DNA of 64,000 nucleotides, taken from contig NZ_WTVA01000014.1 in NCBI RefSeq assembly GCF_009882935.1, forward strand, positions 124,001 to 188,000, given 5' to 3'. The position numbers and the translations under genes were made by a program. This stretch comes from Sneathiella chungangensis (GTDB taxonomy: Bacteria > Pseudomonadota > Alphaproteobacteria > Sneathiellales > Sneathiellaceae). A model generated the notes under the pieces. The model was not told the origin of the DNA, did not search any database, and saw nothing but the letters and a program-made list of their open reading frames with translations. Within the stretch, counting starts at the first letter, position 1. Each line of letters starts with the position of its first letter. Below are positions 1 through 64,000 of this stretch, one piece after another.

Positions 1-360
1 CAGCAGCTTCCCTATATCGTTGTGGAAGTCGACGGCGAAGTGGTCGGTTTCGCCTATGCCGGCCTCTACCGTCCGCGGCCGGCTTATCGGAATACAGTCG
101 AGAATTCGGTATATATTCGCGAAGATATGCGCGGGCGCGGCGTCGGTAAGGCTCTGCTCGACGAATTAATAAAGAAATGCCGGGAAGCGGGGAAAAAGCA
201 GATGGTCGCCGTCATCGGCGATTCCGGCAATCGCGGATCCATAGGTTTGCACAAATCTCGCGGTTTCCGGCTTGTCGGGATATTGGAGGAAGTCGGTTAC
301 AAGCACGACCGGTGGGTGGATACCGTGATCATGCAGAAAAATCTGACATTGGACGAGTAA
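1..360 (+). CDS. GNAT N-acetyltransferase, phosphinothricin acetyltransferase-like (5' partial)
   Basis: The frame is open from the first base, so the N-terminus lies outside the window and 119 residues are visible. The GTG at 22 is an internal valine, because homologous sequence runs on upstream of it. The visible part is the second half of a GNAT fold: a beta strand ending EVVGFAYAG, the acetyl-CoA pyrophosphate loop RGRGVGKALL, and the C-terminal GFRLVGILEEVGYKHDRW pattern typical of the phosphinothricin/methionine-sulfoximine acetyltransferase (Pat/YncA) group. These enzymes acetylate the amino group of small glutamate analogues or methionine derivatives. The true substrate cannot be read from the sequence. 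The next gene starts 49 bases downstream on the same strand. Confidence 0.85.
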   Translation, partial: QQLPYIVVEVDGEVVGFAYAGLYRPRPAYRNTVENSVYIREDMRGRGVGKALLDELIKKCREAGKKQMVAVIGDSGNRGSIGLHKSRGFRLVGILEEVGYKHDRWVDTVIMQKNLTLDE

Positions 361-408
361 TCGGAAAACTGGCGCGGATATTGCTTCCTTGATGTCAGGA
401 GGAAGTGA

Positions 409-1113
409 ATGCGAATTTTGATCGGACTACTGACTTTGGCTTTTAGTGTATTGGCGACAGCGCCGGCGATTGCCGGAAATGTTATCGCAAAAGCCCCGGA
501 ACACGCCAAAACCTGCGCAAAAGCGGTAACAGCCGCAGAGAGTGAATACCGCCTTCCGAAGCGACTTCTGACGGCCGTATCGCTGACGGAGAGCGGCCAT
601 TGGCACAAAGAGAAGAAGGAAATGATTGCCTGGCCCTGGACAGTTTATGCCGAGGGCCGCGGTCGATATTTCCCAAGCAAGGAGGCGGCGATCGATGAAG
701 TAAAAATGTTGAAAGCCAAAGGCGTCCAGAATATCGATGTTGGCTGTATGCAGATCAATCTCTACTATCACCCCGACGCGTTCGAGGATTTAGAGACGGC
801 ACTGGATCCCGAACAAAATACGCAATATGCCGCAAGGCTCCTCAAAAACCTGCGGGAGGAAAGCCGTTCATGGAATGTCGCCATCGCCCATTACCATTCC
901 CGGAATCACAAATATAATGTGCCTTATCGCCAGAAAGTCCTGAAAATCTGGCAAAAGGAGCGCCGCAAGGATACTAACGCGCGGATGGCCGCCTCCCGCG
1001 AGGCCTACCGGTTGAAACGCGAAGAACTGGCGGAGCGTATCCGCGAGGCAAGCCAGCGCCGCTTTACGAAGGAAAACATGCAGAGGCTGGCGGCCGCCGA
1101 ACCCTCCTCCTGA
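409..1113 (+). CDS. Lytic transglycosylase domain protein, secreted
   Basis: A 234-residue protein with a Sec signal peptide (residues 1-22, hydrophobic core, ending APAIAG). Next comes an SLT/lysozyme-like domain. Glu61 in LTESG is the expected catalytic acid and GCMQINLYYH around 113-122 is the second conserved block. AIAHYHSR closes the domain. The C-terminal ~50 residues are rich in Arg, Glu and Lys and probably helical. It should act in the periplasm and cleave peptidoglycan with formation of anhydromuramic ends. A strong ribosome site (AGGAGGAAG, 397-405) fixes the ATG at 409. The family assignment is good; the cellular role (turnover, or assembly of an envelope structure) is not visible. 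Confidence 0.85.
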   Translation: MRILIGLLTLAFSVLATAPAIAGNVIAKAPEHAKTCAKAVTAAESEYRLPKRLLTAVSLTESGHWHKEKKEMIAWPWTVYAEGRGRYFPSKEAAIDEVKMLKAKGVQNIDVGCMQINLYYHPDAFEDLETALDPEQNTQYAARLLKNLREESRSWNVAIAHYHSRNHKYNVPYRQKVLKIWQKERRKDTNARMAASREAYRLKREELAERIREASQRRFTKENMQRLAAAEPSS

Positions 1114-1119
1114 GTGTGG

Positions 1120-2178
1120 TCAGTCGGCGGTCTCCCAGTTCCGCAAGGCCTCCTTGCGTTCAAGTCCCCAACGATAGCCGTGCAACTTGCCGTCCGTGCC
1201 GATCACCCGATGACACGGGACGATAAGCGAGACCGGATTGGTCGCGCAGGCCCGCCCGACCGCCCGTGCGGATTTTGGCGCTCCCAAGTCCTCGGCCAGC
1301 TGGCGGTAGGTCTTTGTTCTCCCGGGTCCGATTTCGAGAAGCGCCTGCCAGACTCTTCGCTGAAAGGCGGTGCCATACATATCCAGCGGTATTTCGGGCA
1401 ACGCGGCGGATGCGCCTTGCAGGAAATCGACAATGGCTTTCGACCAGTCCGCCAGTAGCCCGACATCAGCCGCAATCTCCGCACGGTAAAATTCCTGTTC
1501 CAGCTCCCGGATCAAATCCTTTTTGTTGTCACCGAAATATACCGCGCAGACGCCGTGACGCGTGCCGGCGACCAGCATCTGACCGAGAAAGCAGTCCGCG
1601 AAGGCATAGGCGATTTCCGCCCCCGCCCCGCCTTTGGCATAGGACGCAGGCGTCATGCCAAGGCGCGCATGGGCCTTTTCATAGAGGCGCGAGGTGGAAC
1701 CGAACCCCGCGCCATAAGCCGCGGCGGAGACGCTTTCGCCGGCTTTGACATTATCCTTGAATACCTCCGTTCGCCGGTTGTCGTAATATTCCATTGGCGA
1801 TATTCCGAGCACCTTCTTGAAGCTTCTGGAAAGATGGTCCTCACTATATCCGGTTTCTTCGGCGATCTGGCCGAGAGAGAGCCGTTCACCGGATTGCTCG
1901 CTTACATGCCGTTCGATTATCCGGCAAATCTGCCGCGTCAGGGAAAGGCTCGGGTCGGCAATTTTCACCAGGTCCGGCCGGCACCGGCGGCAGGCGCGAA
2001 ACCCAGCCGCCTCTGCTATTTCCGGAAGATCGAAGAAACGGATGTTTTCCGCCTTCGGATTACGGGCGGGACAGGAAGGACGGCAGTAAATACCCGTCGT
2101 TTTCACTCCGTAAACAAATTGGCCATCCTGATCCTTGTCGCGGGCCATGACGGCATTCAATTTTGCATCTTGCGTCAT
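1120..2178 (-). CDS. ada: Ada: methyl-responsive transcription factor / O6-methylguanine-DNA methyltransferase
   Basis: All three Ada parts are present. The N-terminal zinc domain has cysteines at residues 32, 36, 63 and 66 (numbered from the ATG at 2178), of which Cys32 corresponds to the phosphotriester-accepting Cys38 of E. coli Ada. An AraC-type helix-turn-helix follows at about 85-175. The C-terminal methyltransferase domain carries PCHRV with the active Cys322. The protein repairs alkylated DNA by suicide methyl transfer and, once methylated, activates the adaptive response. An in-frame TTG lies 18 bases upstream (2196), but the ATG at 2178 has a GGAA about 10 bases before it and fits the family length. 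It stands alone and converges with the transglycosylase gene. Confidence 0.95.
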   Translation of the reverse strand: MTQDAKLNAVMARDKDQDGQFVYGVKTTGIYCRPSCPARNPKAENIRFFDLPEIAEAAGFRACRRCRPDLVKIADPSLSLTRQICRIIERHVSEQSGERLSLGQIAEETGYSEDHLSRSFKKVLGISPMEYYDNRRTEVFKDNVKAGESVSAAAYGAGFGSTSRLYEKAHARLGMTPASYAKGGAGAEIAYAFADCFLGQMLVAGTRHGVCAVYFGDNKKDLIRELEQEFYRAEIAADVGLLADWSKAIVDFLQGASAALPEIPLDMYGTAFQRRVWQALLEIGPGRTKTYRQLAEDLGAPKSARAVGRACATNPVSLIVPCHRVIGTDGKLHGYRWGLERKEALRNWETAD

Positions 2179-2271
2179 TGTATTATTCCACTTCAAATTC
2201 GATATGGGCGCAATTTAGAAGCAACGCATCTTAACGCCTATCCGTTTTCCGAGGTAAAATAACCATCGCCG

Positions 2272-2532
2272 TCATGTCGATGTTTCTTCAAGTTTTGGGT
2301 CTTCCTGCTTTTTCTCCGGATTTTTTCGGCGGATAATGATATCGCCATTCTCATTCAACACCGGAGCCTCATATTGCGGGATCGAGGCAATAAATGCGCC
2401 GAGAGCATCCATCAATTTCGTGATGCCCTCCATCGCCATACCATCAGGGTTTTCATTTTTCTCATCCGCAAGGGCGGGTTGGGCAAGGCCGACTAGAATA
2501 GTCACCATCGATACCAAAATGATCTGTTTCAT
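2272..2532 (-). CDS. Small secreted protein of unknown function (NGDIIIRRK type)
   Basis: 86 residues with a clear signal peptide (1-22, ending QPALADE), a short amphipathic helix (GITKLMDALGAFIASI) and the C-terminal stretch YEAPVLNENGDIIIRRK followed by a charged tail. Small alphaproteobacterial periplasmic proteins with the same C-terminal pattern (YEaP..LpNGDIlIRRk) occur in databases, often mislabelled as AAA+ ATPases; there is no ATPase motif here. A GGAGG stands 8 bases before the ATG. No partner is obvious: ada lies downstream on the same strand, and the unknown VDWSA gene diverges. Confidence 0.6.
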   Translation of the reverse strand: MKQIILVSMVTILVGLAQPALADEKNENPDGMAMEGITKLMDALGAFIASIPQYEAPVLNENGDIIIRRKNPEKKQEDPKLEETST

Positions 2533-2659
2533 TGCGTCATCCTCCAGTGCTCGAATTAGGAGCCAAGTCCACCACTATGTAGTCACTCGCGGGCTTTTTC
2601 ACGAGGGCATTATAACATAAAGTCTGTCTCTCGATCGGGAAAGCTTGGGAGAAGCCGGA

Positions 2660-3520
2660 ATGTTTGATCTTGTTATTATGGTGGATTGGTCGGCGGCGTC
2701 CGCCCCGGGCCGGATCACCCCCTCGCCGGATCGTTGCTGGATTGCCTGGGCGGATGGCGCCGCATGCTCTGAGGCGGAGTATTTTAGAACACGTGCCGCC
2801 TGCATGGCGAGGATTCATGAATTGCTCCGGGCTTGCAAAGGTGCCGCCTGTGTCGGGTTCGATTTTCCCTTCGGCTATCCCGCCGGTTGTGGTCTCGGTG
2901 GCGGACGCACTGCCGCCGTACGAATTGCCGCTGAGCTTACCTCGGATGATCGGGATCGGAACAACCGGTTTGATGTCGCGGCGGATTTGAACAAGATTAT
3001 TTCCGGCAGCGTCGGGCCATTCTGGGGATGTCCGGCCACCTCGGAGTCCACTTATCTCACGGCCAAAAAGCCGCCTTTTGCGTTTGATAAGTTCACCGAA
3101 TGGCGCATCGTCGAAAAATTTTTGAAAGACAAGAAAAAGCAGCATTCCATTTCCAGTGTCTGGAAGCTGTACACGACCGGGTCCGTTGGGAGCCAGGCGC
3201 TGACCGGCCTCAGGGAATTGAGCAATCTTGCCCGGCAACCCGGTATTGCCCACCGTGTGAAATTCTGGCCGTTCGAGACGCAATGGGAAAAAGATCTCGA
3301 CGGCATCATCCTCACCGAAATCTGGCCGAGCCTTCGACATGAGGCAGAATACGACCATCCTATAAAGGATGCACGCCAGGTACTTGCCTGCCGTGACTGG
3401 CTGCTGGATAAAATGAAGAATGGCCTAGCGGAATCCGCGTTCTCAGCGCCGGCCTGGCTCACAACGGAAGAAGAACAAAAATGCCGGCTGGAAGAGGGCT
3501 GGATTTTAGGCGTCAGGTAA
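2660..3520 (+). CDS. Conserved protein of unknown function with VDWSA N-terminus
   Basis: 286 residues from the ATG at 2660, which has GGGAGAAG just upstream; an in-frame TTG at 2645 is less likely. The protein opens with a beta strand running into VDWSAAS. Other conserved-looking blocks are GFDFPFGYP (around residue 75) and GCPATSESTY. The early acidic residue after a strand, together with GFDFPFG, recalls the RNase H-like fold seen in DUF429-type proteins, but I cannot prove that. It has no signal peptide or membrane segment, so it is probably cytoplasmic. Its 3' end overlaps the convergent CCA gene by 15 bases. Function unknown. Confidence 0.7.
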   Translation: MFDLVIMVDWSAASAPGRITPSPDRCWIAWADGAACSEAEYFRTRAACMARIHELLRACKGAACVGFDFPFGYPAGCGLGGGRTAAVRIAAELTSDDRDRNNRFDVAADLNKIISGSVGPFWGCPATSESTYLTAKKPPFAFDKFTEWRIVEKFLKDKKKQHSISSVWKLYTTGSVGSQALTGLRELSNLARQPGIAHRVKFWPFETQWEKDLDGIILTEIWPSLRHEAEYDHPIKDARQVLACRDWLLDKMKNGLAESAFSAPAWLTTEEEQKCRLEEGWILGVR

Positions 3521-4726
3521 AAATTCGCGGAGCAGCTCCTCCTTCGTGAGACGGAAGGAACTTTCCACCCAGCGTATTTCCATGTCGTTCAGCAACTGCC
3601 CAAGCGCGGCGCCTTCTGCGACGCCATGCGTCAACAAATCACGCCCGGTTACGGGAAATGGCGGTCTTTGCCAACGTTCCGCCCTGTCGAGATACTGCCG
3701 GAAATCACACTCCGGCGTCAGTTCCGCCCAAAGGAGAATTGCCTGATCGGCAAATGTCTGCTTTCCCAGCCAATAGAGCGCTATTGCCTGATCTCGTTCA
3801 TCCATTTCCCGCGAGATATTTTTTCCGCACATGTGCGTCAGGCGTTCTTTGTGCTTGTTTGAAAAACGGAGCTTTGCGGACAGACGCGATACTTCATCTT
3901 TATCACAATGCAAAAGCGCCGCGAACCGCAACAGCGCGTCGCTTTCGACAGGCAGCGACAGCAGGGAGGCAATACGCGACAGATTTACCGGGACGCCGGT
4001 AATTGCCTCAAGCACGCCGGTTTCTTTCATTAACTCAAGCGCCGCCAAGGGAGTTTCCGTTGCCAGCAGTAGAAGGATTTCCTTCTGCACGCGTTCGACC
4101 GAGAGAGCCCCGAGATCCCCAGCCGCTTTTGCGCAGGCTTTCAGGGCGGCCGCATCCGGGTTATCGTCGCCAAAACGCGCAAAAAACCGAAAATACCGCA
4201 ATACCCGAAGACGGTCCTCACGAATTCGGTCGTCGGCATTTCCGATAAAGCGGACGTGGCGCGCCTTTAAATCGGCGAGACCTCCCACCGGATCGATCAA
4301 CTCTCCCGTCGGATCAAGATAAAGCGCGTTGAAGGTGAAATCCCGGCGTTCCGCATCGACTTCCCAGTCATGGGTAAAGGCAATATCCGCATGCCGGCCA
4401 TGGCCGACAAGATCAACCCGCAATGTGGTGATCTCGAAATGCCGTTTGCCGCAAACGGCAGTTATCGTACCGTGATCAAGCCCGGTTGGAAGCGCTTCTA
4501 TTCCGGCCCTCTCCAGCCCTTGCATGACCGCGCCCGGCAATAAATCCGTCGCGATATCGATATCCTCGCTTGCAATGCCGAGAAGTGCATCGCGCACGCA
4601 ACCACCGACAAAGCGCACGACTCCTCCTTCATCCTGCAAGGCGGAAATCACCGCGTTTGTCTCCGGCCAGCTTCGCCATGGCGGAGGACAATCGGAAATA
4701 TCGACAAGCCCCGCGCTCTTCGGCAT
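3506..4726 (-). CDS. cca: CCA tRNA nucleotidyltransferase / poly(A) polymerase-type enzyme
   Basis: 406 residues from the ATG at 4726. Longer in-frame starts up to 4831 would overlap the DUF6111 gene and add a sequence unlike the family. The nucleotidyltransferase head is class II: FVGGCVRDALLG, then DIDIAT with the two metal-binding aspartates, RRDFTFNAL, DPVGG and the neck motif RIREDRLRVLRYFRF. No HD phosphohydrolase domain is present, as usual in alphaproteobacteria. It adds or repairs the 3' CCA end of tRNAs. It starts 8 bases after the end of the DUF6111 gene and is the last gene of a four-gene run (DUF1285, NUDIX, DUF6111, CCA). Confidence 0.92.
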   Translation of the reverse strand: MPKSAGLVDISDCPPPWRSWPETNAVISALQDEGGVVRFVGGCVRDALLGIASEDIDIATDLLPGAVMQGLERAGIEALPTGLDHGTITAVCGKRHFEITTLRVDLVGHGRHADIAFTHDWEVDAERRDFTFNALYLDPTGELIDPVGGLADLKARHVRFIGNADDRIREDRLRVLRYFRFFARFGDDNPDAAALKACAKAAGDLGALSVERVQKEILLLLATETPLAALELMKETGVLEAITGVPVNLSRIASLLSLPVESDALLRFAALLHCDKDEVSRLSAKLRFSNKHKERLTHMCGKNISREMDERDQAIALYWLGKQTFADQAILLWAELTPECDFRQYLDRAERWQRPPFPVTGRDLLTHGVAEGAALGQLLNDMEIRWVESSFRLTKEELLREFLPDA

Positions 4727-4733
4727 TTTCCGA

Positions 4734-5015
4734 CTACTCTTTATTTTCGGCAGGCAGGACTTGCGAATCGATGATCCGGCCATCTTCGAAGCGCGGCGGC
4801 ACATAAACCGTCCCTTCGCTGGGTTCGCCACTCACCAACCCCAGAGCGATCAGGCTCGCCGCCATCAGGACGAGACCCGTGACCGTCGAGATCGCGAGCG
4901 AGGTCCTTCCCCATTTCTTGTCGCCGCCGGCACGAGCATTGAAATACAGGTAAACAGCATAGACAACAAACGGAAGTAGGAGAGGAATGACATGAAATAG
5001 TATTGCTCTGATCAT
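4734..5015 (-). CDS. DUF6111 family small membrane protein
   Basis: 93 residues with two predicted transmembrane helices (about 4-26 and 42-64) and a short C-terminal tail with GTVYVPPRFEDGRI. This layout and position, between a CoA pyrophosphatase and a CCA-adding enzyme, match the DUF6111 family of alphaproteobacteria. The start overlaps the NUDIX stop by four bases (ATGA, 5012-5015), so the two are translationally coupled. No function is known for the family, and none is visible here beyond an inner-membrane location. Confidence 0.8.
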   Translation of the reverse strand: MIRAILFHVIPLLLPFVVYAVYLYFNARAGGDKKWGRTSLAISTVTGLVLMAASLIALGLVSGEPSEGTVYVPPRFEDGRIIDSQVLPAENKE

Positions 5016-5665
5016 TTCAGCATTATCCGTTCTGATAAATCCTTGATCATTCCGGCGGTGGCACCCCAGATATAATAGTCGCCAAAGGGAATCGCATACC
5101 AGAACCTTTCCACACCGTTGTGAAAACCACTGTGCTGCCTGCGATTTGATTGATCGATCAGAAAATCAAGGGGAACCTCAAAAATCTCTGAGACTTCCCC
5201 TTCTTCTGGCCGTAGCGTGAAGTCGGGCTTGACCAGCCCAACGACCGGCGTCACCGAATAACGGGTTACCGTGATATATGTGGTCAGCGAGCCCACAACT
5301 TCGACTAACCCCGGATCGAGTGCGATCTCTTCCTGTGTTTCACGAAGGGCGGTCGCGACTGCGTTCTCATCGCCGTCATCCGAACGGCCGCCGGGGAAGC
5401 TGATTTGACCTGCATGCTTGGTAAGATGCGTTGCGCGGCGCGTGAGAATGACAGTTGGCCCTTCATGCCGTAGCACAATGGGCACCAGAACCGCTGCCGG
5501 CGTAAAGGGTAGATCGCGTTGCGGTGCACTTGCCGGATTAAGGTCATGGTCCCCGCGTATCTTCCCATCCAGCTCCAACGCGGGTGACAACTCCCTCGGG
5601 ACAGGCTCCAGTCCCCGACGCAATCGCTCCGCCAGATTGTCTTCTTTACTTATTAAAAATGTCAT
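5012..5665 (-). CDS. CoA pyrophosphatase (NUDIX hydrolase)
   Basis: 217 residues with a NUDIX box near residues 93-115: GGRSDDGDENAVATALRETQEE, matching G-x5-E-x7-REU-x-E-E. Just before it, LTKHAGQISFPGGR is the NuCoA signature (UPF0035), which separates CoA-cleaving enzymes such as NudL and Nudt7 from other NUDIX proteins. The expected reaction is hydrolysis of CoA or acyl-CoA to 3',5'-ADP and 4'-phosphopantetheine derivatives. The start overlaps the end of the upstream DUF1285 gene by 20 bases and the stop overlaps DUF6111 by four. Confidence 0.92.
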   Translation of the reverse strand: MTFLISKEDNLAERLRRGLEPVPRELSPALELDGKIRGDHDLNPASAPQRDLPFTPAAVLVPIVLRHEGPTVILTRRATHLTKHAGQISFPGGRSDDGDENAVATALRETQEEIALDPGLVEVVGSLTTYITVTRYSVTPVVGLVKPDFTLRPEEGEVSEIFEVPLDFLIDQSNRRQHSGFHNGVERFWYAIPFGDYYIWGATAGMIKDLSERIMLK

Positions 5666-6230
5666 CCACTAAACCGAGTTCGAAAAACTGGCCGCTGCTC
5701 CAGAAACCAAAACGAGCCTCCCCCTCTATATTCTCCTCCGCAGCCAGATTTACAAGGTCATAGAATACGGGGCGGTTGATCAGCGCGTCCAGATTGGCGC
5801 GAACACGAACATAGGGCGACGGTTCTTTCGTTTCCGGATCGATTTCGAGGCGAAACGGGTGGTCCGCATCCATGATCACGAAATCGTCAACATTGGTGCG
5901 AAAGCTGATAACTCTCTCCCGCCCCTCGCCTTCGACAAACATTTCAACGGCCACGAACGGCGCATCATCGACCGTGATCCCGATCTTTTCAACGGGCGTC
6001 ACGAGATAGTATTTTCCATCCTCATCGTAGCGAATAACGCCGGAAAACAGCTTAACCAGTGGCTTTCGACCGATTGGCGATCCCAGATAGAACCAGGTGC
6101 CGTCACGCGCAATACGCATATCCAGGTCACCGCAGAATTCGGGATTCCAAAGATGGACGGGCGGATGCTTCTGCCCTTCAATCTGTTTGATTATGGCTCC
6201 AAGGCCATCCTGCGTCTTCGCTGTTGTCAT
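5646..6230 (-). CDS. DUF1285 domain-containing protein
   Basis: 194 residues matching the DUF1285 family, recognised by LWNPEFCGDLDMRIARDGTWFYLGSPIGRKPLVKLFS-like sequence at about residues 26-62, a VTPVEKIGI strand and a C-terminal ALINRPVFYDLV block. The fold is known from structural genomics and is all soluble; no biochemical role is established. It is first in the operon that continues with CoA pyrophosphatase, DUF6111 and CCA transferase, and it diverges from moxR. Confidence 0.88.
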   Translation of the reverse strand: MTTAKTQDGLGAIIKQIEGQKHPPVHLWNPEFCGDLDMRIARDGTWFYLGSPIGRKPLVKLFSGVIRYDEDGKYYLVTPVEKIGITVDDAPFVAVEMFVEGEGRERVISFRTNVDDFVIMDADHPFRLEIDPETKEPSPYVRVRANLDALINRPVFYDLVNLAAEENIEGEARFGFWSSGQFFELGLVDDIFNK

Positions 6231-6281
6231 AATTTTGGCCTAAACTCGTGATTTTTTGATACTATATTTAGGTTAGTCGTT

Positions 6282-6302
6282 ACTGGCTACCAAGTTGCCA
6301 GT
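6282..6302. promoter_or_regulatory. Inverted repeat in the DUF1285/moxR divergent intergenic region
   Basis: ACTGGC (6282-6287) and GCCAGT (6297-6302) form a perfect 6-base inverted repeat separated by 9 bases, 39 bases before the moxR start. It could be an operator or a short hairpin in the leader. No regulator can be assigned. Confidence 0.3.
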
Positions 6303-6340
6303 CGAGATTACTCGTTTTTCACTGAGGATGACAGGCTCAC

Positions 6341-7339
6341 ATGGACAAAACTGGCAACACCGAACGACAAATCCTCGAAAAAGTCGACAGCCTCTCGGGA
6401 AAGTTATCTGACCTGAAAACCGGTATTGGCGAGTTCATATTCGGCCAGGACCAGGTTGTTGAACTGACGTTGATTACCTTGCTGGCAAAGGGCCACGCGC
6501 TGCTGATCGGCGTCCCGGGCCTCGCCAAGACGCGACTCGTGGAAACACTCGGCGGTGTCCTCGGCCTTGATGACAAGCGGGTCCAGTTCACGCCGGACCT
6601 GATGCCCGCTGATATCCTCGGATCGGAAATTCTGGAAACGGCGGAAGATGGGAGCCGCCATTTCAAATTTCTCAAGGGCCCGATATTCGGGCAAATCCTG
6701 ATGGCGGACGAGATCAACCGCGCGAGCCCGCGTACGCAGTCCGCCCTGCTACAGGCAATGCAGGAAGAAATGGTCACGGTCGCGGGTCAAACCTATCCGC
6801 TCCCGACACCCTTCCATGTTCTTGCAACACAAAACCCCATTGAACAGGAGGGAACCTACCCCCTGCCTGAGGCACAGCTCGATCGCTTCCTGATGCAGAT
6901 TAATGTCGGCTATCCCGACCGGGAAACAGAGCGGCGTATCCTGCTTGAGACGACCGTTAATGAAGAAGCGCGTCCGACGCAGGTTTTATCACCGGCAGAA
7001 CTGATCGAGGCCCAGCATCTCGTCCGTGAAATGCCCGTGAGCGACGCAGTTATTGACGCCATCCTCAAGTTGGTACGCGAGGGACGACCGGGTGACAGCG
7101 GGAATGATTTGGTGAATAAGTATGTCTCTTGGGGACCGGGCCCCCGCGCGAGCCAGGCCCTCATACTGGCGGTGCGGGCACGCGCGCTCCTTGAAAAAAG
7201 ATTGAGCCCGTCAATCGATGATGTTGTTTACCTGGCAAAACCCGTGCTGCGCCATCGCATGGCGTTGTCCTATGCCGCCCGCGCAGAAAATATAACGATG
7301 GAGGATATCATCGACTCGCTTACTGTCCCTTTGGAGTAA
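6341..7339 (+). CDS. MoxR-family AAA+ ATPase
   Basis: 332 residues. The Walker A is the MoxR variant GVPGLAKT (57-64), Walker B is ILMADEINRA (about 119-128), and the sensor region VLATQNPIEQEGTYPLPEAQLDRF is characteristic of the MRP branch. The C-terminal lid follows. MoxR proteins act as chaperones that mature or insert metal cofactors, usually for a protein with a von Willebrand A (VWA) domain made next door. Here the partner genes follow at once: the DUF58 gene starts 3 bases after the stop. First gene of a four-gene operon ending at 13102. Confidence 0.93.
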   Translation: MDKTGNTERQILEKVDSLSGKLSDLKTGIGEFIFGQDQVVELTLITLLAKGHALLIGVPGLAKTRLVETLGGVLGLDDKRVQFTPDLMPADILGSEILETAEDGSRHFKFLKGPIFGQILMADEINRASPRTQSALLQAMQEEMVTVAGQTYPLPTPFHVLATQNPIEQEGTYPLPEAQLDRFLMQINVGYPDRETERRILLETTVNEEARPTQVLSPAELIEAQHLVREMPVSDAVIDAILKLVREGRPGDSGNDLVNKYVSWGPGPRASQALILAVRARALLEKRLSPSIDDVVYLAKPVLRHRMALSYAARAENITMEDIIDSLTVPLE

Positions 7340-7342
7340 TGT

Positions 7343-8242
7343 ATGTTCAAGCCGCGTCGCGTGACCGCCTCGAAATTGGATGATCGGAATAGAGCCGAAA
7401 GGCTTGCGCAGACGCTACCACCATTGATTCTGGCGGCGGAACATATAGTCAATGCTTTTGACATGGGGGTGCATGGCCGGCGGCGGGCCGGCACGGGAGA
7501 GGATTTCTGGCAATTCAAGAGATATGGTCCGGACGATTCCGCGGCCAGCATAGACTGGCGACAGAGCGCCAAACGAGAGCATGTCTATATTCGCCAGAAA
7601 GAACAGGAAACGGCGGAAACCGTCTGGATTTGGCGTGACGGCTCCCCGACAATGGATTTTACTTCCGGCCGGACGGAGGACTCAAAACTCGCACGGGCGA
7701 CGTTGATTAGTCTTGCTCTGGCTCTTTCGCTCTCGAAAAGCGGGGAAAAATTCGGACTGTTGGGACAAACGGAAAAAGCGTCAACGGGTCCGGCGTCCTT
7801 CAACAGATTTGTCGGACGTATCACAGAACTGGACGGCCCGCCCCTTGCCGGCCTCAATACGGCCAACCGCTTATCCAACAAATCTACGGTCGTCATGATC
7901 AGCGATTTTCTCTCTGATCTGGAAGAAATCACAGCCACCGTTCGTCATTTCGTCAACCTCGGATGCAACGGATTTATTCTTCATATTGCCGATCCGGTTG
8001 AGGTTGATCTTCCCTATCAAGGCCGCACCCGGTTTCTCTCGGTTGCGAATGACGATAATCTCACCCTTGGTCGGGTGGAGGCCGTACGTGAGGAATATCA
8101 GACGCTGTTCGAAGCGCATCGATCGGCAATCGCCAAACTGGCGGAAAATGTCTCCTGGGACTATGCGTTTCACCGCACCGACAAACCGGCGGGCGACGCG
8201 TTTGCCCGCCTCTATGCCGCCCTCAATATAAGGGGGAAATAA
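7343..8242 (+). CDS. DUF58 domain-containing protein
   Basis: 299 residues. The DUF58 core is seen in GRRRAGTGEDFWQFKRYGPDDSAASIDWRQSAKREHVYIRQKEQE (about residues 47-92), where the RxY..GD...IDWR pattern is the family mark. It is followed by a VWA-like half containing MISDFLSDL. No transmembrane helix is visible, unlike longer DUF58 proteins. It always sits with a MoxR ATPase and probably serves as its adaptor or substrate. It is separated by 3 and 4 bases from its neighbours, so the operon structure is tight. Confidence 0.9.
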   Translation: MFKPRRVTASKLDDRNRAERLAQTLPPLILAAEHIVNAFDMGVHGRRRAGTGEDFWQFKRYGPDDSAASIDWRQSAKREHVYIRQKEQETAETVWIWRDGSPTMDFTSGRTEDSKLARATLISLALALSLSKSGEKFGLLGQTEKASTGPASFNRFVGRITELDGPPLAGLNTANRLSNKSTVVMISDFLSDLEEITATVRHFVNLGCNGFILHIADPVEVDLPYQGRTRFLSVANDDNLTLGRVEAVREEYQTLFEAHRSAIAKLAENVSWDYAFHRTDKPAGDAFARLYAALNIRGK

Positions 8243-8246
8243 GGAT

Positions 8247-11015
8247 ATGGCGGCGCTGATGTCCCTGTCGTTCCTATATCCCTGGGTTCTCACGGCATTG
8301 CTCGCGCTTCCGTTGATATGGTGGTTGCTGCGCATTGTACCGCCGCAGCCAAAGTCTGTAATTTTTCCGGCAATGCGGTTTCTTTATGGTCTTAAAAAGG
8401 ATGAGCAATCCTCCGCGACGACGCCATGGTGGCTCCTGCTGTTACGGCTGGTGATTGCGGCATTGATTATTCTTGCCATCGCCCGTCCGGTGCTGAATCT
8501 GCCCGAGCAGCAAAACCGGTCGGGCGAGATGGTCCTGATCGTTGATGACGGCTGGACCTCTGCTCAATCATGGGACGGGCTTAAGGCGACCCTAACCAAA
8601 CTGATTAACGACAGTACGCGTCAAGGGCGCCAGATTTTTGTCGTCACGACGTCACGGCGCGGAGGCGGTGCAATTCCATCGCTGCAACCCCTTGCCGACC
8701 AGGAAGCGCTCGGTATCGCGGCATCATTGGAGCCTAAATCCTGGCCTTCGGATTATAGCGATCTTTCCCTGCTCCTGCCGCGCCTAGAAACACTTGATAA
8801 CCCTGAGTTTATCTGGTTATCAAGCGGCATATCGCGCAGCGCTGACCTGTCAGGCCTGCAGGATTTCCTCGCCGCACTCAATGATATGGGGCCGGTTACG
8901 ATATACCGCCAAGAAACCGTCGTTGCGGCGCCAATCATAGAAACACCCAAGTTTGACGGTGACAAGCTCAACATACCGCTATCTCTGCCAACCGGCGCGA
9001 CGAATACGGACAGCGTTTTAACCGCGCGGGCAGGGAACGGACAGATCCTGGCATCCGCACCTGTCACCTTTCCAGAGGGTGAGTACAGTGCGATTGTCGC
9101 ACTTAATGTTCCCAACCGGATTCGCAATGACATCCGGCGACTTGAAATCGCCAACAGCAACAATGCCGGCGCCGTTTTTCTGCTGGACCAGAGGTGGCAA
9201 CGGCGGCAGGTGGGACTGGTGACCAGCGATTCCTCGCAAGTCGACCAGCCACTATTGAACGAAACCCACTATCTTAGGAAGGCGCTGGAGCCGTTCTTTG
9301 ACATTACAGGCGGTACAATTGAAGAATTGCTTGAAGAAAAGCAGTCGCTTATCGCGCTTGGGGATACGGCGAACCTGCCGGAAGGCGTAGAGCGGACGCT
9401 TGGCGACTGGATCGCAAAGGGCGGCGTGTTGATCCGCTTTGCCGGTCCGAAGCTCGCAAATTCGACGGGCGCTCTCGTCCCGGTCGAGTTACGCTCGGGT
9501 AATCGCAGTCTGCAGGGCGCCATGTCCTGGAACCAGCCAGCACCGCTCGGGCCTATACCGCGCCAGAGCCCGTTCACCGGCCTCAGTATTCCGAAAGACG
9601 TGACCGTTACAAAGCAGGTTCTCGCCAATCCTTCCCCTGATCTTCTCGATAAAACATGGGCGCAACTGGAAGACGGTACGCCGCTTGTTACGGCGGCGAA
9701 ATCCGGGGCCGGTTGGATTGTCCTGTTTCATACGACGGCGTCGCCTGACTGGTCGAATTTGGCGCTTTCCGGCTTATTTGTTGAAATGCTCAGGGAGATC
9801 GGCAACCTCGGTCAGTATGTCAATCAGAATTTGGCGGAACAACAGAGCCTGCCCCCCTTCCAGCTGCTGAACGGATTCGGACGGCTCACGACGGAGACGG
9901 GCGTTGTCGACCCTCTGAATACGGCAGATATCGGAAGCCTTTCGCTGAACGAGAGGCACCCGCCGGGCCTTTACGGCAACGAGAATTTCAGTATCGCCAT
10001 CAACATCGGTCAGTTTGACGCGGCATATTCCGTGGTGGACATGACGCAGTTCGCCGCCACTTTCCGGTATTTCGAAAGATCTTCTCTCGTCGACTTACTT
10101 CTTCCCCTACTTCTGACGGCGCTTTTGCTTGTGATGATTGATCAAATTATCTCTCTTCATCTCCAAGGCAGGCTCCCCGCATTGGGGAAAGTATCCCGGG
10201 CATCCATTTTCATTTTCGCTGTCTCCTTCGGCCTATCATCGATCCCCGGTGAAGCACCTGCACAGGAAGCAAATCTTGGCGGCGATGCGAAGATACTCGC
10301 GGCAACACTGGATACGCGGCTCGGCTATATCCTGACGCAGGATCGCACGGTCGATCAGATGAGCCACGATGGCCTTGCCGGTCTCAGCCGCCAGCTGCGA
10401 AACCGGACCGCGGTTGAGGCGGAGGATCCGCTTCCGATAGATATTGAGCAGGATGAATTGATTTTCTACCCCTTCATCTACTGGCCCATCACCCCGGATT
10501 TTCCGCCCCTATCAGAACAGGCCATCCTCAAGCTCAACGATTATTTTAAGGGCGGCGGCACGGTTCTTTTCGATACACGCAACCAGAATGCTGCCGGCCT
10601 GTATGGTATTGATTTATACAATAGCCCGGAAAACACCCGGCTTCGCCAGTTGACATCGCGGCTCGACATTCCAAGGGTTCAGCAGGTTCCACCGGATCAC
10701 GTTCTTACCCGCGCCTTCTATCTTATGCAGACTTTCCCCGGACGTTATGACGGCGGCGATGTCTGGATCGAGGATACCAGCGGCATTCAGGGCAATGACG
10801 GAGTTGCATCCGTCGTCATCGGCAGCAATGACTGGGCGGCGGCCTGGGCGATCGACTCAGATGGCCGCTATCAGGCGGCTACCCTTCCCGGAAATGAACG
10901 CCAGCGCGAACTTGCCTATCGTTTCGGGATCAATCTCGTGATGTATACGCTCACCGGCAACTACAAATCGGATCAGGTCCATATACCGGCCATTCTTGAA
11001 AGACTGGGGCAATGA
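8247..11015 (+). CDS. DUF4159 domain protein with BatA-like membrane N-terminus
   Basis: 922 residues. Residues 1-85 match the N-terminal aerotolerance-regulator (BatA) module, with two transmembrane helices and SLSFLYPWVLTALLALP. A long periplasmic or cytoplasmic middle part follows, with a VWA-like strand (MVLIVDDGW). A transmembrane helix lies at about 613-635, and a second hydrophobic, signal-peptide-like segment at about 650-675. The C-terminal DUF4159 domain (about 685-922) contains FYPFIYWPIT and GGTVLFDTRNQN. The order suggests an N-terminal membrane module fused to a DUF4159 domain on the outer face. It overlaps the next gene by four bases (ATGA). Family call is firm; the biological role is unknown. 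Confidence 0.88.
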   Translation: MAALMSLSFLYPWVLTALLALPLIWWLLRIVPPQPKSVIFPAMRFLYGLKKDEQSSATTPWWLLLLRLVIAALIILAIARPVLNLPEQQNRSGEMVLIVDDGWTSAQSWDGLKATLTKLINDSTRQGRQIFVVTTSRRGGGAIPSLQPLADQEALGIAASLEPKSWPSDYSDLSLLLPRLETLDNPEFIWLSSGISRSADLSGLQDFLAALNDMGPVTIYRQETVVAAPIIETPKFDGDKLNIPLSLPTGATNTDSVLTARAGNGQILASAPVTFPEGEYSAIVALNVPNRIRNDIRRLEIANSNNAGAVFLLDQRWQRRQVGLVTSDSSQVDQPLLNETHYLRKALEPFFDITGGTIEELLEEKQSLIALGDTANLPEGVERTLGDWIAKGGVLIRFAGPKLANSTGALVPVELRSGNRSLQGAMSWNQPAPLGPIPRQSPFTGLSIPKDVTVTKQVLANPSPDLLDKTWAQLEDGTPLVTAAKSGAGWIVLFHTTASPDWSNLALSGLFVEMLREIGNLGQYVNQNLAEQQSLPPFQLLNGFGRLTTETGVVDPLNTADIGSLSLNERHPPGLYGNENFSIAINIGQFDAAYSVVDMTQFAATFRYFERSSLVDLLLPLLLTALLLVMIDQIISLHLQGRLPALGKVSRASIFIFAVSFGLSSIPGEAPAQEANLGGDAKILAATLDTRLGYILTQDRTVDQMSHDGLAGLSRQLRNRTAVEAEDPLPIDIEQDELIFYPFIYWPITPDFPPLSEQAILKLNDYFKGGGTVLFDTRNQNAAGLYGIDLYNSPENTRLRQLTSRLDIPRVQQVPPDHVLTRAFYLMQTFPGRYDGGDVWIEDTSGIQGNDGVASVVIGSNDWAAAWAIDSDGRYQAATLPGNERQRELAYRFGINLVMYTLTGNYKSDQVHIPAILERLGQ

Positions 11016-13102
11016 CGGAAGAAAGTTTTGTCTCCGCACTCGACTTCAACCCGTATCTTCCGGTCGACTGGTTGATCGCCCTTGTCGCGATCTGCGCGCT
11101 CATTACATTGTTCTCTCTCTGGAGACGCGGGCGAGGTACATTGTTGCGGGGCGCGCTGATGGCGCTGTTGATACTGATGCTGGCCAATCCGGTCCTGCTA
11201 ACAGAAAAGAGAAAGTTTCTCGACGATATTGCGCTCATCGTGCTGGACGAGACGAACAGCCAGAAAATCGGTCAACGCGGCGAAACCGCTCTAGCCGCTT
11301 TCGAGGAACTGAAGACGAAGCTGGAAGCGATCGAAAACCTGAAGGTCGAAACGATGACTGTCAGGAACAAAACCACGTCACTGATCGGAGAAGAGGATGG
11401 CACCCATGCCTTCGCCAACCGGGGCGAAGCGCTTCGGAATATCTCGCCGGGCCGGGTTGCCGCAACGATTTTCATTACCGACGGTCAGATACATGACGTT
11501 CCTGACGGCGCAGAAATCCACGAGAACGAGGGGCCGCTTCATTTTCTCCTGACGGGAGACCCGAACGAGAAAGACCGGGTTCTCCGTGTCGTTAAAGCGC
11601 CTGCATTCGGGATCGTCGACCAACCTCTGCAGCTGGTCGTCAGTGTCGAAGATTTTGGTCTCGAAGAGCCTGTCGAGATGGCGGCGGTTTCCGTAAATCT
11701 CGACGGAGAACCGATTGCTGCAGGCTTGGCCCGCGTCGGCGACGAGCTGACTCTTGAATTGACCCTCACCCATGGCGGCGCAAATTTCGTCGAAATAAAA
11801 GTGGACCCGCTTGACGGGGAACTGACGGAGAAAAACAACAGCGCCTATATTACAATCAATGGCATTCGCGACCGGTTACAGGTCCTACTGGTTTCCGGCG
11901 AGCCGCATATGGGGGAGCGGGGCTGGCGGAATATTCTGAAGTCCGACCCATCCGTGGATCTCGTGCATTTCACTATTCTCAGGCCGCCGGAAAAGCAGGA
12001 TGGAACGCCCATTACGGAACTGTCCCTGATCCCATTTCCGATCCGCGATCTGTTCGAGAAGAAGCTTAATGACTTTGACCTGATTATTTTCGACCGGTAT
12101 CGTCGCCGCGGCGTATTACCCTCCAGCTATTTGCACAATATCGCCAACTACGTAAAAAATGGCGGCGCTCTTCTTGAAGCCGCAGGCCCTGCCTTTGCGA
12201 CACCGCTCAGCCTCTATCAGACGCCCCTGTCCGAGGTTCTTCCCGCCCGCCCGACAGGATATGTCTTTACTGAGGGCTATATACCGACCGTGAGTGCCAT
12301 CGGCAAACGACATCCGGTCACCGGATTACTCAAGGCCAAGGCCGATGCGGACAAGGACTGGGGTCGCTGGTTCCGGATGATCGAATCGGAGGCTCTGGGA
12401 GGAGAGACGCTGATGACTGGCCCTTCTCAGCAGCCTCTTCTGATCCTGGAACGCAGCGGCGATGGCCGAGTTGCGCAGCTGCTTTCCGATCATGCCTGGT
12501 TGTGGGGACGGGGATTTGAGGGCGGCGGGCCACAATCGGAATTGCTCCGTCGCATATCCCACTGGCTGATGAAGGAGCCTGAGCTGGAAGAGGAGCAACT
12601 CAAAGGCACTATCGCGGGTAACCTTCTGAAGATCACCCGGCGCTCACTCGATACCGCGCCGGCAACAGTCACCGTGACCGATCCCGACGGCAACACCACT
12701 CAGCTTGTTCTGTCGGAAGGAGAGGACGGCGCCCAAAGCGGCTCCGTTCCAATACAGACAAGCGGCCTTCATTCGCTTGATGACGGAATACGGAAATCGC
12801 TGATCGCTGTGGGCGCGCTAAACCCGAAAGAACTGCACGAGATCCGCGCCACCACGGAAAAGATCGCTGCCGCGGCGAAGAAAACAGACGGCGGCATCCG
12901 CTGGATCAAGACAGAGGGTATCCCTGATTTCCGGCGCACGAGGCCTGACAACCGTCAGTCGGCAGACTACTGGTTCGGTCTCCGCGCGAATGAAAATTAT
13001 GAAATAACAGGATACAACCGTCAGGCAATGCTGCCGCCGCTTCTTGCTTTATTTCTCGCGCTGTCATTCCTATGCATCGGCTGGTGGCGCGAAGGCCGCT
13101 AG
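11012..13102 (+). CDS. Large membrane protein of the MoxR/DUF4159 operon (glutamine amidotransferase-like middle domain)
   Basis: 696 residues. Two transmembrane helices lie near the N-terminus (about 15-35 and 42-62) and one at the C-terminus (about 673-692). Between them is a VWA-like segment (LIVLDETNS, IFITDGQIHD) and a domain with GGALLEAAGPAF that resembles the class I glutamine amidotransferase-like fold found in this operon in other alphaproteobacteria. Its catalytic cysteine is not evident, so it is probably not an enzyme. It closes the operon, and its 3' end overlaps the convergent GNAT gene by 33 bases. Confidence 0.8.
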   Translation: MTEESFVSALDFNPYLPVDWLIALVAICALITLFSLWRRGRGTLLRGALMALLILMLANPVLLTEKRKFLDDIALIVLDETNSQKIGQRGETALAAFEELKTKLEAIENLKVETMTVRNKTTSLIGEEDGTHAFANRGEALRNISPGRVAATIFITDGQIHDVPDGAEIHENEGPLHFLLTGDPNEKDRVLRVVKAPAFGIVDQPLQLVVSVEDFGLEEPVEMAAVSVNLDGEPIAAGLARVGDELTLELTLTHGGANFVEIKVDPLDGELTEKNNSAYITINGIRDRLQVLLVSGEPHMGERGWRNILKSDPSVDLVHFTILRPPEKQDGTPITELSLIPFPIRDLFEKKLNDFDLIIFDRYRRRGVLPSSYLHNIANYVKNGGALLEAAGPAFATPLSLYQTPLSEVLPARPTGYVFTEGYIPTVSAIGKRHPVTGLLKAKADADKDWGRWFRMIESEALGGETLMTGPSQQPLLILERSGDGRVAQLLSDHAWLWGRGFEGGGPQSELLRRISHWLMKEPELEEEQLKGTIAGNLLKITRRSLDTAPATVTVTDPDGNTTQLVLSEGEDGAQSGSVPIQTSGLHSLDDGIRKSLIAVGALNPKELHEIRATTEKIAAAAKKTDGGIRWIKTEGIPDFRRTRPDNRQSADYWFGLRANENYEITGYNRQAMLPPLLALFLALSFLCIGWWREGR

Positions 13103-13654
13103 GCTGGAAACCAGCTTTTCTGTTTCCCGGGCACCGGCAATGCGACCGGCAAATTCCGTGTCCAGCGTCGCACCGGCGATCGTGCCGGTCACTTGTTCAA
13201 GCGCTCCTTCACCGCATTCCTTGACAAGGAAACGCCGTTCCTCCACCGGGCCGGGCAATTGAAAACCGAGCACGGCCGCATTCCTGAAGCCGAACTGCCC
13301 GTAATACTCGGGATCTCCGACAAGCACGATGAGCCGATGACCCAGATCTTCGGCTACCGTCAAGCTTTTGCGTATAAGCGCGACCCCAATCCCCTTACCC
13401 TGCAATTCAGGCTCTACCGCTATCGGGCCGAGCAGCAATGCCGGGGTCCGTCCGCCAATCGTGATCGGCCAGTAACGGATCGTTGCGACCAGCCTTTCGC
13501 CTTCCAACGTTACGAAACTCAGTTCCGGAAGCGGCTCGATGTTTTTGCGGACTTCATAGGCGGTTTTCTTGAATCGATCCGGCCCGAAACATCTGTCGAG
13601 CAACGGTTCAATCAGGGGGGCATCTCCGGGCCGTTCGTGGATAATCTGGGGCAT
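13070..13654 (-). CDS. GNAT N-acetyltransferase (YhbS-like)
   Basis: 194 residues with a full GNAT fold: LGPIAVEPELQGKGIGVALIRKSL is the acetyl-CoA loop, and LVGDPEYYGQFGF is the mark of the YhbS group. The acceptor is unknown. A GGAA 7 bases before the ATG supports the start. The C-terminal 11 codons overlap the end of the convergent MoxR-operon gene. The gene stands alone on this strand. Confidence 0.85.
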   Translation of the reverse strand: MPQIIHERPGDAPLIEPLLDRCFGPDRFKKTAYEVRKNIEPLPELSFVTLEGERLVATIRYWPITIGGRTPALLLGPIAVEPELQGKGIGVALIRKSLTVAEDLGHRLIVLVGDPEYYGQFGFRNAAVLGFQLPGPVEERRFLVKECGEGALEQVTGTIAGATLDTEFAGRIAGARETEKLVSSLAAFAPPADA

Positions 13655-13955
13655 GACGGGGTTCCATTACTAACGGGGTCTGACGAAAAAAACGCCTCTC
13701 AAAGAAGCCCCGAACCGTCATGAAATCTCAAATGACCAAAGCAAAGGCTAATTAAGCGGCAGCGCAATTAAGGGCGGCAGCCTGTCGTCGTCGAGCTATG
13801 GTCAGTTGGTCGGTCATAATGCGCAAATATCATAAGGTTTGACCTATGGAAAGAAATAAATCATCCCTTGCGCCTTGGAAAGGCACAGACTAGGCTTCGA
13901 TGCACAAGAAATAACACGGGCGCGCAACCCTACTCTACCGTCGGAGATTTCCCGC
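13655..13955. other. Intergenic region without a gene (about 300 bases)
   Basis: Divergent space between the GNAT gene and the flavin reductase gene. I see no convincing small ORF or RNA gene. It holds an imperfect direct repeat, AATTAAGCGGCAGC at 13750-13763 and AATTAAGGGCGGCAGC at 13766-13781, and A/T-rich stretches around 13690 and 13850 that could carry promoters. Confidence 0.5.
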
Positions 13956-14570
13956 ATGTTTTACAAAGCTTCCGAACCGCATGGACTGAAACATGGTCCC
14001 TTCAAAGCCATTGTTGCCCCGCGCCCCATTGGCTGGATAAGTAGCCTTGCCGCGGACGGCACAGTCAACCTCGCGCCGTTCAGCTTTTTCAACGCCATGG
14101 CCGAGAATCCGCCGATTGTCGCAATGGGCATCAACGGCACCCATAGCGAAGGCGGCGCCAAAGACACGCTGGATAACATCACGGCGACGAAGGAATTCGT
14201 CTGCAACATGGTGACATACGATCTGCGGGAGAAAATGAACCTGAGCTCTGCCATGCTCCCCCGCTCCATCGATGAATTCGAATATTCTGGCTTGACCAAG
14301 GAACCCTCTGTGATGGTGAAGCCGCCCCGGGTAAAGGAAAGCCCGGCTCATCTGGAATGCATCCATTACAAAACCATCGTCCTTCCGTCGAACAATCCAA
14401 ATGTGGTCAATTCCATGGTTCTCGGCGAAGTTGTCGGCATCCATATCAGTGACGATATAATCCACGACGGCATGATAGACATGACGAAATACCGGCCGCT
14501 CGCCCGGCTAGGTTATATGGATTACTGTCATGTCCAGGATGTCTTCGCGATGGACCGGCCCAAAGTATAG
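13956..14570 (+). CDS. Flavin reductase family protein (FMN-binding split barrel)
   Basis: 204 residues from the ATG at 13956; a longer in-frame start at 13875 adds an unrelated N-terminus, and a GGAG lies at 13942-13945. The sequence opens MFYKASEPHGL and contains APRPIGWISSLAADGTVNLAPFSFFN, the FMN-binding signature of this DIM6/NTAB branch, then NPPIV and FVCNMV. It binds FMN and may act as a flavin reductase or as part of a degradative pathway. No partner monooxygenase lies next to it. Confidence 0.88.
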   Translation: MFYKASEPHGLKHGPFKAIVAPRPIGWISSLAADGTVNLAPFSFFNAMAENPPIVAMGINGTHSEGGAKDTLDNITATKEFVCNMVTYDLREKMNLSSAMLPRSIDEFEYSGLTKEPSVMVKPPRVKESPAHLECIHYKTIVLPSNNPNVVNSMVLGEVVGIHISDDIIHDGMIDMTKYRPLARLGYMDYCHVQDVFAMDRPKV

Positions 14571-14589
14571 CGACGGCCCGCATTTAGCG

Positions 14590-15288
14590 TCAGACGCCCT
14601 GCCAGGTACCACGTATTTCCCGGACAAGTTTTTCAGCGATCGCGCGGGCGAAGTCTTCATACCCGTTTGCCCGTTCGATAAAGGCGCCGAGCCCGCCGAT
14701 CACGCGATCACGGTAATAGACGTCAAGTTCCGGCTCGTCATTCAAGATTGGCAGACCGTTGATGATGACGCCGTTGCCGACAATCATGTCGCGAGCGACT
14801 TCGGGCGGACGGCCAATGGAAACCACCCCGTCACCGGAAATGTCAATAACCCGCCGGTTGGAGAAATTCTTGTCCCGGCTGAAAAGGGAGTAGGCATGCT
14901 CCAAGGCTCCGGCGATTGCCGTGCCGCCGTAGGGAAAGGTTCGGGGAACGTTATCGAGCAGGTCCGCATAGGCCCGCGCGTCCGCAGCCGTGGCAATTAC
15001 CTGCCAGTCCAGGATTACGCCCTGCTCGTTAAGGCCCGCCCAATGGGTGGCGGCAACACTGATGCGGCCCCGCGGACCCGCTGTAATCGCCTCGATTACA
15101 AGATCACTGCGAAACGCCTCGGCAAAGCCGCGCATCTGCAAATTATATTCGTCGTAGTTTACGCTGGAGGAAACATCGATCGCCAGCACGAGCTGCATAT
15201 CGACCTCATCCGCGATAGCCACCCAAGTCGGAACCATCGCGAAAAAGAGGGCGACTGCCCACCGCGGCCATTTCAGTGCGTTTCCCAT
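14590..15288 (-). CDS. DUF1194 domain protein, secreted VWA-like
   Basis: 232 residues with a signal peptide (residues 1-26, TM-like core ALFFAMVPTWVAIAD). The mature part starts with VDMQLVLAIDVSSSVNYDEYNLQMRG-like sequence: the DxSxS of a metal-ion-dependent adhesion site, as in von Willebrand A domains, in the form specific to DUF1194. Later blocks are GGTAIAGAL and RRVIDISGDG, the other MIDAS loops. It should be periplasmic and bind a divalent cation or a protein partner. It converges with the flavin reductase gene with a 19-base gap. Confidence 0.88.
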   Translation of the reverse strand: MGNALKWPRWAVALFFAMVPTWVAIADEVDMQLVLAIDVSSSVNYDEYNLQMRGFAEAFRSDLVIEAITAGPRGRISVAATHWAGLNEQGVILDWQVIATAADARAYADLLDNVPRTFPYGGTAIAGALEHAYSLFSRDKNFSNRRVIDISGDGVVSIGRPPEVARDMIVGNGVIINGLPILNDEPELDVYYRDRVIGGLGAFIERANGYEDFARAIAEKLVREIRGTWQGV

Positions 15289-15434
15289 TCCAATCGTCCG
15301 TGATAAAGAGGCGCTGCCTCAAATCTAACGCAATTCACGGCAAAAGTATGACGATATTTCCGAAGACCAATGACCGGGCACGCCTTTTGTGGCATTATTG
15401 AATTATAATCGTAAAATTAACGGAGACTGGAAGA

Positions 15435-17435
15435 ATGAAAAAAGCCATCATCGCTATTGTCATAGTTGTGGTTCTGCTCATCGGTGCGGTCGTGGCCCTT
15501 CCCTTCATCGCTCCGACGGAGAGGATAAAAGAGGAACTGATTGTCGCGACCAAGGACGCCACCGGGCGGGAACTGGCGATTGACGGCGATTTCGGACTTT
15601 CCTTCTTTCCGACGCTGGGCGTACGCGCGACGGATGTTACGTTTTCCAACGCCGCCGGAGCCCAGAATACAAGAATGGCCGCCATCGAAAGCCTGGCCAT
15701 CAAGCTTAATCTTTTACCGCTTCTGGGCGGAAATGTGCAGGTCGATGAATTCGTCCTTACGAAGCCCGTCATTAACCTCGAAGTTGATAAAAACGGCAAT
15801 GGCAACTGGATTTTCGAAACAGGTAAAACCGAGGCATCAAAACCGGCTGACTCAGCGGACGGTGAAAGTGGCGGATCAGGCCTTGGCATTTCGGATCTCA
15901 ATCTCGGCGATGTCCGGATTGTCGACGGAATGGTGAACTACATTGACCAGAAATCCGGAACCGAACTCAATCTTCGCGATATCAACCTTCAGCTCGTCCT
16001 TTTGGGCCTGGATCAGCCTTTCGAAGCCAAGGGAAGCGCCGTCTGGAATGATGAGAAGGCTGAATTAGACGTCAATGTGGCCGCCTTGCGCGCCATTCTC
16101 GAAAATCTGGAAACCGCAACATCGGTCAAACTTGAGTCGAAACATCTCAATCTCAGTTTTGACGGATCCGTCAAAAGCACCAAGCCCCTCAGCCTTGGCG
16201 GAACGACAACCCTCGACGTTCCCTCGGTCCGCGAGCTTGCCGCCTGGGCAGGATCACCTCTTGAGATGGCTGGAACCGGCTTCGGTCCCCTGAAAATAGA
16301 CGGCGAACTTGGTGTCAACGGCACCAAATACAGTTTCTCCAAGGCCAATATTTCCTTCGATGAAATCAACGGAGTCGGAGATTTCAGTGTCGATCTTGGC
16401 GGCAAGGTTCCGGATGTCGTGGGCAAGCTCGCGCTCGAGACTCTCGATGTGAACCCATATCTTCCACTGGAAGGAGACGAGGGAAGCAATTCCGCAACGG
16501 CGCCAACGCAGAAAGTATCTTCCGAAAAGTGGGATTCAACCCCCATCGATTTGTCTGCGCTGAAAACAGTAAATGCGAAGTTCGATCTGTCGGTCCAGGA
16601 AATTCTGGTGAGAAAAATCAAGATCGGCGCCAGCGCGCTCGCGACAACGCTGAAGAACGGCATTCTCGACCTCGCACTTAACGAGATGAATCTTTATGAC
16701 GGCGTAGGTCGCGCGACGGTCAGGGTCAATGCCCAGGACCCGGTTCTGAAAATTAACAAGTCACTCTCCATCGAGAACATTCAGCTTAAACCCCTGCTGA
16801 CCGACGCGGCGGACTTCACCAAACTGGAGGGCAAGGGACTGTTTCAGACCAATATTTCCACGACCGGAAAATCACAGGCCGAAATGGTGAGCGCCCTCAA
16901 CGGCGACGGACAAATCCTGTTTGAGGATGGATCGATTTCCGGTGTCAATCTCGCCGCCATGGCGCGAAACATTACAAGCGCCTTTACCGAGGGTGGTGAC
17001 GCCCAAAAGACAGATTTCGCGGAGATTTCGGGAACCTATGTCATCAAGAACGGAATTCTGACCAACAACGACCTGAAGCTCCTCAACCCGTTCATCCGGC
17101 TGTCCGGTTCGGGCACCGTGGAGCTACCACCGCAAACGGTCAATTACCGAATTGAGCCGAAACTCGTGGCCACGACAGAAGGCCAGGGCGGCGGTCAGGC
17201 GGCGGGCGTTGCGGTTCCCATTCTTGTCACGGGGTCCTGGGATAACCTGAGCTACGCGCCGGACCTTGCCGGCCTTCTCAAGAATCCCGAAGGCGTCAAA
17301 AAACTCATCGAGGGCGCCAAGGGTTCCGGCGATGGCGTTAAAGATGTTCTCAAGGGGGTCACGGAAAAAGAATCGGGCGGCGGCAAGAACCTGCTCGATG
17401 CTGCGGGTGGCCTGCTGGGCGGCAAAAAGGACTAA
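15435..17435 (+). CDS. AsmA family protein
   Basis: 666 residues. An N-terminal transmembrane anchor (about 4-25) leads into the AsmA N-terminal module (RIKEELIVATKDATGRELAIDGDFGLSFFPTLGVRATDV-like, residues 33-72), then a long beta-rich body and the C-terminal AsmA_2 part with LNGDGQILFEDGSISGVNLAAM and RLSGSGTVELPPQTVNYRIEPKL. Such proteins are anchored in the inner membrane, reach into the periplasm and belong to the bridge-like lipid-transfer group that supports outer-membrane lipid homeostasis. The ending is rich in Gly and Lys. A hairpin directly after the stop probably terminates transcription. Confidence 0.9.
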   Translation: MKKAIIAIVIVVVLLIGAVVALPFIAPTERIKEELIVATKDATGRELAIDGDFGLSFFPTLGVRATDVTFSNAAGAQNTRMAAIESLAIKLNLLPLLGGNVQVDEFVLTKPVINLEVDKNGNGNWIFETGKTEASKPADSADGESGGSGLGISDLNLGDVRIVDGMVNYIDQKSGTELNLRDINLQLVLLGLDQPFEAKGSAVWNDEKAELDVNVAALRAILENLETATSVKLESKHLNLSFDGSVKSTKPLSLGGTTTLDVPSVRELAAWAGSPLEMAGTGFGPLKIDGELGVNGTKYSFSKANISFDEINGVGDFSVDLGGKVPDVVGKLALETLDVNPYLPLEGDEGSNSATAPTQKVSSEKWDSTPIDLSALKTVNAKFDLSVQEILVRKIKIGASALATTLKNGILDLALNEMNLYDGVGRATVRVNAQDPVLKINKSLSIENIQLKPLLTDAADFTKLEGKGLFQTNISTTGKSQAEMVSALNGDGQILFEDGSISGVNLAAMARNITSAFTEGGDAQKTDFAEISGTYVIKNGILTNNDLKLLNPFIRLSGSGTVELPPQTVNYRIEPKLVATTEGQGGGQAAGVAVPILVTGSWDNLSYAPDLAGLLKNPEGVKKLIEGAKGSGDGVKDVLKGVTEKESGGGKNLLDAAGGLLGGKKD

Positions 17436-17438
17436 GGC

Positions 17439-17463
17439 GACGGGCTGACGATATCAGCCCGTC
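17439..17463. terminator. Hairpin terminator between asmA-family and rhodanese genes
   Basis: A perfect 10-base stem GACGGGCTGA / TCAGCCCGTC with a 5-base loop lies just after the AsmA stop and before the end of the convergent rhodanese gene. There is no long T run on the plus side; on the minus strand a CCTTTTT run follows within about 15 bases. It may therefore serve both strands, more strongly the minus one. Confidence 0.6.
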
Positions 17464-17479
17464 CCCATTATTTCCTATG

Positions 17480-17878
17480 TTAGCTGGCTCGCGGCTTGCG
17501 TTCCTCGATGGGGCCGTCTGATTCCTTCCAGGCGCCGAAGCCCCCGTCGATATGGCAAACATTGGGCAAACCCATATCCTGCACTGCTTTGGTCGCAAGT
17601 GCGGATCGCCAGCCGGCGGCGCAAAAGAAAACGAAACGGTTGCCGCTGGCGAAGACATCCCGGTGATACGGGCTTTCCGGATCAACCCAGAATTCCAACA
17701 TCCCGCGTGGCGCATGGACGGCCCCGGGAACCTGCCCCTCGCGCTCCAGCTCGCGGATATCGCGTAGGTCCACGAACGTTACACCGTCCTGACCATACAG
17801 CGCCCGCGCCTCGTCAACGGTTAGTGTTTCGATTTCCCGGGTCGCTTCCTCGACAAGTTGCTTGATGCCTTTTTTCAT
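17480..17878 (-). CDS. Rhodanese-like sulfurtransferase domain protein
   Basis: 132 residues, a single rhodanese domain. The active-site loop is FFCAAGWRS, with Cys86 as the persulfide-carrying residue and Arg91 closing the CxxxxR-type loop. VTFVDLRDIRELEREGQVPGA is the usual N-terminal strand and helix. It is cytoplasmic and probably moves sulfane sulfur between small thiols. It is transcribed away from the acyl-CoA dehydrogenase, so it is not clearly tied to fatty-acid metabolism. Confidence 0.9.
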   Translation of the reverse strand: MKKGIKQLVEEATREIETLTVDEARALYGQDGVTFVDLRDIRELEREGQVPGAVHAPRGMLEFWVDPESPYHRDVFASGNRFVFFCAAGWRSALATKAVQDMGLPNVCHIDGGFGAWKESDGPIEERKPRAS

Positions 17879-17896
17879 TTTTATTGGTCCTTATCA

Positions 17897-17908
17897 CACG
17901 AATTCGTG
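17897..17908. promoter_or_regulatory. 12-base palindrome upstream of the acyl-CoA dehydrogenase gene
   Basis: CACGAATTCGTG is a perfect palindrome in the divergent space between the rhodanese and acyl-CoA dehydrogenase genes. A -10-like TATAAT stands at 17937-17942 on the plus strand. The arrangement suggests an operator for a dimeric repressor. No regulator gene is adjacent, so the binder is unknown. Confidence 0.4.
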
Positions 17909-18008
17909 GAAACAAAAGCTTGGCTTTCATTCCCGTTATAATGTTATTATCCAACATAGCATGACGCCCATAGCGTCCGTCGAGATAAAAAATAAAAAGA
18001 GAGAGAAA

Positions 18009-19214
18009 ATGGATCTTTCGTTCACCGCACAAGACAATTCCTTCCGCGATGAGGTACGTCAGTTTCTGGCCGATGAATTTGACGACGATCTCAAACAGAA
18101 AATGGCGGAAAACAGAAACAGTTATCTGCCGAAGGCGGATCATGTCCGCTGGCAGGATGCATTGGCGAAAAAAGGCTGGCTGACACCCAACTGGCCGGTT
18201 GAGCATGGCGGTCCCGGCTGGACGACGACACAGAAATATGTTTTCGACACGGAAATGGCGAACGCCAATGCACCGGGTGTCGTGCCCTTCGGCATCAGCA
18301 TGTGCGCCCCGGTGATCATGAAGTTTGGCTCCGAAGAACAGAAACAGCGTTTTCTCCCAGACATTCGCGAGAACAAGGTCTGGTGGTGTCAGGGTTATTC
18401 CGAACCGGGCTCCGGTTCTGACCTTGCCAGCCTCCAGATGAAGGCCGAAGACAAGGGCGATCATTTTCTGTGCAACGGGTCGAAAATCTGGACGACACTG
18501 GCGCAATATGCCGACTGGATTTTCTGCCTTGTTAGAACATCGACATCCGGCAAGCCGCAGGAGGGAATCTCCTTCCTGCTGATTGATATGAAATCCGACG
18601 GCATTACCGTTGATCCGATTCAGACCCTGGATTTGCCGGTCAAGGGCGCGCAGGAAGTCAACCAGGTCTTCTTCAACGATGTGAAGGTACCGAAGGAGAA
18701 CCTGATCGGAGAGGTCAACAAGGGCTGGACCTACGCCAAGTATCTTCTCGAATTCGAGCGCGGCAACGCCTATGCCGGACGCCTCAAGCGCGGCCTTGAA
18801 AAAGTACGGGCCATTGCCTCGAAGGAAGTCGACGGGCAGGAACCGGTCATCAGTAATGCGGCGTTCAACGCCAAACTCGCGCGTCTGGAAATTGCCATAC
18901 AGGCGCTTGAAATGACCGAGCTTCGCATTCTGAGCAAACTGACGTCAGGCCAGAATATGGGGCCGGAATCCTCCCTGATGAAATGCCGTGGAACGGACCT
19001 GTATCAGGAGGTTGTCGAGCTCGCACTTGAGGCCGTCGGGACCTATTCGATGCCCTTTACGCCACTTTATCCGGGCCAGAACGAGGAACCGATCGGTGCG
19101 GATTACGCAAGTGGTGTTGCGCCGCGTTACTTCAACGCCCGCAAGGTGTCCATCTATGGCGGATCAAACGAGATACAGCGCAACATCATGGCGAAGCTGA
19201 TCCTCGGTCTCTGA
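18009..19214 (+). CDS. Acyl-CoA dehydrogenase
   Basis: 401 residues from the ATG at 18009, which follows an AGAGAGAAA stretch; the longer frame from 17862 would add 49 residues with no family match. The three ACAD domains are visible. The helical N-terminus (FRDEVRQFLADEF) comes first. The beta domain carries WCQGYSEPGSGSDLASL (FAD and substrate loop). The C-terminal helical domain ends in the signature YGGSNEIQRNI. It oxidises acyl-CoA to enoyl-CoA and passes electrons to ETF. The acyl chain cannot be told. No other beta-oxidation gene lies beside it, except the sulfotransferase 54 bases downstream. Confidence 0.93.
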   Translation: MDLSFTAQDNSFRDEVRQFLADEFDDDLKQKMAENRNSYLPKADHVRWQDALAKKGWLTPNWPVEHGGPGWTTTQKYVFDTEMANANAPGVVPFGISMCAPVIMKFGSEEQKQRFLPDIRENKVWWCQGYSEPGSGSDLASLQMKAEDKGDHFLCNGSKIWTTLAQYADWIFCLVRTSTSGKPQEGISFLLIDMKSDGITVDPIQTLDLPVKGAQEVNQVFFNDVKVPKENLIGEVNKGWTYAKYLLEFERGNAYAGRLKRGLEKVRAIASKEVDGQEPVISNAAFNAKLARLEIAIQALEMTELRILSKLTSGQNMGPESSLMKCRGTDLYQEVVELALEAVGTYSMPFTPLYPGQNEEPIGADYASGVAPRYFNARKVSIYGGSNEIQRNIMAKLILGL

Positions 19215-19268
19215 TCGGCCCGGACGATCCCGGACGGACATCGACAGGAAACGGAGCAAGGGCGGCCC

Positions 19269-20003
19269 ATGACGGAAGATGCCGAAGCCGTGCGCATTTC
19301 CATGTGGTCCGGCCCGCGCAATATTTCGACGGCGATGATGCGATCCTTCGCCAGCCGTCCCGGATGCAAGGTCGTAGACGAACCATTCTACGCCTACTAT
19401 CTTGCCCGGACAGGTCTTCGCCACCCGATGTTTGAAGAGGTGATAGCGAGCCAGCCGACTGACTGGCGCCTCGTTGCGGAGAACCTCAATGCGCCGCTTT
19501 TAAGTGCCAGGTTACTCTACATCAAGCATATGACCCACCATATGTTGGAAGAAATCGATCTCGGCGTGTTTCGAAATCATCTCAACTGCTTTCTCATACG
19601 CGACCCGCGCCGTGTGATCGCCTCCTATTCGGCGAAGTGGGACCGTATCACGACGGAGGACATCGGCATCAGGCGCCAGTTGGAGATTTTCAATGCGCTC
19701 ACACAACTGACCGGCAAGACCCCCGTTGTCATTGAAGCCGAGGATATTCTGAAGAAACCGGAAGAAATGCTCGCAAAGCTCTGTGCTGCCCTCGGGATTG
19801 ACTGGTGCGCGGAAATGCTGTCATGGGCCAGCGGGCGGCATCCGGAAGATGGCGTCTGGGCGTCCCATTGGTACGCATCGGTGGAAGCATCCACAGGGTT
19901 CGCACCCTTTGAAGAGCGGAAGATTGCACTTGCAGATAATCTCGAAGAACTTGCGGTCGAGCAACAACCCTACTACGACGCTCTTCGCGCCCACAAAATC
20001 TAG
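19269..20003 (+). CDS. Sulfotransferase family protein
   Basis: 244 residues. SGPRNIST (14-21) corresponds to the 5'-phosphosulfate loop that binds PAPS, and RDPRRVIASY (about 111-120) to the 3'-phosphate motif. The C-terminal half (WCAEMLSWASG, WASHWYASVEASTGF) is typical of a bacterial branch sometimes mislabelled as branched-chain aminotransferase. The expected reaction is sulfate transfer from PAPS to a hydroxyl or amine. The acceptor is unknown. It may be cotranscribed with the acyl-CoA dehydrogenase. The 3' end overlaps the convergent DUF1499 gene by four bases. Confidence 0.78.
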   Translation: MTEDAEAVRISMWSGPRNISTAMMRSFASRPGCKVVDEPFYAYYLARTGLRHPMFEEVIASQPTDWRLVAENLNAPLLSARLLYIKHMTHHMLEEIDLGVFRNHLNCFLIRDPRRVIASYSAKWDRITTEDIGIRRQLEIFNALTQLTGKTPVVIEAEDILKKPEEMLAKLCAALGIDWCAEMLSWASGRHPEDGVWASHWYASVEASTGFAPFEERKIALADNLEELAVEQQPYYDALRAHKI

Positions 20004-20458
20004 GAGCCGTTTTCCTGCTTCTTGACAGCGAGATCGAGTTTGCGCATCCAGTCCTTGATCCGCGCTTCATTCACCCCGAAATCACGATAGCCGTAATGGG
20101 CGCGGCTAAAAACAGCGAGGGTCGATTTCCCTGGCCCAAGATCGATGAATCGCGCCGTCACCGTATCGGGATATCCGATAAGTTTCGAATATTGGACATA
20201 ATCCACCTGCAGGTCCTTGCCAATCTCACGGCTGTTAAGTTTCTCCACGCGCGGCTCGGCCAGGGCGACCATTTCAAAAAGCGCCGCCAGTTTCGGGGCA
20301 TCAAATTCGAATATCGGGCTGATGGTTTTTGGCGGATACTGGGCGTAATCCGGAGGCGACATTAGGTACGTGTTTGGCTTGCGGGGTCTTTTAAGTGATG
20401 AAAAATCAAGCTCCGGCCTCTGGACATTCTTCAAAAGATTCTTCAACATTGTCAGCAC
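20000..20458 (-). CDS. DUF1499 domain-containing protein
   Basis: 152 residues matching DUF1499: PRKPNTYLMSPPDY near the N-terminus, a middle EKLNSREIGKDLQVDYVQYSKLIGYPD-like beta region and the conserved ending SRAHYGYRDFGVNEARIKDWMRKL. There is no signal peptide. Function is unknown. Its four-base overlap with the convergent sulfotransferase gene leaves no space for a terminator. Confidence 0.85.
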   Translation of the reverse strand: MLTMLKNLLKNVQRPELDFSSLKRPRKPNTYLMSPPDYAQYPPKTISPIFEFDAPKLAALFEMVALAEPRVEKLNSREIGKDLQVDYVQYSKLIGYPDTVTARFIDLGPGKSTLAVFSRAHYGYRDFGVNEARIKDWMRKLDLAVKKQENGS

Positions 20459-20536
20459 CCGCTTAATGAAAACCTTGTATTCCCGGATTAATAATCCAGA
20501 TTAGCCAATTATGATGAAAAAGTTAAAATAAATAAC

Positions 20537-21214
20537 ATGCTGTTGCGCGAACAATTTAACCGGGAACGGATAGACGAGCTAATTCGCGAAGCGAAACGCC
20601 AAGGGCCCTTCCATGCGCTAACCCACGAAGAACGTGAAGCAACCCGCCGGGAATTTCTTGCCAAGATTTCCCACGACAACGGTCTTTGGGTTTTCGGATA
20701 CGGGTCGCTTCTCTGGAACCCCGCCTTTCATTTTACCGAGTGGCAACCGGCGCGGCTTCACGGATTTCGGCGGCGTTTCTGTCTGCAAGCCTCCATCGGC
20801 CGGGGCAGCCCGGAAAAACCGGGATTGATGCTCGCGCTTGATCATGGCGGCTCGTGCAACGGCCGGGCTTTTCACATCGCGCCTGACAAAATCGAGAGCG
20901 AGACGGATATTCTGTGGATGCGGGAGATGGTCTCGGGCGCCTATAACGCCCGCCTGATCAAGATACGCCTTCCGCATGAGACGGTCACCGGCCTGACCTT
21001 TGTTATCAACCGTGCGCATCCCCGCTATATCGCCGAAATGGACATCGAAGACACGGCGCGGCTGGTTTCTTCAGGCGAGGGGCATCTTGGAACCTGCCGC
21101 GACTATCTCAACAACACGATAGCCCATCTCGATGAAATGAAAGTGAAGGACCGCTACCTCCACGAACTTCAGCAAAAGATACACGAGCTTGATCGTCGCA
21201 CGGATATGGCGTAA
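20537..21214 (+). CDS. ChaC-type gamma-glutamylcyclotransferase
   Basis: 225 residues. The glycine-rich substrate loop GYGSLLW (54-60) marks the gamma-glutamylcyclotransferase fold. FHFTEWQPARLHGFRRRFCL and the Arg-rich block IGRGSPEKPGLMLALDHGGSC follow the ChaC branch, which cleaves glutathione to 5-oxoproline and Cys-Gly. It is cytoplasmic. It diverges from DUF1499 and has no visible glutathione-related neighbour. Confidence 0.9.
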   Translation: MLLREQFNRERIDELIREAKRQGPFHALTHEEREATRREFLAKISHDNGLWVFGYGSLLWNPAFHFTEWQPARLHGFRRRFCLQASIGRGSPEKPGLMLALDHGGSCNGRAFHIAPDKIESETDILWMREMVSGAYNARLIKIRLPHETVTGLTFVINRAHPRYIAEMDIEDTARLVSSGEGHLGTCRDYLNNTIAHLDEMKVKDRYLHELQQKIHELDRRTDMA

Positions 21215-21250
21215 CAAGCCGGCAGCGGTCAACGAACAGATGCGAGCTTC

Positions 21251-22057
21251 ATGAAAACCGATCCTTCCAACGGTCTGCCGCCGGTATTTGTCATAAACCG
21301 GTCAAAAGATATCCAACGCCGCACCGATATGACGGAACGCCTCGCGAAAGTCGGGGTGACACCCATTTTCTTTGAAGCCGTCGATGGATATCAACTCGAT
21401 GTCGACACTCTCCCTGAGTATGACCGTGAGAAACGGCGGCGCTATTTCGGCAAGGATTTGAAAGCGGGGGAAATTGGCTGCCTCCTCTCACACAAGAGAA
21501 TCTACGAAAAAATGGTGGCCGAAGATATTCCGCAAGCACTCGTGCTCGAAGATGATGTCTTCTTGGCGGACGACGTCAAATCCGTTCTTGAGGACATACA
21601 GGAAACCAGTCTTCCCTGGGATCTGATCCGCTTTGTTGGCCACGGCAAAGTATTCGATATCGGCTATCGACGTCTCTGCGAACTCCGTAACGGCTATAGC
21701 ATCACCCGGGTACCAACATCGCCAAGCGGCGCCTATGCCTATCTGCTGACCCGGAAAGCCGCGAAGAGGCTGCTTTACTTCATGCAGAAAAATTGGGTGC
21801 CAGTGGACATCGTCCATAGCCGCAGTTGGCAGACGGGGCTCGAGACATTCCTTATTCATCCCTCGCCCGTCGTTCCGGATCTTGAGGGACCCTCCACAAT
21901 CGGCGATGAGCGGTTTGATAAAGCCAAGCAAATAAAGGGCCTGACGAAGCTTCTCCACCCCTTTTACCGCTTCTGGTACAAGCTGAGCAACGGCGCCGGC
22001 AAACGTCTGCTATATTTGACGAGCTGGTTCCGCGATCGAAAATACACCGCAAAGTGA
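21251..22057 (+). CDS. Glycosyltransferase family 25 protein
   Basis: 268 residues. PVFVINRSKDIQRRTDMTERLAKVGV is the N-terminal GT25 pattern. GEIGCLLSHKRIYEKMV and ALVLEDDVFL (with the EDD acidic motif for the metal-bound nucleotide sugar) follow, then GAYAYLLTRKAAKRLL. Family members add galactose or similar sugars to lipooligosaccharide cores. It lies alone, 36 bases after chaC, without other surface-polysaccharide genes, so its target is not evident. Confidence 0.88.
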   Translation: MKTDPSNGLPPVFVINRSKDIQRRTDMTERLAKVGVTPIFFEAVDGYQLDVDTLPEYDREKRRRYFGKDLKAGEIGCLLSHKRIYEKMVAEDIPQALVLEDDVFLADDVKSVLEDIQETSLPWDLIRFVGHGKVFDIGYRRLCELRNGYSITRVPTSPSGAYAYLLTRKAAKRLLYFMQKNWVPVDIVHSRSWQTGLETFLIHPSPVVPDLEGPSTIGDERFDKAKQIKGLTKLLHPFYRFWYKLSNGAGKRLLYLTSWFRDRKYTAK

Positions 22058-22168
22058 TCCCGGCAGGCAGAAATACCGATCGCAGCCCTGAAAGGATAAC
22101 AGGCCAATACATTGGATGCGCAGAAGGCGGCATCATTGCCGTCGTCTTCGATTTGGCCGCCTGACGCG

Positions 22169-23413
22169 CTAAACAGGAAGGAAGCCGGTCAATAAAAGTG
22201 CGATACTGAAAAGTAGTCCAAGCACTGGCACCCAAATTGGTACGACGAAAACGGATGTTGAGGGCGACGGGCTTGTTCGCTTCAACCGGATCAGCGCGAG
22301 ATTCACGAAACAGAAGACAATGAGAACAATAGTGGATGTGGCCTCCGCCAGCCGGGCGATCGGCAAGAGCGTCGCGAAAACCAGGACCAAGGCGACGACA
22401 ACGCCCGTGGCGACAAGCGGCGTCCGCGTGACCGGGCTAACCGACGCAAGGAACGACGGGAGGTTCTTTTGCATCGCCAGGCCGTATAACACGCGTGACG
22501 CCATAATAATCTGGATAAGCACGCCATTTGTCGTGGCGACAATGGCAATCGTCCGAAAAATGCCCCCTGTCGTGTCCCCGGATTTTTCGAAGACGAGCGC
22601 AAGCGGGGCGGCGGAGCCGGCAAGATCCGCCATCGGCACGACGAGCACGACGACCGAAACGACGAGAAAATACAGGATGGAGGCGATCAGAAGGGTAAGA
22701 AAGATGCCGCGCGGCAGCGTTTTATGCGGTTCGACAACTTCTTCGGCGACATTGGCCATATCCTCGAACCCGACAAACGCAAAAAACGCCAGCAGACTCG
22801 CGGAAATAATACCGCCCCAGGTCGAAATCTCGAAAGGCGGCAGCAATTCCGCCGTCCTTGACAGAATTTCCGGATCGGCGCTGACGCCATAATATATGAC
22901 GAGAATGAGCCCCCCCATCTCGATCAGGGTGAAAATCGCCGCAATCATTACCGATTCCAGGATTCCCCAGGCCGCCATCACACCAACGATCAGGATAACG
23001 GCCACCGCGATCACGGTCGGCGGCACAGGGACGATCTCGCCAATATATGCCGCCGCACCGATAGAGACCGCCGCCGACGATACGATACCCGACGCGGCCA
23101 CCAGCAATCCGACGACAAGGGTCAGGGTCGAGGAATTAAACCCAGCCCTTACATAAGCGGCCTCGCCGGCGCTGACTGGATGTCGCGTGGAAAGTTCGGC
23201 GTAAGCGAACCCGGTAAATGAAACGACGCCGGCCGCAATCAGAAAGGAGATGGGGGCGTATATACCCGCGCGCGCCGCCGTTGTCCCGACCAACACATAT
23301 ATGCCGGCGCCAATTGTGACGCCCAACCCATAAAGCGTTAATAGCGGAAGGGTGAGCTTTCGCTTGAGCTCGACAGGGACTTTCGCAGTCACGATCTTTT
23401 CCATTTTTTCCAC
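22169..23413 (-). CDS. APC-superfamily amino acid permease
   Basis: 414 residues with about twelve hydrophobic segments. The first helix holds GLGVTIGAGIYVLVG, the substrate- and sodium-site signature of the APC fold. GFAYAELSTRHPVSAGEAAYV and AFFAFVGFEDMANVAEEVVEPHKTLPRGI are further family marks. It probably imports or exchanges an amino acid or polyamine; which one cannot be inferred. It is downstream of the Usp and Lon-type genes on the same strand, with a 52-base gap. Confidence 0.9.
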   Translation of the reverse strand: MEKMEKIVTAKVPVELKRKLTLPLLTLYGLGVTIGAGIYVLVGTTAARAGIYAPISFLIAAGVVSFTGFAYAELSTRHPVSAGEAAYVRAGFNSSTLTLVVGLLVAASGIVSSAAVSIGAAAYIGEIVPVPPTVIAVAVILIVGVMAAWGILESVMIAAIFTLIEMGGLILVIYYGVSADPEILSRTAELLPPFEISTWGGIISASLLAFFAFVGFEDMANVAEEVVEPHKTLPRGIFLTLLIASILYFLVVSVVVLVVPMADLAGSAAPLALVFEKSGDTTGGIFRTIAIVATTNGVLIQIIMASRVLYGLAMQKNLPSFLASVSPVTRTPLVATGVVVALVLVFATLLPIARLAEATSTIVLIVFCFVNLALIRLKRTSPSPSTSVFVVPIWVPVLGLLFSIALLLTGFLPV

Positions 23414-23465
23414 AACTGCCCCGTTCCTAAAACGGTTGACTGAAGGATGTAATTATCTGCCATGG

Positions 23466-24305
23466 TCACCGGACGAAAAGCAACGGATGACGGCTTATAA
23501 GGAGTGCCTCCTGACATGCCGGATCTTCCAGAAATGCCCCGCCGACCATCATCACGACAGTGCAATCTACCGGAGAAATGGCCTCAATAACTTCTGGACC
23601 TCCGGTCATGACAGGCGCCACTCGAGGCGTGCCCTGCTTTTCCCCGCTGTATTGCTGGGCGATCGTCGCAAGTTCCGCACAGTCTTCATCGTTCAATCCG
23701 ACGGGAAGAAGGGTAATTTTCCCCGCCGGGGCACCAAGGAGCGTGACGGACGCCAGAATTCCCTGCTTTGCGGCAGTAAGGGAATCGCAGATAACCGTGA
23801 CGTCCGCTTGCAAGCTTTTGGCGCCCTTCAGCAACAGGGTCGGGTGAAGCAATTCCGTTATCGCCTCACGACTGCTGAGACGTCCCCGGAAATTTCGGGC
23901 ATGAAGACGCCCGGTACATTCCAGGATGACCAGATCGGCGTCGCCCCACTCTCCTATGTCACCGCGCCACCCCTCGCCGCGCAGGGCGCGAAACCCGACG
24001 GTAATCTTGCGATGACGCGCCGCCTGCTCCAACTGTCGCTGGACGCTACGCGCCATTGCGCGAAGCTGCGCCTCCAAGGTTAAGCGGTCAAGATGATGCG
24101 CAATGGGAGACGAGAGGCGAAACTCGCGTATAAAATCCAGCTCGCCAACCGTGAAAAGATCGCTGTCCTCGATAAAAATACCCCGCAACTCGCCGCCGAG
24201 GCGCGCCGCGATTTCAATGGCCGCTCCCATCGTTTCCCGGCAATGCGTCGCCGCGTCGATCTGGAGCAAAACCCGGCGATATTTCGGAGGCGCAAGCTCA
24301 GCCAT
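23466..24305 (-). CDS. UspA-like stress protein
   Basis: 279 residues from the ATG at 24305, inside the end of the upstream Lon-type gene (8-base overlap); a frame extending to 24431 would overlap that gene much further and lacks family similarity. The N-terminus YRRVLLQIDAATHCRETMGAAIEIAARLGGELRGIFIED has the alpha/beta layout of universal stress proteins. A second, weaker half follows (ADVTVICDSLTAAKQ). The ATP-binding G-x2-G-x9-G motif is not clear. A role in stress response or in modulating the coupled protease is a guess. Confidence 0.6.
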   Translation of the reverse strand: MAELAPPKYRRVLLQIDAATHCRETMGAAIEIAARLGGELRGIFIEDSDLFTVGELDFIREFRLSSPIAHHLDRLTLEAQLRAMARSVQRQLEQAARHRKITVGFRALRGEGWRGDIGEWGDADLVILECTGRLHARNFRGRLSSREAITELLHPTLLLKGAKSLQADVTVICDSLTAAKQGILASVTLLGAPAGKITLLPVGLNDEDCAELATIAQQYSGEKQGTPRVAPVMTGGPEVIEAISPVDCTVVMMVGGAFLEDPACQEALLISRHPLLFVR

Positions 24306-26745
24306 TTTCCGGCCCCGCAGATTTCCCGTCCTCCGTGGATTTGACATAGCGTCGCGCGGCATCAGCGAAAGCCTCCAGCCGCGCCTTGACCTTTCCGTTA
24401 ATGGAATCCACCGGATAATTGCCGGAATCATTCAATTCACCGGCTTTTTCTCCTGTCAGAATTTCAATCCCTTCGTCGATGCTGGCAACCGCATAAATAT
24501 GGAAAAGTCCCTTTTCGGCCGCGGCGACCACCTCGTCCTTAAGCATCAGGTGTTTGACATTGGCTTTTGGGATAAGCACGCCCTGCTCTCCGGTCAGGCC
24601 GCGAAAATCACATAAATCGAAGAATCCCTCGATCTTTTCATTTACGCCGCCGATGGCCTGCACCTCGCCAAACTGGTTGACTGACCCTGTGACCGCGAGA
24701 GATTGCTTTATCGGGACTTTCGATAAGGCCGAGAGGAGTGCATATAGCTCAGTTGACGAGGCGCTGTCGCCATCGACACCGCCGTAGGATTGCTCGAAAA
24801 CGAGACTCGCCGTCAACGACAGCGGTTTGTCTTCCGTATAACGGGCCGCGAGGAAATTCGAAAGGATCAGCACGCCCTTCGAATGCAGTGGTCCGCCAAG
24901 CTCCACTTCCCGCTCGATATCTACCACACGGCCGCGACCAAGATGTACCCGCGCTGTAATTCTGCTCGGTCGGCCAAAGGCAAAATCGCCAAGCTGGAGA
25001 ACAGACAGGCCGTTAATTTGCCCCACCCTTGTGCCATCGGTGTCCAGCATCATCGTGCCGCGCTCGAACTGCTCCTGCGTGCGTTCCCGCAACCGGTCCG
25101 ACCGGTAAATATGCGCCTTGACTGCCTGATCGACGTCCGCCCCGGTTATCTGCTTTGCCCCGCGGGAGGAAGCCCAATAGTCCGCTTCCGATAAAAGATC
25201 GGAAAGCGAGCGGGTATGGCTCAAGAGGCGTTCCGTATCGCCGGTAAGGCGCGTCATGCGCTGCATGACCTGTTCCACTGCATTGCGCTTGAGCGGCATC
25301 AGCTGTTTCTTGCGTGCTTCCGTGGCAACATATCGCGCGTAAAGCGTAACCGCGTCATCCGTGACGGGAAGCCGATCATCAAAATCAACCGGGACTTTGA
25401 AAAGATTGTGAAAATCGTGATCGTTCTGGCTGAGCAGATAGTAAAGAACCGGATCGCCAATAAGAATGACTTTGATGTCCAGGGGAATTGTCTCGGGCTG
25501 AAGGCTTACCATACTGCCGAGCGACATCATCTGCGTAAGCGATTCAATCCGGATTTCACGGCTTCTCAATTCACGTTTTAGCGTTTCCCAGGCATAGGGC
25601 TGAAACAATAGTCGGCGGGCATCGAGAATAAGATATCCCCCGTTTGCGCGGTGAAGGGCACCCGCCTTGATCAGACGGAAATCGGTCACAAGCGAGCCGA
25701 ATTCGGAGCGGTGTTCAATCCGCCCCAGCAAATTCTCAACCGTCGGATTGTCTTCATAAACAATCGGGGCGCCGCCTTTGGCATCGTGACTGACCAGGAC
25801 ATTCACCTGACAGTTGCCAATGACCCGGTCCTGCTGAATGGCGATATTCGCGGCCACCTGAGCGGGGGCCGTTTCAACCGCCTCATCCTTACTCAGCCGG
25901 AAAACATCGCTGTGATTGATAACGTAATCCCGGACTTCATCCAGAAATTCGACGACTGCCGTGCAGTCTTTCCATTTCTCGCGATTTTCATCGATCAGAT
26001 GATCAACGGCAAAGCTCGTCACCTCCCGGTTGAGCTTGATAATCTCCCGGCGCTGTTCGCGTTCCAACTCCGGCAGCATGCGGACGGCGGTCTGGAGGTC
26101 CCCTTCAAGTTCGCTGATGTCTTTCTTGATCTGCTCCTGCTCCTCGCCCGGCATCTTCGAGAAAACGGCTGGATCGATGACTTTCCCTCCGCGAGCGGGA
26201 GCAAGCGCCAGCCCCATCGGTGTGCGGACAAGCGCAATATTTTTCTCACCGGCCTTTTTCTGAAGCTCTTCAAAGGCCTCTTCCTGCTTCAGTTTAAATT
26301 GCTCGACTATGACATCAAGCCGCGTGCGGTAGTCCTCGCTCTCATAGGCGGCGGCGATCACCACCCGGACTTCCTCGGCAAGGCTTTCCATCTGCCTTGC
26401 AAGTTCCTTCGCGCGACCAGCCGGCAGGCGCAAAATTTTTGGGTGATCCGGTTCGGCGAAATTATTGACGTAACACCAATCGTCGGGAACGGGTTTCGCC
26501 GCCGCTTCGGGCTCCAGATACCGCAGGATTGTCTCGGTCTTGCCGGCGCCGGCGGGGCCGAACGCGAACAAATTAAAGCCCTGATGGCGAACGCCGATGC
26601 CAAAACGTATAGCCTCGACGGCCCTGTCCTGACCGAGAGGCTCCCACAGATCCTCAAGTTCAGAGGTGTCCTTGAACCCAAGCGCCGCAAGATCATACTT
26701 GCGGCATAATTCAGACGCCGACAACGCCTTGTGTTCAGCCATCAC
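24298..26745 (-). CDS. Lon-family ATP-dependent protease (YcbZ/LonB-like)
   Basis: 815 residues. The ATPase part has Walker A GPAGAGKT (63-70) and, after an unusually long coiled insertion rich in Glu and Lys (about 130-260), the AAA core with GGYLILDARRLL. The C-terminal protease domain has the Lon Ser-Lys dyad: Ser in GDSASSTE near residue 660, Lys in NEKIEGFF near residue 702. It lacks the N-terminal domain of housekeeping Lon and matches the YcbZ group of Lon-related proteases. Two adjacent ATGs open the gene. It is first of three genes (protease, Usp-like, permease). Confidence 0.9.
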   Translation of the reverse strand: MMAEHKALSASELCRKYDLAALGFKDTSELEDLWEPLGQDRAVEAIRFGIGVRHQGFNLFAFGPAGAGKTETILRYLEPEAAAKPVPDDWCYVNNFAEPDHPKILRLPAGRAKELARQMESLAEEVRVVIAAAYESEDYRTRLDVIVEQFKLKQEEAFEELQKKAGEKNIALVRTPMGLALAPARGGKVIDPAVFSKMPGEEQEQIKKDISELEGDLQTAVRMLPELEREQRREIIKLNREVTSFAVDHLIDENREKWKDCTAVVEFLDEVRDYVINHSDVFRLSKDEAVETAPAQVAANIAIQQDRVIGNCQVNVLVSHDAKGGAPIVYEDNPTVENLLGRIEHRSEFGSLVTDFRLIKAGALHRANGGYLILDARRLLFQPYAWETLKRELRSREIRIESLTQMMSLGSMVSLQPETIPLDIKVILIGDPVLYYLLSQNDHDFHNLFKVPVDFDDRLPVTDDAVTLYARYVATEARKKQLMPLKRNAVEQVMQRMTRLTGDTERLLSHTRSLSDLLSEADYWASSRGAKQITGADVDQAVKAHIYRSDRLRERTQEQFERGTMMLDTDGTRVGQINGLSVLQLGDFAFGRPSRITARVHLGRGRVVDIEREVELGGPLHSKGVLILSNFLAARYTEDKPLSLTASLVFEQSYGGVDGDSASSTELYALLSALSKVPIKQSLAVTGSVNQFGEVQAIGGVNEKIEGFFDLCDFRGLTGEQGVLIPKANVKHLMLKDEVVAAAEKGLFHIYAVASIDEGIEILTGEKAGELNDSGNYPVDSINGKVKARLEAFADAARRYVKSTEDGKSAGPENG

Positions 26746-27086
26746 TTAGCCCTTCCCTCTGTTCAACAATCTGACTCTAGCATAATATCTGCCATTCAAT
26801 ATGAGCCAAATCAATGAGCAAGCAAAACAGGGCGACCCGCCGTTCGTTTATATATTTGGCTGCTTTGGTGGCGACGATGATCAGGCGGTATTTCGTGCCT
26901 ATCTTTTTAGTGACTCGCGCCTGAAACTTCGGTCGGCGCATTAAATCCACAGAATATCATGTAAATTTCATATGGTGGAACGTCTCCGCGTATTCGCGAC
27001 TTGCGGAATATTAGGAAAATATGGTCTAGTTTTATTGCCAATATTTGAGACATACAAATATGGCCATTTTTGCAGGGAGGTAAAAA
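26746..27086. other. Divergent intergenic region between lon-type gene and TRAP dctP (341 bases)
   Basis: No convincing gene is visible. It should carry promoters for both directions. AT-rich stretches occur near 26780-26800 and 26940-27060. A GCAGGGAGG ribosome site for dctP is at 27072-27080. No TTGAY-N4-RTCAA site is present, unlike three other intergenic regions in this window. Confidence 0.5.
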
Positions 27087-28196
27087 ATGACCAAAGAATC
27101 CGTTAGTCGCAGAAAATTTTTAAAAGGCAGTGCGCTAGCTGCCGCAGTAACAGCGGGCACCGTCGCGGCGCCGGCAATTGCTCGTGCGGAACCTATTACT
27201 TTGAAAATGCAAGCGGCTTGGGGCGGCGGTATTTTCCTTGAGAATGCCCAGTCATACGTAAACCGGGTCCACGCCATGGCAGGCAACGACCTCAAGATCG
27301 ATCTGTTGCCAGTAGACTCCGTGGTAAAAACCAGTCAGATGCAGGACGCGGTGCACCGCGGCGTTCTTGACGCCGCACATTACGTGCCGGCCTACTGGTA
27401 TTCGAAATCACCGACCGCCTCGCTTTTCGGAACCGGCCCCTGCTTCGGCTGGTCATCCCAGGAAGTGCTCGGCTGGGTTAATTACGGCGGCGGGCAGGAA
27501 TTGTTCGACGAACTCATGAGCAATCTCGGCCTGAATGTTGTTTCCTTCTTCAATAGTCCGATGCCGGCACAGCCGCTTGGATGGTTCAAGGAAGAGATCA
27601 AGGACGTATCTCAACTCAAGGGATTGAAGTATCGCACTGTAGGCCTCGCCGCGGATGTTCTTCTTGAAATGGGTATGTCGGTTGTTCAGCTTCCCGGCGG
27701 TGAAATTCAACCGGCGATGAAAGCCGGCCTGATCGATGCGGCCGAATTCAACAACCCGACCTCGGACCGGGACTTCGGCATGCAGGACGTTTCGAAATTC
27801 TACCACCTCGCCTCTTTCCATCAGTCGCAGGAATTTTTCGAAATTACCTTCAACAAGAAGAAGTACGAAAGCCTGCCGGCGGAGCTTCAGTCTATCCTGA
27901 AATATGCGTCGGAGGCAGAGAATTCGAACTTCTACTGGCATAACACGAAACGCTACGCTGACGATCTCAACAAGCTTCGCGATGAGCAGGGTGTCAATGT
28001 ATACCGGACACCGGACAACGTCATGGCGGAGCAGCTCAAAGGCTGGGACGTTGTTATAAAACGCATCAGCGGGGAGGACCCGTTCTTTGCCAAGGTCATT
28101 GATTCACAGATGGCCTATGCGAAGAATGTGATGGGCTATCTGAACCTCAATCAGCCCGATTACAAGCTCGCCTACAAGCATTATTTCGGCTCCTGA
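27087..28196 (+). CDS. TRAP transporter solute-binding protein DctP (Tat-exported, TakP-like)
   Basis: 369 residues with a twin-arginine signal (SRRKFLKG, residues 7-14, then a hydrophobic stretch ending APAIARA). The mature protein matches the long TakP/FcbT1-type subgroup of DctP (LDAAHYVPAYWYSK, LKGLKYRTVGLAADVLLEMG, GGEIQPAMKAGLIDAAEFNNPTSDRD-like region). The conserved Arg in KYRTVG should hold a carboxylate. Known relatives bind alpha-keto acids, lactate or aromatic acids. A hairpin terminator follows, so this gene is likely made in excess over its membrane partners. Confidence 0.93.
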   Translation: MTKESVSRRKFLKGSALAAAVTAGTVAAPAIARAEPITLKMQAAWGGGIFLENAQSYVNRVHAMAGNDLKIDLLPVDSVVKTSQMQDAVHRGVLDAAHYVPAYWYSKSPTASLFGTGPCFGWSSQEVLGWVNYGGGQELFDELMSNLGLNVVSFFNSPMPAQPLGWFKEEIKDVSQLKGLKYRTVGLAADVLLEMGMSVVQLPGGEIQPAMKAGLIDAAEFNNPTSDRDFGMQDVSKFYHLASFHQSQEFFEITFNKKKYESLPAELQSILKYASEAENSNFYWHNTKRYADDLNKLRDEQGVNVYRTPDNVMAEQLKGWDVVIKRISGEDPFFAKVIDSQMAYAKNVMGYLNLNQPDYKLAYKHYFGS

Positions 28197-28217
28197 GGCT
28201 GAAAACTGCATGAAGTA

Positions 28218-28248
28218 CCGAGGACTGCAAATCAGTCCTCGGTTTTTT
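28218..28248 (+). terminator. Intrinsic terminator/attenuator between dctP and dctQ
   Basis: CCGAGGACTG (28218-28227) pairs perfectly with CAGTCCTCGG (28233-28242) over a 5-base loop, followed by six T. This is a textbook rho-independent terminator inside the transporter operon. Partial read-through would give many copies of binding protein per membrane complex. Confidence 0.88.
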
Positions 28249-28273
28249 CTCCGATATGTTTCGGGAGGTACGG

Positions 28274-28843
28274 GTGACGAAGTTCATCTACGCGATTGAG
28301 GGACTGAGCCTCTGGGTGGGTCGCGCGTTCGGCTGGTGCATCATGCTGCTGACGCTGTCGGTGTCCTACGAAGTCTTTGTCCGATATGTTTTGAACTCCC
28401 CTACGGTTTGGGCTTTTGATGTAATGGTCCAGATGTACGGGGCGCTGTTTCTAATGGCGGGTCCTTACGCGCTGGCGCAGGACTCCCATGTCCGCGGCGA
28501 TGTTCTTTATCGCCTGCTCCCCGTCGAATGGCAGGCGCGAATTGACTTCGTTCTGTATATTCTTTTCTTTTTCCCCGGCATGATGGCGCTTTTCTGGTTT
28601 GGAGCGGAAATTGCCGCCGACAGCTGGCGTTACAAGGAAGTGAGCTGGAACAGTCCGGCACGCATTCAGATTTACTTCTTTAAAACCCTCATACCGGTGG
28701 CGGGCTTTCTTTTGATGTTACAAGGCCTGGCCGAGATAATGCGTTGCTGGAAAGCAATCAAGCACGGCAAATGGATGGACCGTCTTGAGGACGTTCGGGA
28801 GACGGAAGACATGCTGATGCATATGTCCGAAACCCGTAAATAA
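28274..28843 (+). CDS. TRAP transporter small permease DctQ
   Basis: 189 residues from the GTG at 28274, which has GGGAGG five bases upstream; an ATG at 28256 precedes that site and is less likely. Four transmembrane helices are visible (about 12-34, 45-68, 90-110 and 133-155), with the family pattern YEVFVRYVLNSPTVWAFDV. It pairs with DctM to form the sodium-dependent membrane unit. It begins 25 bases after the terminator hairpin. Confidence 0.9.
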   Translation: MTKFIYAIEGLSLWVGRAFGWCIMLLTLSVSYEVFVRYVLNSPTVWAFDVMVQMYGALFLMAGPYALAQDSHVRGDVLYRLLPVEWQARIDFVLYILFFFPGMMALFWFGAEIAADSWRYKEVSWNSPARIQIYFFKTLIPVAGFLLMLQGLAEIMRCWKAIKHGKWMDRLEDVRETEDMLMHMSETRK

Positions 28844-28884
28844 TCGATGCCTTCATTCCCCGGTAATTATGTTGAGAATCGACC

Positions 28885-30249
28885 ATGACAAACCCTGAAG
28901 TCGCCATTTTCATGCTTTGCCTCTTCATCGTGCTGGTGTTGCTGGGCTTCCCCATTGCCTTCACGCTTCTGGCGATGGGGGTCGGCTTTGGTTACTATGC
29001 CTACTATCAGGGCGGGATCGAAACCTTCGCCGATCTTTACAACAACAATATATTCTATCTTCTCAACCAGAATACCTACTCGGTGATGGAGAACGACACA
29101 TTGGTCGCCATTCCGCTATTCCTGTTCATGGGATATGTTGTGGAGCGGGCCAATATCGTTGACAGGCTGTTTTTCTCCCTGCAGATGGCCGCACGCAATC
29201 TTCCCGGCTCCATGGCCATCGCGGCTTTGATAACCTGCGCCGTTTTCTCTACGGCTTCGGGCATTGTCGGCGCTGTTGTCACGCTGATGGGATTGCTTGC
29301 ATTTCCGGCCATGGCGAAGGCGAATTACGACAAGGAGTTTGCCTCGGGCGTTATTTGCGCAGGCGGAACACTGGGTATTCTGATCCCGCCGTCGATCATG
29401 CTGATCGTCTATGCGGCAATCGCCGAGCTTTCCCCGCTCCGGCTCTACGCCGCTGCCGTTTTCCCCGGCCTTATCCTCGCCGGCATGTATGTTCTGTATG
29501 TTATTGTCCGCGTCCTTATCAAGCCGTCGATCGCGCCGAAACCGAACCGGGAGGATATTCCGCCGGTTGGCAAAATCTACCTCGACCTGCTTGTCTCCTT
29601 CGTGCCGCTGACCGTCCTGATCATGTTGGTTCTTGGCTCTATTCTCGGGGGATTGGCCACGCCGGCGGAAGCGGCGGCGATGGGTGCGCTAGGCGGACTC
29701 GTGCTGGCGATACTCTACCGCTCCCTCACCTGGCAAAAGGTTAAGGAGAGTGTCTTCCTGACCGCAAAGGCAACGGCCATGGTCTGCTGGCTTTTTGTCG
29801 GGTCGTGGACATTTGCCTCGGTATTCTCCTATCTCGGTGGGCATGACTTGATCAGCGACTGGGTCATCGGCATGAATCTGGAGCCCTGGCAATTCCTTGT
29901 CATGGCGCAGATCATTATTTTTCTGCTTGGCTGGCCTCTCGAATGGTCGGAAATTCTGATCATCTTCGTTCCCATCTTCCTGCCAATGCTGGACACGTTC
30001 GGCGTCAATCCCTATTTCTTCGCGATGCTGGTTGCGCTGAATCTTCAAACCTCGTTCCTGACGCCGCCAATGGCCATGTCCGCCTATTACCTGAAAGGTG
30101 TGCTGCGCAACGCCATTCAGCTGGTACAGATTTTCAAGGGTATCATCCCCTATCTCGGTATTGTTATCCTGTGCATGGTGCTGATGTATCAGTTCCCGGG
30201 CATCGCCCTTTGGCTGCCTGACTTCCTGTTCGGGAAATATGTCCCGTGA
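28885..30249 (+). CDS. TRAP transporter large permease DctM
   Basis: 454 residues with about twelve hydrophobic helices. Family blocks are NDTLVAIPLFLFMGYVVERA, ASGIVGAVVTLMG, GGTLGILIPPSIMLIVYA (the inverted-topology hairpin loop) and FLTPPMAMSAYYLKGV. It carries the transport path for the substrate bound by DctP. Its stop overlaps the GTG start of the amidase gene by four bases. Confidence 0.93.
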   Translation: MTNPEVAIFMLCLFIVLVLLGFPIAFTLLAMGVGFGYYAYYQGGIETFADLYNNNIFYLLNQNTYSVMENDTLVAIPLFLFMGYVVERANIVDRLFFSLQMAARNLPGSMAIAALITCAVFSTASGIVGAVVTLMGLLAFPAMAKANYDKEFASGVICAGGTLGILIPPSIMLIVYAAIAELSPLRLYAAAVFPGLILAGMYVLYVIVRVLIKPSIAPKPNREDIPPVGKIYLDLLVSFVPLTVLIMLVLGSILGGLATPAEAAAMGALGGLVLAILYRSLTWQKVKESVFLTAKATAMVCWLFVGSWTFASVFSYLGGHDLISDWVIGMNLEPWQFLVMAQIIIFLLGWPLEWSEILIIFVPIFLPMLDTFGVNPYFFAMLVALNLQTSFLTPPMAMSAYYLKGVLRNAIQLVQIFKGIIPYLGIVILCMVLMYQFPGIALWLPDFLFGKYVP

Positions 30250-31595
30250 CGATGACCGAAAGCTTGTCAATGCCGAATACTCTTTCTGCGACCGAGGCCG
30301 TCCGGAAAATTCATGAAGGAACTTTACGGTCAGTCGATTTGGTGCAGGCATGCCTCGACCGGATCGACGAGACCGATGACGAGATAGGAGCCTGGGTTCA
30401 CATCGATCGTGACGCCGCATTGGCACAGGCGGAGGAGATGGACAAGCTGCGGCGTGCAGGCAAACCTATGGGCGCCTTGCACGGTGTCCCGGTCAGCCTC
30501 AAAGATATTATCGACACGCAAAACCTTCCGACGGAACGCGGAACGCCGGTGTTCAAAGGCAGGCAACCCAGTGCAGATGCGGCCATTGTTGAGCGGCTCA
30601 AGGATCAGGGGGCCATCATTCTTGGCAAAACGGTCACCACCGAGCTTGCGTTCGTTCACGCCGCCGAGACGAAGAATCCTCATAACCTTGCCCATTCCCC
30701 CGGCGGCTCCTCCAGCGGGTCGGCCGCCGCCGTTGCCGCGTTTCAGGTGCCACTCGCAATCGGCACGCAGACCAATGGGTCCGTCATTCGGCCGGCATCT
30801 TTTTGCGGGACCTACGGGTTCAAACCGACACGCGGCGTAATTTCGCGGCGCGGAATTTTACAAACCTCGAAGAACCTCGATCAGGTCGGGGTTTTCGGCC
30901 GCACCTTGGAAGACGTCGCCCTTCTTGCAGACGTGATCAAAGGATATGATCCGGCGGACAGCCTGAGTTATCCCCGCCCGCGCCCGCACATGTTGAACGG
31001 TTGCCAAGCGGAAGCGCCGGTCGAACCCGAATTCGTCTGGCTTGAGCTTCCTTTCGACGACCGCCTCGCGTTGGATGCCCGCGAAGGGCTCGAGGAAGTT
31101 ATGATGGCTCTCGGTGACCGGATTGAGAAAATTGCCGTGCCAAGCGCGTTCGGCGGTTTCGTGGACGCGCAGCGCGTCATCCATGAATACGAAATCTGCG
31201 ATCATCTGCACGAGATGTTCAGCAAACATTGGGCGCAAATCAGTGCGGATCTCCAAGCGATTGTCGAGCGCGGCAGACAGATCAGCCATTCCCAATATGA
31301 AGAGGCATTGGAATTCATGTCCTCGGCCAATGAGTATTTTGAGGTCTTTTTCAACGACTATGATGCCGTCCTGACGGCGAGCGCACCGGGAGAGGCGCCA
31401 AAGTTCGGAAACGGGACCGGGGATCCGATTTTCTCGACCATCTGGACATTATGCGGCCTTCCCTGTGTCAGCCTCCCGCTGCTGGTCGGAGAAAACAGCC
31501 TGCCAATCGGCGTGCAGCTGGTCGCCAAGTCCGAGCAGGATGATCGCTTGCTTCGGACCGCCAATTGGCTGCAGAATAAACTCGGCGAAGCGTAA
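30246..31595 (+). CDS. Amidase (amidase-signature family)
   Basis: 449 residues. The Ser-cisSer-Lys triad is complete: Lys in VPVSLKD (around residue 82), the glycine/serine stretch GGSSSGSAAAVAA (around 157), and the nucleophile in IGTQTNGSVIRPA (around 177). Start: GTG at 30246 has GGGAAA about ten bases upstream and overlaps the dctM stop; ATG at 30252 is an alternative. It hydrolyses a carboxamide to acid and ammonia. Coupling to the TRAP genes suggests that its substrate or product is the transported acid. Confidence 0.9.
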   Translation: MTMTESLSMPNTLSATEAVRKIHEGTLRSVDLVQACLDRIDETDDEIGAWVHIDRDAALAQAEEMDKLRRAGKPMGALHGVPVSLKDIIDTQNLPTERGTPVFKGRQPSADAAIVERLKDQGAIILGKTVTTELAFVHAAETKNPHNLAHSPGGSSSGSAAAVAAFQVPLAIGTQTNGSVIRPASFCGTYGFKPTRGVISRRGILQTSKNLDQVGVFGRTLEDVALLADVIKGYDPADSLSYPRPRPHMLNGCQAEAPVEPEFVWLELPFDDRLALDAREGLEEVMMALGDRIEKIAVPSAFGGFVDAQRVIHEYEICDHLHEMFSKHWAQISADLQAIVERGRQISHSQYEEALEFMSSANEYFEVFFNDYDAVLTASAPGEAPKFGNGTGDPIFSTIWTLCGLPCVSLPLLVGENSLPIGVQLVAKSEQDDRLLRTANWLQNKLGEA

Positions 31596-31606
31596 GGAGA
31601 AAAGCC

Positions 31607-31807
31607 ATGCTGTCGGATATTCAAAAGAAAATCCTCGGGGTGATCGGTACCGCCCTGATGTTCGCCTTCGTCCTGGGTCTCGCAAGCAGTATCTCCAGCG
31701 GTTTCGCCGGATTCTGGGGAGGACTGCCGTTCTGGATAATTGCGATATTCGTCTTGTCACTGGCGCTGTTCAACCTGTGGGAAGACGCCTTGCGGAAAAG
31801 AAAGTAG
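31607..31807 (+). CDS. Small two-helix membrane protein, unknown function
   Basis: 66 residues with two hydrophobic helices (about 9-30 and 40-57) separated by a short SSISSGFAGFWGG loop, and a basic end DALRKRK that should face the cytoplasm. AAGGAGAA lies before the ATG. It is 11 bases after the amidase and one base before the dehydrogenase start, so it is part of the same transcript. It matches no family that I recognise. Confidence 0.65.
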   Translation: MLSDIQKKILGVIGTALMFAFVLGLASSISSGFAGFWGGLPFWIIAIFVLSLALFNLWEDALRKRK

Positions 31808-31808
31808 G

Positions 31809-32771
31809 ATGCCCGGAAAACCGACTCTTTGGATCACCCGCAAACTGTCCGACAAAACACTTGAGAGGGCGGTACGGGACTACGACGCCATCATCAATTA
31901 CGAAGATGGGCTGCACAGCGCCGATGAAATCATCGCCATGAGTGCGAAGGTGGACGCCATCCTCCCCTGTCATTCGGAGCTGTTCACGGAGGAAGTCGCA
32001 GCCCGGCTTGATCCGCGCCTCAAGATCATCGCCAATCATTCCGTCGGTGTCGATCACTGTAATCTGGAGGCTCTGCGTCAACGCGGGATTACCATCACCA
32101 ACACTCCGGATGTCCTTTCGGATGCCACTGCCGAGCTCGCTTTCCTTCTCATGTTGGGCGCCGCGCGGCGGGCCGTCGAAGGCGACCGCATGGTCCGTTC
32201 GGCAAGCTGGAATTTCTGGAGCCCGTCCTTCATGGTCGGCAAGCAGGTCACCGGTCAGCGGCTCGGCATCGTCGGAATGGGCCGTGTCGGCCAGGCCATG
32301 GCGAAAAAAGCGCGGGGTTTCGATATGGAAATCCATTATTTCAACCGCAGCCGCCTGCCGAAGGAAAGGGAGGTTGGCGCACAATATCATGAGGACATTG
32401 ACAGCCTTCTCCGGGTGTCCGATTTCCTCTCGCTTCACTGCCCGGCAACGCCACAAACCAAGGGTATCCTGAACGCGGAGCGACTTGCGACGCTCCCGGA
32501 CGACGCCGTGATCGTCAATACGGCACGGGGCGCCCTGATCGATGAAGCGGCTCTTATTGCCGCCTTGAAATCGGGCAAGATTTACGCGGCGGGGCTCGAT
32601 TGCTTTGTTAATGAACCCGGCGGCAATCCGGCCTTCGCCGAGTTCGACAATGTCTTCATGCTCCCACATATCGGCAGCGCAACGGTTGAAACCCGCGATG
32701 CCATGGGATTTCGTGCCCTTGACAACCTTGATGCCTTTTTCGCTGGCAAGGCGCCCAGGGACAAATTGTAG
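31809..32771 (+). CDS. 2-hydroxyacid dehydrogenase (glyoxylate reductase / D-glycerate dehydrogenase type)
   Basis: 320 residues from the ATG at 31809. The NAD(P)-binding loop is GIVGMGRVGQAMA. Catalytic residues of the D-isomer-specific family are present: Arg in NTARGALID, Glu in NEP, and His in LPHIGSAT. The substrate loop NHSVGVDHCN also fits. It reduces glyoxylate, hydroxypyruvate or a related 2-keto acid, or runs in reverse. It follows the amidase and the small membrane gene directly, so it may act on the acid released or imported there. Confidence 0.9.
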   Translation: MPGKPTLWITRKLSDKTLERAVRDYDAIINYEDGLHSADEIIAMSAKVDAILPCHSELFTEEVAARLDPRLKIIANHSVGVDHCNLEALRQRGITITNTPDVLSDATAELAFLLMLGAARRAVEGDRMVRSASWNFWSPSFMVGKQVTGQRLGIVGMGRVGQAMAKKARGFDMEIHYFNRSRLPKEREVGAQYHEDIDSLLRVSDFLSLHCPATPQTKGILNAERLATLPDDAVIVNTARGALIDEAALIAALKSGKIYAAGLDCFVNEPGGNPAFAEFDNVFMLPHIGSATVETRDAMGFRALDNLDAFFAGKAPRDKL

Positions 32772-32914
32772 TTCCCCGATCAGTCCTAATTTCTCCTCGA
32801 CAGTGTGGAATGAAAGTGCGAACCTTTTTCTGTGGTTATCTGTCCGGCAAAAAAAGGCAGAGACCACAGTCGCGGGAAGCAAATGCATTTCGTAACGACA
32901 GAGAGGCAAATTCG

Positions 32915-34519
32915 ATGAAACATCTCAAGAAACTGGCGGCGGGCGCCTTATTCACCCTTCTAACGACGACGATGGCAATACCGGCTTATGAGGCACAGGC
33001 GGAAACGCCGCCGGACATGCTGGTAATCGCCAACCGGATTGACGACATCACAACGCTTGACCCAGCGGAATCATTCGAATTTGCCGGCAGCGATGTTATT
33101 CGCAATGTATATGGCCGCCTGGTCAATTTCGACCCGCTTGACCTTGAGAAGGGCTATGAGCCCGACCTCGCCACGAGCTGGACGGTTTCGGAAGACGGGA
33201 AAACCATCACATTTACCATGCGTGAGGGCGTGAAATTCCATTCCGGCAATCCGGTTACGGCAGAAGACGTGGAATTCTCCCTTCGCCGCGCGGTCCTGCT
33301 TGCAAAAACCCCGTCCTTTATCCTGACACAGTTCGGATTCACGCCGGAAAATATCAACGAGACGATTGTTGCCGAGGGGAATACGGTCCGCATCACGACG
33401 GACAAGAAATACGCAACGTCCTTCGTGTTGAATTGCCTGACGGCGACGATCGGCGGCATCGTCGACAAAAAGCTTGTCATGGCGCATGAAAAGGATGGCG
33501 ATCTCGGAAACGAATGGCTAAAGACCAATTCCGCGGGCTCCGGCGCCTATAAGGTCGTCAGCTGGAAGCCGAGCGAATCCGTCACCCTTCAATCGAACGA
33601 GGATTTCTATCTCGGCGCCCCAGCCATGAAGCGGGTCATCGTCCGTCATATCCAGGAAAGCGCGACGCAGCGCCTTCTCCTTGAAAAGGGAGACATTGAC
33701 GTCGCCCGGAACCTCAATCCCGAAGACGTCGCAGGAATTACGGGCAAGGACGGTCTGTCGGTAGACAGCGAACTTCGCGGTCGCCTGATGTATATCTCCC
33801 TTAACCAGAAACATCCGGTCCTTTCCAAACCGAAGGTGGTCGAAGCGATCAAGTATCTGATTGATTACACCGGCATGCAGGACAGTTTCCTGAAGGGCCA
33901 ATATACGGTGCATCAATCCTTCCTGCCGAAAACCTATCTCGGGGCGATTGAGGACAAGCCGTACAAATTTGATCTCGAGAAAGCCAAGGCCCTGTTAAAA
34001 GAAGCGGGCGTCGAGAATCTCGAAGTAGAAGCAGGCGTTCGCGAAGCGCAGGAACGTATCGAAATCGCCCAGTCTATCCAGAACACCTTCGCTCAGGCCG
34101 GGATCAAGCTGAATATCACCATCGGAACGGGCAAGCAGACGCTGACCCGCTATCGCGCCCGCGACCTTGATGTCTATGTCGGCGCATGGGGACCGGACTA
34201 CCCGGATCCGCAGACAAATGCGGGTACCTTCGCTTATAACCCGGACAATTCAGACGACGCGAAAGCGACCGGCCTCCTTGCCTGGCGGAACGCTTGGGAT
34301 CCGGGCGATCTCACCGCGAAGACGGAAGCGGCCGTCATCGAAGGGGACCGCGATGTCCGCAAGAAGATGTATGAAGAAATCCAGCGCGAATTCCAGGCGA
34401 GAGCCCCCTTCGCCGTCATGTTCCAGAAAATCGAACAGACCGGCCGCAGGAGCAATGTGAAGAATCTTAATCTCGGCGGCGCTATCACGGCGGTTGCCTA
34501 TTGGCCGGTCACCAAATAA
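32915..34519 (+). CDS. ABC transporter substrate-binding protein (SBP_bac_5, peptide/nickel type)
   Basis: 534 residues from the ATG at 32915 (GAGAGG nine bases upstream); a frame from 32810 adds no family sequence. A Sec signal peptide occupies about 1-30 (ending EAQAE). DDITTLDPAESFEFAGSDVI and LATSWTVSEDGKTITFTMREGVKFHSG are the family signature, and GADL-like GAWGPDYPDPQTN is the C-terminal mark. It should bind an oligopeptide or similar compound in the periplasm. First of five ABC genes in one operon (32915-38130). Confidence 0.92.
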   Translation: MKHLKKLAAGALFTLLTTTMAIPAYEAQAETPPDMLVIANRIDDITTLDPAESFEFAGSDVIRNVYGRLVNFDPLDLEKGYEPDLATSWTVSEDGKTITFTMREGVKFHSGNPVTAEDVEFSLRRAVLLAKTPSFILTQFGFTPENINETIVAEGNTVRITTDKKYATSFVLNCLTATIGGIVDKKLVMAHEKDGDLGNEWLKTNSAGSGAYKVVSWKPSESVTLQSNEDFYLGAPAMKRVIVRHIQESATQRLLLEKGDIDVARNLNPEDVAGITGKDGLSVDSELRGRLMYISLNQKHPVLSKPKVVEAIKYLIDYTGMQDSFLKGQYTVHQSFLPKTYLGAIEDKPYKFDLEKAKALLKEAGVENLEVEAGVREAQERIEIAQSIQNTFAQAGIKLNITIGTGKQTLTRYRARDLDVYVGAWGPDYPDPQTNAGTFAYNPDNSDDAKATGLLAWRNAWDPGDLTAKTEAAVIEGDRDVRKKMYEEIQREFQARAPFAVMFQKIEQTGRRSNVKNLNLGGAITAVAYWPVTK

Positions 34520-34530
34520 CCGGACCATAG

Positions 34531-35589
34531 ATGGCATTAAATTCGGAAGCGGACAACGGGCGAAACAAGTCGCCCTTGTCCACTATCGGCATCCCCGTTC
34601 TGAAGACGATGGGCACCATCCTCGCGACGATGCTGGGGCTGTTGTTCGTAACCTTCATTATCGGCCGGGTGATGCCGATAGACCCGGTGATCTCCATTGT
34701 CGGCGAACGGGCGAGCAAGGAAACCTATGAGGCGGCCTACCGGGCCATGGGGCTCGACAAGCCCGTAATTGTTCAGTTCTTCTATTACATTCGCGACATC
34801 CTGTCCGGCGATTTCGGCCAGTCGCTTCTGAATGCGCGGCCGGTGGCTGAAGATATAAAACGCGTCTTCCCGGCAACACTGGAGCTTGCGACGCTCGGGA
34901 CGATAATCGGCGTGGTTATCGGCGTTCCTCTGGGCGTACTCGCCGCGGTCCGGCGGGGAAGCTGGATCGATCAACTGGCCCGCCTGGTTGCGCTGATCGG
35001 CTATTCCATGCCGATCTTCTGGTTAGGTCTCGTCGGCCTTCTGATTTTTTACGGGATTCTTGGCTGGGTCGGCGGCCCGGGCCGGGTGGGCATTTTCTAT
35101 GTCGATGTCGTGCCATCGGTCACTGGCATGATTCTGGTCGACAGCCTTCTTGACGGCAACTGGACCGTTTTCAAGGACGCCATGAGCCATATTATCCTGC
35201 CGGCCTCCCTGCTTGGTTATTACAGTCTTGCCTATATCAGCCGGATGACGCGCTCCTTCATGCTGGAACAAATGAATGCGGAATATATCACGACAGCCCG
35301 CGTGAAAGGCCTCTCTGAATGGGCGGTGATCTGGCACCACGCCTTCGGAAATATTAAGGTCCAGCTTATTACGGTGATTGCACTCAGTTATGCCGGCCTT
35401 CTTGAAGGCTCGGTCCTTACTGAAATCATATTCGCCTGGCCGGGGATCGGCTCCTATATCACGACGGCGCTTCTGTCCGCCGACATGAATGCCGTTCTCG
35501 GTGGAACGGTCGTCGTCGGCCTTGTTTTCGTCTGCCTGAATGTCTTTTCAGACCTTCTCTACAAATTCTTTGACCCGAGGGCGAAATGA
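34531..35589 (+). CDS. ABC transporter permease (DppB-like)
   Basis: 352 residues with an N-terminal helix (LLFVTFIIGRVMPIDP) and a five-helix binding-protein-dependent transport domain. The EAA loop reads EYITTARVKGLSEWAVIWHHAFGN. The DppB pattern is GDFGQSLLNARPV. It lies 11 bases after the binding protein and overlaps the next permease by four bases. The N-terminal about 25 residues before the first helix are polar and longer than in E. coli DppB. Confidence 0.92.
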   Translation: MALNSEADNGRNKSPLSTIGIPVLKTMGTILATMLGLLFVTFIIGRVMPIDPVISIVGERASKETYEAAYRAMGLDKPVIVQFFYYIRDILSGDFGQSLLNARPVAEDIKRVFPATLELATLGTIIGVVIGVPLGVLAAVRRGSWIDQLARLVALIGYSMPIFWLGLVGLLIFYGILGWVGGPGRVGIFYVDVVPSVTGMILVDSLLDGNWTVFKDAMSHIILPASLLGYYSLAYISRMTRSFMLEQMNAEYITTARVKGLSEWAVIWHHAFGNIKVQLITVIALSYAGLLEGSVLTEIIFAWPGIGSYITTALLSADMNAVLGGTVVVGLVFVCLNVFSDLLYKFFDPRAK

Positions 35590-36521
35590 GTATCTTCAAT
35601 TCACCCGAAAGGTACACCGCTGGCTGGCGCGCCTGGCTCCTGACGGATACCCCGACATCGCGAAACCATGCCCGCATTGCGTCGTTCTACCAGGGGTGGC
35701 TTTCCTTTCGCACCAACCCAATGGCCATGTTCGGCCTGCTGATTTTGGCCCTGATGGTGCTTATCGCTATTTTTGCTCCGCTTCTCGCACCACACGACCC
35801 GCTCGTTCAGGATCTTGCAAACCGCTTGCAACCGCTTGGAACGGACGCGCATCTTCTTGGAACGGATTCGCTGGGGCGGGATATCCTGAGCCGCCTGATT
35901 CACGGTGCGCGGATTACGCTCTATATCGTTATTCTCGTCGCCCTTATCGCCCCCATTGCCGGGCTTTTTGTGGGTACGGTCGCAGGCTATGCCGGAGGTT
36001 GGATCGACACGATCCTCATGCGGATCACCGATATCTTTCTTGCCTTCCCGCGCCTTGTTCTCGCCCTTGCCTTTGTTGCCGCCCTTGGCGCCGGCATTGA
36101 AAATGCGGTAATTGCGATATCGCTCACTGCCTGGCCACCCTATGCCCGCATCGCCCGCGCCGAAACCCTGACCATCCGGAATACAGACTATATCAGCGCC
36201 ATAAAACTGCAGGGGGCGGGCCCGTTCCGGATTATCACCCGGCATATCTGGCCGCTCTGCATCTCATCGCTGATCGTTCGGGTGACGCTGGATATGGCAG
36301 GGATAATTCTAGCGGCGGCCGGACTTGGATTTCTCGGTCTCGGGGCGCAACCCCCCTCGCCGGAATGGGGCGCCATGATCTCCGAGGGCCGGAAATTCAT
36401 CCTTGATCACTGGTGGGTCGCAACGGTTCCCGGACTCGCCATTTTCCTGGTGAGTCTCGCCTTCAACCTTCTGGGCGACGGGCTTCGCGACGTACTGGAC
36501 CCCAAGGACAGCGGATCATGA
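35586..36521 (+). CDS. ABC transporter permease (DppC-like)
   Basis: 311 residues. The N-terminal OppC-type segment (FRTNPMAMFGLLILALMVLIAIFAPL) is followed by LGTDSLGRDILSRLIHGARITL and an EAA loop with NTDYISAIKLQGAGPFRIITRHIWP. LGAQPPSPEWGAMISEGR is a strong DppC mark. Start and stop overlap both neighbouring genes by ATGA. Confidence 0.93.
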   Translation: MSIFNSPERYTAGWRAWLLTDTPTSRNHARIASFYQGWLSFRTNPMAMFGLLILALMVLIAIFAPLLAPHDPLVQDLANRLQPLGTDAHLLGTDSLGRDILSRLIHGARITLYIVILVALIAPIAGLFVGTVAGYAGGWIDTILMRITDIFLAFPRLVLALAFVAALGAGIENAVIAISLTAWPPYARIARAETLTIRNTDYISAIKLQGAGPFRIITRHIWPLCISSLIVRVTLDMAGIILAAAGLGFLGLGAQPPSPEWGAMISEGRKFILDHWWVATVPGLAIFLVSLAFNLLGDGLRDVLDPKDSGS

Positions 36522-37372
36522 CCAGATTGGAAGTCGATAACCTCTGGGTTAAATTCCCGACCAGAAACGGCATTTTCGACGCGGTTCGGGGCATTTCTTT
36601 CTCGCTGGGCGAGGAACGGCTCGGCATTGTCGGGGAAAGTGGTTCGGGAAAATCCATGACCGGCCGAGCCATATTACGACTGATCAGACCCCCCGGACAG
36701 GTCACGGCAAACCATATAACACTCGATGGCCAGAATCTTATGAAGCTAAGCGAACGGGAGATGCGACAGGTTCGAGGGCGGCGCATTTCGATGATCATGC
36801 AGGATCCGAAATTCTCGCTGAACCCCGTTATGACGGTCGGTCGGCAAATGATGGAAGCCTATGCGACCTCAGGCCGGGGATCAAAGGCGCTGGCGCGAGA
36901 TAAAGCGATGGAGATGTTGGACGCCGTTGCGATCCGGGACCCCTTGAGGGTCTTCAACGCCTATCCGCATGAACTTTCCGGCGGCATGGGACAACGCATA
37001 ATGATTGCCATGATGCTGATACCCGATCCGGATATCCTGATTGCAGACGAGCCGACGTCGGCTCTTGACGTGTCGGTTCAGATGCAGGTTCTCGACATCA
37101 TGGACAAACTGGTGCGGGATCGCGGCATGGGCCTGATTTTTATCAGCCATGATCTTAATCTGGTTTCCTCCTTTTGTGACCGCGTGCTGATCATGTATGC
37201 GGGCAGGATTGTCGAGGCCTGCGCCGCCGACAAGCTCCACGAGGCCACCCATCCCTATACGAGAGGCCTTCTGAAATCGCTGCCGCAGCTGGATGAGCCC
37301 CGCCGGAGGCTGGAAGTGCTCAGCCGCGATCCCGCATGGGCCGAGTCGGAAAGCGTGAGTGGTATCACATGA
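36518..37372 (+). CDS. ABC transporter ATP-binding protein (DppD/NikD-like)
   Basis: 284 residues from the ATG at 36518, which overlaps the permease stop. Walker A GESGSGKS, signature LSGGMGQRIMIAMM and Walker B ILIADEPTSALDVS are all intact. It is shorter than DppD (about 327 residues) because the C-terminal oligopeptide/dipeptide zinc-cluster extension is nearly absent, so it resembles NikD in size. Energises the two permeases together with the following ATPase. Confidence 0.92.
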   Translation: MTRLEVDNLWVKFPTRNGIFDAVRGISFSLGEERLGIVGESGSGKSMTGRAILRLIRPPGQVTANHITLDGQNLMKLSEREMRQVRGRRISMIMQDPKFSLNPVMTVGRQMMEAYATSGRGSKALARDKAMEMLDAVAIRDPLRVFNAYPHELSGGMGQRIMIAMMLIPDPDILIADEPTSALDVSVQMQVLDIMDKLVRDRGMGLIFISHDLNLVSSFCDRVLIMYAGRIVEACAADKLHEATHPYTRGLLKSLPQLDEPRRRLEVLSRDPAWAESESVSGIT

Positions 37373-38130
37373 GCCATATCTCGATCGACAATCTCAGTGT
37401 CTGGTTCGATATCAATGAGGGCCGCGTCGATGCCGTGAAAAATGTCAGCCTGCGCGTCAACCAGGGAGAAAGCTTCGGCCTTGTTGGCGAGAGCGGGTCG
37501 GGTAAATCCACCATCCTCCGTGCGATTGTGGGTCTCACTCCGACATGGTCGGGCGCAATGGCGGTTGCCGGGGAAGAACTTGGCCGAAAACGCAACCGCG
37601 CCTTCTACAAAAAAGTTCAGATGGTATTTCAAGATCCCTATGCGTCCCTCCATCCACGGCAATCGGTTGATCAGGTCTTGGGTGAAACGCTGAAGCTCCA
37701 CGGCGCTGGAGATGTTGATGAGAGAATTGAAAAATTGCTGGCCGATGTCGGGCTTGGCCCGGCCTTTCGATTCCGGTATCCTCATCAGCTCTCAGGTGGC
37801 CAGCGCCAGCGCGTCGCCATTGCCCGCGCACTCGCGCCCGAGCCGGAAATCCTGCTGCTCGACGAACCGACGTCGGCGCTTGATGTATCTGTACAGGCCG
37901 AGATACTGAATTTGCTGAGCGATTTACGACACGAACATAATCTCACCTATGTTATGGTTTCACATGATCTGGCCGTTGTCAGCCATATGTGTGAGAAAAT
38001 TGCCGTCATGCAGCTTGGCGAAATTGTCGAGGTGATGACAGTCGAGGAAATGCGGGAAATGAAACCGAAGCACCCTTATTCCCGCCATCTTCTTGAAAGC
38101 TCGCTCGGCTATAAACGCCGGACAGGATAA
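37369..38130 (+). CDS. ABC transporter ATP-binding protein (DppF/NikE-like)
   Basis: 253 residues from the ATG at 37369, overlapping the previous stop by ATGA. Walker A GESGSGKST, signature LSGGQRQRVAIARAL and Walker B LLLDEPTSALDVS are complete. Like its partner it ends soon after the core domain and lacks the usual C-terminal extension of DppF. Last gene of the transporter operon; the FNR-like site and phaC follow. Confidence 0.92.
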   Translation: MSHISIDNLSVWFDINEGRVDAVKNVSLRVNQGESFGLVGESGSGKSTILRAIVGLTPTWSGAMAVAGEELGRKRNRAFYKKVQMVFQDPYASLHPRQSVDQVLGETLKLHGAGDVDERIEKLLADVGLGPAFRFRYPHQLSGGQRQRVAIARALAPEPEILLLDEPTSALDVSVQAEILNLLSDLRHEHNLTYVMVSHDLAVVSHMCEKIAVMQLGEIVEVMTVEEMREMKPKHPYSRHLLESSLGYKRRTG

Positions 38131-38145
38131 GGGGCGACCCGCAGA

Positions 38146-38159
38146 TTGATCCTGATCAA
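38146..38159 (+). promoter_or_regulatory. FNR/FixK-type site upstream of phaC
   Basis: TTGATCCTGATCAA is a perfect match to TTGAT-N4-ATCAA. A -10-like TTATAT stands at 38182-38187, with its centre 32 bases after the site centre; this places the site at about -41.5 of the expected start, the class II activator position. It should make phaC and the genes behind it respond to low oxygen. Confidence 0.75.
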
Positions 38160-38236
38160 TGCTGCAATGCAAAAGATTGCGTTATATTGATCAAGTTTCA
38201 ATACTTCCTAAGTCGGATGTAAGAATGGAAGTTGTC

Positions 38237-40147
38237 ATGGCACAGAAATCACGCTCCAATAATAAGGGTAAATCGCGAACCGGCCCAAATGGCGCTGTTC
38301 CCGCCAAGCTGGCGTCGGTCGAATTGCCGGCTGCGGCGAAAAAAGAAGCATCAGGCAAAAGCGTTTCGCCTCATTACCGAACCGTATCTCCTTTTGAACG
38401 CGATTCCTATTTTTCTACGTCGATTCAGGAAATTCTCGACCGGTCGATGCATGCCACAGCGGCCCGCTTTACCGGCGGCCTGTCGCCGAGCGCCCTTGCG
38501 GGGGCCTATGCCGATTGGGCCCTTCACCTCGCCACAGCGCCGGGAAAACAAATCCAGCTTGTGGAGAAAGCGGCGAAAAAGAGTATCCGGCTCATGAATT
38601 ATGCAGCCCAATGCGCACAAAATGATCAATGCCATGGGACGGCAGTGCCCTGCATAGAGCCGCTACCGCAGGATAGCCGTTTTAAGGGCGACGCTTGGCA
38701 GACATTCCCTTATAACCTGCTGCATCAAACCTTCCTGATGAACCAGCAATGGTGGCACAACGCGACAACGGGGGTGCGTGGCGTCACCAAACAGCATGAA
38801 AGAGTCGTCGAATTCGCGACGCGCCAGATCCTCGACATTTTCTCGCCATCAAATTATTTTCTCACGAACCCTGAAGTTATCCAGAAAACGATCGATGAGA
38901 ACGGTCAAAATCTGGTGCGCGGCTATCAGAATTTCGTCGCGGACTTCGAAGCGGCCATAAGCGGGCGGAAACGCACCGACGAACAGAAATACGAAGTCGG
39001 CCGTAACCTGGCGATAACACCGGGAAAAGTGGTTTATCGCAATCGGCTTATCGAACTCATCCAGTACGAACCGACGACCGATAAGGTCCGGCCGGAGCCG
39101 GTTCTGATCGTTCCGGCCTGGATCATGAAATATTACATTCTGGATCTCTCGCCGGAAAATTCTCTCGTCAAATACCTGACAGAGCAGGGATTCACGGTTT
39201 TCATGATTTCATGGAAGAATCCGGACCCTGACGACCGGGATTTATCCATGGATGATTACCGGCAGCTCGGCATAATGACGGCCCTGGATGTGATCGGGAA
39301 TATTGTTCCTGAACAAAAAGTCCACGGCGTTGGCTATTGCCTTGGTGGCACTTTACTGACCATTGCCGCCGCCGCCATGTCCCGTGATCATGACGACCGT
39401 TTGCAAACCCTGTCCCTTTTCGCGGCGCAAGCCGATTTCACGGAAGCGGGAGAGTTGATGCTGTTCATCAACGAAAGTCAGATCACCTTCCTTGAAGACA
39501 TGATGTGGGAACAGGGGTTCCTCGACACCAAGCAAATGGCCGGCGCGTTCCAGCTGCTGCGCTCAAGCGATTTGATCTGGTCTCGGTCCGTTCATGATTA
39601 CTTGATGGGCGATGCGCCGGTCCTGAATGATCTGATGACGTGGAATGCCGATGCGACGCGGATGCCCTACCGGATGCATTCGGAATATTTGCGGCAACTG
39701 TTCCTCAATAACGATCTTGCAGAAGGCCGCTTTATGGTTGAGGGCCGTCCTGTGACGGTTTCAGATATTCGCGTTCCGATCTTTGCGGTTGGCACGGAAC
39801 ATGACCATGTCGCCCCTTGGCGCTCGGTTTTCAAGTTCCATATGCTGGCAGACACTGAGATCACTTTCCTGCTGACAAACGGCGGGCACAATGCGGGCAT
39901 CGTTTCGGAGCCCGGGCATCCGCGCCGTCATTACCGCGTCGGCACTCATAAAATTGACGATCGGTATAGGGATCCGGAAGAGTGGTATGGTGAAATGCCG
40001 GAACAGGACGGATCCTGGTGGCCCGAGTTCAGCACCTGGCTGAAAGCGCATTCTGGTGATCCGGTGTCGCCGCCACCCATGGGACTCGCAGAAATGGGAT
40101 ACAACATCGTTGGAAACGCGCCGGGAATATATGTGTTTCTGGAATAA
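38237..40147 (+). CDS. phaC: Class I poly(3-hydroxyalkanoate) synthase
   Basis: 636 residues from the ATG at 38237 (GGAAG before it; ATG at 38225 also possible). After a basic, low-complexity N-terminus of about 50 residues come the PhaC N-terminal domain and the alpha/beta hydrolase core. The triad is visible: Cys368 in GYCLGG (lipase-box variant), Asp523 in HDHVAPW, His551 in NGGHNAG. It polymerises 3-hydroxyacyl-CoA into storage granules. No phaA, phaB, depolymerase or phasin gene lies here; instead a hydratase-phosphotransacylase fusion and an acyl kinase follow. Confidence 0.93.
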   Translation: MAQKSRSNNKGKSRTGPNGAVPAKLASVELPAAAKKEASGKSVSPHYRTVSPFERDSYFSTSIQEILDRSMHATAARFTGGLSPSALAGAYADWALHLATAPGKQIQLVEKAAKKSIRLMNYAAQCAQNDQCHGTAVPCIEPLPQDSRFKGDAWQTFPYNLLHQTFLMNQQWWHNATTGVRGVTKQHERVVEFATRQILDIFSPSNYFLTNPEVIQKTIDENGQNLVRGYQNFVADFEAAISGRKRTDEQKYEVGRNLAITPGKVVYRNRLIELIQYEPTTDKVRPEPVLIVPAWIMKYYILDLSPENSLVKYLTEQGFTVFMISWKNPDPDDRDLSMDDYRQLGIMTALDVIGNIVPEQKVHGVGYCLGGTLLTIAAAAMSRDHDDRLQTLSLFAAQADFTEAGELMLFINESQITFLEDMMWEQGFLDTKQMAGAFQLLRSSDLIWSRSVHDYLMGDAPVLNDLMTWNADATRMPYRMHSEYLRQLFLNNDLAEGRFMVEGRPVTVSDIRVPIFAVGTEHDHVAPWRSVFKFHMLADTEITFLLTNGGHNAGIVSEPGHPRRHYRVGTHKIDDRYRDPEEWYGEMPEQDGSWWPEFSTWLKAHSGDPVSPPPMGLAEMGYNIVGNAPGIYVFLE

Positions 40148-40180
40148 GCGGGTTCACTCACAGACCTTTTAGGGCCGATC

Positions 40181-41575
40181 ATGCAATATATCGAAAACAG
40201 GACATATGACGAAATTTCCGTTGGCGATACGGCAACGTTAGTTCGTGATCTGGGGGCGAAAGACATCGAACTCTTTGCGGTGATGTCCGGAGACGTGAAC
40301 CCGGCTCATGTGGATACCGAATTCGCCAAGTCCGACATGTTCCATAAGGTAATTGCCCACGGCATGTGGGGTGGCTCCCTGATCTCGGCGGTTCTCGGAA
40401 CCGAACTTCCGGGTCCGGGGACAATATATCTGAAACAATCTCTCAGCTTTCTAAAACCCGTCGGTTTGGGGGACCGGGTAACCGTGCGGGTCACCGTGAA
40501 GGAGAAAATAGACGAAGCACATCGTCTTATACTTGCCTGCGATTGTACCAATCAGAAAGGTGAGGTTGTGATAGACGGTGAGGCAGAAGTGATCGCGCCA
40601 ACGGAAAAGGTCCGCCGACCGCGTGTTCTTCTGCCAGAGGTCCATCTGCATGAAACCGGCGAACAATATCGGCAGCTTCTTGCGGCGACGCACGATCTGG
40701 ATCCCATCCCGACGGCTGTCGTGCATCCCTGCGATACCCTCTCCCTGATCGGCGCACTGGAATCAGCAAAAGAAGGGTTGATTATTCCTTATCTCATTGG
40801 ACCGACGGCAAAAATTCTCGCCGCAGCGAAGGAAGCGAACAGGGAACTCGGATCAGTCAAGATTATCGATGTTCCACACAGCCATGCCGCCGCCCGCAAG
40901 GCCGTCGATATGGTCCGCGATGGAACCGTCATGGCATTGATGAAAGGCAAGCTGCATACGGATGAAATTATGGAGGCCGTCGTCGACCGTGAGTTTGGCC
41001 TCAAAACGGAACGGCGCATCAGTCATGTGTTTGTTCTCGACGTACCGCATTATCCGAAACCGCTTTTCATCACCGATGCGGCGATAAATATATATCCGGA
41101 CCTGAATGACAAGCGGGATATCATTCAGAATGCGATAGAGCTCGCCCATGCACTTGGGATCGATATGCCAAAAGTCGCCGTTCTTTCGGCAATCGAAACG
41201 GTTTATCCCAAGATCAATTCCACCGTTGATGCGGCGGCGCTTTGTAAAATGGCGGACCGCGGCCAGATTACCGGTGGCTTGCTTGACGGCCCTCTTGCCT
41301 TTGACAATGCCATCTCGAAATCAGCGGCGGAAGCGAAGGGAATTACCTCCGCGGTGGCTGGCGATGCCGACATATTGGTTGTGCCGGATCTTGAGGCCGG
41401 GAATATGGTCGCCAAGCAGCTGATCTATCTGGCCGGCGCCGAATCTGCCGGTATTGTGCTCGGCGCGCGGGTGCCGATCATACTTACCAGCCGGGCGGAC
41501 GGCACCCTGTCCCGCCTCGCTTCCTCGGCGCTTGCCCAGCTTTTTGCGCATCATCTCCTGCAAGTGAAACCATGA
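40181..41575 (+). CDS. Bifunctional (R)-enoyl-CoA hydratase / phosphate acyltransferase
   Basis: 464 residues in two parts. Residues about 1-140 are a MaoC/PhaJ hydratase with SGDVNPAHVD; Asp38 and His43 have the spacing of the PhaJ catalytic pair, and GTIYLKQSLSFLKPV follows. Residues about 155-464 are a phosphate acetyl/butyryltransferase domain (VVHPCDTLSLIGALESAKEG, LTSRADGTLSRLASSALA). It links (R)-3-hydroxyacyl-CoA to enoyl-CoA and exchanges CoA for phosphate on an acyl group. It starts 33 bases after phaC and overlaps the kinase gene by ATGA. Confidence 0.93.
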   Translation: MQYIENRTYDEISVGDTATLVRDLGAKDIELFAVMSGDVNPAHVDTEFAKSDMFHKVIAHGMWGGSLISAVLGTELPGPGTIYLKQSLSFLKPVGLGDRVTVRVTVKEKIDEAHRLILACDCTNQKGEVVIDGEAEVIAPTEKVRRPRVLLPEVHLHETGEQYRQLLAATHDLDPIPTAVVHPCDTLSLIGALESAKEGLIIPYLIGPTAKILAAAKEANRELGSVKIIDVPHSHAAARKAVDMVRDGTVMALMKGKLHTDEIMEAVVDREFGLKTERRISHVFVLDVPHYPKPLFITDAAINIYPDLNDKRDIIQNAIELAHALGIDMPKVAVLSAIETVYPKINSTVDAAALCKMADRGQITGGLLDGPLAFDNAISKSAAEAKGITSAVAGDADILVVPDLEAGNMVAKQLIYLAGAESAGIVLGARVPIILTSRADGTLSRLASSALAQLFAHHLLQVKP

Positions 41576-42762
41576 CCGAGGCAGTCCTTGTCCTGAATGC
41601 AGGATCGTCCAGCATCAAATTCGCTCTGTATTCCCTTGCGGAAATTGCGGGCATGCCGCATGTGCGCGGCAAGATCGAAAGCATTCGACGCGCGCCTGTT
41701 TTCAAGGCCGTGGACAGGAACGGGCAGGAGCTGGACAAAGGATCGCTTGGATCCATAGACGTCTCCTCTGATCATCACGAGTTAACCGCGCACTTGCTCG
41801 ACTGGGTCGAACAACATGACGACGGACACGAGGTTGTTGCAATCGGACATCGCGTCGTCCATGGCGGCCGTGATTTTTCGGCGCCAGTCCAGATTAACCG
41901 TGAAGTGCTGGAAAAGCTGAAGGGTTTCAATTCCCTTGCACCATTGCATCAACCCAATAACCTCGCCCCGATCGAGGCACTGTTCGCCCGTGATGCGAAT
42001 GTCATTCAAGTCGCCTGTTTCGATACGTCATTTCACCGTACACAGACGCATTTGGCGGAACTCTTTGCACTGCCGAGACGATTCATGGAGGAGGGTGTTA
42101 TCCGCTACGGTTTTCACGGCCTGTCCTATGAATATATTTCCGGCGCACTCACAAAGCATCTTGGTGACGACGCGGGCGGACGGATCATTGTTGCGCATCT
42201 TGGAAACGGCGCCAGCCTTTGCGCCATAGAGAACCGGAAAAGCGTGGCAACCAGCATGGGTTTCACCGCTCTCGATGGGCTGGTTATGGGGAGCCGTTGC
42301 GGCACGCTCGATCCCGGGGTAGTTCTCTATTTAATGCAGGAACGCGGCATGAATGCCGATCAGATACAGCACCTTCTCTACAACGAATCCGGCCTTCTCG
42401 GCGTGTCGGGCATCAGCAATAACATGCAGGTTCTTCTGGAAAGCGACCGGGCGGAAGCGAAGGAAGCAGTCGATCTCTTCTGTTATCGCGCCGCAAGTGA
42501 AATTGCCTCCCTCATTGTCCCGCTTCAGGGCCTCGATGCCATCGTGTTCACCGCCGGCATTGGCGAGAATTCCCCGGCTATCCGCGCTGAAATCTGCCGT
42601 AATCTTAATTGGCTCGATATCGCACTTGACGATCGCGCCAATGCCGCCAACAAAACAATTATCAGTACGGATTCCTCCGCAATAACCGTCTCCGTTATCC
42701 CGACCGATGAGGAAAGTGTCATTGCGAAAGCAACGCGGAAATTATTCCTGGCGGGGAATTAG
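41572..42762 (+). CDS. Acetate/propionate/butyrate kinase
   Basis: 396 residues of the ASKHA family. LNAGSSSIKFALY (8-20) is the phosphate-1 motif. HRVVHGG, FDTSFH, YGFHGLSYEYI and HLGNGASLCAI are the classic acetokinase signatures. It turns an acyl phosphate plus ADP into acid plus ATP. With the phosphotransacylase upstream it forms a complete acyl-CoA to ATP route. Chain length cannot be decided: AckA and short-chain kinases share these motifs. Confidence 0.92.
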   Translation: MTEAVLVLNAGSSSIKFALYSLAEIAGMPHVRGKIESIRRAPVFKAVDRNGQELDKGSLGSIDVSSDHHELTAHLLDWVEQHDDGHEVVAIGHRVVHGGRDFSAPVQINREVLEKLKGFNSLAPLHQPNNLAPIEALFARDANVIQVACFDTSFHRTQTHLAELFALPRRFMEEGVIRYGFHGLSYEYISGALTKHLGDDAGGRIIVAHLGNGASLCAIENRKSVATSMGFTALDGLVMGSRCGTLDPGVVLYLMQERGMNADQIQHLLYNESGLLGVSGISNNMQVLLESDRAEAKEAVDLFCYRAASEIASLIVPLQGLDAIVFTAGIGENSPAIRAEICRNLNWLDIALDDRANAANKTIISTDSSAITVSVIPTDEESVIAKATRKLFLAGN

Positions 42763-42773
42763 CGAGGCATCTC

Positions 42774-44501
42774 ATGGCGGAATCGAAAATCGAAAGAATT
42801 ATTCCGGCAGTCGCGTGGCTTAGAACCTATCGCATAGGGGAATTTCCGGGTGACCTGACCGCCGGCATCATTACTGCGATCCTGCTCGTTCCTCAGGCAA
42901 TGGCCTATTCTATCCTGGCCGGCTTGCCGCCGGAAGTCGGCCTATACGCAAGTATCGTCCCGCCTATTCTTTACGCGTTCTTCGGTAGCAGCCGGGCGCT
43001 GGCCGTCGGGCCCGTTGCCGTCGCATCGCTGATGGTGGCGAGCGCCCTTGGCAGCCTCGCACTCCCGGGATCAGCCGACTATATTGTTGCGGCGTTGGTT
43101 CTTTCCGCCCTGATCGGCGTCTTCCTTTTGATAATGGGCATTGCAAAGCTCGGCTTTCTCGCCAACTTCCTGAGCCATCCCGTGATGTCCGGATTTACCA
43201 GCGCGGCCGCAATCGTTATCGCCTTCAGCCAGTTAAAGCACCTTCTCGGCCTCGACATCCCGCGTGGCGCGCGCATCGATGAAGCTGTCCTTTATATTTT
43301 CCAGCATATCCCTGAAGCCAACACAACGACGGTTTCCATCAGTGTTGCCAGCCTCCTGCTCCTGTTCGGCCTTCGCCAGTATCTTGGACCATTGCTGATA
43401 AAACTCGGCCTGTCAGAAGGAATTGCCAATACTCTCGTGAAGGCCGGGCCCATGCTCGTCGTCGTAATGATGACCGTTCTTTCGGCCAACATGCTTTGGA
43501 ACGAAACGTCGGGACTGGCGGTCGTCGGGAGCATCCCAGCGGGCCTTCCGCCGCTCACTGTCCCCAGCTTTGATATTGCGCTCTGGCGGGAGCTTGCGGT
43601 TTCCGCGGCATTGATCGCACTGGTAAGCTTTGTTGAAAGCGTTGCGATCGCCCGCGTTCTCGCGAGCAAGCGTCGCCAGAAAATTGACGTGAACCAGGAA
43701 CTCGTTGGCCTCGGCGTCGCGAACATCGGCGCTGCCTTTTCAGGCGGCAGTCCGGTTTGCGGCGGATTCAGCCGCTCGGTCGTCAATTTTGCCGCCGGCG
43801 CCAACACCCAGTTGGCGGCGATCATCACCGCGTTTCTGATTGCGCTTTCGGTTCTTTTCTTCACGCCGCTTTTCTACTATTTGCCACAGTCCGTGTTGGC
43901 GGCCATCATCATAATTGCCGTTCTTGGCCTTGTTGATTTCAAAGCGCTCAAGGTCAATTGGCGTTACAGCAAGAGCGATGCCGCAGCCTGGGTTGTTACC
44001 TTTATCGTCGTGATGGCTGAGGGTATCGAATTGGGTATCGTCGCCGGGGTGGTGATATCGCTGATCCTGTTCCTCTGGCGCAGCAGCAAGCCGCATATCG
44101 CCATTGTCGGGCGTGTCGGAAACACGGAGCATTTCCGCAATATCAAACGCCATTCAGTGCGTACCTGTCCGCATTTGCTGGCCATTCGGGTGGATGAAAG
44201 CCTGTTTTTTGCCAATACCCGTTATTTCGAGAATTACGTCCTTTCCGCTGTCGTCGACCAACCCGACGTCAAGCATGTCGTATTCATCTGCAGCGCTATT
44301 AACGCGATCGACGGCAGTGCCCTCGAGTCCCTGGAACAGCTCATCTCGGATCTTGAAAGCGCCGGCGTCACCTTCCATCTGGCGGAGGTAAAGGGTCCGG
44401 TAATGGATCGGCTTGAAAGAACGGATTTTCTGGACCATTTGAAACCCGGAAAGGTGTTTTTAAGCACGCATGACGCATTTAAAGAACTGGAATGCGCGTA
44501 A
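42774..44501 (+). CDS. SulP family inorganic anion transporter with STAS domain
   Basis: 575 residues. About 11-14 hydrophobic segments form the SulP core, with PGDLTAGIITAILLVPQAMAYSILAGLPPEVGLYAS near the start. The cytoplasmic STAS domain covers about 450-565 and includes FICSAINAIDGSALESLEQLI. Family members carry sulfate, bicarbonate or dicarboxylates with protons or sodium. It follows the kinase by 11 bases and touches the next gene through TAATG, so it belongs to the phaC unit. Confidence 0.9.
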   Translation: MAESKIERIIPAVAWLRTYRIGEFPGDLTAGIITAILLVPQAMAYSILAGLPPEVGLYASIVPPILYAFFGSSRALAVGPVAVASLMVASALGSLALPGSADYIVAALVLSALIGVFLLIMGIAKLGFLANFLSHPVMSGFTSAAAIVIAFSQLKHLLGLDIPRGARIDEAVLYIFQHIPEANTTTVSISVASLLLLFGLRQYLGPLLIKLGLSEGIANTLVKAGPMLVVVMMTVLSANMLWNETSGLAVVGSIPAGLPPLTVPSFDIALWRELAVSAALIALVSFVESVAIARVLASKRRQKIDVNQELVGLGVANIGAAFSGGSPVCGGFSRSVVNFAAGANTQLAAIITAFLIALSVLFFTPLFYYLPQSVLAAIIIIAVLGLVDFKALKVNWRYSKSDAAAWVVTFIVVMAEGIELGIVAGVVISLILFLWRSSKPHIAIVGRVGNTEHFRNIKRHSVRTCPHLLAIRVDESLFFANTRYFENYVLSAVVDQPDVKHVVFICSAINAIDGSALESLEQLISDLESAGVTFHLAEVKGPVMDRLERTDFLDHLKPGKVFLSTHDAFKELECA

Positions 44502-46066
44502 TGACGCAAAAGGACGCGGCCATATCACAGGAAGAGGTTATCTCCTTCCTGAAAAATCCGGATAACTATCCCTGCAATCCCGAAATAATAGAGGTTCACG
44601 ATACCCACGGCGCCCTGGTTTTCCTTGCGGGGGAAGATGCCTACAAAATCAAGAAGGCCGTGAAATTTCCCTATATGGATTTCTCGACGCTTGATCTGCG
44701 GCGTAAATTCTGCGCGCGGGAACTTGATATCAATCAACCGGCCGCGCCCGAAATATATCTTGGCGTTGTCGCGATTACGCAGGAAAAGGATGGGTCTCTC
44801 GCTTTCGATGGCGCAGGGCAACCCGTCGAATGGGCCGTTCACATGAAACGGTTTGAACAAAAGAACATGCTGGACCAGTTGCCGCATGAAGCGGTGACCG
44901 ATAAGACGCTGATCGCGAAACTGGCAGGGGTCGTTTTCAAGTATCACCAAGCGGCGAAACGAGTGAATGTTTCGGACGGTCCTTACCGCGTCAAAGTCCT
45001 GATAGACGAGTTGATGGAAAGCTTCGAAGACGCACCGGATATCTTTTCGAAGAAGAAGGTGGCACAATTCGGCAAACTCGCGATGCAACATCTGGCGAAC
45101 GCCCATTACTGCCTGCGATTCCGCGGGCGGCGGGGCTTTATCCGGCGTTGTCATGGTGATTTGCATCTACGCAACATCGTCCTGTTGGATGGCAAGCCGG
45201 TCCTGTTTGACGCCCTCGAATTTGACGAGAACCTGGCAACCACTGACGTTCTGTACGATCTCGCTTTTCTTCTGATGGATCTTGACCAGCGCCGCATGAG
45301 CCCGAGCGCGAACCAGTTGCTCAATCGCTATCTGTATCTTTCCGGCGCGCTGGACGATATTTACGGGCTGACAGCGATGCCGCTTTTCCTCTCTATCCGC
45401 GCGGGGATCAGGGCAATGGTCGCCAATGACCATGCCCGGCAGGTTAGCGGCAAAGCGGCCGAAAAGGAACAGGCGGCCGCGCGGGAATATTTCTTAACCG
45501 CGCATCAATATCTGAAGGCAAAGCAGCCCGTCCTGATTGCCGTTGGCGGCTTTTCCGGAACGGGCAAAACTACCCTCGCCGCTCGGCTGTCAGGGATTTT
45601 GGAACATGTGCCGGGATTTCTGCATTTGCGTTCCGACCTTGAGCGAAAATCGCTTTTCGACGTTCCGGAAACAGAACGGCTGGCGCCGACAAGATACACG
45701 CAGGAAACCAGTGACCAGGTCTATGCGCGGCTGCATCACAAGGCGCGTATCGCCCTTAAATCCGGCCAGCGGGTTATCGTCGATGCGGTCTTTTCAAAAG
45801 AATCGGAGCGCGCCTTATTCGAACGGCTTGCGGAGGAGTTTGGCATTCCGTTCGTCGGGCTATGGCTCGAGGCGAAAGAGTCCCTGATCGCCGAACGTGT
45901 CGCGGCGCGTAAAAATGACGCCTCAGACGCGACTCCCACCGTCGTGCACCAACAGGTAAATCGCGGTGCCGGCGACATCAACTGGCACCGGATTGATGCC
46001 AGCGGGACGGAATTCGACAGTTTGCAACAGGCTCTTTCGATTTTAGAGCTATCGAAAATCGACTAG
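44501..46066 (+). CDS. Two-domain protein: aminoglycoside phosphotransferase-like kinase plus AAA/P-loop ATPase
   Basis: 521 residues from ATG 44501 (GGAA 8 bases upstream, TAATG overlap with SulP); an ATG at 44492 is the alternative. The N-terminal half has the APH-like kinase catalytic pattern CHGDLHLRN near residue 217 followed by LFDALEFDENLATTDVLYDLAFLLMDL. The C-terminal half carries Walker A GGFSGTGKTTLA near 349-360 and resembles small-molecule kinases. The combination is a recognised but functionally unassigned family. It ends the phaC operon and is not an antibiotic-resistance gene by context. Confidence 0.88.
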   Translation: MTQKDAAISQEEVISFLKNPDNYPCNPEIIEVHDTHGALVFLAGEDAYKIKKAVKFPYMDFSTLDLRRKFCARELDINQPAAPEIYLGVVAITQEKDGSLAFDGAGQPVEWAVHMKRFEQKNMLDQLPHEAVTDKTLIAKLAGVVFKYHQAAKRVNVSDGPYRVKVLIDELMESFEDAPDIFSKKKVAQFGKLAMQHLANAHYCLRFRGRRGFIRRCHGDLHLRNIVLLDGKPVLFDALEFDENLATTDVLYDLAFLLMDLDQRRMSPSANQLLNRYLYLSGALDDIYGLTAMPLFLSIRAGIRAMVANDHARQVSGKAAEKEQAAAREYFLTAHQYLKAKQPVLIAVGGFSGTGKTTLAARLSGILEHVPGFLHLRSDLERKSLFDVPETERLAPTRYTQETSDQVYARLHHKARIALKSGQRVIVDAVFSKESERALFERLAEEFGIPFVGLWLEAKESLIAERVAARKNDASDATPTVVHQQVNRGAGDINWHRIDASGTEFDSLQQALSILELSKID

Positions 46067-46200
46067 AGCCACAAAGCTTTCCAACGGCGCGTCTGAACAA
46101 ACTTCCCTAAAGTCCAAAGGAACGAAATGGAAGTGAAGTGGTCCGGAAAATCGAAAACTACCGACATACTTTCCCGGCAATAAGGTAGATGGCGGTTTCC

Positions 46201-47193
46201 TTATGCAAGCGCGCTCATCGCGGCGGCGGCAATTTCGATTGCCCGGAGGCGCGCGCTATGATCATAAATCTGCGCCGTTAGAATAATCTCGTCCGCATCC
46301 GTTTCGTCCTTGAATTCAGTCAGCTTCCTTGAAACGTCATCGGCATCCCCAAGCGCCGTGTAGGTCATAAAGCGCGATATCGCCGCCTTCTCCTGCATCC
46401 CCAGATGTTCGGCGAAACCCGCAACCGGCGGCGGCAGTTTAATTGGTCTCCCTCTGGCAAGCCCAAGCACGGCTTGCATCAGCGATGTAACGATCACTTC
46501 TGCTTCTTCTTTCGTATCTGCCGCCTGCAAGTTCATCGCCGCCATGACATAAGGCCTGTCGAGTTGGGCTGATGGTTGGAAATTCTGCCGGTAAATGAAA
46601 AGCGCCTGCCGAAGATCCGTCGGTGCGAAATGGGAGGCGAACGCGTAGGGAAGACCGAAATGTGCGGCAAGCTCCGCGCCATAAAGGCTGGAGCCCAGTA
46701 TCCAGAGAGGAACCTTCAATCCGGCACCGGGAACCGCCAGAACTCGTTGACCGGGTTCGGGGTCGGCAAAATACTGCTGAAGCTCCAGAACATCGCGCGG
46801 AAATGTGTCGACGCTCGCGGTTAAATTCCGCCGCAGCGCCTGCGCCGTCACTCCGTCCGTCCCCGGAGCCCGGCCGAGACCAAGATCGACCCTGTCCGGA
46901 TAGAGAGAGGCAAGCGTTCCGAACTGCTCGGCGATGATCAGCGGGGCATGATTGGGAAGCATAACCCCGCCCGAGCCAATACGTATCTTTTCGGTATGGG
47001 CGCCGACATGCGCAAGCAGTACGGCCGTCGCCGCACTCGCGATACCCGGGATGTTGTGATGCTCCGCCAACCAGTAGCGGGTGTAGCCAAGCTTTTCGGC
47101 AAGCTGTGCTATCTCGACCGAGTATTTGAAAGATTGCGTCGCACTACCGCCTTCGGTTATCGGCGCAAGGTCAAGAACGGACAATCGGGTCAT
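46201..47193 (-). CDS. LLM-class flavin-dependent oxidoreductase (luciferase-like)
   Basis: 330 residues. [19 protein letters not shown] opens the protein and [27 protein letters not shown], then [41 protein letters not shown]-like sequence, match the MsnO8/YhbW branch of bacterial luciferase-like monooxygenases. It uses FMNH2 from a separate reductase. Substrate unknown. Start and upstream Lrp stop overlap (TGATG), so the two are cotranscribed. Confidence 0.9.
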
Positions 47194-47657
47194 CAGGTCA
47201 CACCATTTTTATTGTTTATTATCCCCGCAACACGGCTGGTCCGGTGAGTCGCAAGATAGAGGTTCGTCTCGCTCGCATTAATCCCGTCAATCAGCCGCAA
47301 CTGCCGAAGGACCTTGTCAAGGTCCGCCAGTGTTTCCGCACCAAACTCCACGATAAGGTCCCACCGGCCATTTGTCGAATGAATAGCCTGGATTTCGGGA
47401 AATCCGCGCAGGCGCGAAATAATCCGTTCATTTCCCTTCCCTTCGATTTCGATAAGCGTGATGCCGCGAACCGGGAATTCGGCCAGGTCTTCTTTCAGCA
47501 CCACGGTGAAACCGATGATCTCTTCTTCCTCGATCAGTTTATCCATCCGTGTTCGCACCGTCGCGCGTGAAAGCCCAAGCGACATGGCGAGTTCAGAGAC
47601 CGACGCCCGGGCATTCTGCCGGAGCGCCGCGATGAGTTTTTGGTCGGTTTTATCCAT
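47193..47657 (-). CDS. Lrp/AsnC family transcriptional regulator
   Basis: 154 residues: N-terminal winged helix ([20 protein letters not shown], then [21 protein letters not shown]) and C-terminal RAM/AsnC ligand domain (residues about 70-150). It diverges from the arginase gene across 127 bases, which points to control of arginine catabolism, with arginine or ornithine as likely effector. An inverted repeat just before its start may be its own operator. It is coupled to the luciferase-like gene downstream. Confidence 0.92.
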
Positions 47658-47658
47658 A

Positions 47659-47700
47659 ATGGTAAATATTATATATCATATTGTTAGATACAATTACCAT
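47659..47700. promoter_or_regulatory. Inverted repeat between lrp-type regulator and arginase gene
   Basis: ATGGTAA (47659-47665) and TTACCAT (47694-47700) are exact inverted copies around a very A/T-rich core with TATATATCATAT-like sequence. Such dyads with flexible centres are typical for Lrp/AsnC operators, and it lies between the divergent regulator and arginase genes. Direct contact of the repeat with the regulator start suggests autoregulation. Confidence 0.5.
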
Positions 47701-47784
47701 TTTTTGCATTTTTTGGAATTGTTTCCGCCGGTTAAACACAGAAAATAATCACTATGAAAATCAACCCGTACGGGATCTCTTGAA

Positions 47785-48717
47785 ATGACGGATAAATCCA
47801 TATTGCTTGTCGGCGTCCCGGCGGATACAGGCAGCCGGAAAAGAGGCTGCCTTATGGGGCCCGACGCACTGCGTACAGCTGGCATGGTCGAGCGGCTCTC
47901 CCGTCTTGGGTATCCGGTTACCGATTACGGCAATCTAAGCTGGGACGCGGCCCCCGACGTTGCGCATTCCAACAATAGTGTCCATCATCTTGGCGACTAT
48001 GCGGCGCTAATTTCCGCGCTCGATCAGTTTTGCAATACTGAGCTCGACACCGACCAGGTTCCGGTATTCATGGGCGGCGATCATTGCATAGCGGCCGGCA
48101 TCCTTCCGGCCCTCGCCGGCAGGGGCGCGGCGGAAGGGCAGGAACAATTCGTGCTCTGGCTCGATGCCCATACGGATTTCCAGACGCTGGAAAGCACCGA
48201 TACCGGCAATCTGCATGGGACACCTGTCACCTACGTCATCGGCGATCCGGGTTTCGACGGATATGTCCCGGCACCTGCCATGGCCATAAGACCGGAGAAT
48301 ATCTGCATGATGGGCATCCGCTCGGTCGACCCGGCGGAACAGGCACGGATCGCCGTTACAGGAATAGACGTGCATGACATGCGCGCAATCGACGAATTCG
48401 GCGTGGCGCCGCCGCTGCGCCGCTTTATAGATCGTGTCCACCGGGCGAATGGCCGCCTCCATGTCAGCCTCGACGTCGATTTTCTATGTCCCGAAATCGC
48501 CCCGGCGGTCGGTACGACGGTACCGGGGGGCGTCAGTTTTCGTGAAGCCCATTTGATCATGGAAATACTTTACGACAGTGGCCTTGTGACCTCCGTCGAT
48601 ATTGCGGAGCTGAATCCGTTTCTCGACGAGCAGGGCAAGACCAGCAAACTCATCGTCGAGCTTGTCGCCAGCCTGTTCGGGCAACGCGTCCTCGATACCC
48701 ATAGAAGGAGCATCTGA
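47785..48717 (+). CDS. rocF: Arginase
   Basis: 310 residues of the ureohydrolase family. Manganese ligands are visible in GGDHC (near residue 97-100), LDAHTDF (near 126-131) and SLDVDF (near 229-234). The start is like other arginases: LLVGVPADTGSRKRGCLMGPDALR. It hydrolyses arginine to ornithine and urea. Ornithine cyclodeaminase follows two bases after the stop, giving a complete arginine to proline route. Agmatinase-type or formimidoglutamase alternatives are less likely given that neighbour. Confidence 0.92.
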   Translation: MTDKSILLVGVPADTGSRKRGCLMGPDALRTAGMVERLSRLGYPVTDYGNLSWDAAPDVAHSNNSVHHLGDYAALISALDQFCNTELDTDQVPVFMGGDHCIAAGILPALAGRGAAEGQEQFVLWLDAHTDFQTLESTDTGNLHGTPVTYVIGDPGFDGYVPAPAMAIRPENICMMGIRSVDPAEQARIAVTGIDVHDMRAIDEFGVAPPLRRFIDRVHRANGRLHVSLDVDFLCPEIAPAVGTTVPGGVSFREAHLIMEILYDSGLVTSVDIAELNPFLDEQGKTSKLIVELVASLFGQRVLDTHRRSI

Positions 48718-48719
48718 CC

Positions 48720-49778
48720 ATGACCGTGCATCCCCCGAAAAACATCAATATTGTTCCGTTCGTTAGCGTCGATAACATGATGAAGCTTGTCCTCAGCATA
48801 GGAATCGAAACCTTCCTTTCGGAACTCGCGGGCTTCATCGAGGAAGATTTCCGCCGCTGGGAATTGTTCGACAAGACACCGCGGGTGGCCTCCCACTCGG
48901 CGGAAGGCGTGATCGAACTGATGCCGACAAGCGATGGGGAAATATATGGCTTCAAATATGTCAACGGTCACCCGAAGAACACGCGGACAGGGCTTCAGAC
49001 GGTCACCGGCATCGGGATGCTGTCGAATGTCGAAAACGGCTATCCTGTTCTTCTGTCCGAAATGACGATCCTGACGGCCCTTCGGACGGCCGCTACGTCA
49101 GCGTTGGCCGCAAAGTATCTTGCGCCAGAGGGGGCGGACTGCATGGCGATAATCGGAAACGGGGCACAGGCCGAATTTCAGGCAATGGCCTTCAAATCGC
49201 TCCTCAATGTCACCAGGCTGCGGCTCTACGATATTGATCCGGCGGCGACCGACAAATGCGCGCGGAACCTCGAAGGGCAGGGTTTCGATATTTCCAGATG
49301 CACCTCCGCGGAAGCGGCGGTCGAGGGCGCGCATATCATCACGACGGTTACGGCCGACAAACAATACGCCACCATTCTGACCGACAACATGGTCGGCTCC
49401 GGCATCCATATCAATGCCGTCGGCGGCGACTGCCCCGGTAAAACTGAATTGCATCCAGACATTCTGTTGCGATCCGACATCTTCGTCGAGTATCCGCCGC
49501 AGACGCGCATAGAAGGCGAAATCCAGCAGCTTTCGAAAGATCATCCGGTAACCGAGCTTTGGCGCGTCATTTCCGGTGAATTGGCGGGGCGGCGTGATGC
49601 CGGGCAGACAACCCTGTTCGATTCGGTGGGTTTCGCGACTGAAGACTTCTCCGCCCTTCGCTATATCCGAAGCAAGCTTCCCGGAACGGTCTATTTCGAT
49701 CAGCTCGACATGCTGGCCGATCCCGACGATCCGCGCGATCTTTTTGGCATGCTGCGCCGCGCGAAAGACGTCGCATAG
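48720..49778 (+). CDS. Ornithine cyclodeaminase
   Basis: 352 residues of the OCD/mu-crystallin family. The substrate part shows YGFKYVNGHPKNTRTGLQTVTG; the NAD-binding part shows AIIGNGAQAEFQAMAF. HINAVGGDCPGKTELHPDILLRSDIFVEY-like sequence follows, with the catalytic Asp in GGDCPGKTEL. It deaminates ornithine to proline with NAD as bound cofactor. The long form, with DCPGKTEL, matches true ornithine cyclodeaminases rather than alanine dehydrogenase-like relatives. Coupled to arginase. Confidence 0.93.
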   Translation: MTVHPPKNINIVPFVSVDNMMKLVLSIGIETFLSELAGFIEEDFRRWELFDKTPRVASHSAEGVIELMPTSDGEIYGFKYVNGHPKNTRTGLQTVTGIGMLSNVENGYPVLLSEMTILTALRTAATSALAAKYLAPEGADCMAIIGNGAQAEFQAMAFKSLLNVTRLRLYDIDPAATDKCARNLEGQGFDISRCTSAEAAVEGAHIITTVTADKQYATILTDNMVGSGIHINAVGGDCPGKTELHPDILLRSDIFVEYPPQTRIEGEIQQLSKDHPVTELWRVISGELAGRRDAGQTTLFDSVGFATEDFSALRYIRSKLPGTVYFDQLDMLADPDDPRDLFGMLRRAKDVA

Positions 49779-50060
49779 CGCAAAAGTGATGGCGGCCGCC
49801 CCCGATTAATCTTGTATTTTGGGCGATAGAACGTTAGTGTCTGGCCATAATTTCTATAGGATGATCAAATTATTTCCAGTTATACAGGGCAGGACCGGGT
49901 TTCGCCCTCCACCGACGCATCACTCTCCAACAGTGCCGCTAGCAGAAAATTCGACAAGAAGTGGACTGAAACAGCCCGTTCTTTCGCCGCTCCGGATGCA
50001 AAACACAGCGTTCTGCAACTGCTGACAACTGTCATTCCACTTATTGCCCTATGGGCCGCC

Positions 50061-50948
50061 ATGATTATCATTGTGGACGACGCCTATTGGGTCGCCTTGC
50101 TGCTTTCCATTCCGGCCGCGGCATTCACCGTGCGACTGTTTATCATCCAGCATGATTGCGGACATCATTCCTTTTTTAAATCACCCCGCCTCAATGATTT
50201 CGTCGGCCGCGTGATCGGCGTGGTTACGTTGACCCCGCATGAGTACTGGCGCCGTTCGCATAACACGCATCATGCGACATGCGGTCATTTGCAAAAGCGA
50301 GGCATCGGCGATGTCAGCTTGCTTACCGTTGCGGAATACCGGTCACTCTCCTGGTGGGGGCGCCTAGGGTATCGAATTTACAGAATGCCGGCAGTTTTAC
50401 TGGGCATCGGGCCAATTTATCTTTTCGTGATAAAATACCGCCTGCCGCTTGATCTGGTACGGCAGCGTCCGGCGCTGCTCATTGGTATCATGGGGACGAA
50501 TATCGCCATTGCAGCGGTTATCATGACACTCGGATTCAGTTTTGGGTTTCTGGATGTCTTTATGGTTCAGATCCCTGTCGTGCTGCTTTCTTCAACAGCG
50601 GGTGTCTGGCTGTTTTACGTACAGCATCAATTCGAAACCACCTACTGGCGGAACAAGGAAGACTGGAATATTCACGAAGCGTCGATCATGGCAAGCAGCT
50701 TTTATGACCTGCCGCAACCGCTCCGTTGGTTCTCCGGCAATATTGGTATACACCATATTCATCATCTTTCCTGCCGCATTCCCAATTACCGACTCGGGGC
50801 CTGCCTCGCGGAAATGCCGGCGCTTAAATCGTTGAACCGCATTGGCCTTCGCGAAAGCTTTGCCTGTTTGCGGCTTGCCCTGTGGGACGAAAACGCCCAA
50901 AAACTGATTTCCTTCAAGGGCCTGCGCAAGCTATCACCCACCGTTTGA
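50061..50948 (+). CDS. Fatty acid desaturase family protein (5' end uncertain, possible frameshift)
   Basis: 295 residues from the ATG at 50061. Histidine boxes are HDCGHHSFF, HNTHHA (in RRSHNTHHATCGH) and HHIHHL, as in membrane desaturases that bind two irons; several hydrophobic helices are present. The family normally has about 50 more N-terminal residues. In the same frame the sequence continues upstream (…SVLQLLTTVIPLIALWAAM) to a stop at 49857-49859, but contains no ATG, GTG or TTG. The protein therefore either starts at 50061 without its first helix, uses a rare start such as ATT, or was broken by a frameshift from an ATG at 49861 in another frame. Confidence 0.8.
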   Translation: MIIIVDDAYWVALLLSIPAAAFTVRLFIIQHDCGHHSFFKSPRLNDFVGRVIGVVTLTPHEYWRRSHNTHHATCGHLQKRGIGDVSLLTVAEYRSLSWWGRLGYRIYRMPAVLLGIGPIYLFVIKYRLPLDLVRQRPALLIGIMGTNIAIAAVIMTLGFSFGFLDVFMVQIPVVLLSSTAGVWLFYVQHQFETTYWRNKEDWNIHEASIMASSFYDLPQPLRWFSGNIGIHHIHHLSCRIPNYRLGACLAEMPALKSLNRIGLRESFACLRLALWDENAQKLISFKGLRKLSPTV

Positions 50949-50978
50949 CTTCCTAAAACTATATTGCATTGAATTTGT

Positions 50979-50990
50979 CTGCATATGCAG
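50979..50990. promoter_or_regulatory. Predicted MarR operator, site 1 (before marR-type gene)
   Basis: CTGCATATGCAG is a perfect 12-base palindrome ending 13 bases before the ATG of the MarR gene. A nearly identical copy precedes the MATE gene. Position next to the start suggests repression of its own gene. Confidence 0.6.
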
Positions 50991-51003
50991 CTATATAGAC
51001 TGC

Positions 51004-51450
51004 ATGGCGAACGAAACCGTTTATTCTGATTTCAAACCCACCTGCAGCGCGCTTCGCTTTCGCAAGGCGGCGCGGCGCGTCACCCAGATTTATGACCAGT
51101 TGCTGGAGCCTTACGGACTAACCATCACTCAGTACGGGCTGCTCGGACATTTGCGCCATTTCGACGGCATCAGCGTGGGCGCCCTTGCGGAGAAACTGGT
51201 AATGGATCCGACCACCCTGACCCGCAACCTGCGTCCGTTGGAGCGGCAGGGATATGTGGTCCTGACCCAGGATGACCAGGACCGTCGGAGCCGCAAATTG
51301 TGCCTTACGGACGCCGGTCGGAAAAAGCATGCCGCCGCGCGCCCGGGATGGCAGGCGGCCCAGGATAGAATTGCGGACGTGCTCGGGCCCGACGACAGCG
51401 CCCTGATGGCCGTCACCATCGATCGGATGATCGAGGATCTTCGCGACTAG
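51004..51450 (+). CDS. MarR family transcriptional regulator
   Basis: 148 residues. Winged-helix core: LTITQYGLLGHLRHFDGISVGALAEKLVMDPTTLTRNLRPLERQGYV-like helices, then the wing DDQDRRSRKLCLTDAGRKK. The Cys in TCSALRF (residue about 14) may be a redox switch as in some family members; this is a guess. It lies between matching palindromes, with the MATE exporter 48 bases downstream, so it probably represses itself and the exporter in answer to a toxic ligand. Confidence 0.92.
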   Translation: MANETVYSDFKPTCSALRFRKAARRVTQIYDQLLEPYGLTITQYGLLGHLRHFDGISVGALAEKLVMDPTTLTRNLRPLERQGYVVLTQDDQDRRSRKLCLTDAGRKKHAAARPGWQAAQDRIADVLGPDDSALMAVTIDRMIEDLRD

Positions 51451-51470
51451 ATATTTTTTTGATGAAATAG

Positions 51471-51482
51471 CTGCATATACAG
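51471..51482. promoter_or_regulatory. Predicted MarR operator, site 2 (before MATE gene)
   Basis: CTGCATATACAG differs from site 1 in one base and stands 16 bases before the MATE start. The repeated motif in both intergenic gaps of the marR-MATE pair is good evidence for a shared operator. Confidence 0.6.
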
Positions 51483-51498
51483 CAAAAAGGACCGACAG

Positions 51499-52857
51499 AT
51501 GACTGAGACGCCCCAATCCGCCGTAAGTGCCAGGCCAAACCCTCTATTGACGGCGCCAATCCTGAGCACGCTCGCGCGGCTCAGCGTTCCGAACGTCATT
51601 GCAATGGTTGCGACTGCCCTCGTTGCAATAGCAGAAACGGCCTATGCCGGACTGCTCGGAACCTCCGCCCTTGCCGGACTGGCCCTCGTCTTTCCCATGG
51701 TCATGTTGCAGCAAATGATGTCGGCCGGCGCCATGGGCGGCGGCGTTTCCTCATCGATCAGTCGGGCGTTGGGCGCCGATAACCCTGCCCGCGCCGCTCA
51801 GCTTGCGGTTCATGCGCTGGTAATCGGCGGAGCTACCGGGCTGTTTTTCACTATTCTCTTCCTGTCATTCGGGACTGAAATCTACAGGCTTCTCGGCGGG
51901 TCCGGGTCTGTGCTGGAAGAAGCACTCGCCTATTCCGACATCGTTTTCATCGGCACCGTCGGCGTCTGGCTGACCAACACACTTGCCTCGATCATTCGCG
52001 GCGGCGGCGACATGAAGGTTCCCTCGGTTACGCTTCTGGTGGTCGCGCTTTCACAGTTCTTTCTGGCGGGGCTTTTCGGGCTTGGTTGGGGCTCGGTTCC
52101 GGCCTTCGGCATGTCCGGCATTGCCCTCGGCCTGGTGATCGCCTACAGCTGCGCGGCCTTATTTCTGTTCCTGTACCTGATGTCAGGGCGCGCGCGCGTG
52201 ACGCTGACTGTAAGAGGAATGCGCCTTAAAGCCGAGATGTTCCGCGATATCCTGAAAGTCGGCGCCATCTCTTGCATATCGCCGTTGCAGACGGTCCTGA
52301 CGGTGCTCATTCTCACTCGCCTCGTATCGGAATTCGGCATCGAAGCGCTTGCAGGATACGGCATCGGTGCCCGACTCGAGTTCCTTTTGGTGCCGATCGC
52401 CTTCGCAATCGGTGTTGCCTGCGTTCCCATGGTCGGCATGGCGATTGGTGCAAAAAATATCGCCAGAGCCCGTCAAGTCGCCTGGACGGGCGGATTGACG
52501 GCCGGTCTTTTCATCGGATTTGTTGGTATGTTCGTCGCCTTCTTCCCGAATTACTGGTCGGGCCTGTTCACCGGTTCACCAGCTGTCCTCTATTCCGCCG
52601 GATTGTATTTTGCCTGGGTCGGCCCCTTTTACGGACTTTTCGGTCTTGGCCTCTGCCTTTATTTTTCCTCGCAAGGGGCTGGAAAGGTTCTGGGCCCGGT
52701 GATCGCCGGAACAATTCGCCTAATTGTCGTCGCCCTGGGTGGCTGGATACTCACCGTTTATGCGGCACCCGACTGGATGATATTCGCCCTGATCGGCGGC
52801 GCAATGGCAATTTATGGTGCCAGCACCGCGCTTGCTGTATATGTTGCCCGCTGGTAA
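51499..52857 (+). CDS. MATE family efflux transporter
   Basis: 452 residues with about twelve transmembrane helices in two similar halves. The first half has TAYAGLLGTSALAGLALVFPM; the second has GYGIGARLEFLLVPIAFAIGVACVPMVG, both MatE-domain marks. It exports organic cations or drugs against sodium or protons. Expression is probably under the MarR protein upstream. Confidence 0.92.
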   Translation: MTETPQSAVSARPNPLLTAPILSTLARLSVPNVIAMVATALVAIAETAYAGLLGTSALAGLALVFPMVMLQQMMSAGAMGGGVSSSISRALGADNPARAAQLAVHALVIGGATGLFFTILFLSFGTEIYRLLGGSGSVLEEALAYSDIVFIGTVGVWLTNTLASIIRGGGDMKVPSVTLLVVALSQFFLAGLFGLGWGSVPAFGMSGIALGLVIAYSCAALFLFLYLMSGRARVTLTVRGMRLKAEMFRDILKVGAISCISPLQTVLTVLILTRLVSEFGIEALAGYGIGARLEFLLVPIAFAIGVACVPMVGMAIGAKNIARARQVAWTGGLTAGLFIGFVGMFVAFFPNYWSGLFTGSPAVLYSAGLYFAWVGPFYGLFGLGLCLYFSSQGAGKVLGPVIAGTIRLIVVALGGWILTVYAAPDWMIFALIGGAMAIYGASTALAVYVARW

Positions 52858-52910
52858 GTAAAGGAGTGGGCAACGTAAATACGGCCCGTTCGGCATAAGG
52901 GCTGTTTTTC

Positions 52911-53507
52911 ATGATTTCATTTTTCCTGGCGGTATTTTTTCTGATCATCACGCCCGGGCCCGGCGTTCTGTCCACGGCGGGTGTGGGCTCCGCCTTTGGG
53001 AAATCGGCCGGTCTCAGATATGTTACCGGCCTTTTTATCGGCAATAATCTCGTCGCGCTGGCCGTGGTATCGGGCCTTGCCGCGATAGTCTTCGCAGTCC
53101 CTGTCATCCGGAATATACTTCTGGTCGCGTCCGTAATGTATCTCGCTTATCTCGCGTTCCGGATCGCAACAGCCGGAGCCAAGATCGCCTTCGTTGAGTC
53201 CAGCAGCCAGCCCGGGTTGGTCGCAGGGATCATGCTTCAATTCATCAATCCCAAGGCTTATGCAGTAAATACTACCTTTTTTACGGGCTTTCCGTTCCTG
53301 CCCGACGCGCTGATGCTCGAGACAATGATCAAGTTTGCCATTCTGAACATCATCTGGGTTCCTGTTCACCTTCTGTGGCTGACCGCCGGGATCATGATCA
53401 AGCGCCTGGATCTTGCGCCGCGAATCCAGTTCCGTATCAATCTGCTGATGGCTGCGGCGATGCTTGCTGTCGTCGCCCTCGCCCTCTTTTCCAATCTCGG
53501 CGGCTAG
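52911..53507 (+). CDS. LysE family exporter
   Basis: 198 residues, six hydrophobic helices, with the RhtB/LysE signature PGPGVLSTAGVGSAFGKSAGLRYVTGLFIGN near the start and QFINPKAYAV in the middle. It exports amino acids or derivatives. It follows the MATE gene by 53 bases and overlaps the end of the convergent SQR gene by four bases. A weak GCCC/GGGC hairpin with five T lies in the gap before it. Confidence 0.9.
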   Translation: MISFFLAVFFLIITPGPGVLSTAGVGSAFGKSAGLRYVTGLFIGNNLVALAVVSGLAAIVFAVPVIRNILLVASVMYLAYLAFRIATAGAKIAFVESSSQPGLVAGIMLQFINPKAYAVNTTFFTGFPFLPDALMLETMIKFAILNIIWVPVHLLWLTAGIMIKRLDLAPRIQFRINLLMAAAMLAVVALALFSNLGG

Positions 53508-55174
53508 TCAGTGATTTCCGGATGCGCCATCCATTCCCGGCCGCGCAACATGGCTTTCCAATATACCGGCGGGAGTATTTTCTCCTTCAGCAACCAGGCA
53601 AGGCGACTCGGCTTCTGACCGTTGATCAACCAGGTCGGAAAGCTCGGAAGCAATTTTCCGCCATAGCCGAATTCAGCAAGAACAATCTTGCCGCGCTCTA
53701 CCGTCAGGGGGCAGGACCCATAGCCATCATAATGCGCGACCCCGGAGACGACCCCCATATCCGTCAGAAGGTTATTTGCGACCACGGGGGCCTGTTTTCT
53801 CGCAGCGGCCGCCGTCTTTGCATTCGGTGCATTCATGACATCGCCGAGCGCCCAGATGTTTTCAAACGTCTTGTGGCGTAACGTGGTCTGATCCACATCC
53901 ACCCATCCGGCAGCATCCGCAAGCGGGCTGACCCGGATAAAATCCGGGGCGCATTGCGGGGGTACCACATGGATCATATCGAAACGGGTTTCGACAACCT
54001 CGCTGTTGCCATCTGCATCCGTCTTGTTAAACCAGGCTATTTTCGCAGGGCCATCGATCCGGATCAGATTATGTGTGAACTTCAGGCCTGCATGGTATTT
54101 CTCGATATAGTTCATCAGCGCGGGGACATATTCCTTCACGCCGAATAGAACACCGCCCGCGTTGTAGAACTCGATCTCGATATTGTTGAGAACGCCATTG
54201 CGATACCAGTGATCCGCCGACAGATAGAGCGATTTCTGTGGCGCGCCTGCGCATTTGATCGGCATCGGAGGCTGCGTAAACAGGGCCCTTCCCTGTTTCA
54301 AGCCGCGGACCAACTGCCAGGTGTAGGGGGCAAGGTCATAGCGGTAATTGGAGGTCACTCCGTTCCGGCCCAAAGTCTCGACCAGCCCTTCAACACCATT
54401 CCAATTGAGTTTCAGGCCCGGCGCCACAATAAGCCGGTTGTACTTGACTACTCGGCACCCATCGAGAATGACGGCGTTTTTGTCAGGCTCAAACGCGGAA
54501 ACCGCCGCCTTGATCCAATGAACCCCTTCCGGAATGAGCGAGCCCATCGTGCGCACCGTTTCTTCGGCATCGAAAATGCCGCCGCCGACCATGGTCCATC
54601 CCGGCTGATAATAATGAACATCCGCCGGATCGATAATGGCGATATCGAGATCTTTTTTCCGATGCATCAGACTGGAGGCGACGGAAATTCCGGCCGCGCC
54701 ACCGCCGATTATCACGATGTCATGGGTCGCATCCGCAACATCTGTTGGTGTCCGGCCGCCGTTGGCAATTCGACGGACAACACCGGACATATCATACCCT
54801 GCGTCCTTCGTGGCCTGCAGAATTTCCGGAAGCGGCCGCCCCTTGGCGCCCTCGTTAAGGGACCAGAGCGTTGCCGAACGCGTGCCCGTCCGGCAATAAG
54901 CCAGCACGGGATTGGGGAGCGAAGTCACCGCATCGCCGAAAGACCTGGCGTCACTGTCCTGAACCCGGCCCGACACAATCGGGATATAAACAGCCTCAAG
55001 TCCCGCCTTGTGAGCCACCTTTTTTATCTCAGCAAATGTTGGCTGATCCGCGCCTTCCCCGTCCGGCCGGTTGCAGATAATCGCCTTGTAGCCAAGCTTC
55101 GCGAGTTCTTCGATATCCTCTGGCAGGATCTGGGCACTGACCGACAGATTGCCGCTGATCTTCTTAACTTCCAT
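53504..55174 (-). CDS. DUF442 phosphatase/sulfurtransferase-like domain fused to sulfide:quinone oxidoreductase
   Basis: 556 residues. Residues 1-110 are a DUF442 (TIGR01244) domain with the loop YCRTGTRS, Cys94 being the nucleophile. A flavoprotein follows: FAD loop IIGGGAAGIS (155-164). The second part is like human-type SQOR: IKCAGAPQK (near residue 306) and YGSCPLT (near 488) hold the two redox cysteines of that enzyme. It oxidises sulfide and passes electrons to quinone at the membrane, giving a persulfide. The dioxygenase gene lies 42 bases upstream in the same operon. Confidence 0.92.
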   Translation of the reverse strand: MEVKKISGNLSVSAQILPEDIEELAKLGYKAIICNRPDGEGADQPTFAEIKKVAHKAGLEAVYIPIVSGRVQDSDARSFGDAVTSLPNPVLAYCRTGTRSATLWSLNEGAKGRPLPEILQATKDAGYDMSGVVRRIANGGRTPTDVADATHDIVIIGGGAAGISVASSLMHRKKDLDIAIIDPADVHYYQPGWTMVGGGIFDAEETVRTMGSLIPEGVHWIKAAVSAFEPDKNAVILDGCRVVKYNRLIVAPGLKLNWNGVEGLVETLGRNGVTSNYRYDLAPYTWQLVRGLKQGRALFTQPPMPIKCAGAPQKSLYLSADHWYRNGVLNNIEIEFYNAGGVLFGVKEYVPALMNYIEKYHAGLKFTHNLIRIDGPAKIAWFNKTDADGNSEVVETRFDMIHVVPPQCAPDFIRVSPLADAAGWVDVDQTTLRHKTFENIWALGDVMNAPNAKTAAAARKQAPVVANNLLTDMGVVSGVAHYDGYGSCPLTVERGKIVLAEFGYGGKLLPSFPTWLINGQKPSRLAWLLKEKILPPVYWKAMLRGREWMAHPEITD

Positions 55175-55216
55175 TTTTCTTCCCTTTCATGACCACCTTC
55201 TGTCTACGACAGCCGG

Positions 55217-56101
55217 CTAAAGGACATTGACAGGCACCTTTAGCATCAGATTGCCATCATGATCGGCAGGAATTTCGCCTGCGCGCATATTGACCTGAAG
55301 CGACGGCAGGATCAGCCGCGGCATGCCAAGGGTAGGGTCGCGTTCGTTACGCAGTTTCACGAAATCGGCCTTTGTCTTGCCTTCCCCAAAATGGATGTTG
55401 TCGCGCTTTTCCTCCCCAACGGTCGTCTCCCATCGATAGGGCCGTCCATCCGGGCCATAGTCATGGCACATGAAAAGCCGCATTTCATCGGGAAGCGCCA
55501 AAACCTTCTGGATGGAATCGTAAAGCGTCGCGGCATCTCCGCCCGGAAAATCCGCCCGCGCCGACCCGCCATCCGGCATGAACAGCGTATCGCCGACAAA
55601 CGCGGCATTCCCGATCACATGGACCATGCAAGCTGGCGTATGTCCCGGCGTATGCAGTGCGAATGCCGACATCGTTCCGATTTTGTAGGTATCGCCATTC
55701 TTGAACAACCGGTCAAATTGCGACCCGTCGCGCTTGAAGCGCTCATCCTCGTTATAAATCTTTCCGAACGTCTCCTGAACGACGAGAACATGTTCGCCAA
55801 TCCCAATTTTTCCGCCAACCTGCTCCTTGATGTACCGAGCAGAGCTCAGGTGATCGGCATGCACATGGGTCTCGATGATCCATTCGAGAGCCAGATCATG
55901 CTTTTTGATATAATCGATTACCGCATCGGCGCTGCCATGAGTGATACGACCGGCGGCATAGTCAATGTCGAGGACAGGATCGATTACCGCGCAGGCCTTG
56001 CTCATCGGATCTTTGACGACATAGCTAATCGTAAAGGTATCTTCATCAAAGAAGGCTTTGACGTCCGGTTTGACATTCATTTCGACGGGATATTGGCTCA
56101 T
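55217..56101 (-). CDS. MBL-fold persulfide dioxygenase-like hydrolase
   Basis: 294 residues from ATG 56101, with AGAGGA just upstream; the frame reaches 56206 but without family match. The metal motif is THVHADH (His79, His81, Asp83, His84), with later HTPGHTPACM, GDTLF and CHDYGP. This matches ETHE1/Blh-type glutathione-persulfide dioxygenases. It should convert the persulfide made by the SQR part to sulfite. An FNR-like site lies 74 bases upstream of the start. Confidence 0.9.
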   Translation of the reverse strand: MSQYPVEMNVKPDVKAFFDEDTFTISYVVKDPMSKACAVIDPVLDIDYAAGRITHGSADAVIDYIKKHDLALEWIIETHVHADHLSSARYIKEQVGGKIGIGEHVLVVQETFGKIYNEDERFKRDGSQFDRLFKNGDTYKIGTMSAFALHTPGHTPACMVHVIGNAAFVGDTLFMPDGGSARADFPGGDAATLYDSIQKVLALPDEMRLFMCHDYGPDGRPYRWETTVGEEKRDNIHFGEGKTKADFVKLRNERDPTLGMPRLILPSLQVNMRAGEIPADHDGNLMLKVPVNVL

Positions 56102-56174
56102 GATTTTCCTCTCACGACCTGATGTATTCTGCAACATTAGGTTGGAATTATTATAAGGAAAAACAGATCCGTCA

Positions 56175-56188
56175 TTGATCCTGATCAA
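56175..56188 (-). promoter_or_regulatory. FNR/FixK-type site upstream of the persulfide dioxygenase/SQR operon
   Basis: TTGATCCTGATCAA, identical to the phaC site. On the minus strand TATAAT follows at 56155-56150, about 29 bases centre to centre, suitable for a class II activator promoter. The site is between the end of ftsH and this operon, so it acts on the latter. Confidence 0.72.
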
Positions 56189-56211
56189 GCGGATAATCCG
56201 GGGCAATTGGA

Positions 56212-58062
56212 TTACGCGGTTTCTTTCTTCGTCGTCTTCCTGCCGAGAATTGCGTCAATCTCCGGCCAGTTGACCGTTTCCTCCTTTTCAAGTTTCTCGA
56301 TCAGTTTCTCAATCTGCGGTTTATGTTCATTGAGAATGTCGAGAACTCGCTTTTCCGCTTCCCGGATGAGCTTGAGGATCGCTTCATCAACGCGGCTCGA
56401 CATCTCCTCGCTAAAATGACGGGGCTGGGCAATTTCCCGGCCAAGAAAAGGATGGTCCTCACTCTGGCGTAGATCGATCGGCCCAATTTCCTTGGACATA
56501 CCCCATTGCGCCACCATGGCGCGGGCGAGCTTCGTTACGTTCTTGATATCGTCATCGGCGCCGGAACTGACGTTGCCTAGGAAGAATTCCTCCGCTCCGC
56601 GTCCCGCAAGGGAAACCGCGAGACGATCGCGCAAGTAATCTTCATCGAGCGTATGACGTTCTTCGGTCGGCAGAAGATGTGTCCCCCCAAGTGCACGGCC
56701 ACGCGGAATAATCGTCACTTTGTAGAGAGGGTCGGCATTGGGCAGGAAATAGGCTACGGCCGTATGTCCCGCCTCATGAACCGCCAGCCGATGATGCTCT
56801 TCGGGCTGTATCGCAAGCGTGCGGACGGTTCCCATGATAATCTTGTCACGCGATTCGTCGAAATGACGCATCGCGACTTCGTCCACATGCTCCCGCGCCG
56901 CCGCGATCGCCGCCTCATTCACAAGGTTTTTAATATCAGCGCCGGAAAAGCCCGGGCAGCCAGCGGCAACAAGATCAAGATCGACATCTTTCGCGACCGG
57001 CACTTTCCGGGTATGAACCTCCAATATGGCTTTTCGCGCCAATTTGTCAGGAAGTTCCAGCGTGACATGGCGGTCAAAACGGCCGGGTCGGAGCAACGCC
57101 GGATCGAGCACGTCGGGCCGGTTGGTCGCCGCTAAAACAATCACGGTTTCACGGCCGGAGAACCCGTCCATCTCTGACAGGATCTGGTTCAGCGTCTGCT
57201 CGCGTTCGTCATTTCCTCCGCCGAGGCCAGTCCCCCGCACCCGTCCGACGGCATCCAGCTCGTCGATGAAGATTATGCTGGGCGCGCGTTTCTTCGCCTC
57301 GTCAAACATTTTCCGGACACGGGACGCGCCGACTCCGACGAACATTTCGATAAATTCGGACGCCGAAATATTGAAGAAGTTAACGCCTGCCTCCCCCGCA
57401 AGCGCCCGGGCAAGCAACGTCTTGCCGGTGCCCGGAGGCCCCACCAGCAGCACGCCCCGCGGTGCCTCGGCGCCAAGCTTTTTAAACTCCTCCGGATGTT
57501 TCAGAAACTCGACAAGTTCGGCGACTTCCTTTTTCGCCTGCTCCTGTCCCGCGACATCGTCAAAGGTCACGCGGCGGCCGGCTTTTTCCTCCTTCTCTGC
57601 AGAACCCGTAAGAAAATCGCTGCTGCTCCGCCCGCCGAAGCGGTCCATGAGGTTTCCCTGCATCCGGCGCATGATATATAGGTATATTCCAATGAATATT
57701 ATCCACGGGAGCAAGCTCAAAAGCCAGCTATTTCCGGTTTCTACCGGATGATTCCAGACGGTCACGCCTTTTTCCTCAAACAGACGCAATAGATCGGGGT
57801 CACCGCCGCTCGGCATAACCGTCTCCAGGTTCGCCGTTGAAGACGGCTGATCTGGGAGTGTGATTGGCGACTTGAGCTTCGCCTCCACCTTTTCGCCCGT
57901 AAGGGTGACTTCGACAACGTCGCCCTCAGCCACCATCTTTTTAAAGTCGCTATAGGCCACGGAATTGACGGCCGGTGGCCGGGCGATCTGATTTACCAGT
58001 ATGAAGGTAAAGACAAAGATCGCGACGATAATGATCCAGGCCCAGTTGGGAATTTGCTTCAT
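56212..58062 (-). CDS. ftsH: ATP-dependent zinc metalloprotease FtsH (second-type paralogue)
   Basis: 616 residues. Two transmembrane helices (about 7-25 and 108-128) bracket a small periplasmic domain. The AAA core has GPPGTGKT (208-215), [10 protein letters not shown]-like Walker B and the SRH region [17 protein letters not shown]. The zinc motif is HEAGH (429-433). It degrades membrane and unstable cytoplasmic proteins. It is somewhat short and coupled to cbpM/cbpA-like genes rather than to tilS or hflKC, so it is probably a specialised copy next to a housekeeping ftsH elsewhere in the genome. Confidence 0.93.
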
Positions 58063-58406
58063 TTGCCATCCTCCGAGAGGGTCCGCACGGCATCGCAGGC
58101 CCTCAGGATGGCGCCCTGTATATCCTCATGCTGCGCCTCGACCGCGCGGGCGAGTGTTTTCAACTCGTAGCGCAATCCGTGAATCTGGTCGATCAAGGAC
58201 AGAACAATGGGTATCGCCTCGTTATTCACCGACATATCTGTGTTCAACTGGCGGATCAACTCCAGCCGCGCGAGATCTATTTCCCGAAAATGAAAACCGG
58301 CGTCCGTTTCCGCCGGCGTTACCCAGCCGCGCTTAACCCACAGGTGAAGTCGGGTCTGGCTGACGCCCTTGAGACGTTGTATCGCTTCCTTCTCACTGAT
58401 CATCAC
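58059..58406 (-). CDS. CbpM-like chaperone modulator (MerR-type fold)
   Basis: 115 residues. The N-terminal helix-turn-helix-like half (AIQRLKGVSQTRLHLWVKRGWVTP) and the helical C-terminal half match CbpM, the modulator of the DnaJ homologue CbpA. It overlaps the cbpA-like gene by ATGA (58403-58406) and the ftsH start by four bases. It probably inhibits the adjacent J protein by binding its J domain. Confidence 0.85.
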   Translation of the reverse strand: MMISEKEAIQRLKGVSQTRLHLWVKRGWVTPAETDAGFHFREIDLARLELIRQLNTDMSVNNEAIPIVLSLIDQIHGLRYELKTLARAVEAQHEDIQGAILRACDAVRTLSEDGK

Positions 58407-59344
58407 AGCGCCCCCTCAAGCTCCTGACGCACCGAATAGGCATTCTCGCTGCGCCATTTCTCCATGAATTCCTTGAGTTCAGGATCGATTTTCTTCGGCA
58501 GCACAACTTTTATTCGGACAAGCTGGTCACCATCCGTCCCTGATTTACCTGCGGCAATACCCTTGCCCTTGAGGCGCAGCGTCTGCCCGCTGCTCGCACC
58601 CGCCGGGATAGCCATATTGACCTTGCCATGTATGGTCGGCACGGAGATTTTGGCGCCCAGCACCGCCTCATCCAGCGATATCGGCAGATCAATCAGAATA
58701 TCCCGCCCTTCGCGGCGATACAGACGGTGCGGCGAAATTTCGATTTTGACATAAGCATCGCCATTTGGCCCATTGTTGAACCCGGTCGACCCCTTGCCCT
58801 TAAGGCGGATCGATTGCCCATCCCGGATGCCGGCCGGAACAGAAACATCTAGGGTTGATCCGTCGGGCATCGTTATGCGCTTCTTGGCGCCACGCGCCGC
58901 ATCAAGAAAATCCACTTTCAACTGATAGTGAACGTCCTGTCCGCGTATCGGTCCCTTGAATCCTCTCCCGCGGGCACTCTCTTTCGATCGGGCGCGACGG
59001 AAAAGTTCAGAAAAAAGATCGCTTTCGTCGCCAAAATCGCCGAACGCATCCGAGGTATAGTAATGGGTTTCAGGGCCCGCTCCCGCATAGTTGCGGTAAT
59101 ATTGCTGCTCGGGCTTCTCTTTACCCGTCTCATCGATCTCGCCTCGATCGAAACGGGCCCGCTGTTCCTTGTCACCAAGAATTGCATAGGCCCCGGAGAT
59201 CGCCTTGAAGCGTTCCTCGGCTTTCGCATCTCCGGGGTTCAGGTCCGGATGCAGTTCCTTGGCCAGCTTACGATAGGCCGCCTTAATTTCCTTGTCCGTG
59301 GCAGTAGATTTCACCCCGAGCAGGTCATATGGATTATTGCTCAC
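58403..59344 (-). CDS. cbpA: DnaJ-like chaperone (CbpA type)
   Basis: 313 residues. J domain at 1-67 with HPD at 32-34. A G/F-type linker follows, then two C-terminal substrate domains (VDFLDAARGAKKRITMPDG and RREGRDILIDLPISLDEAVLGAKISVPT-like). There is no zinc-finger, so it is type B (CbpA) rather than DnaJ. It stimulates DnaK ATPase. First gene of a chaperone-modulator-protease operon with an FNR/FixK-type site upstream. Confidence 0.92.
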   Translation of the reverse strand: MSNNPYDLLGVKSTATDKEIKAAYRKLAKELHPDLNPGDAKAEERFKAISGAYAILGDKEQRARFDRGEIDETGKEKPEQQYYRNYAGAGPETHYYTSDAFGDFGDESDLFSELFRRARSKESARGRGFKGPIRGQDVHYQLKVDFLDAARGAKKRITMPDGSTLDVSVPAGIRDGQSIRLKGKGSTGFNNGPNGDAYVKIEISPHRLYRREGRDILIDLPISLDEAVLGAKISVPTIHGKVNMAIPAGASSGQTLRLKGKGIAAGKSGTDGDQLVRIKVVLPKKIDPELKEFMEKWRSENAYSVRQELEGAL

Positions 59345-59419
59345 CTTCCGATACCACCTTCAAACATCAAATTGTGCGCCGAATGCAGGATCATCTTATC
59401 AGAACGGGGGCGCCCTGTA

Positions 59420-59433
59420 TTGATTTGCGTCAA
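59420..59433 (-). promoter_or_regulatory. FNR/FixK-type site upstream of cbpA-cbpM-ftsH
   Basis: TTGATTTGCGTCAA fits the FixK/FNR consensus TTGAY-N4-RTCAA. On the minus strand TAAGAT at 59398-59393 is a plausible -10, 31 bases centre to centre, the same geometry as at the other two sites. It is 76 bases before the cbpA start. Confidence 0.65.
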
Positions 59434-59475
59434 TCGCCCGATCCCGTGCGACCCTATCTTGGATGAAATATGGAG

Positions 59476-60762
59476 TTACCGACCGAAGCCGGCAAGATCA
59501 GGAAGCCAGAGCGCGAGCTCCGGAAAGAGCATGACCAGAACTAGTCCCGCCAGCATCAGGATCACATATGGCAGTGATCCCCTGATCACCTCGACAAGGG
59601 GGGCGTTGGCAATTCCCTTTATGACGAACAGATTCATGCCCACTGGTGGTGTGATCAACGCCAGCTCGAGATTAATCATGAGCAGGATACCGTACCAGAT
59701 CAAATTGACGTCAAGCTGCAGCAGGATCGGAAGAACGATCGGTGTGGTAATCAGAATGATGGAAATCGTCTCCAAAAACATGCCAAGAACAAGGATCACC
59801 AACATGACGACGATCAGGAAGCCGACAGGAGACAAGCCAAGGGCGACAACCCCCTCCATGAGTTCGATGGGAAGACGAATTATGGTCACCGCACGGCTGA
59901 ACAATGCCGCTCCCCCGAGGATCATGAAGAGCATCGTCGTCGTTCGCACTGTCTCGAACGCTGTTTCGGCAAGTTCTTTCAACCCGAAATTTCGATAGAC
60001 CAGCGCGCCAACAAGAAGCGCATAAATGCAGCCGACAGAGGCGGCTTCGCTTGCCGTGAAAATCCCGAGATAAATACCTCCAAGGACAAGTGGCGGCATG
60101 GAGAGGGACCAAAAGGACCTCCGGATTGCGGTTAGGCTTTTTTTCCAGCCGACCCATTCACTGCTTGCCGCATCGTTGCGAAAATAGGCCTGGGAGATGC
60201 AAAAGCAGGCAAAAATCAGCGCCATCAGGATGCCCGGGATAAATCCGGCCATAAACAATGCGCCGATCGAGGTCTCCGAAACAATGGCATAGAGGATCAG
60301 CGGCCCGGACGGCGGTATCAGAATACCCAGCGTGCCGCCGGCAACGATCACCCCGTAGGCATCCCGGGCACGATAGCCGAAACGCCGCATCTGCGGTATC
60401 GCGCTCGACCCGATGGTCAGCGCGGTCGCGACACTGGAGCCGGATATTGCGGCAAATATCGTGCAGGAAAGCACGGTTGCAACGCCAAGGCCACCCTTGA
60501 AATGCCCCACCAACGCATTCGCGGCATCATAAAGGTCATCGACCACTTTCGACTTGATCATCACATGGGCCATGAAGGCAAACATGGGGATAGCCGTCAG
60601 CAATCCATTGTCGAGCTTGGCAAAAAAAGTATCAGCGACACTTGAAATACTTCCCTCTGTCAGGAGCATGATAATGACAGAGGCCAGCCCCAGCCCGACA
60701 AAGATCGGAATACCGGTAAGCAGCAGGAAAACCAGGAGGAGCAAGACAAGGATTGTTGTCAT
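59476..60762 (-). CDS. TRAP transporter large permease DctM (second system)
   Basis: 428 residues, about twelve helices. Typical blocks are GLLTAIPMFAFMAHVMIKS, FAAISGSSVATALTIGSSAIPQM, GGTLGILIPPSGPLILYAIVSE and LALITPPVGMNLFVIKGI. The start shares one base with the end of the dctQ gene. It is last in the operon 63534-59476. Confidence 0.93.
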   Translation of the reverse strand: MTTILVLLLLVFLLLTGIPIFVGLGLASVIIMLLTEGSISSVADTFFAKLDNGLLTAIPMFAFMAHVMIKSKVVDDLYDAANALVGHFKGGLGVATVLSCTIFAAISGSSVATALTIGSSAIPQMRRFGYRARDAYGVIVAGGTLGILIPPSGPLILYAIVSETSIGALFMAGFIPGILMALIFACFCISQAYFRNDAASSEWVGWKKSLTAIRRSFWSLSMPPLVLGGIYLGIFTASEAASVGCIYALLVGALVYRNFGLKELAETAFETVRTTTMLFMILGGAALFSRAVTIIRLPIELMEGVVALGLSPVGFLIVVMLVILVLGMFLETISIILITTPIVLPILLQLDVNLIWYGILLMINLELALITPPVGMNLFVIKGIANAPLVEVIRGSLPYVILMLAGLVLVMLFPELALWLPDLAGFGR

Positions 60763-61298
60763 CAGGTCTCGCCATCCCGCCTGAAAAGGCTTTGGCCCAT
60801 GCGTACAAGGGAGAGGACAAACAGCAATGCGGACCCCACCAGAAGAAAAGACTGCGGAATCCAGAGCGGCGCCTCAAGATAGCCGTTTGAGAACACGCCG
60901 ATTGTATAGGAAAACTTCACGGCCTCCCAGCCGCTGATAAAAATGACGGCGGCGACAAATGCCGTTGCGAGATAGCTCCAGATACCCAGCGCCTTCTTCG
61001 CGCCCCCGGCGGCTTTCGACGACAACAGATCAACGCTGATATGCTCTCCCCGCCGGAGGGTTTCGGCCGCACCCAGCATAACAATGGCCACCACCAGAAA
61101 ACCGGACATCTCGTCCGTCCAGGTAAGTGGGGTTCCAAGCACATAGCGTTGAAACACGCTATAGCCAGTCATCAGAAGCGTGAAGATGACGAGGCCCGCA
61201 CTAAAAATGGCCGCGGCAAAACAAAGATACTCTATGATCCGGATAGGGACGGAAGAGGAAAAAGACACCTCTTCCGTCCGGTCGTCTTTCATGTCCAT
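60762..61298 (-). CDS. TRAP transporter small permease DctQ (second system)
   Basis: 178 residues with four hydrophobic helices and the DctQ signature YSVFQRYVLGTPLTWTDEMSGFLVVAIVMLGAAETLRRGEHISVDLL-like region (about 45-92). The N-terminal 15 residues are acidic. It follows the binding-protein gene by 20 bases. Confidence 0.9.
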   Translation of the reverse strand: MDMKDDRTEEVSFSSSVPIRIIEYLCFAAAIFSAGLVIFTLLMTGYSVFQRYVLGTPLTWTDEMSGFLVVAIVMLGAAETLRRGEHISVDLLSSKAAGGAKKALGIWSYLATAFVAAVIFISGWEAVKFSYTIGVFSNGYLEAPLWIPQSFLLVGSALLFVLSLVRMGQSLFRRDGET

Positions 61299-61318
61299 AA
61301 GAGACGGAAATCCACCAG

Positions 61319-62311
61319 CTAGTTCAGCAGATCAAGCAATTTCTTGCCATCTTCGCCGGATGCTTCGCTGAACGCTTTATAAAATGCGGGAGCCATCACC
61401 GCCTTAAGCGCCTCAATCTCCTCATCCGTCGCGATATGGACTTTCATGCCCTTCGCGGCCAATTCATCCGGAGCGCCCGCGGCGGACTCTTCCGAGGCTT
61501 CAATCGCCCAAACGGCGGCCTTTCGCCCAGCTTCATCGACCGCTTTCTTGCCCTTGTCGGAGAGCCCGTCATACCAGGCCGGATTGACATAGCCATGGAA
61601 ATAGATACTGAAAAGCGGCAATACGGTGACATGGTCCTGCACTTCGTAATACTTACGGGACACAGCCGCAGAAATATCCGTAAGGCCCGCATCGATGACG
61701 CCCGTTGAAAGGGCCTGGTAAACCTTGCTCCCGGACATGGCGGAAGGCGCGGCCCCCATGGCAACGAATCCGGCATCCGGAATCGGGCCAAGGCCCCGGA
61801 TCTTGACGCCCTTGAAATCATCCGGGGCGATCAGCGGTTTGCCGTTCGACGTGATTGCCGTGCTCCGCGTCGTGAAAAGCCAGACAACATTCTTCACGCC
61901 CTTCGTCATCAGCTGCTCTTCGAGAAAGTTTGCAGCCTTCGATCCGTCCCACTTCTGCAATGCCTCAAGACTGCTGACCGCGAACGGGCCCAGCGTCACA
62001 TTCATCAACGGCAGCGTTTTGCCCCATTGCGGATTGATTGAAAAAGCGCAATCGATGTCCCCTTTGGCAACAGCGGTTGCATTCTCTTTTGCACCGGTCA
62101 GGCTATTGGCGCCAAACACCTGCACGTCGATCTCACCATCCGACAGGGTTTCGATTTCAGCGGCCCAACGATCAATGACTTTTGCAATATGATGGTTTGG
62201 CGGAAGCTGGTGGCTGCAGCGCATTGCGGTTGCCGCAGCGGCGTCCCCCACCCAGTTAATCGCCCCAAGCGCCAGTGACAATCCCGCCGCCAAAGTTAAG
62301 ATTTTTCTCAT
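61319..62311 (-). CDS. TRAP transporter solute-binding protein DctP (second system)
   Basis: 330 residues from ATG 62311, with GGGAGGG directly upstream; the frame is open to 62395 but without a signal sequence there. Signal peptide 1-25 (ending GDAAAA). LRCSHQLPPNHHIAKVIDRWAAEIETLSDG and VKIRGLGPIPDAGFVAMGAAPSAMSGSKVYQALSTGVIDAGL-like blocks fit DctP. Arg in KIRGLG should bind the substrate carboxylate. No terminator like that of the first TRAP operon follows it. Linked to a CoA transferase, hence an organic acid is likely. Confidence 0.92.
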   Translation of the reverse strand: MRKILTLAAGLSLALGAINWVGDAAAATAMRCSHQLPPNHHIAKVIDRWAAEIETLSDGEIDVQVFGANSLTGAKENATAVAKGDIDCAFSINPQWGKTLPLMNVTLGPFAVSSLEALQKWDGSKAANFLEEQLMTKGVKNVVWLFTTRSTAITSNGKPLIAPDDFKGVKIRGLGPIPDAGFVAMGAAPSAMSGSKVYQALSTGVIDAGLTDISAAVSRKYYEVQDHVTVLPLFSIYFHGYVNPAWYDGLSDKGKKAVDEAGRKAAVWAIEASEESAAGAPDELAAKGMKVHIATDEEIEALKAVMAPAFYKAFSEASGEDGKKLLDLLN

Positions 62312-62391
62312 AATTCCCTCCCACAGGGTTATTGATTTTTTCTCAGGTTCATTACTATTACGCGATAGCGACGCAAAAAGCAGCCCGAATT

Positions 62392-63534
62392 TCACCCTCC
62401 GCTGACGCCAAGTTCTTTTAATATGTCTTCCGTATCTTCACCGAGCGCCGGGACATGCAGCCCCTCCCCGAGGGCGGCCCCGTCAAGCTCTAGTGGCAAT
62501 GCCGGCGCGCAATAGGTCTTCCCGTCGCTATCATCAAAATGCACGAGGCCGCCGGGGCGCTGGACATGCGGATCGTTGAACAAGTCTTCGGGAGCATTAA
62601 TCGGCGCGAAAGGTATGCTGAGCATTTCCAGCTTATCCGTCAACTCCTTGACAGAGTGGCGCTTCATTTTTTCAGCGACCTGCGGAATTGTCCAGGAGCG
62701 CGCCTCAATCCGGTCCGTCGCCGTTTTGAGGCGGTCGTCTGTGAGAAATTCTGCCAGGTCATAGGTTTTGCAAAAGGCCGTCCAATGGCCGTCCGTCACT
62801 ACCGCGACGAAGATCCGCTGATGATCACTGGTTTCAAAGACGTCATAAACGGGCCAGGCATGCGTACGTTCCGGCATCGGGGTCGAGGGGATGCCCGTCA
62901 TCTCGAACTGAACCATATGCTGGGCAACGGAAAACAGGCTGTTTTCGAATAGCCCGATCCGGATATTCTTTCCACGCGCCGTCTTGTCGCGCTCACGCAG
63001 GGCCGCCAGAATCCCGATAACGCCAAACATGCCGCCCATGATATCGTTCACCGACGATCCAACGCGAAGGGGCCGTTCCCGTGTACCTGTCATCATGGCA
63101 AGCCCAGACATCATCTGCACGACTTCGTCAAGCGCCGGCCGATGCTGATAGGGACCCGAGAGAAAACCTTTATGACCGGCGATAATCAAGGATGGGTATT
63201 TTTTCGCCAGTTCCGCCGCGGCCAATCCCTGCCGGGCAAGCATCCCGTCCTTGAAATTCTCAAGAAAAACATCGGCCGTCGCCAGCAACCGGTGAAGGGT
63301 TTCACGATCACTTTCCAGCGACAAATCCACGACCAGACTGCGCTTTCCCCTATTGAACAGAGGAAAGAAGGCCGTGCCCATACCCTTGAGATCCCGGGTC
63401 TTGTCACCTTTCGGGGGTTCAACCTTGATCACCTCGGCCCCCAGTTGGGCGAGAATAAGCCCGCAAGCCGGTCCCATGACCATATGGCTCATCTCTACCA
63501 CCCGGATACCGTCCAATGGTAAGGCGTCCGTCAT
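62392..63534 (-). CDS. CaiB/BaiF family (class III) CoA transferase
   Basis: 380 residues from the ATG at 63534, preceded by AAGGA; the frame extends 42 bases further upstream with no family match. LDGIRVVEMSHMVMGPACGLILAQLGAEVIKVEPPKGD is the N-terminal signature. Asp164 in SSVNDIMGGMFG corresponds to the aspartate that carries the acyl group. It moves CoA between organic acids. Position before the TRAP genes suggests that it activates the acid they import. Confidence 0.92.
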   Translation of the reverse strand: MTDALPLDGIRVVEMSHMVMGPACGLILAQLGAEVIKVEPPKGDKTRDLKGMGTAFFPLFNRGKRSLVVDLSLESDRETLHRLLATADVFLENFKDGMLARQGLAAAELAKKYPSLIIAGHKGFLSGPYQHRPALDEVVQMMSGLAMMTGTRERPLRVGSSVNDIMGGMFGVIGILAALRERDKTARGKNIRIGLFENSLFSVAQHMVQFEMTGIPSTPMPERTHAWPVYDVFETSDHQRIFVAVVTDGHWTAFCKTYDLAEFLTDDRLKTATDRIEARSWTIPQVAEKMKRHSVKELTDKLEMLSIPFAPINAPEDLFNDPHVQRPGGLVHFDDSDGKTYCAPALPLELDGAALGEGLHVPALGEDTEDILKELGVSGG

Positions 63535-63817
63535 TTCTCTCGTCCTTATTTTGCTGCCGCGAGGGAATACCCTCAAGTTTCGCCAATCTATGCATGAATG
63601 ACCGGAAAGCTCAACGGGTTTCCCCCACGCTTTTATCCAAATGGTTCCGAGGCCTGCGATATTGGGATTGCCATCGACACCACCGCGCTGAGTCTCGGTG
63701 CAAGAAAACAGGCATATTTGATCCGGCCCTTATTGTCGACCGCGGCATAAAAAAATCTCACCCCGGACGGGTTTTGCGTATAATCGGCCCGCCGCAATGA
63801 CTTATATGAGCGCATTC
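63535..63817. other. Divergent intergenic region, CoA transferase / response regulator
   Basis: No gene seen. On the plus strand a TATAAT hexamer stands at 63779-63784 and could drive the response-regulator gene from about 63791. No FNR/FixK-type site was found. Confidence 0.4.
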
Positions 63818-64000
63818 ATGAAAATACTCCTCATCGAAGATGATGTCGAAACAGCCAATTACATCAAAAAGGGGCTGCTGCAGGAGGGGTATACGGTCGA
63901 TTGGGTAGCTGACGGACGCGATGGTGTTGTTCAGGGCGCATCTGAAAACTACAATCTGATAATTACCGACAGGATGCTGCCGGCACTGGACGGGCTTTCA
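63818..64000 (+). CDS. Response regulator, OmpR/PhoB type (3' partial)
   Basis: 61 codons before the window ends. MKILLIEDDVETANYIKKG starts a receiver domain with the acidic pair, and LIITDRMLPALDGLS contains the phosphoacceptor Asp within TDRMLP. The wording RMLP, instead of MMLP, resembles regulators of the QseB/CopR-like group. Starts at 63797 and 63806 are also in frame; 63818 gives the usual receiver N-terminus and a sensible leader after the TATAAT. The output domain is beyond the edge. Confidence 0.85.
   Translation, partial: MKILLIEDDVETANYIKKGLLQEGYTVDWVADGRDGVVQGASENYNLIITDRMLPALDGLS

Follow-up and report, generated by a model that had tools for sequence, protein, structure and literature searches.

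The window, that is, the whole 64 kb stretch of DNA analysed here, corresponds to C10:124001-188000 of the 3.81 Mb genome of a bacterium related to Sneathiella and contains an operon of five tightly packed genes at 38237-46066, all on the plus strand according to the ORF listing. The first gene, phaC (38237-40147, + strand), encodes a second, class I-like PHA synthase, as recognised from the ORF and a profile search. It is followed by a gene for a fusion of a MaoC-type (R)-hydratase with a PTB-type phosphotransacylase (40181-41575, + strand; ORF, profiles and alignment), by ackA for an acyl kinase of the acetokinase family (41572-42762, + strand; ORF, 374 bits to Acetate_kinase), by a gene for a SulP-family anion transporter with a STAS domain (42774-44501, + strand; Sulfate_transp and STAS profiles) and by one for an APH-like/AAA_33 two-domain kinase (44492-46066, + strand; APH and AAA_33 profiles). 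A gap of 33 bp separates phaC from the fusion gene, which overlaps ackA by 4 bp; ackA and the SulP gene are 11 bp apart, and the SulP and APH-AAA genes overlap by 10 bp. The five-gene order with small gaps and overlaps, as proposed in the sequence-only reading, thus agrees with the ORF coordinates and the family profiles. For phaC, the listed ORF uses the in-frame ATG at 38159; since this ATG lies within the FNR box described below, the start was taken as 38237.

The phaC product matches PhaC_N with 213 bits and scores 554.1 bits against the class I PHA synthase model TIGR01838, which is under the cut-off of 622.65 and still the best result among the class models. Its Cys-Asp-His triad (C368, D523 and H551, numbered from the ATG at 38237) is intact, as in 36 of 36 aligned sequences. 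Another phaC, at C12:778751, scores higher than the operon copy. The earlier observation that phaA and phaB are missing holds at the locus only; genome-wide absence is ruled out by a phaA-phaB pair at C11:1039423-1041327. Published accounts hold the PhaC2 and PhaC3 proteins of relatives to be inactive or of no importance for PHB (PMC10888616, PMC5862806), from which, by analogy, the operon PhaC may have a modulating instead of a polymerising role.

Residues 2-460 of the fusion score 759.9 bits in a profile search, above the curated cut-off of 282. The fusion also exceeds the cut-off of the phosphate acetyltransferase subfamily NF008852 (PRK11890; 480.3 bits, cut-off 413), and does not reach those of phosphate butyryltransferase TIGR02706 (310.7 bits, cut-off 410.5) and classical phosphate acetyltransferase TIGR00651 (68.3 bits, cut-off 311.2); the solved structure that best matches the transacylase domain is the phosphate butyryltransferase 7vg9. 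The hydratase part aligns to the (R)-specific hydratase 1iq6, and its catalytic dyad, D38/H43, is intact. Of 130 fusions, 27 have a broken dyad, among them that of the genus mate L043, whose operon is the same; judged by these residues, the hydratase therefore looks optional. The hydratase domain is missing in 16 more loci retaining the transacylase. A sizeable share of genes with the annotation 'bifunctional hydratase' appear, from the same residues, to encode a dead hydratase. Coupling of hydratase and phosphotransacylase had been placed at the core of the sequence-only reading: here both do reside in one chain with an intact dyad, but the claim is weakened by the repeated loss of dyad or domain elsewhere. 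Among fusions accompanied by phaC, 40 have an intact and three a broken dyad, compared with 63 and 24 among those without it; although this raw table leans towards the dyad being kept because of phaC, the independent pairs of the tree do not (11 pairs, median sign-test p 1), and the explanation was not retained. In the titles, abstract openings and passages covered by the literature search, no assay of the fusion enzyme was reported.

The kinase is encoded by the sole acetokinase-family gene of the genome. It exceeds the cut-off of the acetate/propionate kinase model TIGR00016 (371.6 bits, cut-off 293.4) and misses that of the butyrate kinase type TIGR02707 (48 bits, cut-off 289). Clostridial Ptb-Buk likewise has a PTB-type phosphotransacylase beside an acyl kinase; the partner is alike, whereas the operon kinase is of the AckA type and not of the butyrate kinase type. 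In the acetate pocket, V96 (corresponding to Val93) and Leu122 are kept and A233 replaces Pro232, so that the kinase fails the pocket test for acetate kinases sensu stricto (Val93, Leu122, Pro232) at Pro232, a determinant of acetate binding that is highly conserved in acetate kinases (PMC4390882). The substitution is general beside PTB-type partners, where 127 of the 129 kinases read have Ala, Thr or Ser at this position (A 116, T 9, S 2, P 2); beside Pta-type partners Pro232 is kept in eight of eight kinases. Val93, which together with Ala181 shuts out butyrate in modelling of Salmonella AckA (PMC3475010), is retained in 79 of 79 kinases. Given the invariant Val93, sequence alone does not disclose the acyl specificity; the acyl group is probably wider than acetyl. 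The loss of Pro232 in kinases of the PTB-type pair, as seen in these alignments, is new here, and no report of such a change was found in the titles, abstract openings and passages covered by the literature search. The altered pocket suggests that 'acetate kinase' and 'phosphate acetyltransferase' genes beside PHA genes may use another substrate. The previously proposed module leading from acyl-CoA via acyl-phosphate to acid and ATP finds support in the sequence.

Upstream of phaC, an FNR/FixK-type palindrome, TTGATCCTGATCAA, is located at 38146-38159 with no mismatch. Three perfect FNR palindromes occur in the window versus 0.10 expected, a number reached in 0 of 100 shuffles; the excess is confined to perfect sites, looser matches with up to two mismatches (39 versus 29.9 expected, equalled or exceeded in 8 of 100 shuffles) being not significant. 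A predicted -10-like hexamer, TATATT, is positioned at 38183-38188 (+ strand), and from it the transcription start was inferred; the centre of the FNR box would lie about 42 bp before this predicted start, consistent with class II geometry. The -35 element of the operon promoter is replaced by the FNR box, and the promoter scan does not list this promoter. The box is also perfect at loci L110, L029 and L043, and at L113, where it stands ahead of the fusion gene; L112 and L116 have a poor version of the -10-like hexamer. Furthermore, the genome encodes an FNR protein with a C-x2-C-x7-C cysteine cluster. A perfect box at an activating distance from the predicted start, together with an FNR carrying Fe-S cysteines, points to the operon as a member of the FNR regulon, and the earlier suggestion that the FNR-like site fits low oxygen is borne out to this extent.

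Directly abutting the FNR box is a PhaR-type site, TGCATTGCAGCA (38160-38171, - strand), a perfect match to the PhaR consensus TGCRNYGCASMA published in PMC6201568. It is the only perfect 12-mer in the 64 kb window (0.84 expected); its position, not the number of sites, is the point, 12-mers with at most one mismatch (13 versus 18.9 expected) being not commoner than chance. A PhaR gene is present in the genome, and the operon, having this consensus-matching site, is a candidate member of the PhaR regulon. As a positive control, one of the two phasin genes of the genome (L263) is preceded by perfect PhaR 12-mers at two places, 39 and 100 bp from its ATG; no perfect 12-mer was found around phaC1 (L109), phaR/phaAB (L261, L262) or the second phasin gene (L264). 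A statement against direct PhaR control in PMC6201568 concerns phbC5 in B. diazoefficiens. An FNR box followed directly by a TGC-N3-GCA site is seen in the window and at L110, L029, L043, L112, L116 and L117, and this adjacency of predicted FNR and PhaR sites, recurring in genus mates, is a new feature. Across loci, 36 of 135 (11 loci skipped) have a PhaR-type core no more than 140 bp from the operon start, whereas for other genes the figure is 15 of 458. Of 34 evenly sampled loci, two have it (2/14 intact and 0/20 broken fusions), a share close to the 3.3% seen for other genes; the enrichment thus stems from Sneathiella and from the named set, in which Rhodocyclales abound. The two abutting sites suggest an AND gate responding to low oxygen plus PHB granules, and with the FNR protein they support the link between PHA and low oxygen drawn earlier.

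The gene set is known in outline from other bacteria, and neither the fusion, nor its adjacency to phaC, nor low-oxygen control is new as such, all being in print (PMC8231600, PMC8686332, PMC5862806, PMC10888616); similar clusters, expected by the sequence-only reading, have been published (PMC8231600, PMC8686332). According to a section of PMC8231600, 'group D1' of Burkholderia s.l. carries a phaC - phaJ/pta fusion - ackA - fabI cluster whose phaC, fusion and kinase are of the kinds found here and follow one another in the same order, whereas the present operon is without fabI and has the SulP and APH-AAA genes added; that section is silent on control by oxygen or PhaR, on the kinase pocket and on loss of the hydratase. 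No fabI in the sense of such a cluster lies near the operon; the genome's sole FabI match, located elsewhere and 46% identical, is taken as housekeeping, and its completing a butyrate route is not supported. In Cobetia/Halomonas the core is shared as phaC1 - fabI - bi-pta - ackA, atp genes being named in the figure legend, but fabI is present and the cluster was interpreted as acetate/propionate activation (PMC8686332). The B. diazoefficiens phaC2, a FixK2 target, rises in a phaR mutant together with pta blr3457 and ackA blr3458 (PMC10888616). It resembles the operon phaC in encoding a second PHA synthase that is subject to an FNR-family activator and influenced by PhaR, with pta-ackA up when PhaR is lost; however, phaC2 and the blr3456-blr3459 pta-ackA operon are separate loci there and a single operon here. 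In Herbaspirillum, phaC2 drops 100-fold and phaC3 60-fold in an fnr triple mutant (PMC5862806). In the parts consulted of the low-oxygen Burkholderia work (PMC6127331, PMC3759415) no mention of this cluster was found; PMC3759415 notes the presence of ackA and pta, and an increase of one PHA synthase under low oxygen. In Azospirillum, the order pflB-eno-fusion-kinase provides a fermentation context.

The gene order, domains, catalytic residues, kinase substitution and FNR box beside the PhaR-type site are read directly from the sequence, while regulator binding, direction of flux, acyl group and the roles of the SulP and APH-AAA proteins are inferred. We consider it an even chance that the operon forms a branch of storage metabolism that serves at low oxygen and is gated by PHB. 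In the absence of oxygen, active FNR would turn on the one promoter, and PhaR, unless drawn off to PHB granules, would cover the -35 region and block it, so that the operon would be expressed under oxygen shortage in the presence of PHB. The PHA synthase would then recycle CoA and store reduced carbon, the PTB-type phosphotransacylase and pocket-altered kinase would convert short acyl-CoA to acid and ATP, and the hydratase domain, intact by its residues, would interconvert crotonyl-CoA and (R)-3-hydroxybutyryl-CoA. The fermentation idea is plausible. It has long been asked how aerobic PHB-storing bacteria obtain ATP once oxygen runs out, and in this operon a PHA synthase and an acyl kinase pathway share one promoter with predicted sites for the oxygen and granule regulators. 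Only tentatively, as a rather unlikely generalisation, may the PTB-type phosphotransacylase and Pro232-less kinase be regarded as a distinct, widespread acyl-phosphate pathway that is not Pta-AckA and handles a non-acetyl group, e.g. (R)-3-hydroxybutyryl or propionyl, its PHB-linked forms turning monomers into free acid and ATP under an oxygen-AND-granule promoter, which would amount to substrate-level phosphorylation from stored PHB.

Plain acetate overflow, with just Pta-AckA working on acetyl-CoA under low oxygen, the hydratase as a passenger and PhaC as a parallel electron sink, is possible, if somewhat unlikely. It would suit the repeated loss of hydratase dyad or domain, the Azospirillum pflB-eno-fusion-kinase arrangement with a broken hydratase (D to N), the Val93 unchanged in 79/79 and the NF008852 score; pta-ackA of S. 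meliloti has reportedly been linked to acetate kinase activity. Against it are the butyryltransferase 7vg9 as closest solved relative of the transacylase and the replacement of Pro232 throughout nearly all pair kinases, including the Azospirillum case, given the role of this residue (PMC4390882). An assimilatory direction, in which the pair runs in reverse and ATP is spent on activating acetate/propionate for PHA synthesis, was the interpretation of the same gene order in the Burkholderia s.l. section of PMC8231600, and an extra acetate/propionate route was proposed in Cobetia (PMC8686332); it is improbable here, because an FNR-type promoter signals energy shortage, when such an outlay is unlikely, and PhaR control, if real, would switch the operon on only once PHB is there. 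Butyrate fermentation from PHB monomers, i.e. (R)-3-hydroxybutyryl-CoA via crotonyl-CoA, butyryl-CoA (FabI-like step) and butyryl phosphate to butyrate and ATP, would supply an NADH sink and ATP together but is very improbable, the window having no FabI, the genome only its presumed housekeeping match, the kinase its Val93 and the genus mate L043 a broken hydratase. In its favour, 27 of 89 loci have a FabI-like gene no further than 6 kb from the fusion, in many cases downstream of ackA or inserted between phaC and the fusion; in such relatives it would complete the butyrate route, and the Y-x6-K motif is intact in the two FabI-like sequences inspected.

In the ORF map of the window, five genes follow one another on the forward strand at 38237–46066, either overlapping slightly or separated by no more than 33 bp. 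Family searches identify the first as phaC and the second as a fusion of a MaoC hydratase with a PTB-type phosphotransacylase; the third encodes an acetokinase-family kinase, the fourth a SulP transporter carrying a STAS domain and the fifth an APH-like/AAA_33 protein. The 3.81-Mb genome carries a second phaC elsewhere, which scores better than the operon copy, as well as a phaR gene, two phasin genes and a phaA–phaB pair; the absence of phaA/phaB reported in the sequence-only reading thus does not hold at genome level. Its only acetokinase-family gene is the operon copy, and across the genus such a gene occurs in 11 of 24 genomes, always singly. The best account, an even call in our judgement, is an operon that low oxygen together with PHB granules would switch on, its second synthase running alongside an acyl-phosphate pathway that would yield ATP. 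Gene order, domains, residues and promoter sites are direct readings of the DNA; regulator binding, flux direction, the acyl group and the roles of the SulP and APH-AAA proteins are the presumed parts of this account.

The FNR-like site already suspected was recovered by the window scan as a perfect FNR box (38146–38159) before the operon. Directly after it, at 38160–38171 on the reverse strand, stands a perfect match, unique within the 64 kb (0.84 expected), to the PhaR consensus TGCRNYGCASMA, described as built from footprints and promoter alignment (PMC6201568). Sequence inspection indicates a −10-like TATATT at 38183–38188; taking this as the −10, the centre of the FNR box would lie ~42 bp ahead of the predicted start, as in class II promoters, with the PhaR-type site spanning the −35 region. 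By this predicted −10 the promoter would resemble that of phaP4, for which a PhaR site across the −35 region is described (PMC6201568). A good −10 is found at equal distance in genus mates L029 and L043 (fusions 82% and 77% identical to that of the window; genomes G020 and G011), and a poor one in the related loci L112 and L116. An FNR box with 0–1 mismatch followed immediately by TGC-N3-GCA also occurs in L029, L043, L110, L112, L116 and L117; over the whole 19–20 kb locus, perfect PhaR 12-mers are found only directly after the FNR box in all of these except L116, and the L116 and L113 loci have none. Among phaC-first operons, 10 of 33 are preceded by an FNR box carrying no more than one mismatch (two of the 33 being truncated at a contig end), as are 14 of all 88 operons; the rate in random windows is 1.7%.

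One phasin gene of the same genome serves as a positive control: perfect 12-mers stand 39 and 100 bp upstream of the ATG, and the 3.3-kb locus contains three in all where 0.01 would be expected; none was found in the second phasin, phaC1, phaR or phaAB loci. In raw counts ignoring kinship, a PhaR-type core lies within 140 bp upstream in 36 of 135 loci (11 more were skipped) versus 15 of 458 other genes, and by type, kinship again ignored, before 32/94 fusions with an intact hydratase Asp/His dyad, 2/26 with a broken dyad and 2/15 standalone transacylases. Many Rhodocyclales have such a site before the fusion without phaC nearby. Since Rhodocyclales are abundant in the named set and the evenly drawn part (2/14 intact, 0/20 broken) is about the same as other genes, the predicted PhaR link is strong for the window operon and the genus, and clade-bound beyond it. 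A statement in PMC6201568 concerning B. diazoefficiens speaks against direct control by PhaR.

Val93, Leu122 and Pro232 are described as determinants of acetate binding that belong to the strongly conserved residues of acetate kinases (PMC4390882). The window kinase carries Val, Leu and Ala there (numbering verified on chain 1tuu), and so retains the valine that helps to keep butyrate out in modelling of Salmonella AckA (PMC3475010). Among 79 aligned kinases, Val93 is present in 79 and Leu122 in 73, and position 232 is A in 74, P in 2, T in 2 and S in 1, one proline belonging to the distant second kinase of locus L069. The adjacent kinase was readable in 129 of 146 loci, with A 116, T 9, S 2 and P 2 (L030, L227) at position 232. 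The partner comparison took in 79 loci (one genus mate counted twice, L131 = L214), of which those outside the genus are 68 of the 70 full-length kinases. Outside the genus, A or T occupies position 232 in 17/17 kinases beside a PTB-type partner (>45% identity, our threshold) and P in 8/8 beside a weakly similar partner taken as Pta type (seven score 47–60 bits and the one in L205 scores 173); where the partner was not seen, often with short flanks, the counts are P 35, A 4 and T 4. By the 17/17 and 8/8 split, kinase pocket and transacylase subtype travel together.

The window hydratase has the dyad intact (D38, H43). Genus mate L043 shares this operon and has Asn for the Asp; four others read D/I. 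Of 42 fusion loci from the even sample, 29 of them taken with 1.5 kb flanks, 11 have PhaC in the flank, with dyads D/H in nine, A/H in one and a gap in one; of the 31 without flanking PhaC, 12 are D/H and 19 broken (13 N/H, the remaining six read from pairwise alignments only). On a quickly built tree with 146 transacylase domains, the dyad must have changed state at least 11 times and the form (fusion or standalone) at least 6 times; the starred branches by themselves require 6 changes for the broken state and 3 for the standalone one. The standalone transacylases of L116 and L117, which occur with phaC, adjoin the clade of the window (support 93), and on independent pairs of this tree the link between intact dyad and phaC presence is not significant. 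Such repeated loss of dyad or domain points to transacylase and kinase as the lasting core and to the hydratase as an optional step.

The fusion belongs to NCBI family NF006045, matched at E ≤ 1e-130 in 75 of 397 evenly drawn Pseudomonadota genomes; the two-domain form, counted from match rows starting at profile position ≤10, occurs in 41 of the 397, the window's genome included. That similar clusters exist elsewhere, as first supposed, agrees with the described orders phaC, phaJ-pta fusion, ackA, fabI in Burkholderia s.l. (PMC8231600) and phaC1, fabI, bi-pta, ackA in Cobetia/Halomonas (PMC8686332). Second PHA synthases under oxygen control are described in Herbaspirillum (PMC5862806) and Bradyrhizobium (PMC10888616), so that the family, the phaC-fusion-ackA order and this control are the already known part.

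The neighbourhoods compared comprise 89 loci: the window, 80 named loci kept out of at least 588 relatives, and eight mates from the genus or family, after removal of two duplicates. The kinase comes after the transacylase in 78 of them, and phaC and a FabI-like gene lie within 6 kb in 35 and 27, respectively, absences being upper bounds because some loci stop at contig ends. Besides the window, only genus mates L029, L043, L110 and L113 have SulP and APH-AAA genes after the kinase. L113 is without phaC, yet has a perfect FNR box straight before the fusion (about 9288–9570), as if phaC had been lost while the promoter stayed. In many relatives, the FabI-like reductase could close a route from 3-hydroxybutyryl-CoA to butyryl-CoA. 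For the window's genome this FabI-completed route is unsupported, since no second FabI was found there and the single match (46% identical) is taken as the housekeeping enzyme.

Several further observations were made. An Azospirillum brasilense plasmid (L217, 1990–8656) has the order pflB-eno-fusion-kinase, with Ala at kinase position 232 and a hydratase broken by replacement of the Asp by Asn; the gene setting of the pair is one of fermentation. On a Sulfitobacter sp. SK012 plasmid (L216), a phaC-fabI-fusion-kinase cluster, its phaC annotated as alpha/beta hydrolase, is flanked by ATP synthase genes (atpD and neighbours) and acsA/pdhA, possibly a low-oxygen energy island. The annotation of L218 (1–2077) places RbbA and HlyD-type efflux genes next to the cluster, and upstream ORFs of L031 and L078 resemble them by eye. 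Between phaR and phaA–phaB of the window's genome (L262, 3521–4789), an ORF absent among its PhaC_N matches has, by eye, the look of a PhaC-type alpha/beta hydrolase. A perfect FNR palindrome at 44724–44737, within the APH-AAA gene, is probably due to chance, although such sites are rare (0.10 expected in the window). Another, TTGATCCTGATCAA at 56175–56188, lies ahead of reverse-strand genes (56101–53504) for a metallo-beta-lactamase-fold protein and a BLH-phosphatase/FAD-oxidoreductase fusion, adjoined by an FtsH-like gene. We take the two products to be ETHE1-like and sulfide:quinone reductase-like, respectively, perhaps an FNR-controlled sulfide-oxidation pair.
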